Assembly (NCBI GenBank): GCA_016787295.1
Contig: JAEUUX010000105.1
Location: 1-43,875 of the forward strand
Direction of reading: 5' to 3'
From: Chitinophagales bacterium
GTDB lineage: Bacteria; Bacteroidota; Bacteroidia; Chitinophagales; UBA2359
Length of the DNA stretch: 43,875 bases
Of this stretch, positions 1-43,875 are shown piece after piece (positions within the stretch are counted from its first letter, which is position 1; every line of letters starts with the position of its first letter). The position numbers were made by a program, and so were the translations under genes. The notes below the pieces were generated by a model. The model had not been told where the DNA came from, did not search any database, and saw only the letters and a program-made list of their open reading frames with translations.

Positions 1-308
1 AGCTAAACTCTATCCTTTTTGCTATAAATCATAGCATACGATTTTATGATTTATATAAGGGTTTAAGCCCAATTTTCTCAAAAATGGCAACATGTATTTT
101 TTTTCATAGTTCCTAATTTTTTCACTGCGTAATGTCAGTTAATAATAAAATTTGTGGCTTCATTGGTGATTAGTATTTTAGGTTATGGGCGTATGGATTG
201 GCTTTGTAATACTCTTTGCCAGCTTTATTAACATGGTGAAATGTTTTTAGAACGATAATAATTGTAGCAATGGTTTTTTGACAGTATTTTTTAACCAAAG
301 ACAAAAAT
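1..308. other. AT-rich stretch without a recognised gene
   Basis: No convincing coding region is visible. The only structure seen is a 10-bp inverted repeat, ATAAATCATA at 24-33 and TATGATTTAT at 45-54, separated by 11 bases. It could form a weak hairpin but has no adjacent T-run that would make it a clear terminator. Confidence 0.4.
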
Positions 309-446
309 CTATGACTCTCTTAATATAAAGTCAACAATGATTTGCCATTTTTGCTTATCAAAAGCGAAAGGAATAAAGAAAGGAATGGGTTTGGTGGTAG
401 GAGAATTACAGCTACTATTAACTGAGGTGATTATGATTTTGAGCAT
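309..446 (-). pseudogene. truncated copy of the neighbouring lipoprotein gene
   Basis: Read on the minus strand from an ATG at 446, this encodes only about 45 residues. They include the segment SCNSPTTKPIPFFIPFAFD and then KQKWQ, identical to the start of the mature lipoprotein encoded at 551-1015. The DNA match covers roughly 342-408 against 858-924 with almost no differences, and similarity is lost abruptly after the KQKWQ codons, followed by a stop. A Ser-Cys lipobox-like site is kept. It is most simply a recent partial tandem duplication; a small functional lipopeptide cannot be excluded. Confidence 0.6.
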
Positions 447-550
447 AAGACACAGCAATTAGAAACAAAGACATTAATGTAGTGCTTAAACTGGGACTAA
501 ATTACTTCTTTCATATTAGCAGACATGGTTTAGTCTTTATTTTTTATCTG

Positions 551-1015
551 TTATGGCACTCCTAATGCTATTGTAGTTATGATATTATCTTTTCGGCAAG
601 CTATTACAACAAAAAAGGGTTCGTTTTCGAAAGCTAACCTATAATAAGTCGGGTTTTTCAAATCTGTGTTGCAATGGAAACCAGACTCGAACCAATAGTA
701 ATAATGTTTTTCATCGTTGTATTCTTGTGTTTTATGATAGCCTCCAAGATAAAATAAAAAAGTATCTACATTAACTTTATACAGAAAATGGGATTTATGT
801 AACAATATGCTGTCAATAATACTTTTCCTATAACCATTACACGCCAAACTATCCTCTTGCCATTTTTGCTTATCAAAAGCGAAAGGAATAAAGAAAGGAA
901 TGGGTTTGGTGGTAGGAGAATTGCAACTAATTAGCATTGATAACCAGATGGCTGAACATAAGGCAATAGTACGCAGTAAGCTACAATAGTGAGACAGATG
1001 TGGAGAATATGACAT
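551..1015 (-). CDS. small predicted lipoprotein, unknown function
   Basis: The 154-residue product begins MSYSPHLSHY and has a hydrophobic segment ending in LISC near residue 31, a signal-peptidase II lipobox, so a membrane-anchored periplasmic or outer-membrane lipoprotein is predicted. The mature part is rich in Tyr, Phe and Lys and no domain was recognised. The ATG at 1015 is preferred over an upstream TTG because it lies one base after the stop of the kinase-like gene at 1017-1622 and follows a GGAGGAGGAG run, suggesting translational coupling. A truncated duplicate lies immediately downstream (309-446). Confidence 0.7.
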   Translation of the reverse strand: MSYSPHLSHYCSLLRTIALCSAIWLSMLISCNSPTTKPIPFFIPFAFDKQKWQEDSLACNGYRKSIIDSILLHKSHFLYKVNVDTFLFYLGGYHKTQEYNDEKHYYYWFESGFHCNTDLKNPTYYRLAFENEPFFVVIACRKDNIITTIALGVP

Positions 1016-1016
1016 T

Positions 1017-1622
1017 CTACTCCTCCTCCATATAATAATCCCCAAAATCCATCGATTCGAGTAAATTCCTTCTCAAGCTCATCCGAAAATCTGATAAATC
1101 ATTGTAGGGATACACGCGGGCAAAACCTGCATCTATCAAGCGCAATTGCGATGGAGTTTGTATAACATTGCTATACATCCATTCTTTGTCGCCGCGATTG
1201 AAATACATGGTCGGGCGTTTGATGTCGTTGTGTAGGAAAAAACTATTTCGTTGCTCTTCGAGTTTTTCGTTAAAAACCTTCAGCATTTGTAGGCGGGTTG
1301 ATTTGTCAAAATGATGGATAGGCAACACTTCTAATCGCTCCATCACCACCATATCATGCACTTCTCCGTTGGGTGTTGTCCATTGACGCATTTCGATAAA
1401 GCGTGGCATTAGGTCGTTGATTTCGTTGGCATATCGCAACATTTTTGCTTCTTTTTGAGCTGTTGGTTGTTCCAAGCCCAAATCGACTGGATTGTTATCG
1501 CTGTCTACCCATCTGATTGGATTGGAGAACATCACTTTGCCCAATTCGGCATCTGAAAGCGCAATAATGAGAGTTAGGCGAGATTCGTAAATAATGTGAG
1601 GATAAGTGGTAGAGTCGCTCAT
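1017..1622 (-). CDS. minimal protein-kinase-like protein
   Basis: The 201-residue protein shows the order of landmarks of a protein-kinase fold. There is a Glu-containing helix (QKEAKMLRY, 57-64), a hinge-like VMERLEVLP (93-101), a catalytic-loop-like HNDIKRPTMYFN (131-142, Asp133, Lys135, Asn142) and a LIDAGFA (162-168) in the place of the DFG motif. It is much shorter than a normal kinase (about 250-300 residues) and no glycine-rich loop or clear N-lobe lysine was found, so activity is uncertain. The ATG at 1622 is preferred to a TTG four codons upstream. It is the first gene of a two-gene unit with the lipoprotein gene. The kinase assignment is inferred from motifs, not from a search. Confidence 0.6.
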   Translation of the reverse strand: MSDSTTYPHIIYESRLTLIIALSDAELGKVMFSNPIRWVDSDNNPVDLGLEQPTAQKEAKMLRYANEINDLMPRFIEMRQWTTPNGEVHDMVVMERLEVLPIHHFDKSTRLQMLKVFNEKLEEQRNSFFLHNDIKRPTMYFNRGDKEWMYSNVIQTPSQLRLIDAGFARVYPYNDLSDFRMSLRRNLLESMDFGDYYMEEE

Positions 1623-1666
1623 CTTTTGTATCAAATTTAGTTAATGCGAAGGTTTTGTTATGGTTT

Positions 1667-2132
1667 TATACTGAATTGAAAATACTTTTCGGATTTGATA
1701 ATGAATGATGTTACTTACTCGTCTCAAAATGCAACATCAATTAACGACTATTTACCGTTCCTCCAAATGCTATTATTGTAAGTGACAAATAGTGATTCTA
1801 CTTTTTTGCTCACCCAAAAAAGTAGCAAAAAAAGGTGTTCTTTTTCGAGTGGATTCGTCCGGCGTGCTGTGGTCTTTGCTTAATTTTGTGGTAGCAAGCG
1901 AAATCGTGAGCATTTTGTTTATTTTATCGTATTAGCTACCACAAAATGTAGGCAATCGTTGAGGCGTTTTACCGTACTCGTTCATTTGTGCGCAACTTTC
2001 ATGCCTCAACGACCGACTACAGCACTATTTCGGGTGACGAAAATAGTGTAAGCAGATGTGCGTTTTTTGTGACCGCAATTATTCGGCTGTCAACATTTTA
2101 CAAAATCCGAAGACTGTATTCAATTTAGTATA
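1667..2132. mobile_element. MITE-like element, copy A (466 bp)
   Basis: The ends are imperfect inverted repeats: TATACTGAATTGAAAATAC at 1667 and, on the other strand, TATACTAAATTGAATACAG reading inward from 2132, both followed by TTCGGATTT. Flanking TA dinucleotides could be the target duplication. Inside lies a CGTTGAGGC ... GCCTCAACG stem. A shorter, inverted copy sharing both ends and this stem sits at 13945-14183. No transposase is encoded, so it would be non-autonomous. It fills the gap between the kinase-like gene and ftsX. Confidence 0.65.
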
Positions 2133-2156
2133 CATCGAAAAACAAGTGCCATTTGA

Positions 2157-3035
2157 TTAGTACAAATCATCTAAGCGCAATTGCAGGTACTTAATGACGG
2201 AGCGGCGCGTACTCCACCAAGATATGGCAACACCCAAAAGGGTAATGAGCATACACAATACAAAAAATTGGAAGGAGTCGTGCAGTACTTGTATTTCGGG
2301 GATATTGTGTTGTGTCAGTAAGAGGAGCAACACAAGGAAAATGGTTGCTAAAATGCCACTGATGATACCATTATAAATACTTTGGCGCAAAAACGGATTG
2401 GCGATGAACCAACGTGTAGCACCTACCAACTGCATACTTTTGATAAGAAAACGATTGGAATACATTGCCAAACGAATGGTATTGTCTATGAGGGCTAAGG
2501 CAATGAGTGAAAACACAACACTCAGTATTAACAAAATAAGACTAACTTTGTTGGCATTGGTACTCACCAAATCGAGGACACTTTCTTGGTAAAAAATTTC
2601 TTTTACTAAGCGGTTGTTCTGAAAGTATTTTTTGATGCTTTGGAGGCTATCATTATTGGCATAGTTGGCTTTTAGGTTGAGGTCGATGGAAGCAAAAAGC
2701 GGATTGAAGCCCAAAATACCTTGTACATCTTCTTTGGTCTGTGCCGTAAAACGTTGCAAGGCTTGGTCTTTGGAGATGTATTCCCACTGTTTGATGGCGG
2801 GCATGGTTTTGAGTTGTTCTTGCAGGTCTTGCAGTTCGTCGTCGGGGATTTGGTCGGAGAGGATGAGGGTGACGGTGATGTTTTCTTTGAAATAAGCAGA
2901 CAATTTGCGTGCCTCCAATAGGATAATGCCCAGCAACCCTAGCATAAATAATACTAAGGTGATGCTGATAATTGCATACAAATAAGATGGTTTGCTGAGT
3001 TGGGTGCTTTTGTTGGTTGCTAACTGTTCGCTCAT
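2157..3035 (-). CDS. cell division protein FtsX
   Basis: The 292-residue product matches FtsX, the membrane partner of the FtsE ATPase that controls peptidoglycan hydrolases at the division site. A short cytoplasmic N-terminus is followed by a transmembrane helix at about 19-43, an extracytoplasmic domain at about 44-165 (with FKENITVTLILSD after the helix), and three more helices around 166-188, 218-242 and 252-272. This is the standard four-helix FtsX layout and usual length. A TAACTTTG box on the minus strand at 3088-3095 is a candidate -7 element. No ftsE lies beside it, which is common in Bacteroidota. Confidence 0.93.
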   Translation of the reverse strand: MSEQLATNKSTQLSKPSYLYAIISITLVLFMLGLLGIILLEARKLSAYFKENITVTLILSDQIPDDELQDLQEQLKTMPAIKQWEYISKDQALQRFTAQTKEDVQGILGFNPLFASIDLNLKANYANNDSLQSIKKYFQNNRLVKEIFYQESVLDLVSTNANKVSLILLILSVVFSLIALALIDNTIRLAMYSNRFLIKSMQLVGATRWFIANPFLRQSIYNGIISGILATIFLVLLLLLTQHNIPEIQVLHDSFQFFVLCMLITLLGVAISWWSTRRSVIKYLQLRLDDLY

Positions 3036-3189
3036 CTTCGTGGAGAGAGAATAGGTTTTAAGATGGGGAAATATGCCAAAAATCGTGCAAAGTTACACAA
3101 AAGTTTTGTTTCGCTGTTATTATTCTATCATTTTTACTACAAATAAACTACCTTTGCCCTCAATTTGGAACTAAAAAGGCAGTCAATAC

Positions 3190-4455
3190 ATGATTTTAGC
3201 TATTTTGTGGATGCTAATTTTTGCGGGCATACTCTATAAAATGCCCTTTGTTAGGCGAAGTGGCATACCTATTCAATATATTTGGTTGGCTTTTGGAGCA
3301 AAAGCTATTGCGGCTATCTTATATGGCTATCTGCATTGGTACAAGCACGGCGGCGGCGATACGTGGGATTATTTTCACTATGGACAAGTCATTTTCAACA
3401 CGCTACCACAACGCCCCGACCTTTATCTGAAGTTTGTGTTTGGTCCCATCAATTATATTCCCACCGACCCTGTCATGTACACGATTGTCGATTGCGATTT
3501 GGAGCATTGGAGCGATGAACGCACCTACATCATGTTGCGCATTAGCTCCCTTATATCTTTGGTTGCTTTTGGGCATTATGAGGTTCATGCTGTTTTTTTT
3601 GCTTTTTTCAGTTTATTGGGTTTGGTAGCCATCTATCGTTGGTTGGCGCATTATTTTTCGGAACAACAAAAAATTTTGTACCTATTTCTATTTTGGCAAC
3701 CATCGGTACTCTTTTGGGGTTCGGGTATGCACAAAGAGTCGGTATGTTTGCTTTGTTTGGGTTTGCTTTTCTATACGTTTGACAAGTGGTTGAGGCACGA
3801 AAGACATTGGCAACATATTGGCATGGCTTTGTTGGGTGGATGGTTATTATTTATGGTGCGTCCGCATGTAGGTTTATTGTTGCCGCCTATACTATTGTCT
3901 TGGTGGTCGACGAACCGCTATCCGCGCTACATTGGGCTACAATTTTTGCTAAGTTATGTAGTTTTGTTAGCTTTGGTTGTTTTTTTTGATACCTATACGC
4001 GCTACAGTGCTTTTAATATTTTGGTAGAAATGCAGCACAATTTCATAGCTTATTTCAAAGGCAACACCGATTTTTATCTGCCTGCCTTACAACCCACTTT
4101 GGGTAGTGTATTGTCTTTTTTGCCTATTGCGCTATATAATATGTTGTTGTTGCCCACTTTGGCACCTTTTACCTTACAGAACGACCTTCCTGCTTGTTTA
4201 GCCGCTTTGGAAAACACCGCTTTTTTGATATTATTGCTCGGAAGCATCGCCCGTACCTTATACTACCGTCTTCCTTTAGATACAATATGGTATGTCTGCC
4301 TCTTGTTTGCCCTATCGCATTTAGCCTTGATGGGCTTGATAACAGACAATTTGGGGGCTATTTTGCGGTATCGAACCTTAGCTTTTGTGTTCATGCCAAC
4401 AATTTTGGCAGTATATTGGCACAAAAGCAGGGCAGACGGGAAAAGAAGAAACTAA
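3190..4455 (+). CDS. polytopic membrane protein, possible GT-C-type glycosyltransferase
   Basis: The 421-residue protein is almost entirely hydrophobic, with about ten predicted membrane helices. A conserved-looking loop GGGDTWDYFHYG near residues 54-65 follows the second helix and resembles the acidic first periplasmic loop of lipid-linked-sugar glycosyltransferases and polymerases; that link is inference. A TACCTTTG promoter box lies at 3149-3156. The gene is convergent with the SGNH-like gene, whose stop is only about 10 bases away, with no separate terminator between them. I do not recognise the exact family. Confidence 0.6.
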   Translation: MILAILWMLIFAGILYKMPFVRRSGIPIQYIWLAFGAKAIAAILYGYLHWYKHGGGDTWDYFHYGQVIFNTLPQRPDLYLKFVFGPINYIPTDPVMYTIVDCDLEHWSDERTYIMLRISSLISLVAFGHYEVHAVFFAFFSLLGLVAIYRWLAHYFSEQQKILYLFLFWQPSVLFWGSGMHKESVCLLCLGLLFYTFDKWLRHERHWQHIGMALLGGWLLFMVRPHVGLLLPPILLSWWSTNRYPRYIGLQFLLSYVVLLALVVFFDTYTRYSAFNILVEMQHNFIAYFKGNTDFYLPALQPTLGSVLSFLPIALYNMLLLPTLAPFTLQNDLPACLAALENTAFLILLLGSIARTLYYRLPLDTIWYVCLLFALSHLALMGLITDNLGAILRYRTLAFVFMPTILAVYWHKSRADGKRRN

Positions 4456-4464
4456 AACCCTCCA

Positions 4465-5406
4465 TCACTCCCAACAAGCTAAATCCGCTGCTACTTGTTG
4501 CGAAAACGAGGCGGCTCCTTGCGGGTTGAGGTGCAAAATATCCAAAAACAAACTATCTTTCCCTGCAAAAAGGCGACTATAATCCCACTGTTGCACTTCG
4601 GGATAGTGTTGCAACAAAGAATCGACAGGCGAAACCAAAGGCGGGTTGGGGAAAATAGAGTCTACAATATGTTGCGTACAATCGGGCATAGGGTAGGAGA
4701 GGAGTATAATGGGCAAATGCTGCCTGCGACACAAATCAATAATTCTTTGCAAATACAACAAACCTGTATGACTATAAAGCGTGGCAGGTTTTTTTTGTAA
4801 GAGGGTATTCCAAACAAAGTTGCGGGCTATGGCATCATTTTGAGCCGCGCTATGTTCGTTGAGTTGGGCGGCATTATCCACTCCAAATTGAAAAACGTTT
4901 TCCATGCCCCGCAAAAAAATGTCACGACTCTCTATATACGGAAAAAAACGGTACACATAATAAGTCTTTTGAGCAGCAGCAAAAGGAATATGGTGGGTCT
5001 CGCTCCAATCGGCATAGTCAATCAGTTGGTTATAATAATAGTAGTTTCGGACATAATCGATATTACTTTGGGCATAAATAGAGAAATCGTGCGACAATAG
5101 CAGCACTTCGGGTTGCGGTGCCTTGGGCGTATCAAACAGTCTCTGGAGTTTGTAATACCGCATAGCAACACTTTCGCCGCCTGCTGCCCACTTTTGAGCC
5201 GCAGGAATTTGGTCGAGCAATACTGCTTTATTGGCGCGCGAATCTCCCATAAACAAATAACGATAGCCTTGCGGAGGATAAAGCACTTGCTGTTCGGCTT
5301 TCCACAAATCGCCTTTGCCAAATTTTTGCGTAAAAATGGCATACAAAGCCCCATGCAAGAACAAACAAACGACAAAGAACAACAGCATTTTGCGTACCAA
5401 CACCAT
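4465..5406 (-). CDS. membrane-anchored SGNH/GDSL-hydrolase-like protein
   Basis: The 313-residue protein starts with one membrane helix (about 4-24), so the body is likely periplasmic. Block I of the SGNH fold is seen as YLFMGDSRANKAV around residues 50-62 (GDS with the nucleophile Ser), and a block V-like LFLDILHLNPQG near residues 292-303 supplies the Asp and His. Such proteins often act as acyl- or acetyl-transfer or hydrolysis enzymes on envelope sugars, which would fit the convergent membrane protein next door. The substrate cannot be told. A TACCTTAG box upstream of the start is a near match to the -7 consensus. Confidence 0.6.
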   Translation of the reverse strand: MVLVRKMLLFFVVCLFLHGALYAIFTQKFGKGDLWKAEQQVLYPPQGYRYLFMGDSRANKAVLLDQIPAAQKWAAGGESVAMRYYKLQRLFDTPKAPQPEVLLLSHDFSIYAQSNIDYVRNYYYYNQLIDYADWSETHHIPFAAAQKTYYVYRFFPYIESRDIFLRGMENVFQFGVDNAAQLNEHSAAQNDAIARNFVWNTLLQKKPATLYSHTGLLYLQRIIDLCRRQHLPIILLSYPMPDCTQHIVDSIFPNPPLVSPVDSLLQHYPEVQQWDYSRLFAGKDSLFLDILHLNPQGAASFSQQVAADLACWE

Positions 5407-5657
5407 AATTATTCGAATTTGGCGCTAAGGTAAGCCATATTACTGGGTTTTGCAAAAAACGATAGCGAATCGGCAATTGTTAATTGGCTTTTGGACAGAA
5501 ATGCGCTAAGAAGCATCGGTGTGGTGGAGCTTTCTCCCTAAAGTAGTGTTTAAATTTTATTTTATGGAGAAAATGAAGACGAAAAAGCACACTAATTCCT
5601 ACCAAACACACCAAGCAATAAGAAAAAAAACTATCTTTGCGCCGAAAATAATTGACT

Positions 5658-7355
5658 ATGACACCACCTTCCACACCTATACGGATTTTTATTGCCTACT
5701 CCAAACACGACGAAGCCTATTTAAAGGCTTTACTGAAACATTTGAAACCTTCCACAAAGAATAATACGATAGAAGTATTCCACGACGGCGAAATAGAGGC
5801 AGGCAAAGAATGGAACAAGACCATTAAAGACAACCTACACCAAAGCGATATTATATTGCTCTTGGTGAGCGCCAATTTTGTGGCTACTGATTACTGTTAT
5901 GATGAAGAAATGATAGCAGCCATTGCCCTGCACGAGCAAGGAAAAGCACAAGTTATCCCTATCATTGTCACGCCTTTTGATTTCGAGGATATGCCTTTTG
6001 CCAAACTCAACTTTCTACCTTCGAAAGCCAAACCGATTAGTTTGTATAAAGATGAAGGGCAGCACCAAGCCTATACAGAAATAGTAATTGCCCTAAAAAT
6101 CAATTACAAAGAAGTATATAAACGCCGTGAGGTTTTGCAAAAAGCAAAGCAGGAGCAAGAAGCGCAGGAAAAGGCGGAACAGGAGCGACAGGAAAAAGAA
6201 GAAAAGGCTGCAAAACGCAAACAGTATGACGATTGTTGCAAAAACGCTGACAACTTGTTTAAGCAAGAGAGGTGGGGGCAAGCCAAAGAACAATACAAGG
6301 CTGCTCAAGGAATGTATGAAGCGGGATATACTCCCAAAGCAGATGCTTTACAAATTAAGATAGAGCGATGTGATGATGAAATAGCAGCCCGCGATTATAT
6401 AGACCATGCCAAAACCTGCCTACAAGACCGAAAGTATGAAAAGGCAGCCCTTTCGCTACAAAATGCCTTGAAAGAAAAACCAAGTTTAAAAGAACGTCCC
6501 GATATACAGACTTTGCAACAACAAATCCAAGACGGTATTGTTGCAGAACGCGAACGCAAAGCCCATGAAGAAGCGGAACGCAAAGCTCGCGAGGAGGCGG
6601 AACGCAAAGCCCATGAAGAAGCGGAACGCAAAGCCCATGAAGAAGCCAAAATACGCCAACTTCCTGTCCCCATACAACAACTCCTACAAGACATGGTCTT
6701 GGTAGAAGGCGGTAGCTTTATGATGGGTAGTGATGATGGACGTGATAGTGAAAAACCCGTACATCGTGTAAGTTTGGATAGTTTTCATATAGCCAAATAT
6801 CCCATGACTCAAGCGCAATGGCAGGTAATTATGGGCAGTAATCCGAGCGGGTTTAAAGGAGATAATTTACCTGTCGAGCAGGTAAGTTGGCAGGACGTAC
6901 AAGACTGTGTAGCAAAACTAAACGCGATGCTCCAAAAAGCGGAATTGCCCGCAGGTTTCTGCCTGCCGACCGAAGCCCAATGGGAATATGCTGCGCGCGG
7001 TGGCAATAAAAGCAAAGATTATAAATATGCAGGCAGTGATGATATAGACAAAGTGGCATGGTATGATGGTAATAGCAGCAACCAAACACAGCCCGTAGGT
7101 CAAAAAGAAGCTAACGAACTCGGTTTGTATGATATGACTGGCAATGTGTGGGAATGGTGCGCAGATTGGTATGGTGGTGATTATTATAAAAACAGTTCTA
7201 CTAATAACCCTATTGGTCCATCTACTGGCACAGGCCGCGCGTTGCGCGGCGGCAGTTGGGGCAGCAGTGCGGGGAGCTGTCGTGTGGTTATTCGCGGCAG
7301 CGGCGCACCTACTATCCGCTACAACATCTTAGGCTTTCGTCTCGTAGTGAGGTAG
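5658..7355 (+). CDS. TIR domain / coiled-coil / FGE-sulfatase protein with DGR-type variable C-terminus
   Basis: A 565-residue three-part protein. Residues 5-150 form a TIR domain starting IRIFIAYSKHDEAYLK; the helix after SANFVATDYCYDEEM carries Glu83/Glu84, where bacterial TIR NADases keep their catalytic Glu. Residues 152-335 are coiled coil and TPR-like, ending in four ERKAHEEA-type octads. Residues 345-565 are an FGE-sulfatase (SUMF1-like C-type lectin) domain with MVLVEGGSFMMGS, LPTEAQWEYAARGG, DMTGNVWEWCADW and RALRGGSW. After Trp534, 14 codons (535-537, 540, 544-545, 547-549, 552-553, 555-557) are all NNY and reachable from AAY by changing A only, embedded in fixed A, CR, R, AP, R, LGFR residues. 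That is the pattern of DGR variable regions in this fold. No reverse transcriptase, template repeat or avd gene is in the window. The ATG at 5658 is chosen over a TTG two codons earlier; a TATCTTTG box lies at 5632-5639. Confidence 0.85.
   Translation: MTPPSTPIRIFIAYSKHDEAYLKALLKHLKPSTKNNTIEVFHDGEIEAGKEWNKTIKDNLHQSDIILLLVSANFVATDYCYDEEMIAAIALHEQGKAQVIPIIVTPFDFEDMPFAKLNFLPSKAKPISLYKDEGQHQAYTEIVIALKINYKEVYKRREVLQKAKQEQEAQEKAEQERQEKEEKAAKRKQYDDCCKNADNLFKQERWGQAKEQYKAAQGMYEAGYTPKADALQIKIERCDDEIAARDYIDHAKTCLQDRKYEKAALSLQNALKEKPSLKERPDIQTLQQQIQDGIVAERERKAHEEAERKAREEAERKAHEEAERKAHEEAKIRQLPVPIQQLLQDMVLVEGGSFMMGSDDGRDSEKPVHRVSLDSFHIAKYPMTQAQWQVIMGSNPSGFKGDNLPVEQVSWQDVQDCVAKLNAMLQKAELPAGFCLPTEAQWEYAARGGNKSKDYKYAGSDDIDKVAWYDGNSSNQTQPVGQKEANELGLYDMTGNVWEWCADWYGGDYYKNSSTNNPIGPSTGTGRALRGGSWGSSAGSCRVVIRGSGAPTIRYNILGFRLVVR
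6548..6647 (+). repeat. in-gene 24-bp tandem repeat
   Basis: About four 24-bp units encode ERKAHEEA-like octads (one unit has Arg in place of His) between the TPR-like part and the FGE domain. They would extend a charged helix and could vary in number by slippage without shifting the frame. Confidence 0.8.
7257..7352 (+). other. candidate DGR variable region (VR)
   Basis: This is the 3' end of the TIR-FGE gene. From Trp534 to the last codon, variable-type codons GGC, AGC, AGT, GTT, ATT, ACT, ATC, TAC and AAC alternate with constant codons, and every variable codon ends in C or T. The constant tail GGCTTTCGT (Gly-Phe-Arg) would be the mutagenic-homology end. The pattern is directly visible; that a retroelement made it is inference, since FGE domains without DGRs share the RGGSW...R...GFR frame. 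Confidence 0.55.
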
Positions 7356-7796
7356 TTCTGTTCATTTGGCATTTCCCATTGAGCAAAAAAACAAGTGTTG
7401 TGGTATAGCGGTTGCGTAGCCTGCCTAAGCGGAGCAGGCAGCAAGCTACCACTGTACTACAACACTTTACAAAGAATGGGCACAGGTGGAATCAACCCTT
7501 CGGAGGTTCAAAACCTCCGAAGGGTTTTCCAATGATGTCAGCTTATTGTAAAACCTACTTTACGGAGAAATATCGGTACAAGTACGGTAAAGTAATATCA
7601 TTTCTGCAAAACCCATTCCAAAAATAACCCTGAAAGGGTGATACGATATGTTTTGTTGGACTAAAAACCCGCGATAACACAGAAAATTTGCACTATCCCT
7701 TCAGAAGTTTCGAGCTTCTGAAGGGATATTTTTGGTGTTTCATAAAAAAGCGTATCTTTGCACTGTTTTCCCAAACCCACAAAAACAAGGACTAAA
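7356..7796. other. intergenic region with palindromes and the hicB promoter
   Basis: No gene is supported. It holds an imperfect stem at about 7399-7452 (outer GTGGTA/TACCAC, inner GCCTGC/GCAGGC), a perfect 13-bp stem at 7497-7525 (CCCTTCGGAGGTT / AACCTCCGAAGGG), a dispersed AACCCTGAAAGGGTGA motif near 7627, and an 11-bp stem at about 7696-7724 (CCCTTCAGAAG / CTTCTGAAGGG). The first could end the TIR-FGE transcript or correspond to the hairpin that often lies 3' of DGR variable regions; neither is shown. Confidence 0.6.
7731..7760 (+). promoter_or_regulatory. Bacteroidota-type promoter of hicBA
   Basis: TTTG at 7731-7734 and TATCTTTG at 7753-7760 are separated by 18 bases, matching the -33 TTTG / -7 TAnnTTTG consensus of the Bacteroidota primary sigma factor. 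The hicB ATG follows 36 bases downstream. Confidence 0.7.
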
Positions 7797-8006
7797 ATGA
7801 ATACCGAACTTATATTTTTAGTGGAAGAATCTCCCGAAGGCGGCTATACGGCGCAGGCACTTGGACAAGCCATCTTTACAGAAGCCGATACCTATACCGA
7901 CCTAAAAACCCAAATATCCGACGCAGTACGTTGTCATTTTGAAACTAATGAAATGCCTACTTTGGTGCGCCTGCATTTTGTAAAAGACGAAGTATTAGTG
8001 ATATGA
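7797..8006 (+). CDS. HicB-family antitoxin
   Basis: The 69-residue protein (MNTELIFLVEESPEGGYTAQ) matches the small HicB fold, which binds and neutralises the HicA mRNA interferase. The motif ESPEGGYTAQALGQAIFTEAD followed by a helix of the DLKTQISDAV type is characteristic; no separate C-terminal DNA-binding domain is present. Its TGA overlaps the ATG of hicA (ATGA at 8003-8006), the usual coupled arrangement, here with antitoxin first. Because the toxin gene is frameshifted, this antitoxin may be orphaned. Confidence 0.8.
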   Translation: MNTELIFLVEESPEGGYTAQALGQAIFTEADTYTDLKTQISDAVRCHFETNEMPTLVRLHFVKDEVLVI

Positions 8007-8244
8007 AAATACCGCGTAACCTAAGCGCCAATGAGCTTATCAAGTCCTTGGAAAAAGTGGGCTATTTGCCCACTCGTCAGACTGGTAGCATATAAGGCTT
8101 ACCACACAGCAAAATGGTCAACACCACATAACCATACCGCAACACAGTCCGCTGCGAATAGGAACATTATCTGCTATTCTCAGTGAAGTTGCACACCATT
8201 TGCAGACGGATAAACAAAAATTGCTTGAGTTGTTGTTTAGCTAA
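8003..8244 (+). pseudogene. frameshifted HicA toxin gene
   Basis: The first 29 codons read MKIPRNLSANELIKSLEKVG and then YLPTRQTGS, after which the frame meets TAA at 8093. Restoring one base at about 8089 gives HIRLTTQQNGQHHITIPQHS and so on to LLELLFS and a TAA at 8242-8244, a normal-length HicA of about 80 residues. The missing base falls in the codon of the catalytic His of the GSH motif (GGT AGC -AT). The rest of the gene is uncorrupted, so the mutation is recent, or a sequencing error. Confidence 0.8.
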
Positions 8245-8344
8245 AATACCAACTTATCGGTACAGCGGTTTTTTATTCCGCAATAAAAAAATAAGACCCA
8301 GAACATCAGGAAGTTCCAAAATCTCCGAAGTACTATAAACAAAG

Positions 8345-8383
8345 AAAAAACCGCCACAGCCCAAAGCCGTAGCGGTTTTTTTT
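8345..8383 (-). terminator. terminator of the FN3-protein gene
   Basis: On the minus strand an 11-bp stem (ACCGCTACGGC with GCTGTGGCGGT, two wobbles) is followed by a T-run. It lies just after the stop at 8417; the flanking A- and T-runs make it potentially bidirectional. Confidence 0.75.
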
Positions 8384-8416
8384 GTGTGCATGGTGGCGCG
8401 TCGCCATAATAACAGC

Positions 8417-9022
8417 CTATCGCACCATCATCGTGGCAGGGTCGCTCCAATTGCTGACACCATTGGTGTTGACGGCTCGCACTTGCACCCAAATCACTGT
8501 GCCGCGGGCAATACCGCTCAAAGTTGCGTGGGTATTAAATGCCAAACTGCTGGGTTGCCATACTTCGTCGCCCTCTTTTCGCCAACGAATTTCGTAGGTA
8601 GTAGCTTTAGCATCTTTTTTGTACTGCACCAATGCTTCGCCGTTCAATTTGCCGTCCGATACGCGAACATTTTCGGGCGTATTGGGTGTTGTGCCTTGGG
8701 TAGGTTTTTTCGCCAATTCAAAACCTGTTGCTAAAATGCTAGACTCATTGCTGTCGGCATGGTCTTCGATGTAGCTTGCCCACAGCAAAAGAACTTGCAC
8801 CAATTCTTTGCGAGCTTCGTTTTTGGCTGCCACTGCCAATCTGCCGCCATCGGCTGCTGCGGCTAATTTTGCCTTATAGTTAGCAAGTTTTCCATTAAAT
8901 GTCTCGACAGAAGGATAAATATTGCCAAATAAAGACGAGGCAGGGATACACGATTCTATTTGCTCCCCTGTTGCCAATAGTTCTGCATCGGTTTGTTTAC
9001 TAAAAAACTTCCGAACTTTCAT
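8417..9022 (-). CDS. fibronectin type III domain protein
   Basis: The 201-residue protein has no signal peptide. Residues 1-105 form a helical, Ala- and Lys-rich domain (KQTDAELLATGEQIES; EARKELVQVLLLWASYIEDH) of unknown function. Residues 112-201 form an FN3 domain: TPENVRVSDGKLNGEALVQY, YEIRWRKEGDEVWQP, GTVIWVQVRAVNTNGVSNWS and a short end. This combination is seen in Bacteroidota as stand-alone proteins near mobile DNA, but I cannot assign a role. It is followed by a strong terminator and flanked upstream by a repeat-rich region. Confidence 0.7.
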   Translation of the reverse strand: MKVRKFFSKQTDAELLATGEQIESCIPASSLFGNIYPSVETFNGKLANYKAKLAAAADGGRLAVAAKNEARKELVQVLLLWASYIEDHADSNESSILATGFELAKKPTQGTTPNTPENVRVSDGKLNGEALVQYKKDAKATTYEIRWRKEGDEVWQPSSLAFNTHATLSGIARGTVIWVQVRAVNTNGVSNWSDPATMMVR

Positions 9023-9359
9023 GGTAAATACGGATTTAAAAAATAATTCAAAAAATTAGTTCAGGTACGGTAGTAGGGTAGGTAGTACTATTCATTCCAT
9101 CAAATCAACAACATCAATGCGATGTTGTGCGCGAAAAAAAATGTGTCGTGCATTCAGGGCAAGTTTTCAATTATCAATTGTTATTGGTCAATTGTTAATT
9201 GTTGTGTCAGGTAGTATTTCCGTTATAAACGCAAGAGCATTTGCTCAATTATCAAATATTAGTTGTTAATTGGTGTTTAGTCATCTTTTGAAGGTTTTCT
9301 TTTTGTTTGATTTTATTATTGGCATAATGCCACAGCTTTCTTTTTTTAACGTTATTATT

Positions 9360-9763
9360 GCATGGAGCAATTATTAATTATCAGTTGTCAATGGTTAATG
9401 CTTTTGTTTTGGGCAATAAAACGCCATGGTTTTTGTATTATTGTGCGACTTTGCTTTTTTTGAAAAATTTTATTTGTATGACGCAACAAAAGGATAATAG
9501 GTTGCATGGAGCAATTATTAATTATCAATTGTCAATGGTTAATGCTTTTGTTTTGGGCAATAAAACGCCATGGTTTTTGTATTATTGTACGACTTTGCTT
9601 TTTTTGAAAAATTTTATTTGTATGACGCAACAAAAGGATAATAGGGTTGCATGGAGCAATTATTAATTATCAATTGTCAATGGTTAATGCTTTCCTTTGA
9701 GCAATAAAACGCCATGATTTTTGTACTGTTGTGCGACTTTGCTTTTTTTGTGAAAATTTTACG
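9360..9763. repeat. 144/145-bp tandem repeat, about 2.8 copies
   Basis: Units begin GCATGGAGCAATTATTAATT at 9360, 9504 and 9649, the last being partial and diverged. Each includes the TTAATTATCAATTGTCAATG core related to the 23-26 kb repeat family and a GCGACTTTGCTTTTTTTG block. The first two copies differ at only a few bases, so the duplication is recent. Translations across it are open only because the period is a multiple of three. Confidence 0.85.
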
Positions 9764-9832
9764 GTTCTTCCATGATTTTGGCAATAGTCAACAAAAAAAC
9801 GGGTTTATTTTCTTTCTAAACTCCCAAAACGC

Positions 9833-9975
9833 ATTGAAACGCCGCATTTCTCATGAGAAATGAAGCAAAGAACAAGAGAAACGCCGCATTTCTCATGAGA
9901 AATAGAGCAAAGAACAAGAGAAACGCCGCATTTCTCATGAGAAATGAAGCAAAGAACAAGAGAAATGAAGCACAA
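9833..9975. repeat. 42-bp palindrome-bearing tandem repeat
   Basis: Units start at about 9841, 9883 and 9925, with a partial fourth at 9967. Each holds the perfect 18-bp palindrome CATTTCTCATGAGAAATG followed by an AGCAAAGAACAAGAG segment. Units are almost identical. The last ones run in frame into the transposase-like remnant. Confidence 0.85.
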
Positions 9976-10082
9976 ATGATAGCAAAACTTTCTCTACTTG
10001 GCGTTTCAACTGCCGATATTTCCAAAGCGGTAGGATAACAACAGAGGAAATCGAGCAAATCATTGCAAAAAACAAAAAATAA
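9853..10082 (+). pseudogene. frameshifted C-terminal remnant resembling Rpn/PD-(D/E)XK transposase family
   Basis: Repeated MRNEAKNKRNAAFL units are followed by QMIAKLSLLGVSTADISKAVG and a stop at 10036-10038. One base out of frame the text continues TTEEIEQIIAKNKK to a TAA at 10080. Together this is the typical tail of Rpn-type putative transposases (K-x-L-L-x-x-G-x-S-x-x-x-I-x-x-A-x-G-L-S-x-E-E-I). The nuclease domain is absent and a stop lies just upstream of the first repeat, so only the tail survives. Family assignment rests on this tail alone. Confidence 0.5.
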
Positions 10083-10644
10083 TACTGCATGACACCCAAG
10101 TCTTTCGGAAGTGCAAAACCTCCAAAGAGTTGGATAATGCTGTCCATAGAAAGAGAAATTTGGTTTAGTGAGGGCTTATTGGGTCAAACATTGTTTTTTT
10201 CTTGATAAACATTTTTTTTCATGCCTTGTGCTTATTTGCGCTACACAATAATTGCCTAATATTTGAAAGAAGAAAATAATGCCTTTTGTATCTGCTATGC
10301 AACATATTGGAGCAAAAAGAGACAACTACAAAAGCTAACAAAAGTTAACAATGAAAATTCCATTGCCGACAAAAACTGCAAATAATTAGTTCATTATCAG
10401 TTATTTATGTATTTTGTTTTTGTGTATTTGATGCTGTAGAGCGGTAGAAGAATCTGCTTTTTTGCGATGCTATTTTTTTATTAAACCAAATAGCAAGTTT
10501 TTACGCAAGCTACATAAAAGGCACGATTTTTGCCTTTCATGGGATTATTTTTTGTAAACAAAACACACATTTTTAAATCAGCAAGTTGGAGCAATAAAGG
10601 CACAAAAAAAGCAAAAAAAGCCTTATCTTTGCTCAACTAAAAAA

Positions 10645-11955
10645 ATGTATCCTATGAAAAGATCTTTAACCCACTATTTACTGTATGCAGTAGTTGCACT
10701 ATGTGGAAGTTCATTTTATTTGCAAGCAAGTACCCTATCTACTACCACCATAGGAGGCATACAATTTTACAATGGCAACTTTGACGAAGTTGTTAGTTTG
10801 GCTCAACAACAAAACAAATACCTCTTTGTTCATACCACATCGGGCAAATGTGTACCTTGTTTTGAGATGAGCAATGATTTGTATGGCGATGAAAAAGCGG
10901 CACAGTACCATAACAACAACTTCATTAACTACATCATGCACGTAGACGAACCTGAATACAACGATTTTGCGCGCATGAACGATTTGGGCAAAGAGTTTAC
11001 GGTATTCTACTATAATCCCGGAGGCATGATGGAAGAGATTGCCACCCAAAACGAAATCCAAAACGTAGAAACCTTAATCAGCAAAGGACGACAAGTGTTG
11101 CAACTGCGCACCGAAGAAAACTGGAAAATGTTGGAGATGCTAATGGCTAAACAAGCCAAAAAACAAGAGTTATCATCTGATGAGTTAAGAACCTTATCGT
11201 ATTTGGCACGCACATTTGGCAAACCCTACAATAGTTTGGTCGATGCCTATCTCACAAGTTTTCCGATTGAACAACGCGCCTCCAAAGAAAATCGCGAGTT
11301 CATCTATTACTTTGCCGACAACCTCAACAACAATGCTATCAATAATTTATTGACCGACCGCGACTATTTCAATAAAGTATATGGCAGCGCCAAAGTCAAT
11401 ACCAAAATCAAAATTGCTATTAACAATACTTTAGAGTGGGCTATTAAAAACAAACGCAGCGACATTTTTGATAAAATGTTGGCAATTATCGACAATTATC
11501 CCATGCGCGACAGCGATTTGTTTGCCTACACAGTGCGTTCACACTATTATCATGGCATGCGTGATTGGAACAACTTGGCGAAGGTGAGCATCGAATACAT
11601 TGAGCAGTATCAGCCCACCGACCCAATACTTCTGAACCAAGCCGCAGAACGTTTTTTTGATTTTATGGGCACCAATGCTAGTGCAAAAGACCAAAAACGT
11701 TTTGAATTGGGCTTGCGATGGGCAGAACGTTCCGTAAAGATTGCTCCCGAATGCTATAATAACCTCACCATTGCCCGCTACTATCAAACATTGGGACGTT
11801 GCGAAGATGCGGTTAATGCAGCGAATAAATGCGGCGAAATTGTTAAATATCGCGAGCAAAATCCCGAAAAAACGCGCGATGCCAAAACTGTTAATATGGA
11901 ACAAAAATGTGCTATCGAAGCCATCAACCTAATAGACGGTTTGCGGTGCGAATAA
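10645..11955 (+). CDS. exported thioredoxin-fold protein with helical repeat C-terminus
   Basis: The 436-residue product starts with a signal peptide (hydrophobic LLYAVVALCGSSFYLQA, cleavage near residue 29). A thioredoxin-like domain follows with YLFVHTTSGKCVPCFEMSN, where Cys69 and Cys72 form a CVPC redox motif, then about 280 residues of TPR-like helices (LELGLRWAERSVKIAPECYN; LTIARYYQTLGRCEDAVNAA). It probably works as a periplasmic thiol-disulfide protein with a docking platform; the partner is unknown. A TATCTTTG box lies at 10624-10631. The ATG at 10645 is used, though 10654 (MKRSLTHY) gives a more typical signal peptide. Confidence 0.75.
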   Translation: MYPMKRSLTHYLLYAVVALCGSSFYLQASTLSTTTIGGIQFYNGNFDEVVSLAQQQNKYLFVHTTSGKCVPCFEMSNDLYGDEKAAQYHNNNFINYIMHVDEPEYNDFARMNDLGKEFTVFYYNPGGMMEEIATQNEIQNVETLISKGRQVLQLRTEENWKMLEMLMAKQAKKQELSSDELRTLSYLARTFGKPYNSLVDAYLTSFPIEQRASKENREFIYYFADNLNNNAINNLLTDRDYFNKVYGSAKVNTKIKIAINNTLEWAIKNKRSDIFDKMLAIIDNYPMRDSDLFAYTVRSHYYHGMRDWNNLAKVSIEYIEQYQPTDPILLNQAAERFFDFMGTNASAKDQKRFELGLRWAERSVKIAPECYNNLTIARYYQTLGRCEDAVNAANKCGEIVKYREQNPEKTRDAKTVNMEQKCAIEAINLIDGLRCE

Positions 11956-12028
11956 TTCAGGCATATTTCTTTGCCAATACCTCTTGTTGAATGCACAGAA
12001 GTATACACCCCCCCTTTTTCTCATCATA

Positions 12029-12074
12029 AAAACGCCTTGTTGATACGAACATACTCGTACCAACAAGGCGTTTT
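12029..12074. terminator. bidirectional terminator between convergent genes
   Basis: AAAACGCCTTGTTG (12029-12042) pairs perfectly with CAACAAGGCGTTTT (12061-12074), with an inner TACGA/TCGTA stem. A- and T-runs on both sides serve the gene ending at 11955 and the one ending at 12108 on the other strand. Confidence 0.9.
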
Positions 12075-12107
12075 CGCGTTTTATCTTCAAACAATAATCA
12101 CGGCAAA

Positions 12108-13343
12108 CTAACTATTTCGCTGCAAACATGCCATATAAAAACCATCGGTGGGATATTGCGATGGAAAAATATGTTGTTCTTTAAGCAAATTATAATTGGG
12201 ATTTTCTGCCAAAAAAGTGCGAATTTGCTGTTCGTTTTCAACAGGAAAAATACTGCAAGTCGCATAAACAAACAAACCACCTTTTTTTAGCATTGGCGTA
12301 TAATTTTGTAGAATATGTTGCTGGGTTTGTTGCAACAAAGGCAACGATTCGGCAGTCATGCGCCACTTCAAATCGGGCTTGCGACGCAACGTACCGCTAC
12401 CCGAACAAGGCACATCGAGCAACAAACGGTCAGCGGTGTGGTGTTGTCGGATAATGTTTTGAGGCGAAACGATAGCTTGAGTCCGAATGATAGTAGCGCC
12501 ATTTCGGTCGGCACGTTGTTGCAGTTTTTCCAATTTCCACTCCACCGTATCCATGGCTACCAAATGTCCTTTGTTTTGCATCAAGGCAGCCAGATGAAGT
12601 GTTTTGCCGCCCGCACCCGCACACGCATCAATGACCGTCATGTTGGGTTGTGGCGAAAGGTAAGGAGCAATCAATTGCGAAGCCGCATCTTGTATCTCAA
12701 AATCGCCCTTTTTATAACTTTTGAGGCTCATAAGATTTTTGCGTCCTTCCAACTGCAAAGCATATTTGCTCCATGCAACAGGCAGCGCCTCGATGCCTTC
12801 GCGTGCCAAATCCGCCATAAGTTTGGCTTTGGTAGTTTGCAGCGTATTTACTCGAATATGGACGTGAGTGGGTTGGTGCATAGCAGCTACTTCTGCCTCC
12901 CATTTGTCAGCTCCCAATTGCGCAACGCCATAACTATCCAACCACTCGGGCAGCGAATAAGCATACTCGCGTTGTGCCGCAAGTTGTTGATAGGAAGACC
13001 AAATGTCAGCTTGCGACGGCACATCTCGCCACTCTTCCCAAGGCGGCAGCAAAACTTTTTGGATAGACAGCCACACACCCACCATCGTCCACAAATCGGC
13101 ATATGTTAGGCTCGGCAGTTCATCAAATTGAACAATGGTATGAATAAGTCGCCAATTGCGCACCATATCATACACTATTTGCGCCACAAAACGACGGTCA
13201 TTTGCCCCCCATTTTGCGTGTGTTTTCAAGGCGTGTTCTACTACACGCTCGGCTTGTTGTTGTTCATTAAAAATTTGGTGTAAGACCTCCACCACACCCA
13301 CCAAAAGATTGTGATATAGTTTTTCGGGATAAGGATTAGTCAT
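12108..13343 (-). CDS. RsmB/NOP-family RNA m5C methyltransferase
   Basis: The 411-residue enzyme transfers methyl groups from S-adenosylmethionine to cytosine C5 of RNA, most likely rRNA. An N-terminal NusB-like helical domain (1-145) is followed by an RNA-binding segment and a Rossmann methyltransferase domain. Motif I is VIDACAGAGG (237-246); the motif IV catalytic DVPCSGSG has Cys313; the second Cys is in ATCSIFPVEN (Cys363). The ATG at 13343 is chosen because the protein then starts MTNPYPEKLYHNLL and overlaps the ArsC-like gene by 8 bases (ATGACTAA); longer starts add a sequence out of keeping with the family. Confidence 0.9.
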   Translation of the reverse strand: MTNPYPEKLYHNLLVGVVEVLHQIFNEQQQAERVVEHALKTHAKWGANDRRFVAQIVYDMVRNWRLIHTIVQFDELPSLTYADLWTMVGVWLSIQKVLLPPWEEWRDVPSQADIWSSYQQLAAQREYAYSLPEWLDSYGVAQLGADKWEAEVAAMHQPTHVHIRVNTLQTTKAKLMADLAREGIEALPVAWSKYALQLEGRKNLMSLKSYKKGDFEIQDAASQLIAPYLSPQPNMTVIDACAGAGGKTLHLAALMQNKGHLVAMDTVEWKLEKLQQRADRNGATIIRTQAIVSPQNIIRQHHTADRLLLDVPCSGSGTLRRKPDLKWRMTAESLPLLQQTQQHILQNYTPMLKKGGLFVYATCSIFPVENEQQIRTFLAENPNYNLLKEQHIFPSQYPTDGFYMACLQRNS

Positions 13344-13695
13344 TGTGAAGCGCTTTTTGGAGGGCAGATACAGTAGCAGGGCTATTGCCAACAAAAGTTT
13401 GCTCACCCAGCAAGACAACAGGTCTTTTCAAAAAAGTGTAATGGTGCAACAGATATTGACGATATTGTGTTTCGGCTAACTGTTGGTCTTTCAATCCCAA
13501 ACTTTTGTACAGTTGAGCATTGCGACTAAACAAAGCCTCATAACTGCCCACACGTTTCGCCAACGCATCGATGATTTCGGCAGTCAAAGGTTCTTTTTTG
13601 ATGTCTACTACAGTAAAATCTTGTGGCAGTTCAATTTCTTGTAAAATCCGCTTGCAAGTGCCACAAGTGGAAAGGGAATAAACCGTTTTTTGCAT
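13336..13695 (-). CDS. ArsC/Spx-family thioredoxin-fold protein
   Basis: The 119-residue protein begins MQKTVYSLSTCGTCKRIL, with a CxxC at Cys11-Cys14 in the position of the ArsC/Spx catalytic Cys. The later LKRPVVLLGEQTFVGNSP corresponds to the conserved RP-V motif. Family members are glutaredoxin-linked arsenate reductases or uncharacterised YffB/Spx-type proteins; no ars genes are nearby, so arsenate reduction is not implied. It is the first gene of a pair overlapping the RNA methyltransferase by 8 bases. Confidence 0.85.
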   Translation of the reverse strand: MQKTVYSLSTCGTCKRILQEIELPQDFTVVDIKKEPLTAEIIDALAKRVGSYEALFSRNAQLYKSLGLKDQQLAETQYRQYLLHHYTFLKRPVVLLGEQTFVGNSPATVSALQKALHND

Positions 13696-13822
13696 ACATT
13701 TAGGTGTTTTTGAGAGATAAAGACACACAAAGCAAGAACTTTGAGGACTTTGGGTGTCTTTTTGAAAAAATAACTATGGTTCCATTTTGCTTAAATAGTC
13801 CGATAAAAACACATTGATTTAT

Positions 13823-13936
13823 TTGGGCGTTTCCCTGCGGGTCGGGCTGCTACGGGCTTCGCTTTGCTTCGGTGCTGCGTTGCTCTCCGCACTGGCTAAC
13901 GCCACCCTCCGCATCCCTAACGCGCTTCGCCATTCG
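13823..13936. repeat. GC-rich dispersed repeat, copy 1
   Basis: It starts TTTGGGCGTTTCCCTGCGGG and ends CCTAACGCGCTTCGCCATTC. The same ends, with a different centre, are found inverted at 39228-39333. It is clearly richer in GC than its surroundings. Related GGGCGTT...CGGGTCGGGCT elements are widespread in Bacteroidota genomes as intergenic repeats. Confidence 0.8.
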
Positions 13937-13944
13937 GATAATGT

Positions 13945-14183
13945 TATGCTAAATTGAATACAGTCTTCGGATTTTGTAAAATGTTGACAGTCGAATAATT
14001 GCGGTCACAAAAAACGTGCCTCTGCCTACACTATTTTCGCTGTCCGAAATAGTGCTGTTTCGGTCGTTGAGGCATGAAAGTGACGGCTAAACAGACAAAA
14101 AATGATAAACTGCCTCAACGATTGCCTACATTTGCGTGACATCGTCTATTATCAAATCCGAAAAGTATTTTCAATTCAGTATA
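13945..14183. mobile_element. MITE-like element, copy B (239 bp, inverted)
   Basis: It is the reverse complement of the ends of the element at 1667-2132: TATGCTAAATTGAATACAG at the left and TTTTCAATTCAGTATA at the right. It keeps the GTCGTTGAGGC ... GCCTCAACGA stem and the TCGGTCGTTGAGGCATGAAAG block but lacks about 230 internal bases present in copy A. Confidence 0.65.
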
Positions 14184-14294
14184 ATCAGTTGTGGTACTAT
14201 AATCATGTCAGCAAAAACACCTTTTTAATGTTGTTATCAAATTGAGTGATTCAATAGATTTTGAGATTAAAAAAATGCGATGTTTCCACAAGTA

Positions 14295-15779
14295 TTACAA
14301 CTCCAAAATGCGATGCGTTCGCGCGCGCGTCTGAGTGCAAAGTTCGCTATTGTATGCCAAAGACTGCCCAAAGGTGGGAATAATTGCTTTGATTTTTTGC
14401 AGCCATTCTTCCGATTCCATAGCTATAGGGAAACATTTTTGTAACAGATTGAGCATAATGCTAACCCCCGTCGAGGCTCCCGGCGAAGCACCCAACAAAG
14501 CCGCCAAAGTGCCATCTGCTGTTGCTACAATTTCTGTCCCAAACTCTAAAACACCACCTTCCGTTTCATTTTTTTTGATGATTTGCACCCGCTGCCCTGC
14601 CACCAGCAACTCCCATTCTTCGGCTTTTGCAGTAGGCAAATAGGCTTTTAGGGAATCAACACGGTCTTCGTGCGATTGAACAACCTGCTCTATCAAATAC
14701 TTAGTCAAAGGAATATTATGCACACCCGCTGCCAGCATAGGATAAATATTGCTCAATTCAATAGAAAGTGGTAAGTCAAAATAAGAACCATTTTTCAAAA
14801 ATTTGGTAGTAAAGCCTGCATAAGGACCAAAAAGCAACTCTTTTTTGCCATTTATCACGCGCGTATCCAGATGCGGCACACTCATCGGTGGAGCATTCAC
14901 GGCTGCCTTGCCATATACTTTGGCATGATGTTGAGCAATGATAGACTCATTGGTGCAGCGCAACCATTGACCACTAATCGGAAAACCGCCATAACCTTTT
15001 GCTTCTGGAATGTCCGATTTTTCGAGCAAAGGCATCGCACCACCACCTGCTCCAATAAACACAAATTCAGCGACAATGTGTTTCTTTTCGCCCGTATCCA
15101 AGTGCTTAACTCGCACATTCCACGATTTGGTATCGGAACTTTGTTGCAGGTCGCGCACTTCATATCCCAGATACACATTTACTCCCTCCAAACTGTCCAA
15201 ATAAGTAATCATGGAGCGCGTCAAACTACCAAAATTCACATCTGTCCCAATGTCCATGCGGGTAGCGGCAATCGGTTCGTCGTCGGTGCGTCCGTCCATA
15301 ATCAGCGGCACCCATGACCGCACAGTCGCTGGGTTTTCGGTATATAGCATATCAGCGAACAAAGGAATAGTTTGTAACTGCTCAAACCTTTTGCGCAAAA
15401 AAGCCTTATTTTCCTCACCCCAAACAAAACTAATATGCGGAATACGATGGATAAAATCGGCAGCCTCTGGCACATATAAGCGCTCCACCAAATAAGCCCA
15501 AAACTGCTTACTTTCCTCAAAAGAATTGCCAATTTTTATGGCTTTATCTATATTTACACTGCCATCAGGCAATTGTGGCGTATAGTTTAGCTCGCAATAA
15601 GCAGCATGACCCGTACCCGCATTATTCCAAGCATCAGAACTTTCTGCTCCAACGCGATCTAAGCGTTCGAAAATATCGATAGTGCAATTGGGCAGCAATT
15701 CTTTGAGCAACACGCCCAAGGTAGCACTCATAATGCCCGCGCCAATCAAAACGATATGTTGATGTTCTTGTGGTTTCAT
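14295..15779 (-). CDS. malate:quinone oxidoreductase
   Basis: The 494-residue FAD enzyme oxidises malate to oxaloacetate and passes electrons to the quinone pool at the inner face of the membrane. The N-terminus has the dinucleotide-binding VLIGAGIMSATLGVLLKEL (10-28), followed by DIFERLDRVGAESSDAWNNAGTGHA in two pieces of the family signature. FGPYAGFTTKFLKNGS and LLGASPGASTGVSIMLNLL are further Mqo signatures, and the length is that of the family. A TACTTTTG box on the minus strand at 15808-15815 is the likely -7 element. It replaces or supplements NAD-malate dehydrogenase. Confidence 0.96.
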   Translation of the reverse strand: MKPQEHQHIVLIGAGIMSATLGVLLKELLPNCTIDIFERLDRVGAESSDAWNNAGTGHAAYCELNYTPQLPDGSVNIDKAIKIGNSFEESKQFWAYLVERLYVPEAADFIHRIPHISFVWGEENKAFLRKRFEQLQTIPLFADMLYTENPATVRSWVPLIMDGRTDDEPIAATRMDIGTDVNFGSLTRSMITYLDSLEGVNVYLGYEVRDLQQSSDTKSWNVRVKHLDTGEKKHIVAEFVFIGAGGGAMPLLEKSDIPEAKGYGGFPISGQWLRCTNESIIAQHHAKVYGKAAVNAPPMSVPHLDTRVINGKKELLFGPYAGFTTKFLKNGSYFDLPLSIELSNIYPMLAAGVHNIPLTKYLIEQVVQSHEDRVDSLKAYLPTAKAEEWELLVAGQRVQIIKKNETEGGVLEFGTEIVATADGTLAALLGASPGASTGVSIMLNLLQKCFPIAMESEEWLQKIKAIIPTFGQSLAYNSELCTQTRARTHRILEL

Positions 15780-15997
15780 CGTTAATAGTAATAGGGTTTT
15801 ATCGCCGCAAAAGTAAGTTTTTTTTGCTTATACCACCATTATCTGCTCCATAAAAGCCTTATAAATGCACATAATTGAACAAATTATTCCAAAAATGTCA
15901 TTTTAACACAACTTAACAAAGCCTTTTTGCTACGGATTTCATGTAAAAATAGTACCTTTGCCGCCGAATTAAACAAAAAAAATCCATTCTCCGAAAC

Positions 15998-17974
15998 ATG
16001 AAACCAATACTTTTTGCCTTGGCATTATTGGGAGGCTGCGCCAATTTTGTTGCAGCACAAGACACAGACCCGGTGTTGTTTACTTTTGGCAATGATGCCG
16101 TCCGTAAATCCGAATTTGCTTATGTGTATGAAAAACACAATGCCACCGACACAGCCCAATACACACAAAACTCGGTAGACAACTACCTCACCCTCTATAC
16201 CAATTTTAAATTGCGGGTAAAAGAAGCCGAAAATATGCGCATGGACACCATGTCGGCTATCCAACAACAATTGGAACAATACCGCAAACAATTGGCACAA
16301 AGTTTCCTACAAGACAAAGAAATCACCGAATCTTTGATTAAGGAAGGCTACGAACGTCTCAACAAAGAAGTGCGTGTGCAACATTTATTGATTAGCGTGG
16401 CAGAGGATGCCGCGCCATCTGACACCGCCGCAGCCTACAAAAAAACAATGGAGCTGTATAACCAAATCGTTAAAGACAAAAAAGATTTTACTGCATTAGC
16501 CAAAGAAAAATCCCAAGACCCATCTGCCGCCGAAAATGGTGGCGATTTGGGATATATCACCGCTTTCCAAACCGTTTATCCCTTCGAAACGGCTGCCTAC
16601 ACCACACCCGTTGGCACCCTCTCTAAACCCGTTCGCACCAAATTTGGCTATCACTTAGTCAAAGTTATCGACATTAGACCTGCCAAAGGCAAAGTACAAG
16701 TGGCGCATATCTTAATCAAAAGCAACGAAAAAGATACGCCCGATAAAAAAACCGAAGCAAAAAAACGCATCGAAACTGTCTATAACGAAGCCGTCAAACC
16801 CAATGCCGATTTTACAATGTTGGCACGCCAAAATTCCGAAGACAAAGAAACAGCAATGAAAGGTGGTGAATTGCCTATGTTTAGCACAGGTCGCATGTAC
16901 ACCGAATTTGAAGATGCCTCTTTTGCCCTACAAAAAGTGGGAGACATTAGCAAACCTATCCAAACCAAATTGGGTTGGCACATCATCAAATTGTTGGCTA
17001 AACAACCCATCGCCAGCTACGATGTGATGAAAACAGAAATCAAACGCAAAGTAGAACGCGACAGCCGCTCGCGCGTATCGCCCACTTTGTTCATCAACCG
17101 AATGAAGAAAGATTTCCAATTTGAAGAAAATCGCAGCCTTAAAGACGAATTTGTCAAACAATTGACCGCCGACATCACCACAGGCAAATGGAAAGCCGAA
17201 AAATTGAAAAACGGTGACAAAACTTTGTTCTCTGTGAACATTCCTAAACAAGGTCGCAAAACGTTTACACAACAAGATTTTGCTAATTTTGCTGAACAAA
17301 ACCAAACCCGCGCCAAATCTGCCACACCAGATGCCGTAGGTAACAAATTGTATGACCTAATGGTAGAGGAACAACTCAAAGCCGCCGAAGAAACACAATT
17401 GGAAGACAAACATCCCGAGTTCGCCAAGTTGATGAAAGAATTTCGCGACGGAAATTTGCTCTACGAATTGATGGGACAAAAAGTGTGGAACAAAGCCATG
17501 CAAGACTCCGCAGGACTAAAAACCTACCACGAAGCCCACAAACAAAAATACCTCTGGGGCGAACGCACCGAAGCCACCATCATCACTTGCAAAGCCGAAG
17601 AGGTGAAAGATGTGCAAAAACAAACCAAAAAAATGAATGGCAGCGACATAATGAAATGGGCAGAAAAAACAGTCAGCAAAATGCCAACGTTAAAAACAGA
17701 AACAGGCACGTTTGACCACGAACAAAACCCCATTGTAAGCAAAGTTGAGTGGAAAGAAGGCTATTCCGCACCCCAAAACAATGCCGATGGCACGGTAACT
17801 TTCGTAAAAATCCACAAAGTTATCCCACCAACGCCCAAAAAGTTAGAAGAAGCACGCGGATATGTCATCGCCGACTATCAAAACCAACTTTCCGACGAAT
17901 GGATAGCCGAGTTGCGCCAAAAATATCCTGTAAAAATCAACCAAGATGTATTGAAAACGCTCTATAAAAAATAA
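15998..17974 (+). CDS. periplasmic peptidyl-prolyl isomerase with two parvulin domains (SurA/PpiC type)
   Basis: The 658-residue protein has an N-terminal signal peptide ending near VAAQ (residue 20). A helical chaperone segment comes next, then parvulin domain 1 (about 124-226: VRVQHLLISV, ENGGDLGYI, GYHLVKVIDIRP) and domain 2 (about 231-335: VQVAHILIKS, KGGELPMFSTGRM, LGWHIIKLL). A Lys-rich 320-residue helical region follows. It probably escorts outer-membrane proteins through the periplasm. A TACCTTTG box lies at 15953-15960 and a very strong terminator follows. Confidence 0.9.
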   Translation: MKPILFALALLGGCANFVAAQDTDPVLFTFGNDAVRKSEFAYVYEKHNATDTAQYTQNSVDNYLTLYTNFKLRVKEAENMRMDTMSAIQQQLEQYRKQLAQSFLQDKEITESLIKEGYERLNKEVRVQHLLISVAEDAAPSDTAAAYKKTMELYNQIVKDKKDFTALAKEKSQDPSAAENGGDLGYITAFQTVYPFETAAYTTPVGTLSKPVRTKFGYHLVKVIDIRPAKGKVQVAHILIKSNEKDTPDKKTEAKKRIETVYNEAVKPNADFTMLARQNSEDKETAMKGGELPMFSTGRMYTEFEDASFALQKVGDISKPIQTKLGWHIIKLLAKQPIASYDVMKTEIKRKVERDSRSRVSPTLFINRMKKDFQFEENRSLKDEFVKQLTADITTGKWKAEKLKNGDKTLFSVNIPKQGRKTFTQQDFANFAEQNQTRAKSATPDAVGNKLYDLMVEEQLKAAEETQLEDKHPEFAKLMKEFRDGNLLYELMGQKVWNKAMQDSAGLKTYHEAHKQKYLWGERTEATIITCKAEEVKDVQKQTKKMNGSDIMKWAEKTVSKMPTLKTETGTFDHEQNPIVSKVEWKEGYSAPQNNADGTVTFVKIHKVIPPTPKKLEEARGYVIADYQNQLSDEWIAELRQKYPVKINQDVLKTLYKK

Positions 17975-17994
17975 ACCAACAAGCGTTATAATCC

Positions 17995-18037
17995 CACAAA
18001 CCGCCAATTGGAACAGCATTCCAATTGGCGGTTTGTG
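17995..18037. terminator. perfect 19-bp stem, bidirectional terminator
   Basis: CACAAACCGCCAATTGGAA (17995-18013) is perfectly complementary to 18019-18037, with loop CAGCA. It separates the convergent isomerase gene and the 18056-18658 gene. The T-runs are short, so it could also act as an mRNA 3' stabiliser. Confidence 0.75.
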
Positions 18038-18055
18038 TTACATAAAACGAGAAAA

Positions 18056-18658
18056 CTAACGACTTTTTTCCAAAATCCACTGCAAAGTATTCAGCACAAA
18101 ATAAGGATTTCCGAACGTAAAAGGCACATAATTAGGGTCAATAGACAACACATTATTCGCTAATTTTAACATTGCCCAGCTATAACCCGATGTCGCACAA
18201 CCATAAATAGGCATGAGATGTTGCTTGTTTTGCTCATTGAAAATTTGCGCTGCATAAAGTTCTGCCGCACATTGAGCAATAGCATTATCATCAATGTCAA
18301 TTCTTTTCGTTTCCACCACAAAAAAAGCGGGAGCTTCCAAAATAACGCTATTATTAACCGTTGATAAAATGAAATCGCAAAAACCATTCAGCGAATTTTG
18401 TTTATCGATATTAAACTCATAACCCGAAAAAACAGACAACTTATTCCGACGACTAAACGAATGTAAAATAGGAGCAACAATAAATTCGGAACGAGCTTTT
18501 TCTGTTCCCAAATAAATATTGCCCAAACTACTCAAGTGATTATCCAACCACACATCACGCTCAAAAGTTGCCAACTCTTTGCTCAACCAAATTTCTTTGG
18601 TGATTTGCAAGCCGAGTTTAGTTTTTAAATCTATCAGTTTGAATTGATTATACGCCAT
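18056..18658 (-). CDS. PD-(D/E)XK nuclease-like protein
   Basis: The 200-residue protein has the spacing of a restriction-endonuclease fold. There is an N-terminal helix with RSEFIVAPIL (Glu58), NGFCDFILS with Asp95, then APAFFVVETKRIDI with Glu116 and Lys118, and a helix IAQCAAELYAAQ with a Gln and Tyr as in many nucleases of this class. No target-recognition part is present. It follows the 255-residue helical protein gene with a 57-base gap on the same strand. The ATG at 18658 is chosen because the upstream extension is a hydrophobic artefact. Activity on DNA is inferred from motifs. Confidence 0.6.
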   Translation of the reverse strand: MAYNQFKLIDLKTKLGLQITKEIWLSKELATFERDVWLDNHLSSLGNIYLGTEKARSEFIVAPILHSFSRRNKLSVFSGYEFNIDKQNSLNGFCDFILSTVNNSVILEAPAFFVVETKRIDIDDNAIAQCAAELYAAQIFNEQNKQHLMPIYGCATSGYSWAMLKLANNVLSIDPNYVPFTFGNPYFVLNTLQWILEKSR

Positions 18659-18715
18659 AAAATTACCAACAAAATAGTGTAAAAAATAAAACACATCTAA
18701 AACAAAAAACAAAAA

Positions 18716-19483
18716 CTATTCATCTTCTTCTTCGATAACAACTTCTTCTTCAAAACCGCCCAAAGCCTTGTTTTTTTGCGACGGCATGGTACTAAAACGC
18801 TTAAAAATCTTGGAATAAGAAAAATCGTTTTTCAAAATTTGTTGACTTTTGATAATAGTCTCCGCTGTCTCGCAAAAACTCATTACCTCTTGATAGATAT
18901 TATTCAATGCAACTACCGTATTAGGTGTGATTTCGCGTGCTTCGGCGGTAAAAACCTCCATCGTCACACCCGTTTTGCGCAGCCGCGCCACATAACTCAA
19001 CAAACCATCTATTTGTTGTTGAATCATGCCCAAACTCACCATCTCTGTCTGCAAATCGGCAGTCATTGCACCTTCAAATTGATATAACAATTTGATAAGT
19101 ACATCGACTTCTTTCGATTTGTTTGCCAACTGATAGTAGTCGGACAAACCCAAAGTTTTCAGCACTTCTAATTTGCGCTCTCCTTGAGACTGATAGCAAC
19201 TTTTGGTCTGCATATTAAATTTACTCAACATGCCCAGCACCGTAGCCTGATCAACTTTGACCGCTAGAATGCTATTTTTAAGTTGCAACAAATCAGGGAT
19301 ACCCAAATAGTTGCGAGCAATGCCCACAACGCGTTCTTTCAGGTTAGCAAAAAAAGGACCCGACCACGCAGGACGCTTCACCACCAAAAGGCGTTGATGG
19401 GTAATAAGACTCTCGGTCAAAACCAATAAACTAAGCAACATCTCAAGGTCTTTTCCCTTATAAAGACGGTCTACTACTTGCAT
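18716..19483 (-). CDS. helical protein of unknown function with acidic tail
   Basis: The 255-residue protein begins MQVVDRLYKGKDLEMLLS, is predicted to be nearly all helical, and ends with an acidic stretch (EEEVVIEEEDE). One helix (LTESLITHQRLLVVKRPAW) looks like a binding surface, and the regular hydrophobic spacing suggests helical-bundle packing. I do not recognise the family. It sits upstream of the nuclease-like gene in a likely two-gene operon, and its start is preferred over one 23 codons earlier that would add a membrane-like segment. Confidence 0.6.
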   Translation of the reverse strand: MQVVDRLYKGKDLEMLLSLLVLTESLITHQRLLVVKRPAWSGPFFANLKERVVGIARNYLGIPDLLQLKNSILAVKVDQATVLGMLSKFNMQTKSCYQSQGERKLEVLKTLGLSDYYQLANKSKEVDVLIKLLYQFEGAMTADLQTEMVSLGMIQQQIDGLLSYVARLRKTGVTMEVFTAEAREITPNTVVALNNIYQEVMSFCETAETIIKSQQILKNDFSYSKIFKRFSTMPSQKNKALGGFEEEVVIEEEDE

Positions 19484-19717
19484 AATATACAACAGAATTT
19501 TACAAATGCCAAAAATGAACTTAAAAATTACAGATAGCTTGCGTACAAACACAAAAATAGCTCAAAAAATGACAATTATTGCCAATAATTCACTATTTTT
19601 GCTTTTTGCTGACTTAGGTGCGTAAAGTTACTAACTTTTTCTATTTTTGCACCCAAACTAACGCATTTTTTTTTCGGATAACCACATTTTTTTTGTTTAA
19701 ACTTTTTTTTTAAGCCA

Positions 19718-22700
19718 ATGAACACTTTTATTGACCATATTATCCAACATTCCGTAGGCAAAATCAAACATACAACAGACCTACAAAACCATGTCTATGT
19801 CTTTCCTACCAGAAGAGCAGGAAAATTCTTCGAAAAAGCATTAGCAAAGTATGCAAAACACAAATATATGTTTGTGCCGCAAATTTTTAGCATTTCAGAC
19901 TTCTTTAGGCATGTCTACGAAAACTTTGTAGCTCCTGATTCTATTATAATACCTCCTGCCAAAGCAGTTTTTGAACTATTTTTGTGCTATAAAAATCACG
20001 AACCCGAAGTAAACTTTGATAGTTTTTACACTTGGGGGCAATTGGTGTTGAAAGATTTTGACGAAATAGACAAATACCTTGCCGATACTGACAAATTATT
20101 TGCTTCTATCAAAGACATTAAAACTTTAGACGAAGAATTTGCTGTGCCACAGGAACAATTATCTTTCATCAAAGAGTTTTGGCGAGTCTTGGAGAAAGAA
20201 AATAATACTGACATGGAAAAAGAGTTTATTAGAATTTGGGAGATATTAGGCAATGTTTATCCCGAATTTAAAGAAACACTTATCAAAAAGCAATACGCTT
20301 ATGAAGGTATGGCACAAAAAATAATAGTAGAACAATTGCTCAACGGAACCTTGCAATTACCTTTTGAACATATTGTATGGGCAGGGTTTAGCTCCCTGTC
20401 CACCACCGAAAGACTGTTCATAGAATACATCACACAAGACTCTCAAAACGGTTATGTGTATTGGGACACGGATAGCTACTACATGAACGACGAAAGGCAA
20501 GAAGCAGGCTATTTTTTGCGACAATACTACAAAATGTGGAAAAACCATGACCGACACAATTGGGACGCACAAACGGATTTGACACAAGCACGCAAGCAAA
20601 TACGGGTTGTGGGTGTACCTTTGAAGGTAGGACAAGCCAAATATACAGGACAGGTATTAGAACAGATAGTCGACCACAAAACATTGGATATCGTAGAAAC
20701 AACTATTGTGCTGGGCGACGAAAATTTGCTATTCCCTATCCTATATGCTTTGCCAAGTAATGTCGAAAAGCTAAACATTACTATGGGTTATCCCCTCAAG
20801 AACACTCCTTTGTTCCAACTTTTGGAGCAAATAGTGCAACTTCACAAAATAGCTGTTAAAAACGACCCCAAAGACCCCGATGCACGCCCATTATATTATG
20901 CCAAAACGGTTTTGCATATCCTCAACAACCCTTTTATTAAGTCGTTGGAGAAGGATAAAGTAGAGCAGTCTATTAATTATATTACACGAAACAACAAAAT
21001 TAGGCTTTATCCCGAAAGTGTGTATGCCCGTTTTCTCAAAACAACAGTCACCGACACTCAAAAAGAAGCGTATATTAAGCAAATACAACAACAAAAAGTA
21101 GAAGAACTACCTTTTGAGTTGTATGAGGCATTTATTCACCCTATTTTTGCGGTGCTTTTCAAAGACATTAGCCAACCCAAAATCTATCCTACTCCGTCTG
21201 TGGGCATTATTGAGGTATTTGAAAAGATTTTGCAGTTATTATACCAACATTTTACTGCTGAAATACTACAAAAAATTGATGCCAATATAAAGATAGACGA
21301 AGAAAACTACAATTTTGCAGATGACGAATCCGACGAACAAAACAGTGACACCACAGACCAAGATGGAGACACTGAGACCCAAGTTAGCGAACCAACAATA
21401 GCCGAAGTAAGCCTACCTATCGAAGCGGAACTTATCTATAATATGCTCAAACACCTACACATCATAGAAAGTACCTTGAAAGATTACCGCCAAATTGTCA
21501 CTTTGGATACCTTTTGGAAGTTATTTAAACAGGTACTACAAGAACAACGCCTCGACTTTATTGGAGAGCCTGTGCGCGGTTTGCAATTGATGGGTTTTTT
21601 GGAGACACGCGTCCTCGATTTCAAAAACATTATTCTATTGGCAGTCAACGAAGGGGTTATTCCTGCAAGTAAAAGCAATGCTACTTTTATACCCTTTAAT
21701 CTACGTCGTGCTTTTAATATGCCTACCAATAGTGACCACGATGCTGCTGCTGCATACAATTTCTATCATTTATTACAGCGTTCGCAAAACATTTATTTGC
21801 TATACAACACCGAAATAAATGTAATGGGAGACCAAGAAAAAAGCCGTTTCATTCTGCAAATAGAAAACGAACTCTTGCCACAAAACCCCAACATCAGTTA
21901 TTTAAGCAAAATAGTTATGCCTCCGCTTAAAAACAACCCTAAAGTTGTTACAACAGGCAAAATAGTTATTCCCAAAACCCCCGATATTATAGATATTTTA
22001 AGTCAATATCAAGTATCCGACACCACCGAACCCGACGAAGACACCAATAATAAACGCATTTTTCCAACAGCACTGCTCACCTATATCAATTGTCCCGTCG
22101 AGTTTTACTGGCGATATGTTGCTCAACTAAAAGATGTTGGCAATATAGACGATTTGGTAGAAGACATTGACAATCGCTTGTTTGGCAATATCTTACACCG
22201 AACTATCGAGCTATTATACAAACCGTTTAACCAATATCCTATTACAGCGGCTTTTATACAAAAGTTATTAGACAACCCTAAACTTATCAACCGATGTCTT
22301 AATAAAGCATTTGAAGATAATTTGTTTGAAATACCCAAAGAAGGCAAAAACGCTCTTATAAAAAGGGTACTCAAACGCTTGGTACAAAAGGTATTGGAAA
22401 ACGACATCAATGACGCACCTTTCCAAATTGTTGGTCTTGAAACACACGAATACACCACCGATTTCACTTTGTCTAATGGCACAGTGATAGGACTTAAAGG
22501 TACTATTGACCGAATAGATAGCATAGAAATTCCTGATGTGGGAACATGTTACCGCGTACTCGACTACAAAACAGGAGAGGTAGAAATCATTAAAGCCAAA
22601 AACGTCAGCAAAGATGATTTAGACGCTTATTTTGAAAGGTATTTTAATGACCCAAAATACAAAGCGGGTTTTCAAATTTATCTATATGCCTATCTTTTTT

Positions 22701-22936
22701 GGAAAAATAATGACCAAATACCCCTCGTCAAAGCAGGATTATATACCCTCAAGAAAATTAGTCAAGGTATATTGTTTGTAAAAGATGGTGAAATATTGAC
22801 CAAAGACGATTTTGAGGCTTTTGAAAATCAATTGCGCCGTTTGTTAGACGAACTGTTTGACCCCGAAACACCTTTTATCCAAACAGAACATATCGAAGAA
22901 CGTTACAAATATTCTCCTTTTACAGGTCTATATTAA
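19718..22936 (+). CDS. AddB/RexB-like PD-(D/E)XK nuclease with degenerate helicase body
   Basis: The 1072-residue protein is the Bacteroidota version of an AddB-type repair exonuclease. Residues 1-760 look like a UvrD-type helicase core without the usual Walker A; VYVFPTRRAGKFFEKALA starts it and GLQLMGFLETRVLDFKNIIL is a late helicase-like motif. The C-terminal nuclease domain starts FPTALLTYINCPVEFYWRYV and carries LFGNILHRTIELLY, LKGTIDRIDSIEIP and YRVLDYKTG with the catalytic Asp and Lys. The three C-terminal Cys of the iron-sulfur staple of AddB are not seen. An acidic insert (about 535-560) splits the body. TATTTTTG boxes lie at 19594 and 19642. No addA is adjacent. Confidence 0.85.
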   Translation: MNTFIDHIIQHSVGKIKHTTDLQNHVYVFPTRRAGKFFEKALAKYAKHKYMFVPQIFSISDFFRHVYENFVAPDSIIIPPAKAVFELFLCYKNHEPEVNFDSFYTWGQLVLKDFDEIDKYLADTDKLFASIKDIKTLDEEFAVPQEQLSFIKEFWRVLEKENNTDMEKEFIRIWEILGNVYPEFKETLIKKQYAYEGMAQKIIVEQLLNGTLQLPFEHIVWAGFSSLSTTERLFIEYITQDSQNGYVYWDTDSYYMNDERQEAGYFLRQYYKMWKNHDRHNWDAQTDLTQARKQIRVVGVPLKVGQAKYTGQVLEQIVDHKTLDIVETTIVLGDENLLFPILYALPSNVEKLNITMGYPLKNTPLFQLLEQIVQLHKIAVKNDPKDPDARPLYYAKTVLHILNNPFIKSLEKDKVEQSINYITRNNKIRLYPESVYARFLKTTVTDTQKEAYIKQIQQQKVEELPFELYEAFIHPIFAVLFKDISQPKIYPTPSVGIIEVFEKILQLLYQHFTAEILQKIDANIKIDEENYNFADDESDEQNSDTTDQDGDTETQVSEPTIAEVSLPIEAELIYNMLKHLHIIESTLKDYRQIVTLDTFWKLFKQVLQEQRLDFIGEPVRGLQLMGFLETRVLDFKNIILLAVNEGVIPASKSNATFIPFNLRRAFNMPTNSDHDAAAAYNFYHLLQRSQNIYLLYNTEINVMGDQEKSRFILQIENELLPQNPNISYLSKIVMPPLKNNPKVVTTGKIVIPKTPDIIDILSQYQVSDTTEPDEDTNNKRIFPTALLTYINCPVEFYWRYVAQLKDVGNIDDLVEDIDNRLFGNILHRTIELLYKPFNQYPITAAFIQKLLDNPKLINRCLNKAFEDNLFEIPKEGKNALIKRVLKRLVQKVLENDINDAPFQIVGLETHEYTTDFTLSNGTVIGLKGTIDRIDSIEIPDVGTCYRVLDYKTGEVEIIKAKNVSKDDLDAYFERYFNDPKYKAGFQIYLYAYLFWKNNDQIPLVKAGLYTLKKISQGILFVKDGEILTKDDFEAFENQLRRLLDELFDPETPFIQTEHIEERYKYSPFTGLY

Positions 22937-23690
22937 GCCATTCGTTTCGATTAATAGCATAAATGCCCGAAAAACGGGTTTTTAATTGTTAATTATCAAT
23001 TGTTAATTGTTAATGGAATGCAGTTTTGTCACCTTTTCAGGCTTAATTGTTTGGTTGTATTTGTCAATGACAAAAAAATGTTTCACGGTTTTATGGCATT
23101 GTTTCATTTTTTTTCAAAAAATACAAACAACGCCACCAAATACCATTTTTTAATTGTTAATTATCAATTGTTAATTGTTAATGAAATGCAGTTTTGTCAC
23201 CCTTTTAGGGTTAATTGTTTTGTTGCATTTGTCAATGACAAAAACAATAACACATAAAAAAATAACAACCCCGAAGGGGTGACAAGTTTATAGCAAAACG
23301 GAAACAAAAGATTTCACAAAAACCCCGAAGGGGTGATATGTTATTTGTTATGCGATGTTGACGACAAAAGTAAGTGCAATTTTTTCCAAAAATAACCATT
23401 AACAATTCAAAAAATGGTTGTATTTTGTTTGTGTGTGTGGGAATGTTGCCAATAATGTCACCCTTTCAGGGTTTTATAAAATGTTGTTTTTTGTTTTTGG
23501 CTACAAACTTGTCACCCTTTCAGGGTTAATTGTTTTGTTGCATTTGTCAATGACAAAAAAATGTTTCACGGTTTTATGGCATTGGTTCATTTTTTTTCAA
23601 AAAACACAAACACCACCACAAAACGGTTATAAATAATTCCCAAAATATCACACATATTTTACAAATCATAACACATCGCTAAAAAAAGCC

Positions 23691-23930
23691 ATGTCAACGA
23701 CAGAAAAAGGTGTGTCAACGACAAAAATAGATGTGTCAACAACAGAAAATTGTTTGCAAAAGACAAAAAAAGCCATGTCAACGACAGAAATTGGCGTGTC
23801 AACAACAGAAAAAGGTGTGTCAATGACAGAAAAAACCATGTCAACGACAGAAAAAGGTATGTCAACGACAAAAATTGGCGTGTCAACAACAAAAAGTTGT
23901 TTGCAAAAGACAAAAAAAGCGGGTTTTTAA
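23691..23930 (+). repeat. 21-bp minisatellite, in-frame heptad copy 1
   Basis: Eleven 21-bp units read MSTTEKG VSTTKID VSTTENC LQKTKKA and so on, ending Gly-Phe-TAA, 79 residues. The TAA lies in the start of the following R1 repeat. Translation has not been shown, and the TAnnTTTG promoter motif is missing. Confidence 0.6.
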
Positions 23931-24614
23931 TTGTTAATTATCAATTGTTAATTGTTAATGGAATGCAGTTTTGTCACCCTTTCAGGGTTAATTGTTTTGT
24001 TGTGTTTATTAATGACAAAAATCACAACACATAAAAAAATAACAACCCTGAAAGGGTGACAAGTTTATAGCAAAACGGAAACAAAAGATTTCATAAAAAC
24101 CCCGAAGGGGTGACACATTACTTGTTGCGTTATGTCTATGGCAAAAATAAACGTTTTTTAATTGTTAATTATCAATTGTTAATTGTTAATGGAATGCAGT
24201 TTTGTCACCCTTTTAGGGTTAATTGTTTTGTTGTATTTGTCAATGACAAAAACCACAACACATAAAAAAATAACAACCCTGAAAGGGTGACAAGTTTATA
24301 GCAAAACGGAAACAAAAGATTTTGCAAAAACCCCGAAGGGGTGACACATTGCTTGTTGCGTTATGTCTATGGCAAAAATAAACGTTTTTTAATTGTTAAT
24401 TATCAATTGTTAATTGTTAATGGAATGCAGTTTTGTCACCCTTTTAGGGTTAATCGTTTTGTTGCATTTGTCAATGACAAAAAAATGTTTCACGGTTTTA
24501 TGGCATTGGTTCATTTTTTTTCAAAAAACACAAACACCACCACAAAACGGCTATAAATAATTCCAAAAAAGTCACACATATTTTACAAATCATAACACAT
24601 CGCTAAAAAAAGCC

Positions 24615-24833
24615 ATGTCAACGACAAAAAAAGGTGTGTCAACGACAGAAAATTGTTTGCAAAAGACAAAAAAAGCCATGTCAACGACAGAAATTGGCGT
24701 GTCAACAACAGAAAAAGGTGTGTCAATGACAGAAAAAGGTGTGTCAATGACAAAAAAAGCCATGTCAGCGACAAAAATTGGCGTGTCAACAACAGAAAAT
24801 TGTTTGCAAAAGACAAAAAAAGCGGGTTTTTAA
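24615..24833 (+). repeat. 21-bp minisatellite, in-frame heptad copy 2
   Basis: Ten heptads of the same (M/V)STT(E/K)xx type, ending LQKTKKAGF and stop; 72 residues. It starts after the same ATCGCTAAAAAAAGCC block as copy 1. Confidence 0.6.
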
Positions 24834-25223
24834 TTGTTAATTATCAATTGTTAATTGTTAATGGAATGCAACGTTGTCACCCTTTTAGGGTTAATTGTTT
24901 TGTTGTGTTTATTAATGACAAAAAAACGTTTCACGGTTTTATGGCATTGGTTCATTTTTTTTCAAAAAACATAAACAACATGACCAAACACCATTTTTTA
25001 ATTGTTAATTATCAATTGTTAATTGTTAATGGAATGCAGTTTTTTTACCCTTTTAGGCTTAATTGTTTTGTTGTATTTGTCAATGACAAAAAAATGTTTC
25101 ACGGTTTTATGGCATTGGTTCATTTTTTTTCAAAAAACACAAACACCACCACAAAACGGCTATAAATAATCCCCAAAAGGTTACACATATTTTACAAATC
25201 ATAACACATCGCTAAAAAAAGCT

Positions 25224-25463
25224 ATGTCAACGACAAAAAAAGGTGTGTCAACGACAGAAAATTGTTTGCAAAAGACAAAAAAAGGTGTGTCAACGATAGA
25301 AAAAGGTATGTCAGCGACAAAAATTGGCGTGTCAACAACAGAAAAAGGTGTGTCAATGACAGAAAAAGCCATGTCAACGACAGAAAAAGGTGTGTCAACG
25401 ACAAAAATAGATGTGTCAACAACAGAAAATTGTTTGCAAAAGACCAAAAAAGCGGGTTTTTAA
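25224..25463 (+). repeat. 21-bp minisatellite, in-frame heptad copy 3
   Basis: Eleven heptads (79 residues) with the same start context and the same Gly-Phe-stop junction to R1. The unit order differs from copy 1, implying independent gain and loss of units. Confidence 0.6.
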
Positions 25464-26000
25464 TTGTTAATTATCAATTGTTAATTGTTAATGGAATGCA
25501 ACGTTGTCACCCTTTTAGGGTTAATTGTTTTGTTGTATTTGTCAATGACAAAAACAATAACATAGAAAAAAATAACAACCCTGAAAGGGTGACAAGTTTA
25601 TAGCAAAACGGAAACAAAAGATTTCACAAAAACCCCGAAGGGGTGATATATTATTTGTTATGCGATGTTGACGACAAAAGTAAGTGCAATTTTTTCCAAA
25701 AATAACCATTAACAATTCAAAAAATGGTTGTATTTTGTTTGTGTGTGTGGGAATGTTGCCAATAATGTCACCTTTTCAGGGTTTTATAAAATGTTGTTTT
25801 TTGTTTTTGGCTACAAACTTGTCACCCTTTCAGGGTTAATTATTTTGTTGCATTTGTCAATGACAAAAAAATGTTTCACGGTTTTATGGCATTGTTTCAT
25901 TTTTTTTCAAAAAACACAAACACCACCACCAAACGGCTATAAATAATTCCCAAAATGTCACACATATTTTACAAATCATAACACATCGCTAAAAAAAGCT

Positions 26001-26030
26001 ATGTCAACGACAAAAAAAGCGGGTTTTTAA
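26001..26030 (+). repeat. 21-bp minisatellite, collapsed copy 4
   Basis: A single heptad, MSTTKKA, followed by GF and TAA in the same context. It shows that the array can shrink to one unit and still keep frame and stop. Confidence 0.6.
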
Positions 26031-26649
26031 TTGTTAATTATCAATTGTTAATTGTTAATGGAATGAAGTTTTGTCACCTTTTCAGGGTTAATTGTTTTGT
26101 TGCATTTGTCAATGACAAAAATTACAACCACCATTGTACAATATTGTTTCATTTTTTTTCAAAAAACATAAACAACGCCACCAAATACCATTTTTTAATT
26201 GTTAATTATCAATTGTTAATTGTTAATGGAATGCAACGTTGTCACCCTTTCAGGCTTAATTGTTTTGTTGCATTTGTCAATGACAAAAACCACAACCACC
26301 ATTGTACAATATTGTTTCATTTTTTTTCAAAAAACACAAACAACGCCACCAAACACCATTTTTTAATTGTTAATTATCAATTGTTAATTGTTAATGGAAT
26401 GCAACGTTGTCACCCTTTTAGGGTTAATTGTTTTGTTGCATTTGTCAATGACAAAAATCACAACCACTATTGTACAATATTGTTTCATTTTTTTTCAAAA
26501 AACATAAACAACATGACCAAACACCCATTAACAATTGATAATTAACAATTAACCATTAACAATTAACCATTAACAATTAACAACCGTTTTTATGACAAGC
26601 TCTTTTGTGAAAAAAATGACAAAAAAATTACAAAAAAAATGAAAAAAAA

Positions 26650-26681
26650 TTTGGAAAATAAAATAAATGGCTGTACCTTTG
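26650..26681 (+). promoter_or_regulatory. strong Bacteroidota-type promoter
   Basis: TTTG at 26650-26653 and TACCTTTG at 26674-26681 with a 20-base spacer match the phylum consensus almost exactly. The next ATG is 55 bases downstream at 26737. It would drive the two-repeat protein and, in the absence of a clear terminator, possibly the hairpin array. Confidence 0.8.
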
Positions 26682-26736
26682 CACAAAATAATTACCAAAC
26701 AAAAAAAGTAATTAATCACTATTCAAAAAAAATAAT

Positions 26737-27522
26737 ATGGCAACTGTTATAGAGGTAGGTCATGCAAAAAATGTAGCTAATTTTCGTGCTTTAATTCTTA
26801 TATGTAGTCAACTTGGCAGCCAATATGACCCAAGTAATGAAGACTATTCTCTCGATTCGTTAAACACTATTTATAAAGCGGCTGATGCGGCTGTGAAATC
26901 GGTAGATGCGGCACGTGGACAATATGTGCAGGCTATCAAACCGCGCCAAGCTAACTTCCATGGGCTTGGTAGTCTTTGTACACGCATTGTTAAAAGCCTA
27001 AATTTGTTGCGCATCGACGCTGGCGTTATAGAAGCTATTAAAGGTGTGAACCGCAAAATTCAAGGTCAGAAAAAGAGTGGTAGCAAATTCTCTAATGACG
27101 TTTTTGAAGATGTTGTTAACGTAAACACAGAAAATGGCGAAACAACAGTTGCTCCTGTGGTTGATACAGAAAGCAGCAAAATTTCTAGCGCACAACTGAG
27201 TTATGACAGCAAATTGGCTAACTTTCGCCGTATGATAGAGCTATTGTCTGCCGAACCTAAATACATTCCTAACGAAAAACAATTACAAATCGTTAGTTTG
27301 AATGACTATTATAACCAATTGGAAAACGCCAATATCACTGCATTTAGCACTGGTTTGCAATTGATTAATGCCCGCGCCAAACGCAACGATATTTTATACA
27401 ATAACCCCAACAATTTGTATAGAATAGCGTTGGATATTAAAGACTATTTGTTGTCTGCAATAGGCAGTAATTCGCCTATCTACAAACAGGCTCGCAAATT
27501 GCGTTTTAGTCCCGGCAGATAG
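26737..27522 (+). CDS. two-repeat helical protein of unknown function
   Basis: The 261-residue protein has two related halves. The first reads VANFRALILICSQLGSQYDP, then SLDSLNTIYKAADAAVKSVD; the second reads LANFRRMIELLSAEPKYIPN, then SLNDYYNQLENANITAFSTG. Both continue with ARG/ARAKR, a helix with NLxRI, and a KxxL end. There is no signal peptide or membrane helix, so it is probably cytosolic. A Ser/Thr/Val-rich linker (about 123-165) joins them. I recall similar proteins only as hypothetical proteins of Bacteroidota. It has the best promoter in the window and lies directly upstream of the nine-hairpin array; a link to the array is inferred from position only. Confidence 0.75.
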   Translation: MATVIEVGHAKNVANFRALILICSQLGSQYDPSNEDYSLDSLNTIYKAADAAVKSVDAARGQYVQAIKPRQANFHGLGSLCTRIVKSLNLLRIDAGVIEAIKGVNRKIQGQKKSGSKFSNDVFEDVVNVNTENGETTVAPVVDTESSKISSAQLSYDSKLANFRRMIELLSAEPKYIPNEKQLQIVSLNDYYNQLENANITAFSTGLQLINARAKRNDILYNNPNNLYRIALDIKDYLLSAIGSNSPIYKQARKLRFSPGR

Positions 27523-27780
27523 TTGTTAATAAACCGCATAGTGCAAATAATAGTGTATCGACGCACAACAGTTTGCCATTTGTGGTAAAAAAAACTTTTG
27601 CTTAAACAAAACTCTTGTAATAGTGCTTAATTATAAGTACTATGGGAATTGTTTTGCTGGGTTTGAGGCAGTTTAATTTGTTTAAAAATACTATTAATGT
27701 TGCTTATTGTTGAAATAAATCAGCCAAATAGTTTTTTTTAAGAAGCTAAAACGTGTAAAAAAGTTTTGAAAATTAAATAA

Positions 27781-27832
27781 TGTGACCCCATCTCCTGTTT
27801 GTGTTCTCACAAATGGGAGAAAAGGGAACACA
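27781..27832 (+). repeat. array hairpin 1
   Basis: TCTCCTGTTTGTG pairs over 13 bp (two wobbles) with CACAAATGGGAGA around loop TTCT. An outer TGTG...CACA and CCC...GGG pairing extends it. Confidence 0.75.
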
Positions 27833-28015
27833 ATTAGTAAAAAATAAGCCTCAATAAGCACTAATGCAATAGGTTTTGTTGCAAAATGCTTTTGCGTTTT
27901 CAGAAATAACTGCTATCCGTTTTAATAAACGAGCTTGTGCATTGCATATCTCTTTCAAAAGGGTATATTATATTATCCAAATAAAGTAAATAATTTAGGG
28001 TGAAAGAATAAATTG

Positions 28016-28060
28016 TTTCCTACCCTTGCCTGTGTCTAACATGGGCAAGGGAATAGGAAA
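28016..28060 (+). repeat. array hairpin 2
   Basis: Outer stem TTTCCTA/TAGGAAA, inner stem CCCTTGCC/GGCAAGGG plus TGTG/CATG, AA bulge on the 3' side, loop TCTAA. Nineteen pairs in all. Confidence 0.8.
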
Positions 28061-28242
28061 TACCTTATTCCAAATGCCAAAAATATAAGCTATTATTGTG
28101 ATAATAAGTGCTTTTTTTGAGGTATAAAAACCTTTTTTTGAAAAAATATCGCTAATTTGCGCAACACAAAAAGCAATATTGTGATGATGTAAGATAATTT
28201 TTGAGCTAAAATGTTTATTTCAAAAAGCTAAGTATTAAAAAA

Positions 28243-28296
28243 AACGGATTTCCATCTCTCACTTGTGCGTGCATGGATGGGAAAAAAGGAAACGTT
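28243..28296 (+). repeat. array hairpin 3
   Basis: Outer AACG+TTTCC with GGAAA+CGTT; inner TCTCACTTGTG with CATGGATGGGA (one mismatch, wobbles), loop CGTG. It is the weakest inner stem but keeps the two-tier layout. Confidence 0.6.
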
Positions 28297-28457
28297 TTAT
28301 CAAATGTCAAACATTTTTGCTATTATTGTGACAATAATGCTTTGATAAGGCAACAATGTCATTTGTTTTTAGAACAAAAGGCTTTTTTATTGCTGAAAAA
28401 ATGCCAGTTTATTGCTCTATGAGATTTTAATAAAAAGTTTAAATGATGAGAACAATA

Positions 28458-28500
28458 TTCCCTTCCTTGCTTATGCGTGCATGGGCAAGGAAAATGGGAA
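28458..28500 (+). repeat. array hairpin 4
   Basis: Outer TTCCC/GGGAA; inner TTCCTTGCTTATG with CATGGGCAAGGAA, 13 bp, loop CGTG. Confidence 0.8.
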
Positions 28501-28710
28501 GCCATCGCTCCAAATACAATACTATATGGACAAAAATAGGGCGATTTAGAACAGAAAAAACATCAAAAATGCCATAAAATGCCTTCAAATATAGACACTC
28601 AATAATCATTTGTCCCCATAAAACAAAATTTTTCAAACATACAAACTTGCAAGTTTCATACAAGAAAGTTAAAAGATTTGTGGTGATTTAAAAAATAAAT
28701 AAAAAGATCA

Positions 28711-28742
28711 TTTCCCCGTTCGTAGGGATACGCGCAGGGAAA
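28711..28742 (+). repeat. array hairpin 5
   Basis: TTTCCC/GGGAAA outer stem, CGTA/TACG inner stem, GGGA loop. The middle (C17-A36 type mismatch, T-C) is less well paired than in units 6-9. It is followed at about 28820-28910 by the first copy of the conserved downstream block. Confidence 0.75.
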
Positions 28743-28988
28743 ATTGGGGGGCAAAATTGACCCAAATCAATAGGCATAAACCTTCAAAATATACCCAATT
28801 GTATCTTTTTATAAAGACCGTGTTTCAAAATTTGGGCAATTTGCCATTTCTTGTATAGTTTGTTGCTGCAAAACGGTTTTGTGTGGTGGGAAATGAAGTT
28901 TATTTGCTATAAAAACAAACACAATAGATACAAATCTAAACACAGAATTCATAATAAAGAGAGTTTAAAAAATCAAAAAAGTTTTCAT

Positions 28989-29018
28989 TTTCCTGCTCGT
29001 AGGGATACGCGTAGGAAA
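28989..29018 (+). repeat. array hairpin 6
   Basis: TTTCCTGC pairs with GTAGGAAA... on the return strand (G-T wobble), then a T-C mismatch, CGTA/TACG and loop GGGA. Downstream block at about 29094-29204. Confidence 0.8.
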
Positions 29019-29281
29019 TTTTTAAAGAATACCGTCAAAATAAATAGGCATAAGACAAAAAAATAGACCAACGTTCATGTATTAACAAAGACTATGCTTC
29101 AAAATTTGGGCAATTTGCCATTTCTTGTATAGTTTATTGCTGTAAAACGGTTTTGTGTGGTGGAAAATGAAGTTTATTTGTCCGCAAAAAGTATGATTAA
29201 GAACCAAATGGGATAAACAATAGTATTTTTGATACACTAAAAAGTTCTTTTTGATAAAAGAGTTTAAAGTTAAAAAATATA

Positions 29282-29311
29282 TTTCCTGCTCGTAGGGATA
29301 CGCGTAGGAAA
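29282..29311 (+). repeat. array hairpin 7
   Basis: Identical to hairpin 6 in the stem-loop; the two units are the most similar pair, including the TTTTTAAAGAATACCGTCAA stretch after the stem. Downstream block at about 29387-29497. Confidence 0.8.
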
Positions 29312-29571
29312 TTTTTAAAGAATACCGTCAAAATAAATAGGCAAAAAACAAAAAAATAGACCAACGTTCATGTTTTAACAAAGACTATGCTTCAAAATTT
29401 GGGCAGTTTGCCATTTCTTGTATAGTTTATTGCTGTAAAACGGTTTTGTGTGTTGGGAAATGAAGTTTATTTGCCCGCAAAAAGTATGATTAAGAACATA
29501 CAAAGTATAGATTTTAGTTTGTAATGATTTTTTTTAAAAAAAATAATGTAAAAAAGTTTTTAGTTAAGCAC

Positions 29572-29601
29572 TTCCCTGTTCGTAGGGATACGCACAGGGA
29601 A
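29572..29601 (+). repeat. array hairpin 8
   Basis: TTCCCTGT / ACAGGGAA: relative to hairpin 9 a C-G pair is replaced by T-A, a compensatory change. CGTA/TACG and GGGA loop kept. Downstream block at about 29679-29790. Confidence 0.8.
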
Positions 29602-29866
29602 TATTTTTATAAAACATCATCAAAAAGAATAAACAAAAAGTAAAAGAAATACAGCCAATTGTACCTTTTTATAAAGACCATGCTTCAAAATTTGGGCAGT
29701 TTGCCATTTTTTGTATAGTTTATTGCTGCAAAAAGGTTTTGTATGCTGGAAAATGAAGTTTATTTGTCCGCAAAAAGTATGATTAAGAACACAAACGCAG
29801 GGACAATTTTTTTTTTGAGGTATTTAAAAAAAAAAGTTGAGAAATCAAGTTGAATATTGTAAGAAA

Positions 29867-29896
29867 TTCCCTGCTCGTAGGGATACGCGCAGGGAA
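29867..29896 (+). repeat. array hairpin 9
   Basis: TTCCCTGC / GCAGGGAA, T-C mismatch, CGTA/TACG, loop GGGA. It is the last unit and lacks the downstream block found in units 5-8. Confidence 0.8.
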
Positions 29897-30332
29897 AATT
29901 ATAAAAAAAAATGGACTAAATGAATAGGTACAAGCAATAAAAAATGCTTCGTTTATGTTTTTCTATCAAACAAAAGCATTGTTGGGTGTCATTGTATTGT
30001 GTCTTGAGGAGCTGTACTGATTTTTTTTAACAAAAAAAGGTAAAAAAAGTTTTTGTTGTTAAATAAACTACCTCCTACATTTGTTTGTTGAATGATAAAG
30101 AGATGTTTAGGGGGTGTTAACAACAAATTAGCAAAGATGTGGAGGTGGTATTGCAAGCAACATTGCCATTTTTTGAGACCCATCTTTCGGAAATGCCAAA
30201 TTTTCGGAAAAATATTGCTGGATTATCCCCATTTTTGAAACCAATACTTTGAAAAATTGAAACACCATGAGGTTTATTAATAAGATGATATTCCCGAAAC
30301 TAAGCATTATTACCAAAAAACAATAAAAAAAG

Positions 30333-30363
30333 CGCCAAATTTGTAGGTAATACAAATTTGGCG
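30333..30363 (-). terminator. terminator of the sulfatase-type gene
   Basis: CGCCAAATTTGTA (30333-30345) pairs perfectly over 13 bp with 30351-30363; on the minus strand a run of seven T follows. Confidence 0.85.
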
Positions 30364-30391
30364 TATTTTTGCACCCGTTAATAAGAAAGCA

Positions 30392-32272
30392 TTAATAACA
30401 AATAGCCAAGTGGGACAGTTGATTATGTAGCATGGCGTTGTTATAGGTTTGGATAGTGGCTTTGAGGTATTGTTGCAAAGTATCTTCTGTGGGCAATGCG
30501 TGTCCGATTAGGTTGCGTTGGAGCAAAGAATCGGAGGGGTAGTGATAAAAACCGATGTTTTGTTTGCCATCAAACTGCAAACAGTATTCATCAGATAAGA
30601 CTTGGTACATTTCTTCGGCGTAGCTGTAGGCATAATGGTGGTGAGTGGGGTCAAAAATGCTTTGTCCAAACGCCATATACGGCACGGAGTTTCCAATATA
30701 GTCCAAAATGGTGGGCATAATGTCAATTTGTTGCACAACACGGTTGTATGTGCCTTGAAGAGAGCCGTCGGGATAATAAAAAGCAATGGGAATGTCATAC
30801 ATGCCCACCTTAGTGTGGGTATAGGGCGAGGCGGCGGGTCCTGCATGGTCGGCAACAATCACAAAAAGGGTGTTGCGGAACCAAGGCATTTGCTCGGCGG
30901 TTTTGAAGAACTGTCGCAACGCATTATCAGTATAGCGAACGGTTTTGTGAATAGGTTCGGTGCCTTCAGGATATAGGTGCGCTTTATCAATGGGCAAGGA
31001 AAAGGGGTGATGCGAACTCAATGTGAATACAGCAGCCCCGAAAGGTTGCGGTAATTGGTTGAGGTTTTGTGCGGTGAACTGCAAAAAAGGTTCGTCATAT
31101 ATGCCCCAATGATTATCATAGTCGGCATCGTTGTTATAGGCTTTTCGTCCGATGTATTCATCAAATCCTGCTTGTTGGCTAAACTTGTCGAAGTCAAAAG
31201 TGCCGTCGTTGCCACCATGAAAAAATGCGGTGGAGTAGTTTTGTTGCTTCAAAACGTTGCCAAGACCGTCAATGTGGTTGTCTTTGTAGTTGGAAATCAT
31301 AAAAGCATCGCCCATCAAAGGCGGAATGCTGCTCATGATAGACACAATTCCGATGTTGGAATGTTTACCGTTGGCGTAGGCGTGCGTACAGACGAGGCTG
31401 TGTTGGAATAAGCTATCCAAAAAAGGTGTATAGGGTGTGCAGTTGAAATAACCCATGTATTCGCTCGAAAAACTCTCTAAGACAATGACCAAAACATTCG
31501 GCTGTTTGTTGGCAGCAGGGGCGAAGTGTGTATCTCCGCATTGCATATTGGTACAATATTGCCCGCATTGGGTAGGAGGGAGGTAGTGTTTGGGTTCAAT
31601 TTGTTTTTTTGCCAACGATTTGATGATGGTGAAAGGCGTATTGGTGACCAACGACACATTAGAACGCGGCACATAGCTGGCAGCCGTGATGGGGCGCAGT
31701 TCTTCGTATCCAAAACTGCCTCTGGCGCCGATGATAGTGACCAATAAGACGACCAAAATAGGCAGAATTTCGGCGCTGTAGTATTTGGGTGGCTCCAAGT
31801 CGTGGCTATTGCGAATGTGACGATACATTTTGTAGAACAAAACACTCAAAAAGAACAAAACGACAAACAAATACCAGAAGTCGTGCAGAAAAGTGGGAAT
31901 GAGGGAACTCACATCGTTTTTCACGCCGACCACATCGGCAGTGGTGCGTCTGAAAATGTATTGGTAGTAGCCCATATCCAAGACGTTAAGCCCTAAACAA
32001 AAGATATTAACCGCCAAAAACAATATACCCAATAGGTTTTGATACCAGCGTTGATAACAAAACGAAAAGGGCAAAATGGATAATAAAATGATGGGGACAT
32101 TACTATAGGCAATGGCTGAAATATCAAACAACACGCCGTATAACATGGCTTTGACGAAGATGGTAGTGCTTAGATCGGGAAAATGATGGAAGTTGAATAC
32201 GATAAATAAAATGCGACAAATGGTGTAAAGGATTAACACCAACGTCATTTTTTTGAGCAATAAGCGTTTCAT
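30392..32272 (-). CDS. LTA-synthase-like sulfatase/phosphotransferase, membrane enzyme
   Basis: The 626-residue protein has five membrane helices in residues 1-190 and a periplasmic alkaline-phosphatase-fold domain from about 260. Metal-ligand motif PNVLVIVLESFSSEYMG, nucleophile region GKHSNIGIVSIMSSIPPL (Ser in place of the usual Thr), TAFFHGGNDGTFDFD, FTLSSHHPF and VIVADHAGPA are typical of the LTA synthase / phosphoethanolamine-transferase family. In a Gram-negative it probably modifies lipid A, glycans or a periplasmic glucan rather than making teichoic acid. A TATCTTTG box on the minus strand is at 32344-32351. Confidence 0.88.
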   Translation of the reverse strand: MKRLLLKKMTLVLILYTICRILFIVFNFHHFPDLSTTIFVKAMLYGVLFDISAIAYSNVPIILLSILPFSFCYQRWYQNLLGILFLAVNIFCLGLNVLDMGYYQYIFRRTTADVVGVKNDVSSLIPTFLHDFWYLFVVLFFLSVLFYKMYRHIRNSHDLEPPKYYSAEILPILVVLLVTIIGARGSFGYEELRPITAASYVPRSNVSLVTNTPFTIIKSLAKKQIEPKHYLPPTQCGQYCTNMQCGDTHFAPAANKQPNVLVIVLESFSSEYMGYFNCTPYTPFLDSLFQHSLVCTHAYANGKHSNIGIVSIMSSIPPLMGDAFMISNYKDNHIDGLGNVLKQQNYSTAFFHGGNDGTFDFDKFSQQAGFDEYIGRKAYNNDADYDNHWGIYDEPFLQFTAQNLNQLPQPFGAAVFTLSSHHPFSLPIDKAHLYPEGTEPIHKTVRYTDNALRQFFKTAEQMPWFRNTLFVIVADHAGPAASPYTHTKVGMYDIPIAFYYPDGSLQGTYNRVVQQIDIMPTILDYIGNSVPYMAFGQSIFDPTHHHYAYSYAEEMYQVLSDEYCLQFDGKQNIGFYHYPSDSLLQRNLIGHALPTEDTLQQYLKATIQTYNNAMLHNQLSHLAICY

Positions 32273-32461
32273 ACACCGAGTAAATTTACAAAATTGTTGA
32301 TTAAAGTATCTACAAAGTTGGGCTTTGTTCGTAAAAAGACAGGCAAAGATACGGCTTTTTGGTCAATCAAGTATCAAAAACACATAATAAAATGCTATAG
32401 TAGCCCGCAGGCTAAACAACAAGGTGGGCTTCTTCTTTTTTATACTCCAAAAGTAAGCTAT

Positions 32462-33466
32462 ATGATACGTTTCGCCATTATAGGACATGGCAACATTGGC
32501 TCGCGCCATGCACACCACATCGAACAGCACCCCGAAGCCGAATTGGTGGCTGTGTGCGACAAAAATCCTGCACAATTGGCGCGTTATGCAGCCGATAAGG
32601 TGTTCACTACGACAGATTTTAACGCGATATTAGACCGCAACGACATCGATGTGGTCAATGTTTGTCTGCCTAACTACCTCCATGCTCCCTGCACCATTGC
32701 AGCACTCGAAAAAGGGAAGCACGTGGTTTGCGAAAAGCCTATGGCAATGTCCGTTTCGGAATGCAGCGCCATGATTCACGCCGCCGAAGTGCATAATAAA
32801 CAACTGTTTGTGGTGAAACAAAACCGCTATAACCCACCTGTGCAAGCGGTTAAGCAATTGGTGGAGCAAGGTGCTTTGGGTGCGATATACCAAGTGCAAA
32901 TTAACTGTTTTTGGAACAGAAACGAACGCTACTATACGCAATCAGACTGGCGCGGTAGCCGCAGTAAAGATGGTGGTTGCTTGTTTACGCAATGCAGCCA
33001 TTTTGTGGATATTATGTACTACCTCATCGGCAATGTGCTGCCCATCAAAGGACTTGTCCACAACTTTGGACACGAAGGTTTTGTGGAATTTGAGGATTCG
33101 GGTGCTTTTATATTGCAAGCAGCAAACAATGGTGCGTTGGTGAGTTTTTGTTTTAGTACTTGCACCCACCAAAAAAATATGGAAGGCTCCATCACTATCA
33201 TCGCCGAACACGGAACAGTGAAAATCGGTGGGCAATATCTGAATACTATCGAGTACCAAAACATTGCTAATCACCACATCATATTACCCGATACAGGCAA
33301 CTCTTGTAACGATTATGGCGAATATCAAGGCAGTATGTCGAACCATGATAAGGTTATCCAAAACGTGGTGGATACGCTGCTGCAACGCGATACGGTCGCC
33401 ACCAACGGGCAGGAAGGACGGCAAATTGTGGCTATTATTGAGGGAATGTATGGGGTGGTGGGGTAG
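32462..33466 (+). CDS. Gfo/Idh/MocA-family sugar dehydrogenase, WbpB/WlbA-like
   Basis: The 334-residue NAD(P)-dependent oxidoreductase starts MIRFAIIGHGNIGSRHAHHI, a Rossmann nucleotide-binding motif. VVCEKPMAMS holds the conserved Glu-Lys-Pro, and QNRYNPPVQAVKQLVEQGAL plus CFWNRNERYYTQSDWRGSR and GGCLFTQCSHFVDIMYYLIG match enzymes that oxidise UDP-N-acetylglucosaminuronate at C3 for surface polysaccharide synthesis. The ATG at 32462 is chosen over 32294 because the Rossmann motif then begins at residue 4. The specific substrate is inferred from this resemblance. Confidence 0.85.
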   Translation: MIRFAIIGHGNIGSRHAHHIEQHPEAELVAVCDKNPAQLARYAADKVFTTTDFNAILDRNDIDVVNVCLPNYLHAPCTIAALEKGKHVVCEKPMAMSVSECSAMIHAAEVHNKQLFVVKQNRYNPPVQAVKQLVEQGALGAIYQVQINCFWNRNERYYTQSDWRGSRSKDGGCLFTQCSHFVDIMYYLIGNVLPIKGLVHNFGHEGFVEFEDSGAFILQAANNGALVSFCFSTCTHQKNMEGSITIIAEHGTVKIGGQYLNTIEYQNIANHHIILPDTGNSCNDYGEYQGSMSNHDKVIQNVVDTLLQRDTVATNGQEGRQIVAIIEGMYGVVG

Positions 33467-34050
33467 GAAAGATAGCACAACTTACCCAAAAGGCATGATT
33501 CGGAGGCATAAAAATTGCTTAATGATACTACAAAATGCGACCACCAACAAAAAAAACGGCATTTTTTACCATGATATTAAAAAGCAGTTGTTAAATGGGT
33601 GATATTAACCAATAAAACAGGAATTAATGCGACAACTGCGAGGGTTTTTACTTTTTTTCTTAATAATCGTTTGCTATAATCATTGCACCTTGTCGGAGTT
33701 TATTGGTCAAAATTTATCATTAACAACCCATGACAAAAATAATACGCCTTTGATGTTTTAAAAAACTACACACACACCAAATAAAGGGGGGCGTACAAAA
33801 AAATAGATTTAGCTGGATAATAAATACTCCTGATGAAACCACCATCTAATCTCCCCACCCCATATAAAAAGTAGTTACACAAAAAAAATGGCTTAGGTCC
33901 GCTTTTTTTGTGTAACTACCTTTTTTTATAATACAGTTCATAGCCTTCAAACAATATGTCCACTTCTCAAAACCGCCTAATGTCCGTCCGAAACAGTGCT
34001 GCATAGTTCAAAAATAAACCCCATTTGTCCGATAAACGCCTCAAAATTTA
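33467..34050. other. gene-free spacer with a long stem
   Basis: No coding region is supported. Its one clear structure is the terminator-like stem at 33866-33930. The rest is AT-rich with no repeat recognised. Confidence 0.5.
33866..33927. terminator. long-stem terminator-like hairpin
   Basis: GTAGTTACACAAAAAAA (33871-33887) pairs perfectly over 17 bp with 33903-33919, flanked by A- and T-runs. It lies 400 bases after the dehydrogenase stop, so it may end a long 3' region or an unseen small RNA. Confidence 0.7.
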
Positions 34051-34082
34051 TTTGAAAATACGGACAATAGTTTTTATCTTTG
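34051..34082 (+). promoter_or_regulatory. promoter of the MuiA-like gene
   Basis: TTTG at 34051-34054 and TATCTTTG at 34075-34082 with a 20-base spacer; ATG at 34099. Confidence 0.75.
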
Positions 34083-34098
34083 CCACAAAAAACGGTAT

Positions 34099-36201
34099 AT
34101 GAAACACAAATTTTACTTATTTTGTTTGATGATGTGCTATGGCATTCATGCCCACGCCCATTACGCAGTCGTTGCCAACAATGCAAAAACCTTAGCTTCA
34201 ACTATCAGCGATGTTACGGTTTTTTTGCAAGGCGCACAGGTGACCCGCAAAGCTATCACTACTTTAGAACTCGGCACGACGGAATTGTTGTTAGACGGCA
34301 TTTCGCCCAGCATTGACAAGGCAAGTATACAGGTCAAAGGCGAAGGGAATTTTACTATTCTCGCTGTGCAACACCAAATCAATTACCTCAACGAACAAGC
34401 ACCCAACAGCAGCATCGAGCGCGTCAGTCAATTGCGTGACAATATAGTTCGGAAACACAACCAAATAAAGGTGCAATTGGCAGTCTTGGAAAACAACCAA
34501 GAACTCTTGCAAAAAAATCAGGTAGTAGGAGGAGCAAATAGCGGCATGCGCGCCACCGATTTGCGGGAATTGCTGCAATTACAACGGCAAGAAATGACCG
34601 AAACGCAAAACAAAATCTTAGATGTGCGAGCCGAACTCAAAATAATGCAGGACTCCCTCGCCCGCACGGAGCGACAACTCTCCGAATTGCGAGCGCCCAA
34701 CAGCCGCCCGACTTCCGAAATTAGGATACAAGTAGCTGCAACTGCCGCAACAACCGCGCATTTTATTGTCACCTATTTGGTCAAACAAGCCTCATGGTTC
34801 GCCACATATGACATTCGCGCCAAAGACATTGTTTCGCCTATCCAACTGCAATATAAAGCCAACGTGCAGCAACAATCGGGCGAAGACTGGAAAAATGTGC
34901 AACTCAAACTCTCGACAGGTAATCCCGCTTTGGGTGGAAGCAAACCCGAACTTTCGCCATGGCTGTTGCGCTTTGGGAACAGCTATACGGGCAGCCGCTA
35001 TCAATCTGCGGTTTACTATAGCTACAATACCAACAATGGTAAAAATGGTGGCACCATAGAAGGATACGTAAAAGATGCTAAAACACAAGAACCCATACCT
35101 TTTGCAAATGTTACAACGCTTATAAATGGAAGCCAAGCCAGCGCGCAAGCAGACTTCGATGGTTTCTATAGCATGAAACCTATTCCTGAAGGTAATCACA
35201 CCCTTAGAATATCGTTTGTTGGTTATGCCAAACAAGAAATAGCCGATATAATTACGTACAACAATAGTACCACACACGTAGATGTTTTCTTGCAAGATGA
35301 AGAGGTAATCTTAAATGAAGTACAAATTACCGCCTATAAAACACCCATATTGCAAGCAGATGAAACGGCAACAGGCGGAACTATTACAAAAGAAGAAATA
35401 CAAAACCTACCAACAAGGAATGTAGGAAGCATTGCTTCACAAACAGCAGGCGTATATGATAAAGAAGGAAACGTAGTTAAAGCTTCGCGCAGTAGTTCTC
35501 AAGATTATTATATCGATGGTGCAAAAGTAAGAGCGGGTTCAGCGGCTCCTGCCAACAAAGTTATAGGAAGTAATGCCGATATCAACGACACGCCTACCAA
35601 TATAGAATTTAACATACAATTACCTTATACCGTGCCTAATGACGGCAAGACCTATACAGTCGATGTGGTGCAATACGAAGTGCCTGCAAGCTATCGCTAC
35701 TACTGCACCCCAAAATTGGACAAAGATGCCTTTTTAACGGCAGAAATTCAGGAATGGGAGTCGCTCAATTTGCTGAATGGCGAGGCTAATTTGTTTTTTG
35801 AAGGTACGTTTGTCGGTAAATCACAACTCAATCCGCGCCAAACAGATGATACTTTGTTTTTATCGTTGGGGCGCGACAAAAGCATTGTGGTCACACGCAC
35901 CAAACAAAAAGATTACAACAAACAAACCTTTCTTGGCAGCAACAGAACAGAAACGCGCGCTTTTGACCTTCATGTGCGCAACACCAAAAAGCAAAACATC
36001 GACCTCACCATCGAAGACCAATATCCGATTTCGACCGACAAAGATATGGATATAGACGTGGAGACCGACCGCGAAGCCGAACGCAACGAAACAACAGGCT
36101 TGGTTAAATGGAAACTGAATGTGCCACCTAACCAAGAGAAGAAATTATTATTGCGTTATTCGGTTAAATATCCGCGCAACAAACATTTGGTCTTAGAATA
36201 G
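34099..36201 (+). CDS. DUF4139 (MuiA-like) protein with inserted carboxypeptidase-regulatory and plug-like segment
   Basis: The 700-residue exported protein has a signal peptide (1-20), the N-terminal MuiA half (VFLQGAQVTRKAITTLELGT), a coiled coil (about 115-200) and the start of DUF4139 (AHFIVTYLVKQASWFATYDI). At about 315-490 an insert interrupts it: GGTIEGYVKDAKTQEPIPFA, a carboxypeptidase-regulatory-like beta domain (SFVGYAKQEI), then a segment like the SusC/TonB receptor plug (GGTITKEEIQNLP, SSSQDYYIDGAKVRAG). DUF4139 resumes with IEFNIQLPYTVPNDGKTYTV to the end. Similar inserts occur in other Bacteroidota members. Its role is unknown; an outer-membrane-associated function is inferred from the insert. 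Confidence 0.85.
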   Translation: MKHKFYLFCLMMCYGIHAHAHYAVVANNAKTLASTISDVTVFLQGAQVTRKAITTLELGTTELLLDGISPSIDKASIQVKGEGNFTILAVQHQINYLNEQAPNSSIERVSQLRDNIVRKHNQIKVQLAVLENNQELLQKNQVVGGANSGMRATDLRELLQLQRQEMTETQNKILDVRAELKIMQDSLARTERQLSELRAPNSRPTSEIRIQVAATAATTAHFIVTYLVKQASWFATYDIRAKDIVSPIQLQYKANVQQQSGEDWKNVQLKLSTGNPALGGSKPELSPWLLRFGNSYTGSRYQSAVYYSYNTNNGKNGGTIEGYVKDAKTQEPIPFANVTTLINGSQASAQADFDGFYSMKPIPEGNHTLRISFVGYAKQEIADIITYNNSTTHVDVFLQDEEVILNEVQITAYKTPILQADETATGGTITKEEIQNLPTRNVGSIASQTAGVYDKEGNVVKASRSSSQDYYIDGAKVRAGSAAPANKVIGSNADINDTPTNIEFNIQLPYTVPNDGKTYTVDVVQYEVPASYRYYCTPKLDKDAFLTAEIQEWESLNLLNGEANLFFEGTFVGKSQLNPRQTDDTLFLSLGRDKSIVVTRTKQKDYNKQTFLGSNRTETRAFDLHVRNTKKQNIDLTIEDQYPISTDKDMDIDVETDREAERNETTGLVKWKLNVPPNQEKKLLLRYSVKYPRNKHLVLE

Positions 36202-36432
36202 CACCACCATGCCAACAAAACACAGTTTTTTTGTTTTAATTTTGGGGTGAAAAAAAATAAATAACACACAATAAGCCAACTACAAAATGCGTTAGGCTTC
36301 GGATAAGCTACAAAAAGGCAAAAAATAGGGTTGAATAAACGAAAAAAAGCGTTTTATTTCCAAAAATGCCTATATTTGCAGCGTTTTTTGTTTCCTATAC
36401 AATCGATAACCCATCATAAACCCAATTAATTG

Positions 36433-37284
36433 ATGAAACGAGTCTTATTGTTTTTTGTAGTCGGTGTGTTATTTTGTCAAATAGCAGTAGCACAAGATGT
36501 CAAACAGATTTTAAACAAAACAATGGCAGCCATAGACAACGCCAAGACCTTGAGCTATCGTATGAAGTTCAAAGAACGCTTAGTCGGCGGTAAATGGAAC
36601 ATTGCAGAAGTTGCCACAAAACTGCAAGTCAGTCCGCTTAAGGTCTATATCAAAACATTAGCGCCTGCCGAAGGTGCAAATATAGAGATGTTGTATTGTC
36701 CAACTATGTATGGCGGCAAATGTCACATCAAACCCAACGGCTTTCCGTATGTGAATGTCAATTTAGCACCTACGAGTAGCCATGTTATGAAGTCGCAACA
36801 TCACCCACCCTCAGACAGCGGCTTCCAGAAGTTTAAGAAACTTATACAAGCAGCGATGAACAAAGCTGGCATGCAGTTCAATCAGGCTTTTTCGTTGCAT
36901 GGCAACACTACTTTTGACGGCAAAGCTTGTTATGTAGTGCAAATCAACGACCCTACCTTTACCTTTGTCAATTATACAGTCAAAGCAGGGCAAAGTTTGT
37001 ATGACATTGCTCGCGAAAAACAAGTTGCGGAGTATATGATATTGGAAAACAACAAAGGTGTCGATGATTTTTTTGACATCAAAGCAGGACAAGTCCTAAA
37101 AATCCCTACTTCTTATTCTCCTAAAACTACCATTTATATTGACCAAAAGACATACCTTCCTATTTATCAAAAAATGGAAGATAGCAAAGGATTGTTTGAG
37201 CAATATGAGTTCTACGACCTAGTTATTAACCCCAAATTCGCTACCAACGAGTTCAGCGAAGATTTCAAAGGGTATGGTTTTTAA
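36433..37284 (+). CDS. exported DUF1571 protein with LysM domain
   Basis: The 283-residue protein has a signal peptide (LLFFVVGVLFCQIAVAQ). A DUF1571/LolA-like body follows: TLSYRMKFKERLVGGKWN, LKVYIKTLAPAEGANIEMLY. At about 175-222 lies a LysM peptidoglycan-binding domain, VNYTVKAGQSLYDIAREKQV ... DIKAGQVLKIPT. After it the body resumes with IYIDQKTYLPIYQKME and FEQYEFYDLVINPKF. It probably acts at the periplasmic face of the envelope, perhaps in lipoprotein or lipid handling (inference). A TATATTTG box is at 36371-36378. The ATG at 36433 is used instead of the TTG one codon before. Confidence 0.85.
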   Translation: MKRVLLFFVVGVLFCQIAVAQDVKQILNKTMAAIDNAKTLSYRMKFKERLVGGKWNIAEVATKLQVSPLKVYIKTLAPAEGANIEMLYCPTMYGGKCHIKPNGFPYVNVNLAPTSSHVMKSQHHPPSDSGFQKFKKLIQAAMNKAGMQFNQAFSLHGNTTFDGKACYVVQINDPTFTFVNYTVKAGQSLYDIAREKQVAEYMILENNKGVDDFFDIKAGQVLKIPTSYSPKTTIYIDQKTYLPIYQKMEDSKGLFEQYEFYDLVINPKFATNEFSEDFKGYGF

Positions 37285-37294
37285 CATAAATCCG

Positions 37295-37326
37295 AAAACG
37301 CTGCCTTCGTATGAGGGCAGCGTTTT
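37295..37326. terminator. terminator between DUF1571 gene and crcB
   Basis: AAAACGCTGCC pairs with GGCAGCGTTTT, followed by a T-run; it serves the gene ending at 37284 and may also serve crcB, which ends at 37349 on the other strand. Confidence 0.85.
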
Positions 37327-37348
37327 TTTGTTGGACAGTATAATGCCG

Positions 37349-37708
37349 CTATTTACCCAATTTATGCCCCAATGCAACGGCTATCAGACAAATACCAACA
37401 TTCAATAGAATATTAAAAACGGTCAATAAACCTTGATTTTGTTGCAACAACACCAAATTGTCTTGACTAAAGGTAGAAAAAGTGCTAAAACCACCACAAA
37501 AACCTGTGGTAAGTAACAACAAAGCACGATTGTCAACACCCAAGCTTTGATGAGTAGACAAAACATAGCCCAACACAAAAGAAGCTAAGGCATTGACCAA
37601 AAAAGTGGCAACAAACAGCGGAAAATCGCCTGCCCGACACAGCAAGACTACCCCATATCGACAACAACTGCCCAAACCACCACCAACAAAAATAAATAGA
37701 AAATTCAT
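37349..37708 (-). CDS. CrcB/Fluc fluoride channel
   Basis: The 119-residue, four-helix membrane protein exports fluoride as a dual-topology dimer. It has the family signature GFCGGFSTFSTFS with the fluoride-lining Phe residues, FVGGGLGSCCRYG at the N-terminus and VNALASFVLGYV with the conserved Asn. The ATG at 37708 is used rather than a TTG four codons upstream. A TACCTTTG box on the minus strand is at 37752-37759. I saw no fluoride riboswitch in the short leader, as is usual for Bacteroidota. Confidence 0.93.
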   Translation of the reverse strand: MNFLFIFVGGGLGSCCRYGVVLLCRAGDFPLFVATFLVNALASFVLGYVLSTHQSLGVDNRALLLLTTGFCGGFSTFSTFSQDNLVLLQQNQGLLTVFNILLNVGICLIAVALGHKLGK

Positions 37709-37878
37709 GGACAAAAACAAAGTTTAGGTACAACCAACACAATTGCAACCGCAAAGGTAAGCATTTTTGAGTTTGAAGACAATAAAATTAACAACAAGAT
37801 AAACTACACAAAAGCAAGAATGTCACAAAAAAGGTTTACCTTTGTGCGCAGTTTTATGTCATTGTTAAAATACCGATT

Positions 37879-39174
37879 ATGTCTACAAATCCTCGTGTGT
37901 TGATGTTCGGCTGGGAGTTTCCACCACATATTTCTGGCGGTTTAGGGACAGCTTGTTTTGGTCTAACGAAAGGATTGGCTAAATTGGGAACTAACATCAT
38001 CTTTGTTGTTCCGAAGGCGTTTGGAGATGAAGACCAAGAGGCTGTTCGCTTAATGAATGCAAGTGAGCAGGAGATACAGTTCAAAGATGTTTTTTACCAA
38101 GAGTTTTGGAAACAGATGACCTATTTGGAAGTAGGTGTTCATTTGGTTCCATATCTTTCGCCGCAGGAGTATGAGCGTTTGACTGATGCAAGGCTACACG
38201 ACCGAACAGATATTAACGAATCGGTTTTTGCACAACGCTTTGAGTTTTCGGGCAAATATGGCAAAGACCTTTACCAAGAAGTATCGCGCTATGCGGTGGT
38301 GGCGGCAAAAATTGCGCGCGAACAAACGTTTGATATTATTCATGCGCACGACTGGCTGACTTATCCTGCTGCCATTGCTGCCAAGGCGGTGAGCGGCAAA
38401 CCTATTGTTGCACATGTTCATGCTACTGAGTTTGACCGAAGTGGCGAGCATGTGAATCAGCGTATTTATGACATAGAGCGCGAAGGTATGCACGCTGCTG
38501 ATTGTGTGGTGTGTGTGAGCAACCTTACGCGTGACATTGTGATAAACCGCTATGGCGTGCCTGCCGACAAAGTGATGACGGTGCATAATGGCGTGGTGCA
38601 ACAGGAGCAGGATAGGGAGCAATATGAGCGAATATTGCCCGAAAAAATTGTCACTTTTTTGGGGCGCATTACTTTTCAGAAAGGACCCGATTATTTTGTT
38701 GAGGCAGCGCACAAGGTGATGCAGCGCGACCCTTCTGTTCGTTTTGTGATGGCGGGCAGTGGTGATATGTTGTACAAGATTATACGGCGCGTGGCGCAGT
38801 TGCGTTTGTCGTCGCGCTTCCATTTTGCGGGTTTTTTGCGGGAGCAAGAAGTTGACCGTATGTTTGCGATTAGTGATGTGTATGTGATGCCGTCGGTGTC
38901 GGAGCCTTTTGGTATTTCGCCTTTGGAGGCTATGCGCTCGAATGTGCCTGTTATTATTTCGAAACAATCGGGTGTGGCGGAGGTGTTGAATCATGCTATT
39001 AAGGTAGATTTTTGGGATATAGATGCGATGGCAGATTCTATTTATGGTTTGCTGCACTATCAGGGTATTTCGGAAATGTTTAAACAAATGGGCAAATCGG
39101 AGGTAGAAAATCTACAATGGGATCATGCTGCGCAAAAAATTTATCGGATTTATGAGGGTATTTTAGGGGCGTAG
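37879..39174 (+). CDS. family-4 glycosyltransferase, glycogen-synthase-like
   Basis: The 431-residue GT-B enzyme opens VLMFGWEFPPHISGGLGTAC, the N-terminal glycine-rich loop of starch/glycogen-synthase-type proteins. IIHAHDWLTYPAAIAAKA and IVAHVHATEFDRSG follow, then the C-terminal domain with VTFLGRITFQKGPDYFVEAA and the SEPFGISPLEAMRSNVPVI nucleotide-sugar motif with two Glu. It could build glycogen-like or surface glycans; the donor cannot be told. A TACCTTTG box lies at 37837-37844. Confidence 0.88.
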   Translation: MSTNPRVLMFGWEFPPHISGGLGTACFGLTKGLAKLGTNIIFVVPKAFGDEDQEAVRLMNASEQEIQFKDVFYQEFWKQMTYLEVGVHLVPYLSPQEYERLTDARLHDRTDINESVFAQRFEFSGKYGKDLYQEVSRYAVVAAKIAREQTFDIIHAHDWLTYPAAIAAKAVSGKPIVAHVHATEFDRSGEHVNQRIYDIEREGMHAADCVVCVSNLTRDIVINRYGVPADKVMTVHNGVVQQEQDREQYERILPEKIVTFLGRITFQKGPDYFVEAAHKVMQRDPSVRFVMAGSGDMLYKIIRRVAQLRLSSRFHFAGFLREQEVDRMFAISDVYVMPSVSEPFGISPLEAMRSNVPVIISKQSGVAEVLNHAIKVDFWDIDAMADSIYGLLHYQGISEMFKQMGKSEVENLQWDHAAQKIYRIYEGILGA

Positions 39175-39227
39175 TTGTTGTCCATGGCGGGCGTAAGCCG
39201 CCGCAAAATAGCAATGGGTATAAATTT

Positions 39228-39333
39228 GGAATGGCGAAGCGCGTTAGGGATTGGAGGGGCTGCCGCAGGCAGGTGCTTGCACCGAAGCGTTAGCGAAGCC
39301 CTGTAAAGCCCGACCCGCAGGGAAACGCCCAAA
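39228..39333. repeat. GC-rich dispersed repeat, copy 2 (inverted)
   Basis: It starts GGAATGGCGAAGCGCGTTAG and ends CCCGCAGGGAAACGCCC; the reverse complement matches the ends of 13823-13936 while the middle (GGGGCTGCCGCAGGCAGGTG) is unrelated. Confidence 0.8.
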
Positions 39334-39438
39334 AAAATAATAATGAATCGCATGACTTTGTGGGTGTTATTGGTTTTCTTTTGCACCATCTTTGGGGCTA
39401 TCTATAAATTTCTAATAAGGTCAAACACCTAAAAAGTG

Positions 39439-39474
39439 GTAGAGAAAATTTCTGAATTTTCTCTACTTTTTTTT
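39439..39474 (+). terminator. terminator before the sensor kinase gene
   Basis: GTAGAGAAAATT (39439-39450) pairs with AATTTTCTCTAC (39455-39466), loop TCTG, eight T follow. Placed six bases before the ATG at 39480, it insulates the kinase from the glycosyltransferase and means the kinase promoter overlaps or follows it; it might also act as an attenuator. Confidence 0.75.
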
Positions 39475-39479
39475 ATTGT

Positions 39480-42400
39480 ATGTCTATGGAAGGTATTAGT
39501 TGTAGTGGACGTTTGGTTTTTGTTGGCTTATTTTGCTTGCTGTTCCAAGCTACGTTGCTTTGGGCGCAAGATCCGCATTTGCTGCATTTTACGGTAGATG
39601 ACGGCTTGCCTTCGTCTTTCTTGTATCGGGCTTTTCAGGATAGTAAAGGCTATGTTTGGGTGTGTTCGGACATGGGTATTGCGCGTTTTGATGGCTATAG
39701 TTTCAAGACTTTTACGACGCAAGACGGTTTGCCTTATAATGATGTGTGGGATTTTACGGAGGATAGCAAAGGGCGAATTTGGCTACATACCTACCTGCCA
39801 CAGTTTTGTTATTTTGATTATAGCGACCAAAAAATACATGCCTTGCAATATCCACACCTTCTTTCTTATTATTATCCTATTGCTTTTCATGAGTGGCAAG
39901 GTGATGTGTGGGCAAGTACATATGGACGAATGCTAATTAATACGCGAACGGGCGAGGATTTTTGGTTAGATTCTTATATTTGGGGATTGAACGGACACAC
40001 AACCTCAACTTTGTGGTATGTACAGGAACAAGAAATTTGTGACCCGCAATGCGAAACTGTGCAGATTTTGCAGAAAAATATGGGCAATGTTTACCAACAT
40101 TTAACCTTGAAAAATGCTTTTGATGAATGTTGGAACGATGAAAAACGCTTTATTTACTCTCTGAACGATACAATTTATTTGGATACGCCCGATTTTCGGA
40201 TTGCCAAAAGCATTGCTGCCTACACCGATGTTCCAAATAATCACTTGATAAGGGTGGATATTATTGCTGATGATAAGTTGCTGGTGCTGACCCAAAGAGA
40301 ACAATTTGTATTGAATGACCAACTGGAGCGTTTAGAGGAATATAACTTTCTACAAAACTACGATGTCAATACGGTTTTTGAGGATAGAGAAGGTAATTTG
40401 TGGATTACGACCAAAAATAATGGTTTGTATATGCTGACTCAGGAGGCTTTGCGTAATCGTTTGTTTAAGACCGTTTCGTCGCAACAAATCCGTTCTATTG
40501 CTGTTGATTCGCACGGTAGCGTTTTTTTTGCAAATTCGGACGGCTATATTTATTATATTGACAACAATCAATTGTATCAACTTCCTTTGGGTAAGCCTTT
40601 TTGGAGGTATATTCGACAAATTGTTATAACGCATGATGATGTGTTAATTGTGGTATGTAATGACCATACCTTGTTTGTCGCTTTATCGGGTTTGCAGCAG
40701 ATTAACAAACATATTTCTATTAGCTCGAACGCTATTGCGACTAAAAAAAGCCATTTTCCCAAACCGCGCACCAACGAAATGGTATACTGGGAAATGGGAC
40801 TGAAAAAGATAAAATATACTAATAAGCAACAAATTTTTTTATCTGCTTCTCAATCGGCTTTGTTAATGACCGATTGTTCGCCGGGGATATATTGTTTAGA
40901 GATGTTTTCGAATAGTACGCGCAATTATGCTTTGGCACAAGACGCAATAGGTAATTTGTTTATGGGAACACACACGGGCATTCGTACTTTACAAAATGGA
41001 ACAATAGATACTATGAACGCACATTATAGCTATCTTTCGCCCTTAAAGGTGAGTATCAGTGATATGGCAATAGATGACTGTCATAATTTGTGGGTAGCAA
41101 CGAATGGAGCAGGCGTATACTATCTTACACCTGACCAGCAAAAACGATTTTTGCAGGGCGACACCTCCGCGTATAGCCTTGTTGTTGGTATTGACCACAA
41201 GAGTATCAAGAACTTATTTATTGATTCGAAAAATACTGTTTGGGCTTCGAGCAACCAGGGTGTCTATGAAATTGAACTTTTGCAGTCCCAATCACAGACG
41301 CATATTCGACAATGGTCAGTAACACAAGGCTTGCCTACGAACGAAACGTTTTCGGTTTATGCTTCCGATTCTTTGCTATATATTGGTACAGCTAATGGGC
41401 TGACACAAATTAATCGCTTTGTTCCACGCACAATCGGCAACGACAGTAGCCACGCACCATTGTTGTATTTCACTGATTTTAGTGTTAACAAAATTTCGCG
41501 AATGTTGCCTATTGATGGAAAAACCTCTGTTTGGAATTACCAAGAAAACAATGTAGCTATTAACTATGTTTGTTTGTCGTATCGGAGCAACCGCCAAATT
41601 ACCTATAGTTATAGAATGGTGAAAGATGATGACGAACAAACACCTTGGCAAACGACAACAGCATTGCACCGCGAGTTTCCACTTGCCTCGCCTGCCGAGT
41701 ATCGTTTTGAGGTGAAGGCGCGCGATATTGATGGTAACGAAACGGCTGTGGAGCAACTTTCGTTCACGATTCTACCACCTTGGTGGCAACAAACATGGTT
41801 TAGGTTGTTGGCAATAGTGAGCATAGCAGCACTGTTGTGGATAGCATATAAGTTACGTATCCGTTTTGTGCGACGACAAGAGCAACTGCGCAACGAATTT
41901 GCTACGATGCGCCTGCAAATCCTGCAATCGCAAATGAATCCACATTTCATGAACAACGCACTCAATGCCATTCAGTTGTTCATTGCCCGTTCTGATAGTT
42001 TTTCTGCCAACGAATACTTAGCCAAATTTGCCATTCTCAACCGTCTTTATCTCGAAGCCGCGCGCCGCCGTTTTATCCCTTTGGCAGAGGAATTAGAACT
42101 TTTGCAAGCCTATTTAGATTTGGAAAGTTTGCGTTTTCCGCAACGTTTTTCTTACCACATCAACATAAAAACTGAACTTATTGACGAATTGCAGTATTTT
42201 CCGGCGATGCTCCTACAACCCTTAGCTGAAAACGCCATTAATCATGGGCTTTTGTACCTAAAACGACCCGGTACTTTGACTATTGATGTTTTTAAGGAAA
42301 ACAACATCATCTATTGCCTTGTGGACGACGATGGTATTGGGCGAAAAGAAGCAAATGCCATTAAGACCAAAATGAAAAAAACGCATATCTCGCGTGGTAT

Positions 42401-42539
42401 GCAAATCATAGAGGAGCTACAAAACACGGTGAATATGCACGAAAACATGCGCATTTATGTAGAGCTTATAGACAAAACCGATGATGCTGGCGAATCAAAA
42501 GGTACGCTTGTCAAAATTAGTTTGCACTATTTGCAATAG
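39480..42539 (+). CDS. sensor histidine kinase with periplasmic propeller and Y_Y_Y domain (LytS-type core)
   Basis: The 1019-residue protein has a signal peptide (FVGLFCLLFQATLLWAQ) and a large periplasmic part made of two-component-regulator propeller repeats (VDDGLPSSFLYRAFQDSKGY; TQDGLPYNDVWDFTEDSKGR; EDREGNLWITTKNNGLYML). A Y_Y_Y beta domain (about 670-755) precedes one membrane helix (WFRLLAIVSIAALLWIAYKL). The cytoplasmic kinase is of the LytS/YehU class: QMNPHFMNNALNAIQLFIA with His822, LQPLAENAINHGL (N box) and VDDDGIGRKEA (G box). It is co-transcribed with the LytTR regulator 23 bases downstream. The ligand is unknown. Confidence 0.9.
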   Translation: MSMEGISCSGRLVFVGLFCLLFQATLLWAQDPHLLHFTVDDGLPSSFLYRAFQDSKGYVWVCSDMGIARFDGYSFKTFTTQDGLPYNDVWDFTEDSKGRIWLHTYLPQFCYFDYSDQKIHALQYPHLLSYYYPIAFHEWQGDVWASTYGRMLINTRTGEDFWLDSYIWGLNGHTTSTLWYVQEQEICDPQCETVQILQKNMGNVYQHLTLKNAFDECWNDEKRFIYSLNDTIYLDTPDFRIAKSIAAYTDVPNNHLIRVDIIADDKLLVLTQREQFVLNDQLERLEEYNFLQNYDVNTVFEDREGNLWITTKNNGLYMLTQEALRNRLFKTVSSQQIRSIAVDSHGSVFFANSDGYIYYIDNNQLYQLPLGKPFWRYIRQIVITHDDVLIVVCNDHTLFVALSGLQQINKHISISSNAIATKKSHFPKPRTNEMVYWEMGLKKIKYTNKQQIFLSASQSALLMTDCSPGIYCLEMFSNSTRNYALAQDAIGNLFMGTHTGIRTLQNGTIDTMNAHYSYLSPLKVSISDMAIDDCHNLWVATNGAGVYYLTPDQQKRFLQGDTSAYSLVVGIDHKSIKNLFIDSKNTVWASSNQGVYEIELLQSQSQTHIRQWSVTQGLPTNETFSVYASDSLLYIGTANGLTQINRFVPRTIGNDSSHAPLLYFTDFSVNKISRMLPIDGKTSVWNYQENNVAINYVCLSYRSNRQITYSYRMVKDDDEQTPWQTTTALHREFPLASPAEYRFEVKARDIDGNETAVEQLSFTILPPWWQQTWFRLLAIVSIAALLWIAYKLRIRFVRRQEQLRNEFATMRLQILQSQMNPHFMNNALNAIQLFIARSDSFSANEYLAKFAILNRLYLEAARRRFIPLAEELELLQAYLDLESLRFPQRFSYHINIKTELIDELQYFPAMLLQPLAENAINHGLLYLKRPGTLTIDVFKENNIIYCLVDDDGIGRKEANAIKTKMKKTHISRGMQIIEELQNTVNMHENMRIYVELIDKTDDAGESKGTLVKISLHYLQ

Positions 42540-42562
42540 AACCACACAATACCTATGCAACA

Positions 42563-43282
42563 ATGAAGTCAACAGAAATTAGAGCTGTTATTATCGACGA
42601 CGAAATAGCAGCTCGTGAACTACTAACCCTGCACCTGCAAAACCACTGCCCACAGGTAAATATTGTGGGAGCAGAAGGCAATTTTCGCGACGGACTCGCC
42701 CTGCTCGAAGCACAGAAACCCGACTTGGTTTTTTTGGACATCGAACTCAACGATGCCTCTGGTGGAGGAATCGAACTGATAGAGAGTTATGGCAGGCAAG
42801 ATATTGCCATTATTTTCTTTACGGGTTATGACAAATATGTCGAGGAATCGTACCGCCTACATGCCGTACACTACATCAAAAAACCCATTAGTATAGTGGC
42901 ACTAAAAGAGGCTGTTGCGCGGGCAGAACAATACATTGCTATGCAAAAACCACAGCCTTTGTTCTACAAATTATCTACTCTAAAAGGCATTGAATTTATT
43001 CCGCTCAAAGACATTATTTTTTTGGAGGCAAAAGGTGCAGTGACCTATATCCACATAATTACTGCAAAAAACTATAAAGGTAGCTCGGAAACTTTGGGTG
43101 AAATAGAGCGACAACTGCCACCCAAAGATTTCTACCGTATTCATAGAAGTTATATAGTGAATCGGAAATACGTTGCAGAGTACCGCAAAGAAGGCTTCAT
43201 TGTCCTGCTCGATGGACGAATGATAAACATTGCTGCTGGACATGTTAAAGGTTTCATACAATGGTTGGGACAAGAACAATAG
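42563..43282 (+). CDS. LytTR-family response regulator
   Basis: The 239-residue protein has a receiver domain (1-125) with VIIDDEIAARELL, phospho-acceptor Asp59 in LVFLDIEL, FFTGYDKYVEESY and the conserved Lys of HYIKKPI. A LytTR DNA-binding domain follows (about 140-239: PLKDIIFLEAKGAVTYIHII, FYRIHRSYIVNRKYVAEYRK). It forms a two-component pair with the upstream kinase. Its target genes are not identifiable here; the terminator at 43325 closes the operon. Confidence 0.95.
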   Translation: MKSTEIRAVIIDDEIAARELLTLHLQNHCPQVNIVGAEGNFRDGLALLEAQKPDLVFLDIELNDASGGGIELIESYGRQDIAIIFFTGYDKYVEESYRLHAVHYIKKPISIVALKEAVARAEQYIAMQKPQPLFYKLSTLKGIEFIPLKDIIFLEAKGAVTYIHIITAKNYKGSSETLGEIERQLPPKDFYRIHRSYIVNRKYVAEYRKEGFIVLLDGRMINIAAGHVKGFIQWLGQEQ

Positions 43283-43324
43283 TGCGTGGTATTGTTCTTT
43301 GCCATGCTATTTTGTTTTACCTAC

Positions 43325-43358
43325 CCGTTCCTGCTTTGTTAGCAGGAGCGGTTTTTTT
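43325..43358 (+). terminator. terminator of the two-component operon
   Basis: CCGTTCCTGC (43325-43334) pairs with GCAGGAGCGG (43342-43351), one G-T wobble, followed by seven T. Confidence 0.9.
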
Positions 43359-43668
43359 GTGTTGTAAATTTTTGAGAAGCCATGAAGTATCATGGTATAA
43401 TTCGTGGAAACTTTGTTGACAATGAGAAAGTAGTGGTTCTTATTTTTTGCTCAATATGGTTTGTATTGTTACAAGTCTAATGTTTAAGTTTTTTATGTAA
43501 TTTTGATAACGACATTAAAAAGTAGTTTTAGCTTGTGTTGTTCTAAAAAAATGACAAATGCGAAATAATATTTTGATAATGACAATCTGATAACGACCTT
43601 ATCAAGGTGTTATTTGTTACTATCAAAACAAACCAATTAGCTGACAAGATTACAAGTTAAAAACAATA

Positions 43669-43840
43669 ATAACCCCAACGGGGTGACAAGTTTATAGCCT
43701 CAAAATAATAGAATAATTAACATAAACCCCGACAGGGTGACACATTATTCGACAAAACATGACAAATTTCACCCCGTCGGGGTTTATACCTTTTTTTGCT
43801 CCGTTTTTTTGCTATAAACCTATCACCCTTTCAGGGTTTA
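43669..43840. repeat. R2-type repeats in inverted arrangement
   Basis: A direct pair of GGGGTGACA-type palindromes (43669-43745) faces an inverted pair (43765-43840), giving a long imperfect inverted repeat. The same palindrome family makes up module R2 of 22977-26585 and single copies near 7627. Confidence 0.65.
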
Positions 43841-43875
43841 TTTGAATACTTTCTTATCGTTGCTATTTTCAGAAA

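What the first reader, a model, noticed from the sequence alone, without database searches (positions are those of the whole stretch)
7257..7352. TIR-FGE protein ends in a DGR-like variable region
Fourteen codons in the last 31 are NNY codons for G, S, V, I, T, Y or N, exactly those reached from AAC/AAT by adenine-only changes, while interspersed A, CR, R, AP, R and LGFR codons are constant-type. FGE/C-lectin folds are the established display scaffold of DGR targets, and TIR-bearing targets are known from cyanobacteria and others. A hypervariable sensor joined to a TIR effector would be a tunable defence or signalling receptor.
Basis: partly seen in the sequence, partly recalled or inferred. 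Interest (0 to 1): 0.8.

Follow-up and report, generated by a model that had tools for sequence, protein, structure and literature searches.

The report
TIR sensor with orphan hypervariable tip
A bacterial immune-type protein ends in a binding tip built by a mutation machine (a diversity-generating retroelement), but in this assembly the machine is missing, leaving a small set of seemingly frozen, already diversified receptors.

Summary
The last 31 codons contain exactly 14 NNY codons of the stated kinds. Twelve of them fall on columns that are AAC/AAT in the template repeats (TRs) of DGRs in genomes of the same family. Across the five variable-repeat (VR) tails of this genome, 59 of 60 codons at those columns are NNY; the FGE-domain background is 410 of 760.
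The best-matching solved structure, by sequence and by fold, is TvpA, a DGR variable protein. The gene is a TIR–coiled coil–FGE protein with a DGR-type VR.
The DGR itself was not found in this 98.3%-complete assembly: no reverse transcriptase, no TR, no TR-side flank copy. A control search in a relative found that flank copy. The genome's VRs differ at 25–38% of non-mutable positions, against 1–8% at two loci that have a TR. So the VRs look frozen; unassembled machinery is not excluded.
TIR-bearing DGR targets are published, so this is a new member of a known kind.
Side result: in 15 of 19 TR/VR pairs, DNA just after the VR matches the reverse complement of DNA just after its TR, and the match is DGR-specific. 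The window has only the VR half. This suggests that the DGR RNA's flank pairs with the target site; I did not find it in the passages read.

The parts
5658..7355 (+). TIR - coiled coil/helical repeat - FGE-sulfatase protein, 565 aa (a TTG in frame at 5652 would add 2 residues)
   Evidence: TIR_2 5.2e-14, FGE 5.2e-52; model mean pLDDT 90.3
5685..6050 (+). TIR domain (residues 10-131), closest defence profile ThsB (Thoeris); Glu83 aligns with the E of the WCWDE stretch of Cat1
   Evidence: (8.9e-34); that this Glu is the NADase catalytic residue is recalled
6687..7346 (+). FGE-sulfatase / C-type-lectin-like domain
   Evidence: best solved match TvpA 2y3c
7236..7355 (+). VR-type tail; variable columns are codons at +1,2,3,6,11,13,14,15,19,21,22,23 after the Trp at 7257
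7356..7385 (+). VR-side 3' flank element (TTCTGTTCA...CATTGAGC, plus one base), the half that in TR-bearing DGRs is complementary to the TR flank
7393..7467 (+). long branched inverted repeat (AAGTGTTGTGGTATAG ... TACTACAACACTT) downstream of the VR
   Evidence: the flank holding it was found only after three VRs in the genome. DNA-fold z-score -1.8, not strong on its own

Best explanation
The gene encodes a TIR effector joined through a coiled coil to an FGE/C-lectin binding domain whose tip is a DGR variable repeat. Adenine mutagenesis from an AAC/AAT-rich template wrote 12 codons of that tip in an ancestor, or in cells whose DGR is not in this assembly. Here the reverse transcriptase and template are not found, so this gene, two more TIR-FGE genes and one kinase-FGE gene are most likely a frozen repertoire of already diversified sensors (a fifth copy is broken). 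Likely action: ligand binding at the variable face drives oligomerisation, the TIR consumes NAD or makes a signal, and the cell stops growing or dies. Shown: domain make-up, VR pattern, homology to DGR targets with a linked TR, absence of RT and TR in the assembly. Inferred: ligand binding, TIR activity, defence role, loss rather than non-assembly.
For: TIR and FGE domains. TRs of five same-family DGRs are AAY-rich in register with the window's variable codons. NNY 59/60 against background 410/760. TvpA is the top solved match by sequence (7.3e-36) and fold. A caspase-TIR-FGE target with a linked TR in L107 shows 21/29 A-site and 0/79 non-A differences. Three copies keep a DGR-type 3' flank found nowhere else in the genome. 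No RT: RVT_1 0 matches, DGR-RT profile 0 at E<=10 while 5 of 20 family genomes have a full-length one. No TR: the tail profile finds only FGE genes. The flank probe finds no inverted copy, but does find one, beside the TR, in control genome G001. Own VR pairs differ at 25-38% of non-mutable positions, against 4-8% (L045) and 1-5% (L096) at TR-bearing loci.
Against: The assembly has 296 contigs and repeats break assemblies, so RT and TR could be missing from it. No population data tested ongoing variation. The 3' flank is 90-95% identical over its first 60 bases between the three TIR copies although VR and gene bodies are only 57-68% and 75-77% identical, which simple long-term decay does not explain. 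The Avd search had a silent control and says nothing. FGE-type tails in general are variable, and 61 of 177 tails examined are 12/12 NNY, so the NNY pattern is a family trait and not proof for one gene.
Confidence: 0.8

Rival explanations
1. An active DGR diversifies these genes in trans, but its RT/TR locus was not assembled or sits on a lost plasmid or phage.
For: The assembly is fragmented; three VRs keep a nearly identical target-site flank; DGRs are common in the family, 5 of 20 with full-length RT; trans action is published for Thiohalocapsa PB-PSB1 (PMC10907252, section 8 read).
Against: Completeness 98.34%; no trace of RT, TR or inverted flank even at E<=10 or 3 mismatches; VRs not homogenised at non-A positions, so at most one could be a recent product of a single TR; no phage match to the VR plus flank.
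Confidence: 0.17
2. No DGR was ever involved for this gene: an ordinary FGE-fold binding domain under diversifying selection that happens to use NNY codons.
For: FGE tails are variable in general; no RT in the genome.
Against: 12 of 12 template columns NNY, 59/60 over five tails; ordinary FGE genes of the same genome score 5/12 and 7/12 (L005, L007); exact column register with TRs, and TvpA as best relative; DGR-type 3' flank retained.
Confidence: 0.03

Closest known systems
DGR variable proteins with TIR, kinase, NACHT or peptidase effectors and a C-terminal FGE/CLec VR (Thiohalocapsa PB-PSB1 and relatives, PMC10907252; passages and section 8 read)
   Same: Effector + linker + C-terminal FGE/C-lectin fold with variable codons; TIR and Pkinase both appear among PB-PSB1 target domains (figure legend)
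   Different: Here no RT or TR was found in the genome; no STAND NTPase domain in the window protein
Treponema denticola variable protein 1 (TvpA, PDB 2y3c)
   Same: Top solved match by sequence and by fold; VR at the C-terminus (recalled)
   Different: TvpA carries no TIR and belongs to a DGR in its own genome (both recalled)
Thoeris ThsB TIR (PADLOC PDLC00420)
   Same: TIR domain similarity 8.9e-34
   Different: Fused to an FGE sensor; no ThsA gene was looked for

Membership tests
DGR target (variable protein) | C-lectin/FGE fold ending in a VR | tested here: met
DGR target (variable protein) | Variable codons are adenine-derived (AAY to NNY) in register with TRs | tested here: met
   12/12 window, 59/60 genome, against family TRs
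DGR target (variable protein) | A cognate TR identical at non-A positions in the genome | tested here: not met
   the nearest TR among the loci held still differs at 24/83 non-A positions
DGR target (variable protein) | DGR reverse transcriptase in the genome | tested here: not met
DGR target (variable protein) | Accessory gene avd | tested here: inconclusive
   0 matches, but nothing rang in the 14 control genomes either
DGR target (variable protein) | Inverted repeat/target-site flank just after the VR | tested here: met
   not the short 4-nt-loop hairpin of phage DGRs described in PMC3240598
DGR target (variable protein) | Ongoing variation within a population | not testable with these tools
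   no reads, no second genome of the genus among those searched
TIR effector | TIR fold with the catalytic-type Glu | tested here: met
   (alignment only; activity not tested)
Formylglycine-generating enzyme | Two active-site Cys in the tail | tested here: inconclusive
   One Cys codon (7278-7280) is present in the tail; the place of the other lies among the variable codons (by eye, human sequence recalled)

The most novel reading that the evidence does not exclude
The flank after the VR is an address. In DGRs of this kind the RNA just 3' of the TR is complementary to the sense strand just 3' of the VR. Read as one strand, the RNA flank followed by the self-primed cDNA would be the antisense strand of the target site across the VR end, so the RNA primer would serve as the downstream homology arm. 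In the window genome three TIR sensors keep one such shared address after the machine itself was lost, or hidden from assembly.
Probability: 0.4. Interest if true: 0.75.

Novelty: new member of a known kind. Interest (0 to 1): 0.5.

Why it matters
It shows how DGR-built immune-type receptors can outlive their machine as a fixed, inherited repertoire, and three copies keep their target flank nearly unchanged. The TR/VR flank complementarity gives a probe for finding missing templates and a testable idea for how a DGR finds its target, which a 2026 paper still calls incompletely understood (PMC12875486, passages read).

Tried and rejected
Rejected: a cis DGR beside the gene (the stretch 5400-9000 was read and holds no RT or TR that I could see; searches agree). 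Rejected: the idea that the 3' flank is a dispersed repeat; the own-genome search has 3 significant hits, all after VRs, and 17 hits at E>1. Led nowhere: phage DNA search with VR plus flank, no match; plasmid protein search, only FGE relatives below 60% identity; viral contigs, 50 loci of at most 52% identity; one genome-contig scan, no close relative of the whole protein, best segment identity 56% in the FGE part; Rfam on the window, 0 matches. A test of whether the VRs are younger than the gene bodies was weak: third-base Y/R differences between own paralogues are 16-39%, so absence of NNR at 16 codons is only mild evidence. Window flank against individual TR flanks: p<0.02 for 2 of 7 only, so the flank element rests on its ends, its position and its three copies, not on similarity to any one DGR. 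The AG|C versus AG|T junction rule placed the junction wrongly in L088 (that locus scored well) and found none in 3 of 13.

Literature: searches; passages read in PMC10907252, PMC3240598, PMC12875486, PMC4372165 and PMC8867640, and section 8 of PMC10907252. None of those passages mentioned complementarity of TR and VR flanks; that does not show that it is unpublished.

Full report
What is there. The window lies in an unnamed 5.42-Mb, 296-contig, 98.34%-complete genome, probably Bacteroidota (inference from hits). The gene at 5658-7355 has a TIR domain, a long helical middle and a C-terminal FGE-sulfatase domain.

Why it is a DGR-type variable repeat. No other genome of the genus was among the 99 searched; other genera of the family were. 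In five family genomes, contigs with a DGR-type reverse transcriptase (GLPIGN-L-T/S/C-SQ and Y-V/M/I-DD motifs) also carry a TR and one to four FGE-tailed targets. Their TRs are AAC/AAT-rich in the same columns as the window's variable codons. TR against VR comparisons in the loci held give 12-23 differences at A and 0-2 at 73-88 non-A positions, with one exception, a second target in L088 with 12/84. In the window genome five tails of this type exist: three TIR-FGE genes (L001 the window, L002, L004), one kinase-FGE gene (L003) and one broken copy on C238. At the 12 columns that are AAY in at least four of five TRs, 59 of 60 codons are NNY; the exception is a GAA in L004. Two ordinary FGE genes of the genome score 5/12 and 7/12 (L005, L007). 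The closest solved structure by sequence and by fold is TvpA. A TIR-bearing target with its own linked TR exists elsewhere: L107, a caspase-TIR-FGE protein of a Thermoguttaceae MAG.

Why it looks orphan. No RVT_1 match, no match to a profile of five DGR RTs at E<=10 although 5 of 20 family genomes match it over full length, no TR found by a profile of the five tails at E<=10: 7 matches, all in FGE genes already listed. The avd search is uninformative because its control was silent. A flank probe finds three significant copies, each right after a VR, and none in the TR orientation. The same kind of probe in TR-bearing G001 finds five VR-type copies (one at a contig edge) and one short inverted copy beside the TR. 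Own VR pairs differ at 25-38% of non-mutable positions; VR pairs in G001 and in L096 differ at 4-8% and 1-5%. So no two of these VRs were written recently from one template. VR-type tails without a detected RT also occur in other family genomes: of the 29 tails checked, those with at least 11 of 12 (or 11 of 11) NNY come, outside the five RT-bearing genomes, from G000, G003, G004, G007, G008, G015, G016 and G018, that is 8 of the 15 genomes without a full-length DGR RT; several of these are incomplete MAGs.

The unexplained flank. The first 60 bases after the Phe-Arg codons are 90-95% identical between the three TIR-FGE genes (120 bases: 78-96%), while the VRs are 57-68% and the 330 bases upstream 75-77% identical. 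Targets in G001 show the same order: flank 93-100%, upstream 69-83%. The kinase-FGE gene lacks the flank. I have no proven explanation; a constrained target site, or spread of the 3' end by recombination, are the candidates.

A wider pattern seen on the way. Comparing flanks of TRs and VRs, 15 of 19 testable pairs show that the DNA after the VR matches the reverse complement of the DNA after the TR (p<0.01 against shuffles), and 1 of 19 matches in direct orientation (one further pair lacked flank; several pairs share a TR). Across ten TRs with a definable junction, matched pairs score 28.5 on average and swapped pairs 13.3; the matched pair ranks first in its row in 8 of 10, second in L103, and fails in L088 where the junction was misplaced (3 of 13 TRs had no junction by the rule). 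TGAGC occurs within bases 9-80 of 0 of 11 TR flanks and 24 of 138 other flanks; GCTCA in 8 of 11 and 5 of 138. Published work describes an inverted repeat after the VR that aids homing (PMC3240598, PMC12875486, passages) and cDNA primed from the spacer RNA and attached to it (PMC12875486). Putting these together, the RNA flank plus attached cDNA would read as the antisense strand of the target across the VR end. That is inference; in the window only the VR half is present (7356-7385).

How it would work. The TIR resembles ThsB of Thoeris and carries a Glu aligned with the Cat1 stretch WCWDE; NADase activity is known for TIR families (recalled) and was not tested here. The FGE-fold tip would bind a ligand, the helical middle would transmit clustering, and the TIR would act. 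The defence role is inference from the families, as in PMC10907252.

Verdict. Observation confirmed; interpretation right about the kind of sequence, not supported for a working DGR in this genome. A new member of a known kind, with an interesting orphan state and a side result on flanks that deserves its own test.

Noticed in passing
L043, L044, L045, L046, L088, L096, L134, L196, L248 (flanks just after TR and VR): The 3' flank of the VR matches the reverse complement of the 3' flank of its TR, specific to each DGR. Could be an RNA-to-target address or primer-derived homology arm.
   Followed up: partly
L103, L212 (TR flanks): A short stretch, TCGGATGGAA, is shared in the same inverted sense right at the VR end (L103; L212 by eye).
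   Followed up: partly
C238:10913-11557 of the window genome (L009-L011): A broken FGE copy with several stops whose tail still reads NNNTPNIRYNN, near a template-like state.
   Followed up: partly
G006:C18 around 30162 (L196): A second TR/VR pair next to a 42-residue RT match, apart from the full DGR on C131.
   Followed up: no
window 7746-8244: A small HicB-like ORF (no Pfam match) followed by a HicA-like sequence lying in two different frames; the names rest on recalled resemblance.
   Followed up: partly
window 22982-26664: A dense tract of nested tandem repeats (units of 7, 21, 42, 84, 168 and 231 bases), and another at 28992-29795 (unit 293).
   Followed up: no
window 9358-9972: Tandem arrays of 144-base and 42-base units.
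   Followed up: no

Follow-up and report, generated by a model that had tools for sequence, protein, structure and literature searches.

A tandem array of nine hairpins with paired stem changes in a Chitinophagales genome: a candidate cluster of structured noncoding RNA units

Results

The locus and its gene context

The window analysed here, 43,875 nucleotides from a Chitinophagales bacterium, makes up the whole of contig C71, one of 296 contigs in a genome of 5.42 Mb, whose promoter type, gene content and homologues point to Bacteroidota. Between positions 27523 and 30391 it holds no open reading frame longer than 75 amino acids, which bears out the initial annotation, where about 2.1 kb of this region had been described as free of genes. 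This 2.9-kb stretch hosts the array and is the longest gene-free stretch found in the 1.63 Mb of the genome that was sampled. It is flanked by a gene on the plus strand (26737-27522), encoding a hypothetical protein of 261 amino acids, and by a convergent sulfatase gene on the minus strand (30392-32272). Ahead of the upstream gene lies a predicted promoter, TTTG-N20-TACCTTTG (26650-26681, plus strand), of the sigma-ABfr form (PMC7366714), at which a transcript covering both gene and array could start. A terminator-like site, annotated on the plus strand at 30332-30370, serves both strands, ending the array as well as the convergent sulfatase gene. It is the sole plus-strand site of this kind after the upstream gene and lies just past the last hairpin; none was found between the upstream gene and the array.

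Both neighbours were considered as partners of the array and rejected. The product of the upstream gene matched no Pfam or NCBIfam family; it has five matches in its own genome and is patchily distributed across the order. A comparable array is absent from all loci of its homologues, two of which (L046 and L052), read in detail, have hairpins directly 3' of the stop codon and no array. Synteny with the sulfatase gene was ruled out as well, since four members of that family share neither common neighbours nor an array. Genes neighbouring the array are found in other genomes without it.

Geometry of the hairpin units

Nine hairpin cores span positions 27791-29896 on the plus strand, as the initial annotation had reported. 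Core-to-core spacings are, in order, 231, 233, 208, 249, 277, 293, 290 and 295 bp, so that the range is 208-295 bp in place of the 215-295 given there. All nine share one geometry, a 30-nt core (31 nt in U2) with 13 paired positions and a 4-nt loop (5 nt in U2), and the stem alignment of U1-U9 is gap-free except for one loop base in U2. The first four cores are U1 (27791-27820), U2 (28022-28052, with an outer tier at 28015-28063), U3 (28255-28284), which has two competing folds and a minimum-energy fold differing from that of the family, and U4 (28463-28492), which also has an outer tier. In each of the remaining units, the core is followed by a conserved domain: U5 (28712-28906, core 28712-28741, domain up to GTTTATTTG), U6 (28989-29205, core 28989-29018), U7 (29282-29498, core 29282-29311), U8 (29572-29790, core 29572-29601) and U9 (29867-29942, core 29867-29896), the last with a partial domain. 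All lie on the plus strand, and the sequence TCGTAGGGATACGC belongs to U5-U9.

The sequence of U1-U4 differs from that of U5-U9 at most stem positions, and the 13-position, 4-loop geometry is nevertheless kept, in agreement with the description of two sequence groups that retain one long stem and a small loop. U5-U9 carry a T/C mismatch at stem position 9 and have the tip A-GGGA-U, whose GGGA loop we take to be a GNRA-type tetraloop. An outer TTyCC/GGrAA tier had been ascribed to most units. As a separate tier it exists only in U1-U4 (CCC/GGG in U1), whereas in U5-U9 the core stem itself has these letters at its base. A sliding fold over 27500-30390 gave 12 plus-strand peaks at or below -12 kcal/mol, as against a mean of 3.7 and a maximum of 7 in dinucleotide shuffles. 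These 12 peaks are the nine units, the terminator (30332-30364) and two extra plus-strand hairpins at the edges, U0 (27606-27656) and U10 (30063-30117), both of which fall outside the family by model R3.

Paired changes unite the nine units

In the stem alignment of the nine units, both sides change with pairing kept at 9 of the 13 pairs. The covariation score, calculated on rows that are paralogues within one array in one genome, was 0.604 for U1-U9 as compared with 0.379 in shuffles, and none of 500 shuffles reached it; paired cells amounted to 92.3% as compared with 83.1%. The signal was lost when the partner was slid by 1-3 columns. U1-U4 alone also passed the test (0 of 500 shuffles), and the signal in U5-U9 alone was weak because their tip is invariant. 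The claim that structure is kept over sequence is thus upheld, and the lack of significant covariation that the initial annotation had named as counter-evidence is contradicted. Selection is judged from paralogues in a single array, because no relative of the array was found.

Covariance models of one half of the array weakly detect members of the other half, U4 in the case of R1 (E 0.017) and U9 in the case of R2 (E 0.025). A model of the family recovers the nine units; neither the window nor the portion of the genome that was read gave another convincing member. Over the whole genome, matches of R1 and R2 are confined to this array, as is the U5-U9 motif. U1-U4 and U5-U9 are more than analogues of each other, and all nine units belong to a single family.

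Conserved 3' domains and spacers

A conserved domain of about 160-190 nt follows each hairpin of U5-U8, and the modules measure about 195-218 nt and have diverged to about 84%. Over 217 nt, U6 and U7 share 96-97% identity, and at both edges they abruptly become unrelated. The spacers are AT-rich, 72-81 nt long, with little similarity beyond A and T tracts. On the plus strand they include those of U6/U7 (29206-29280, about 75 nt, no clear kinship to other spacers), U7/U8 (29499-29570, 72 nt) and U8/U9 (29791-29865, 75 nt). The tails of U2 and U3 are similar to each other (z 7.2 over the first 120 nt).

Further readings of the units were tried and rejected. RNAalifold yields a structured 3' domain, but one no better than column shuffles. 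On the minus strand of the U5-U8 domain, a frame is open in all four copies, with third codon positions accounting for 7 of 11 variable sites; coding was nonetheless dismissed, there being no common start and no significance across the six frames. The frames of short peptides from the U1-U4 stems are not conserved when compared by eye.

Strand preference, promoters and terminators

The more stable fold lies on the plus strand in 9 of 10 hairpins, or in 10 of 11 once U0 is counted. With pairing positions fixed and distinct rows counted, core mispairs on the plus strand comprise 12 G.U and 3 A.C (P 0.018). Because of shared ancestry, this bias falls to about 8 G.U against 3 A.C separate events, and counted in this way the wobble bias is suggestive only. 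The array has no terminators of individual units, the single plus-strand site coming after the last one. As to promoters, no TAnnTTTG of the sigma-ABfr type recurs in register across the units, and the AT motif GTAAAAAAGTTTT upstream of the units was not above chance over the window; the units may have noncanonical promoters. The fold bias, the mispairs, the GGGA loop, the terminator and the upstream promoter are indirect signs that favour transcription of the array from the plus strand.

Search for relatives

The array was not found by DNA searches of 61 relatives and of 398 genomes of the order. The covariance-model search of Bacteroidota that the initial annotation had proposed, run on 395 genomes of the phylum, gave no array either. 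An Rfam scan, at the gathering threshold and at E up to 10, returned nothing above chance level, and neither a pattern scan of viral contigs nor blastn against phages and plasmids gave a match. The pattern, with 18 fixed bases, matched 8 times in 84,980 genomes, in unrelated phyla, where about 7 matches are expected by chance. An absence of homologous arrays from relatives, which had been named in advance as a result speaking against a new RNA family, is thus what these searches returned. The searched genomes include none of the same genus, and closer relatives could carry the array.

R2 matches in G010 and G015, two genomes of one genus in the same family as the source, were rejected, since the long hairpins concerned are dispersed and belong to an interspersed element unrelated to the array. 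This element (contigs L067, L083, L086, L090 and L092 in G010; L068, L087, L089 and L091 in G015) is often located near contig ends. It has a very long hairpin, CCGACCCCATTTTT...AAAAATGGGG, and conserved flanks GGACTAGCAGGGCTGAC... and GCTATCCGCTTGTAGTTG.

Tandem repeats and a 21-bp phase in the same genome

Repeats were surveyed in a sample of 1.63 Mb (the window, L114-L133 and L146-L245). Direct repeats cover at least one-third of nine of the ten longest gene-free stretches, one of the nine, on L225, being a CRISPR array (4953-6823, repeat GTAGCAACCCTTTTCCACTATCAGAATGGATTGTGAC). Tandem Repeats Finder reported 63 non-redundant arrays, quite different in sequence, whose period is exactly 21 bp, a huge excess over every other period between 12 and 30 bp, of which the commonest, 15 bp, had 12. 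Among longer periods, multiples of 21 are frequent (42, 84, 126, 168, 210, 231, 252, 294 and 336 bp), and 17 of 41 noncoding arrays have a period that is an exact multiple of 21, where 2 are expected. A length of 21 bp is suggestive of two helical turns of DNA or of seven codons. The spacings of the nine hairpins prefer multiples of 21 (V test, p 0.0015; 0.004-0.009 with dependent spacings dropped), the phase having been taken from the other arrays and not from a free search. With eight spacings and residuals of up to 4 bp, the fit is approximate only. Since arrays are common here and the spacings fit this phase, tandem arrangement alone says little.

Many of the 21-bp-period arrays lie at contig ends. 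In 0.30 Mb of genomes of the same order, 9 arrays with periods that are multiples of 21 (on L038, L040, L041, L044, L050, L051, L053 and L091) were counted against 8 others of period 30 bp or more, and the phase may be general in the order. Within the window, 22960-26590 is a 3.6-kb noncoding block of nested repeats, comprising TTAATTG heptamers, CCCTTTCAGGGTT motifs, 168- and 231-bp units and 21-bp GTGTCAACGACAG minisatellites; similar heptamers and CCCTTTCAGGGTT-type motifs also occur in contigs L045 and L165. At 9358-9972, a 144-bp tandem repeat (2.8 copies) is followed by a 42-bp repeat, GAAACGCCGCATTTCTCATGAGAAATGAAGCAAAGAACAAGA. Intergenic tandem 21-bp palindromes are present at L114 10947-11314 (GACCTACTATTTTGGTAGGTC) and L245 3744-4226 (ACCTAAAAGTTTAGGTCTTGC), with variants that change both arms. 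L148 carries a long array without hairpins.

Discussion

Our tentatively preferred reading, to which we give somewhat less than an even chance, is an array of structured noncoding RNA units, amplified locally and transcribed from the plus strand. The array would probably be one long transcript or a set of tandem small-RNA precursors. Transcription could begin at the promoter of the 26737-27522 gene, making the array a very long 3' extension of that transcript, or at noncanonical promoters in the spacers, and it would yield repeated RNAs of about 200-290 nt. The hairpin could then act as an element of stability, processing or protein binding, as in multicopy small RNAs whose copy number raises dosage. 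Against an RNA array speak the missing relatives, the absence of an in-register TAnnTTTG and of terminators for each unit, and a 3' domain whose structural signal does not exceed that of column shuffles. The proposal of a candidate new noncoding RNA family is not established. The step from array to RNA family is weakened by the abundance of tandem noncoding arrays in this genome, and palindromic tandem repeats elsewhere in it also show paired arm changes.

A serious rival, and one that may quite possibly be right, is a DNA-level tandem repeat in which expansion at a phase of about 21 bp produced hairpins that have no RNA function, their palindromes owing their symmetry to hairpin-templated (template-switch) mutation or to gene conversion. 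Where palindromes occur, template-switch mutation could give paired changes without selection. The prevalence of direct repeats in the longest gene-free stretches, the 63 arrays of 21 bp with larger periods often at multiples of 21, the matching spacings of the array, the paired arm changes at L114 and L245, and the lack of homologues elsewhere all agree with such a process. Symmetry of this origin, however, predicts no strand preference, whereas G.U mispairs outnumber A.C and the plus-strand fold is the better one in 10 of 11 hairpins. Nor does it account for a 13-position, 4-loop geometry common to two halves that differ at most stem positions, and long arrays such as that of L148 imply that repeats in this genome do not automatically bring hairpins. 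Strand asymmetry and fixed geometry tip the balance toward a transcribed RNA array, a reading that is held back by the missing relatives and the repeat-prone genome.

The other explanations weighed are less probable. That the array amounts to no more than a long 3' UTR of the 26737-27522 gene, with hairpins serving as exonuclease barriers or back-up terminators, accords with the common strand, with a canonical promoter before the gene and with a terminator only after the array; we regard it as rather unlikely, since one hairpin would be enough, such a role does not call for nine spaced units with conserved tails, and post-stop hairpins occur at L046 and L052 with no comparable array there or at any other homologue locus. 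A protein sponge of the CsrB/RsmZ type, in which repeated GGA hairpins sequester an RNA-binding protein, is conceivable for U5-U9 only. Their A-GGGA-U tip fits ANGGA, the core recognised by CsrA, and the units are repeated, possibly in one transcript. The loops of U1-U4, by contrast, have no GGA, a csrA-like gene was not found in 1.59 of the 5.42 Mb (29% of the genome), and CsrA is not known to be typical of Bacteroidota, which makes a sponge very improbable. Imperfect hairpins, regular spacing and a gene-free stretch would also suit the remnant of a mobile element (REP/RAYT, IS200/IS605 ends or an integron cassette array). This is barely credible for an array whose U5-U9 motif has no dispersed copies, in a genome that lacks a Y1 transposase (five control genomes give matches) and around cores none of which is flanked by a RYYYAAC/GTTRRRY pair; REP/RAYT and IS200/IS605 elements and attC arrays were ruled out on these grounds. 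The initial annotation was also right to set aside other familiar systems. CRISPR is incompatible with modules of such length and divergence and with AT-rich spacers, and the true CRISPR array of L225 looks different; tRNA and rRNA clusters were excluded by tests, and ordinary terminators for each unit by the single plus-strand site past the last one.

It is also imaginable, though unlikely, that a lineage-specific RNA locus grows by tandem amplification under a helical-phase rule of DNA. Nine hairpin RNA units of invariant geometry would then be spaced at multiples of about 21 bp, the phase that noncoding tandem repeats of many sequences have in this genome, and such a locus would represent a new route for the de novo origin of noncoding RNA clusters. 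More generally, if the array is transcribed, its tandem cluster of structured noncoding RNAs would be of unusual size for a bacterium, and it would show a young noncoding RNA family caught expanding within one lineage. If it is not transcribed, it clearly illustrates how covariation, the customary proof of RNA structure, can be imitated by tandem palindromes where a genome is prone to repeats, a useful warning for noncoding RNA screens built on paralogous copies.

Among known systems, the CsrB/RsmZ sponge RNAs likewise have repeated hairpins, and their GGA tip is matched in U5-U9; unlike them, the array has loops without GGA in U1-U4, and csrA was not found in the part of the genome read. The multicopy small RNAs FopS of Bacteroides and LhrC of Listeria resemble the array in forming several paralogous noncoding stem-loop units per genome. 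FopS RNAs are about 65-70 nt long, lie mostly at separate loci, are conserved across Bacteroidaceae and have canonical promoters (PMC11697453), and LhrC RNAs have terminator stems and CU-rich seeds (PMC4132741). By contrast, the units described here follow one another at intervals of 208-295 nt in a single tandem array that is known from one genome, and they have neither a canonical promoter nor a terminator each. STAXI and pan RNAs are likewise small structured elements in tandem, the former being pseudoknots in two to three repeats near genes for DNA-handling proteins and the latter stems upstream of pantothenate genes (Weinberg et al. 2010, PMC2864571), whereas the array consists of nine simple hairpins extending over 2.1 kb, and its gene context is not conserved. 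Short tandem direct repeats such as TAACTGA, with 7-bp units mostly near start codons (PMC4679880), are also intergenic and tandem and are scattered over a few lineages, including Bacteroidetes; the units of the array differ from them in being long, diverged and hairpin-bearing.
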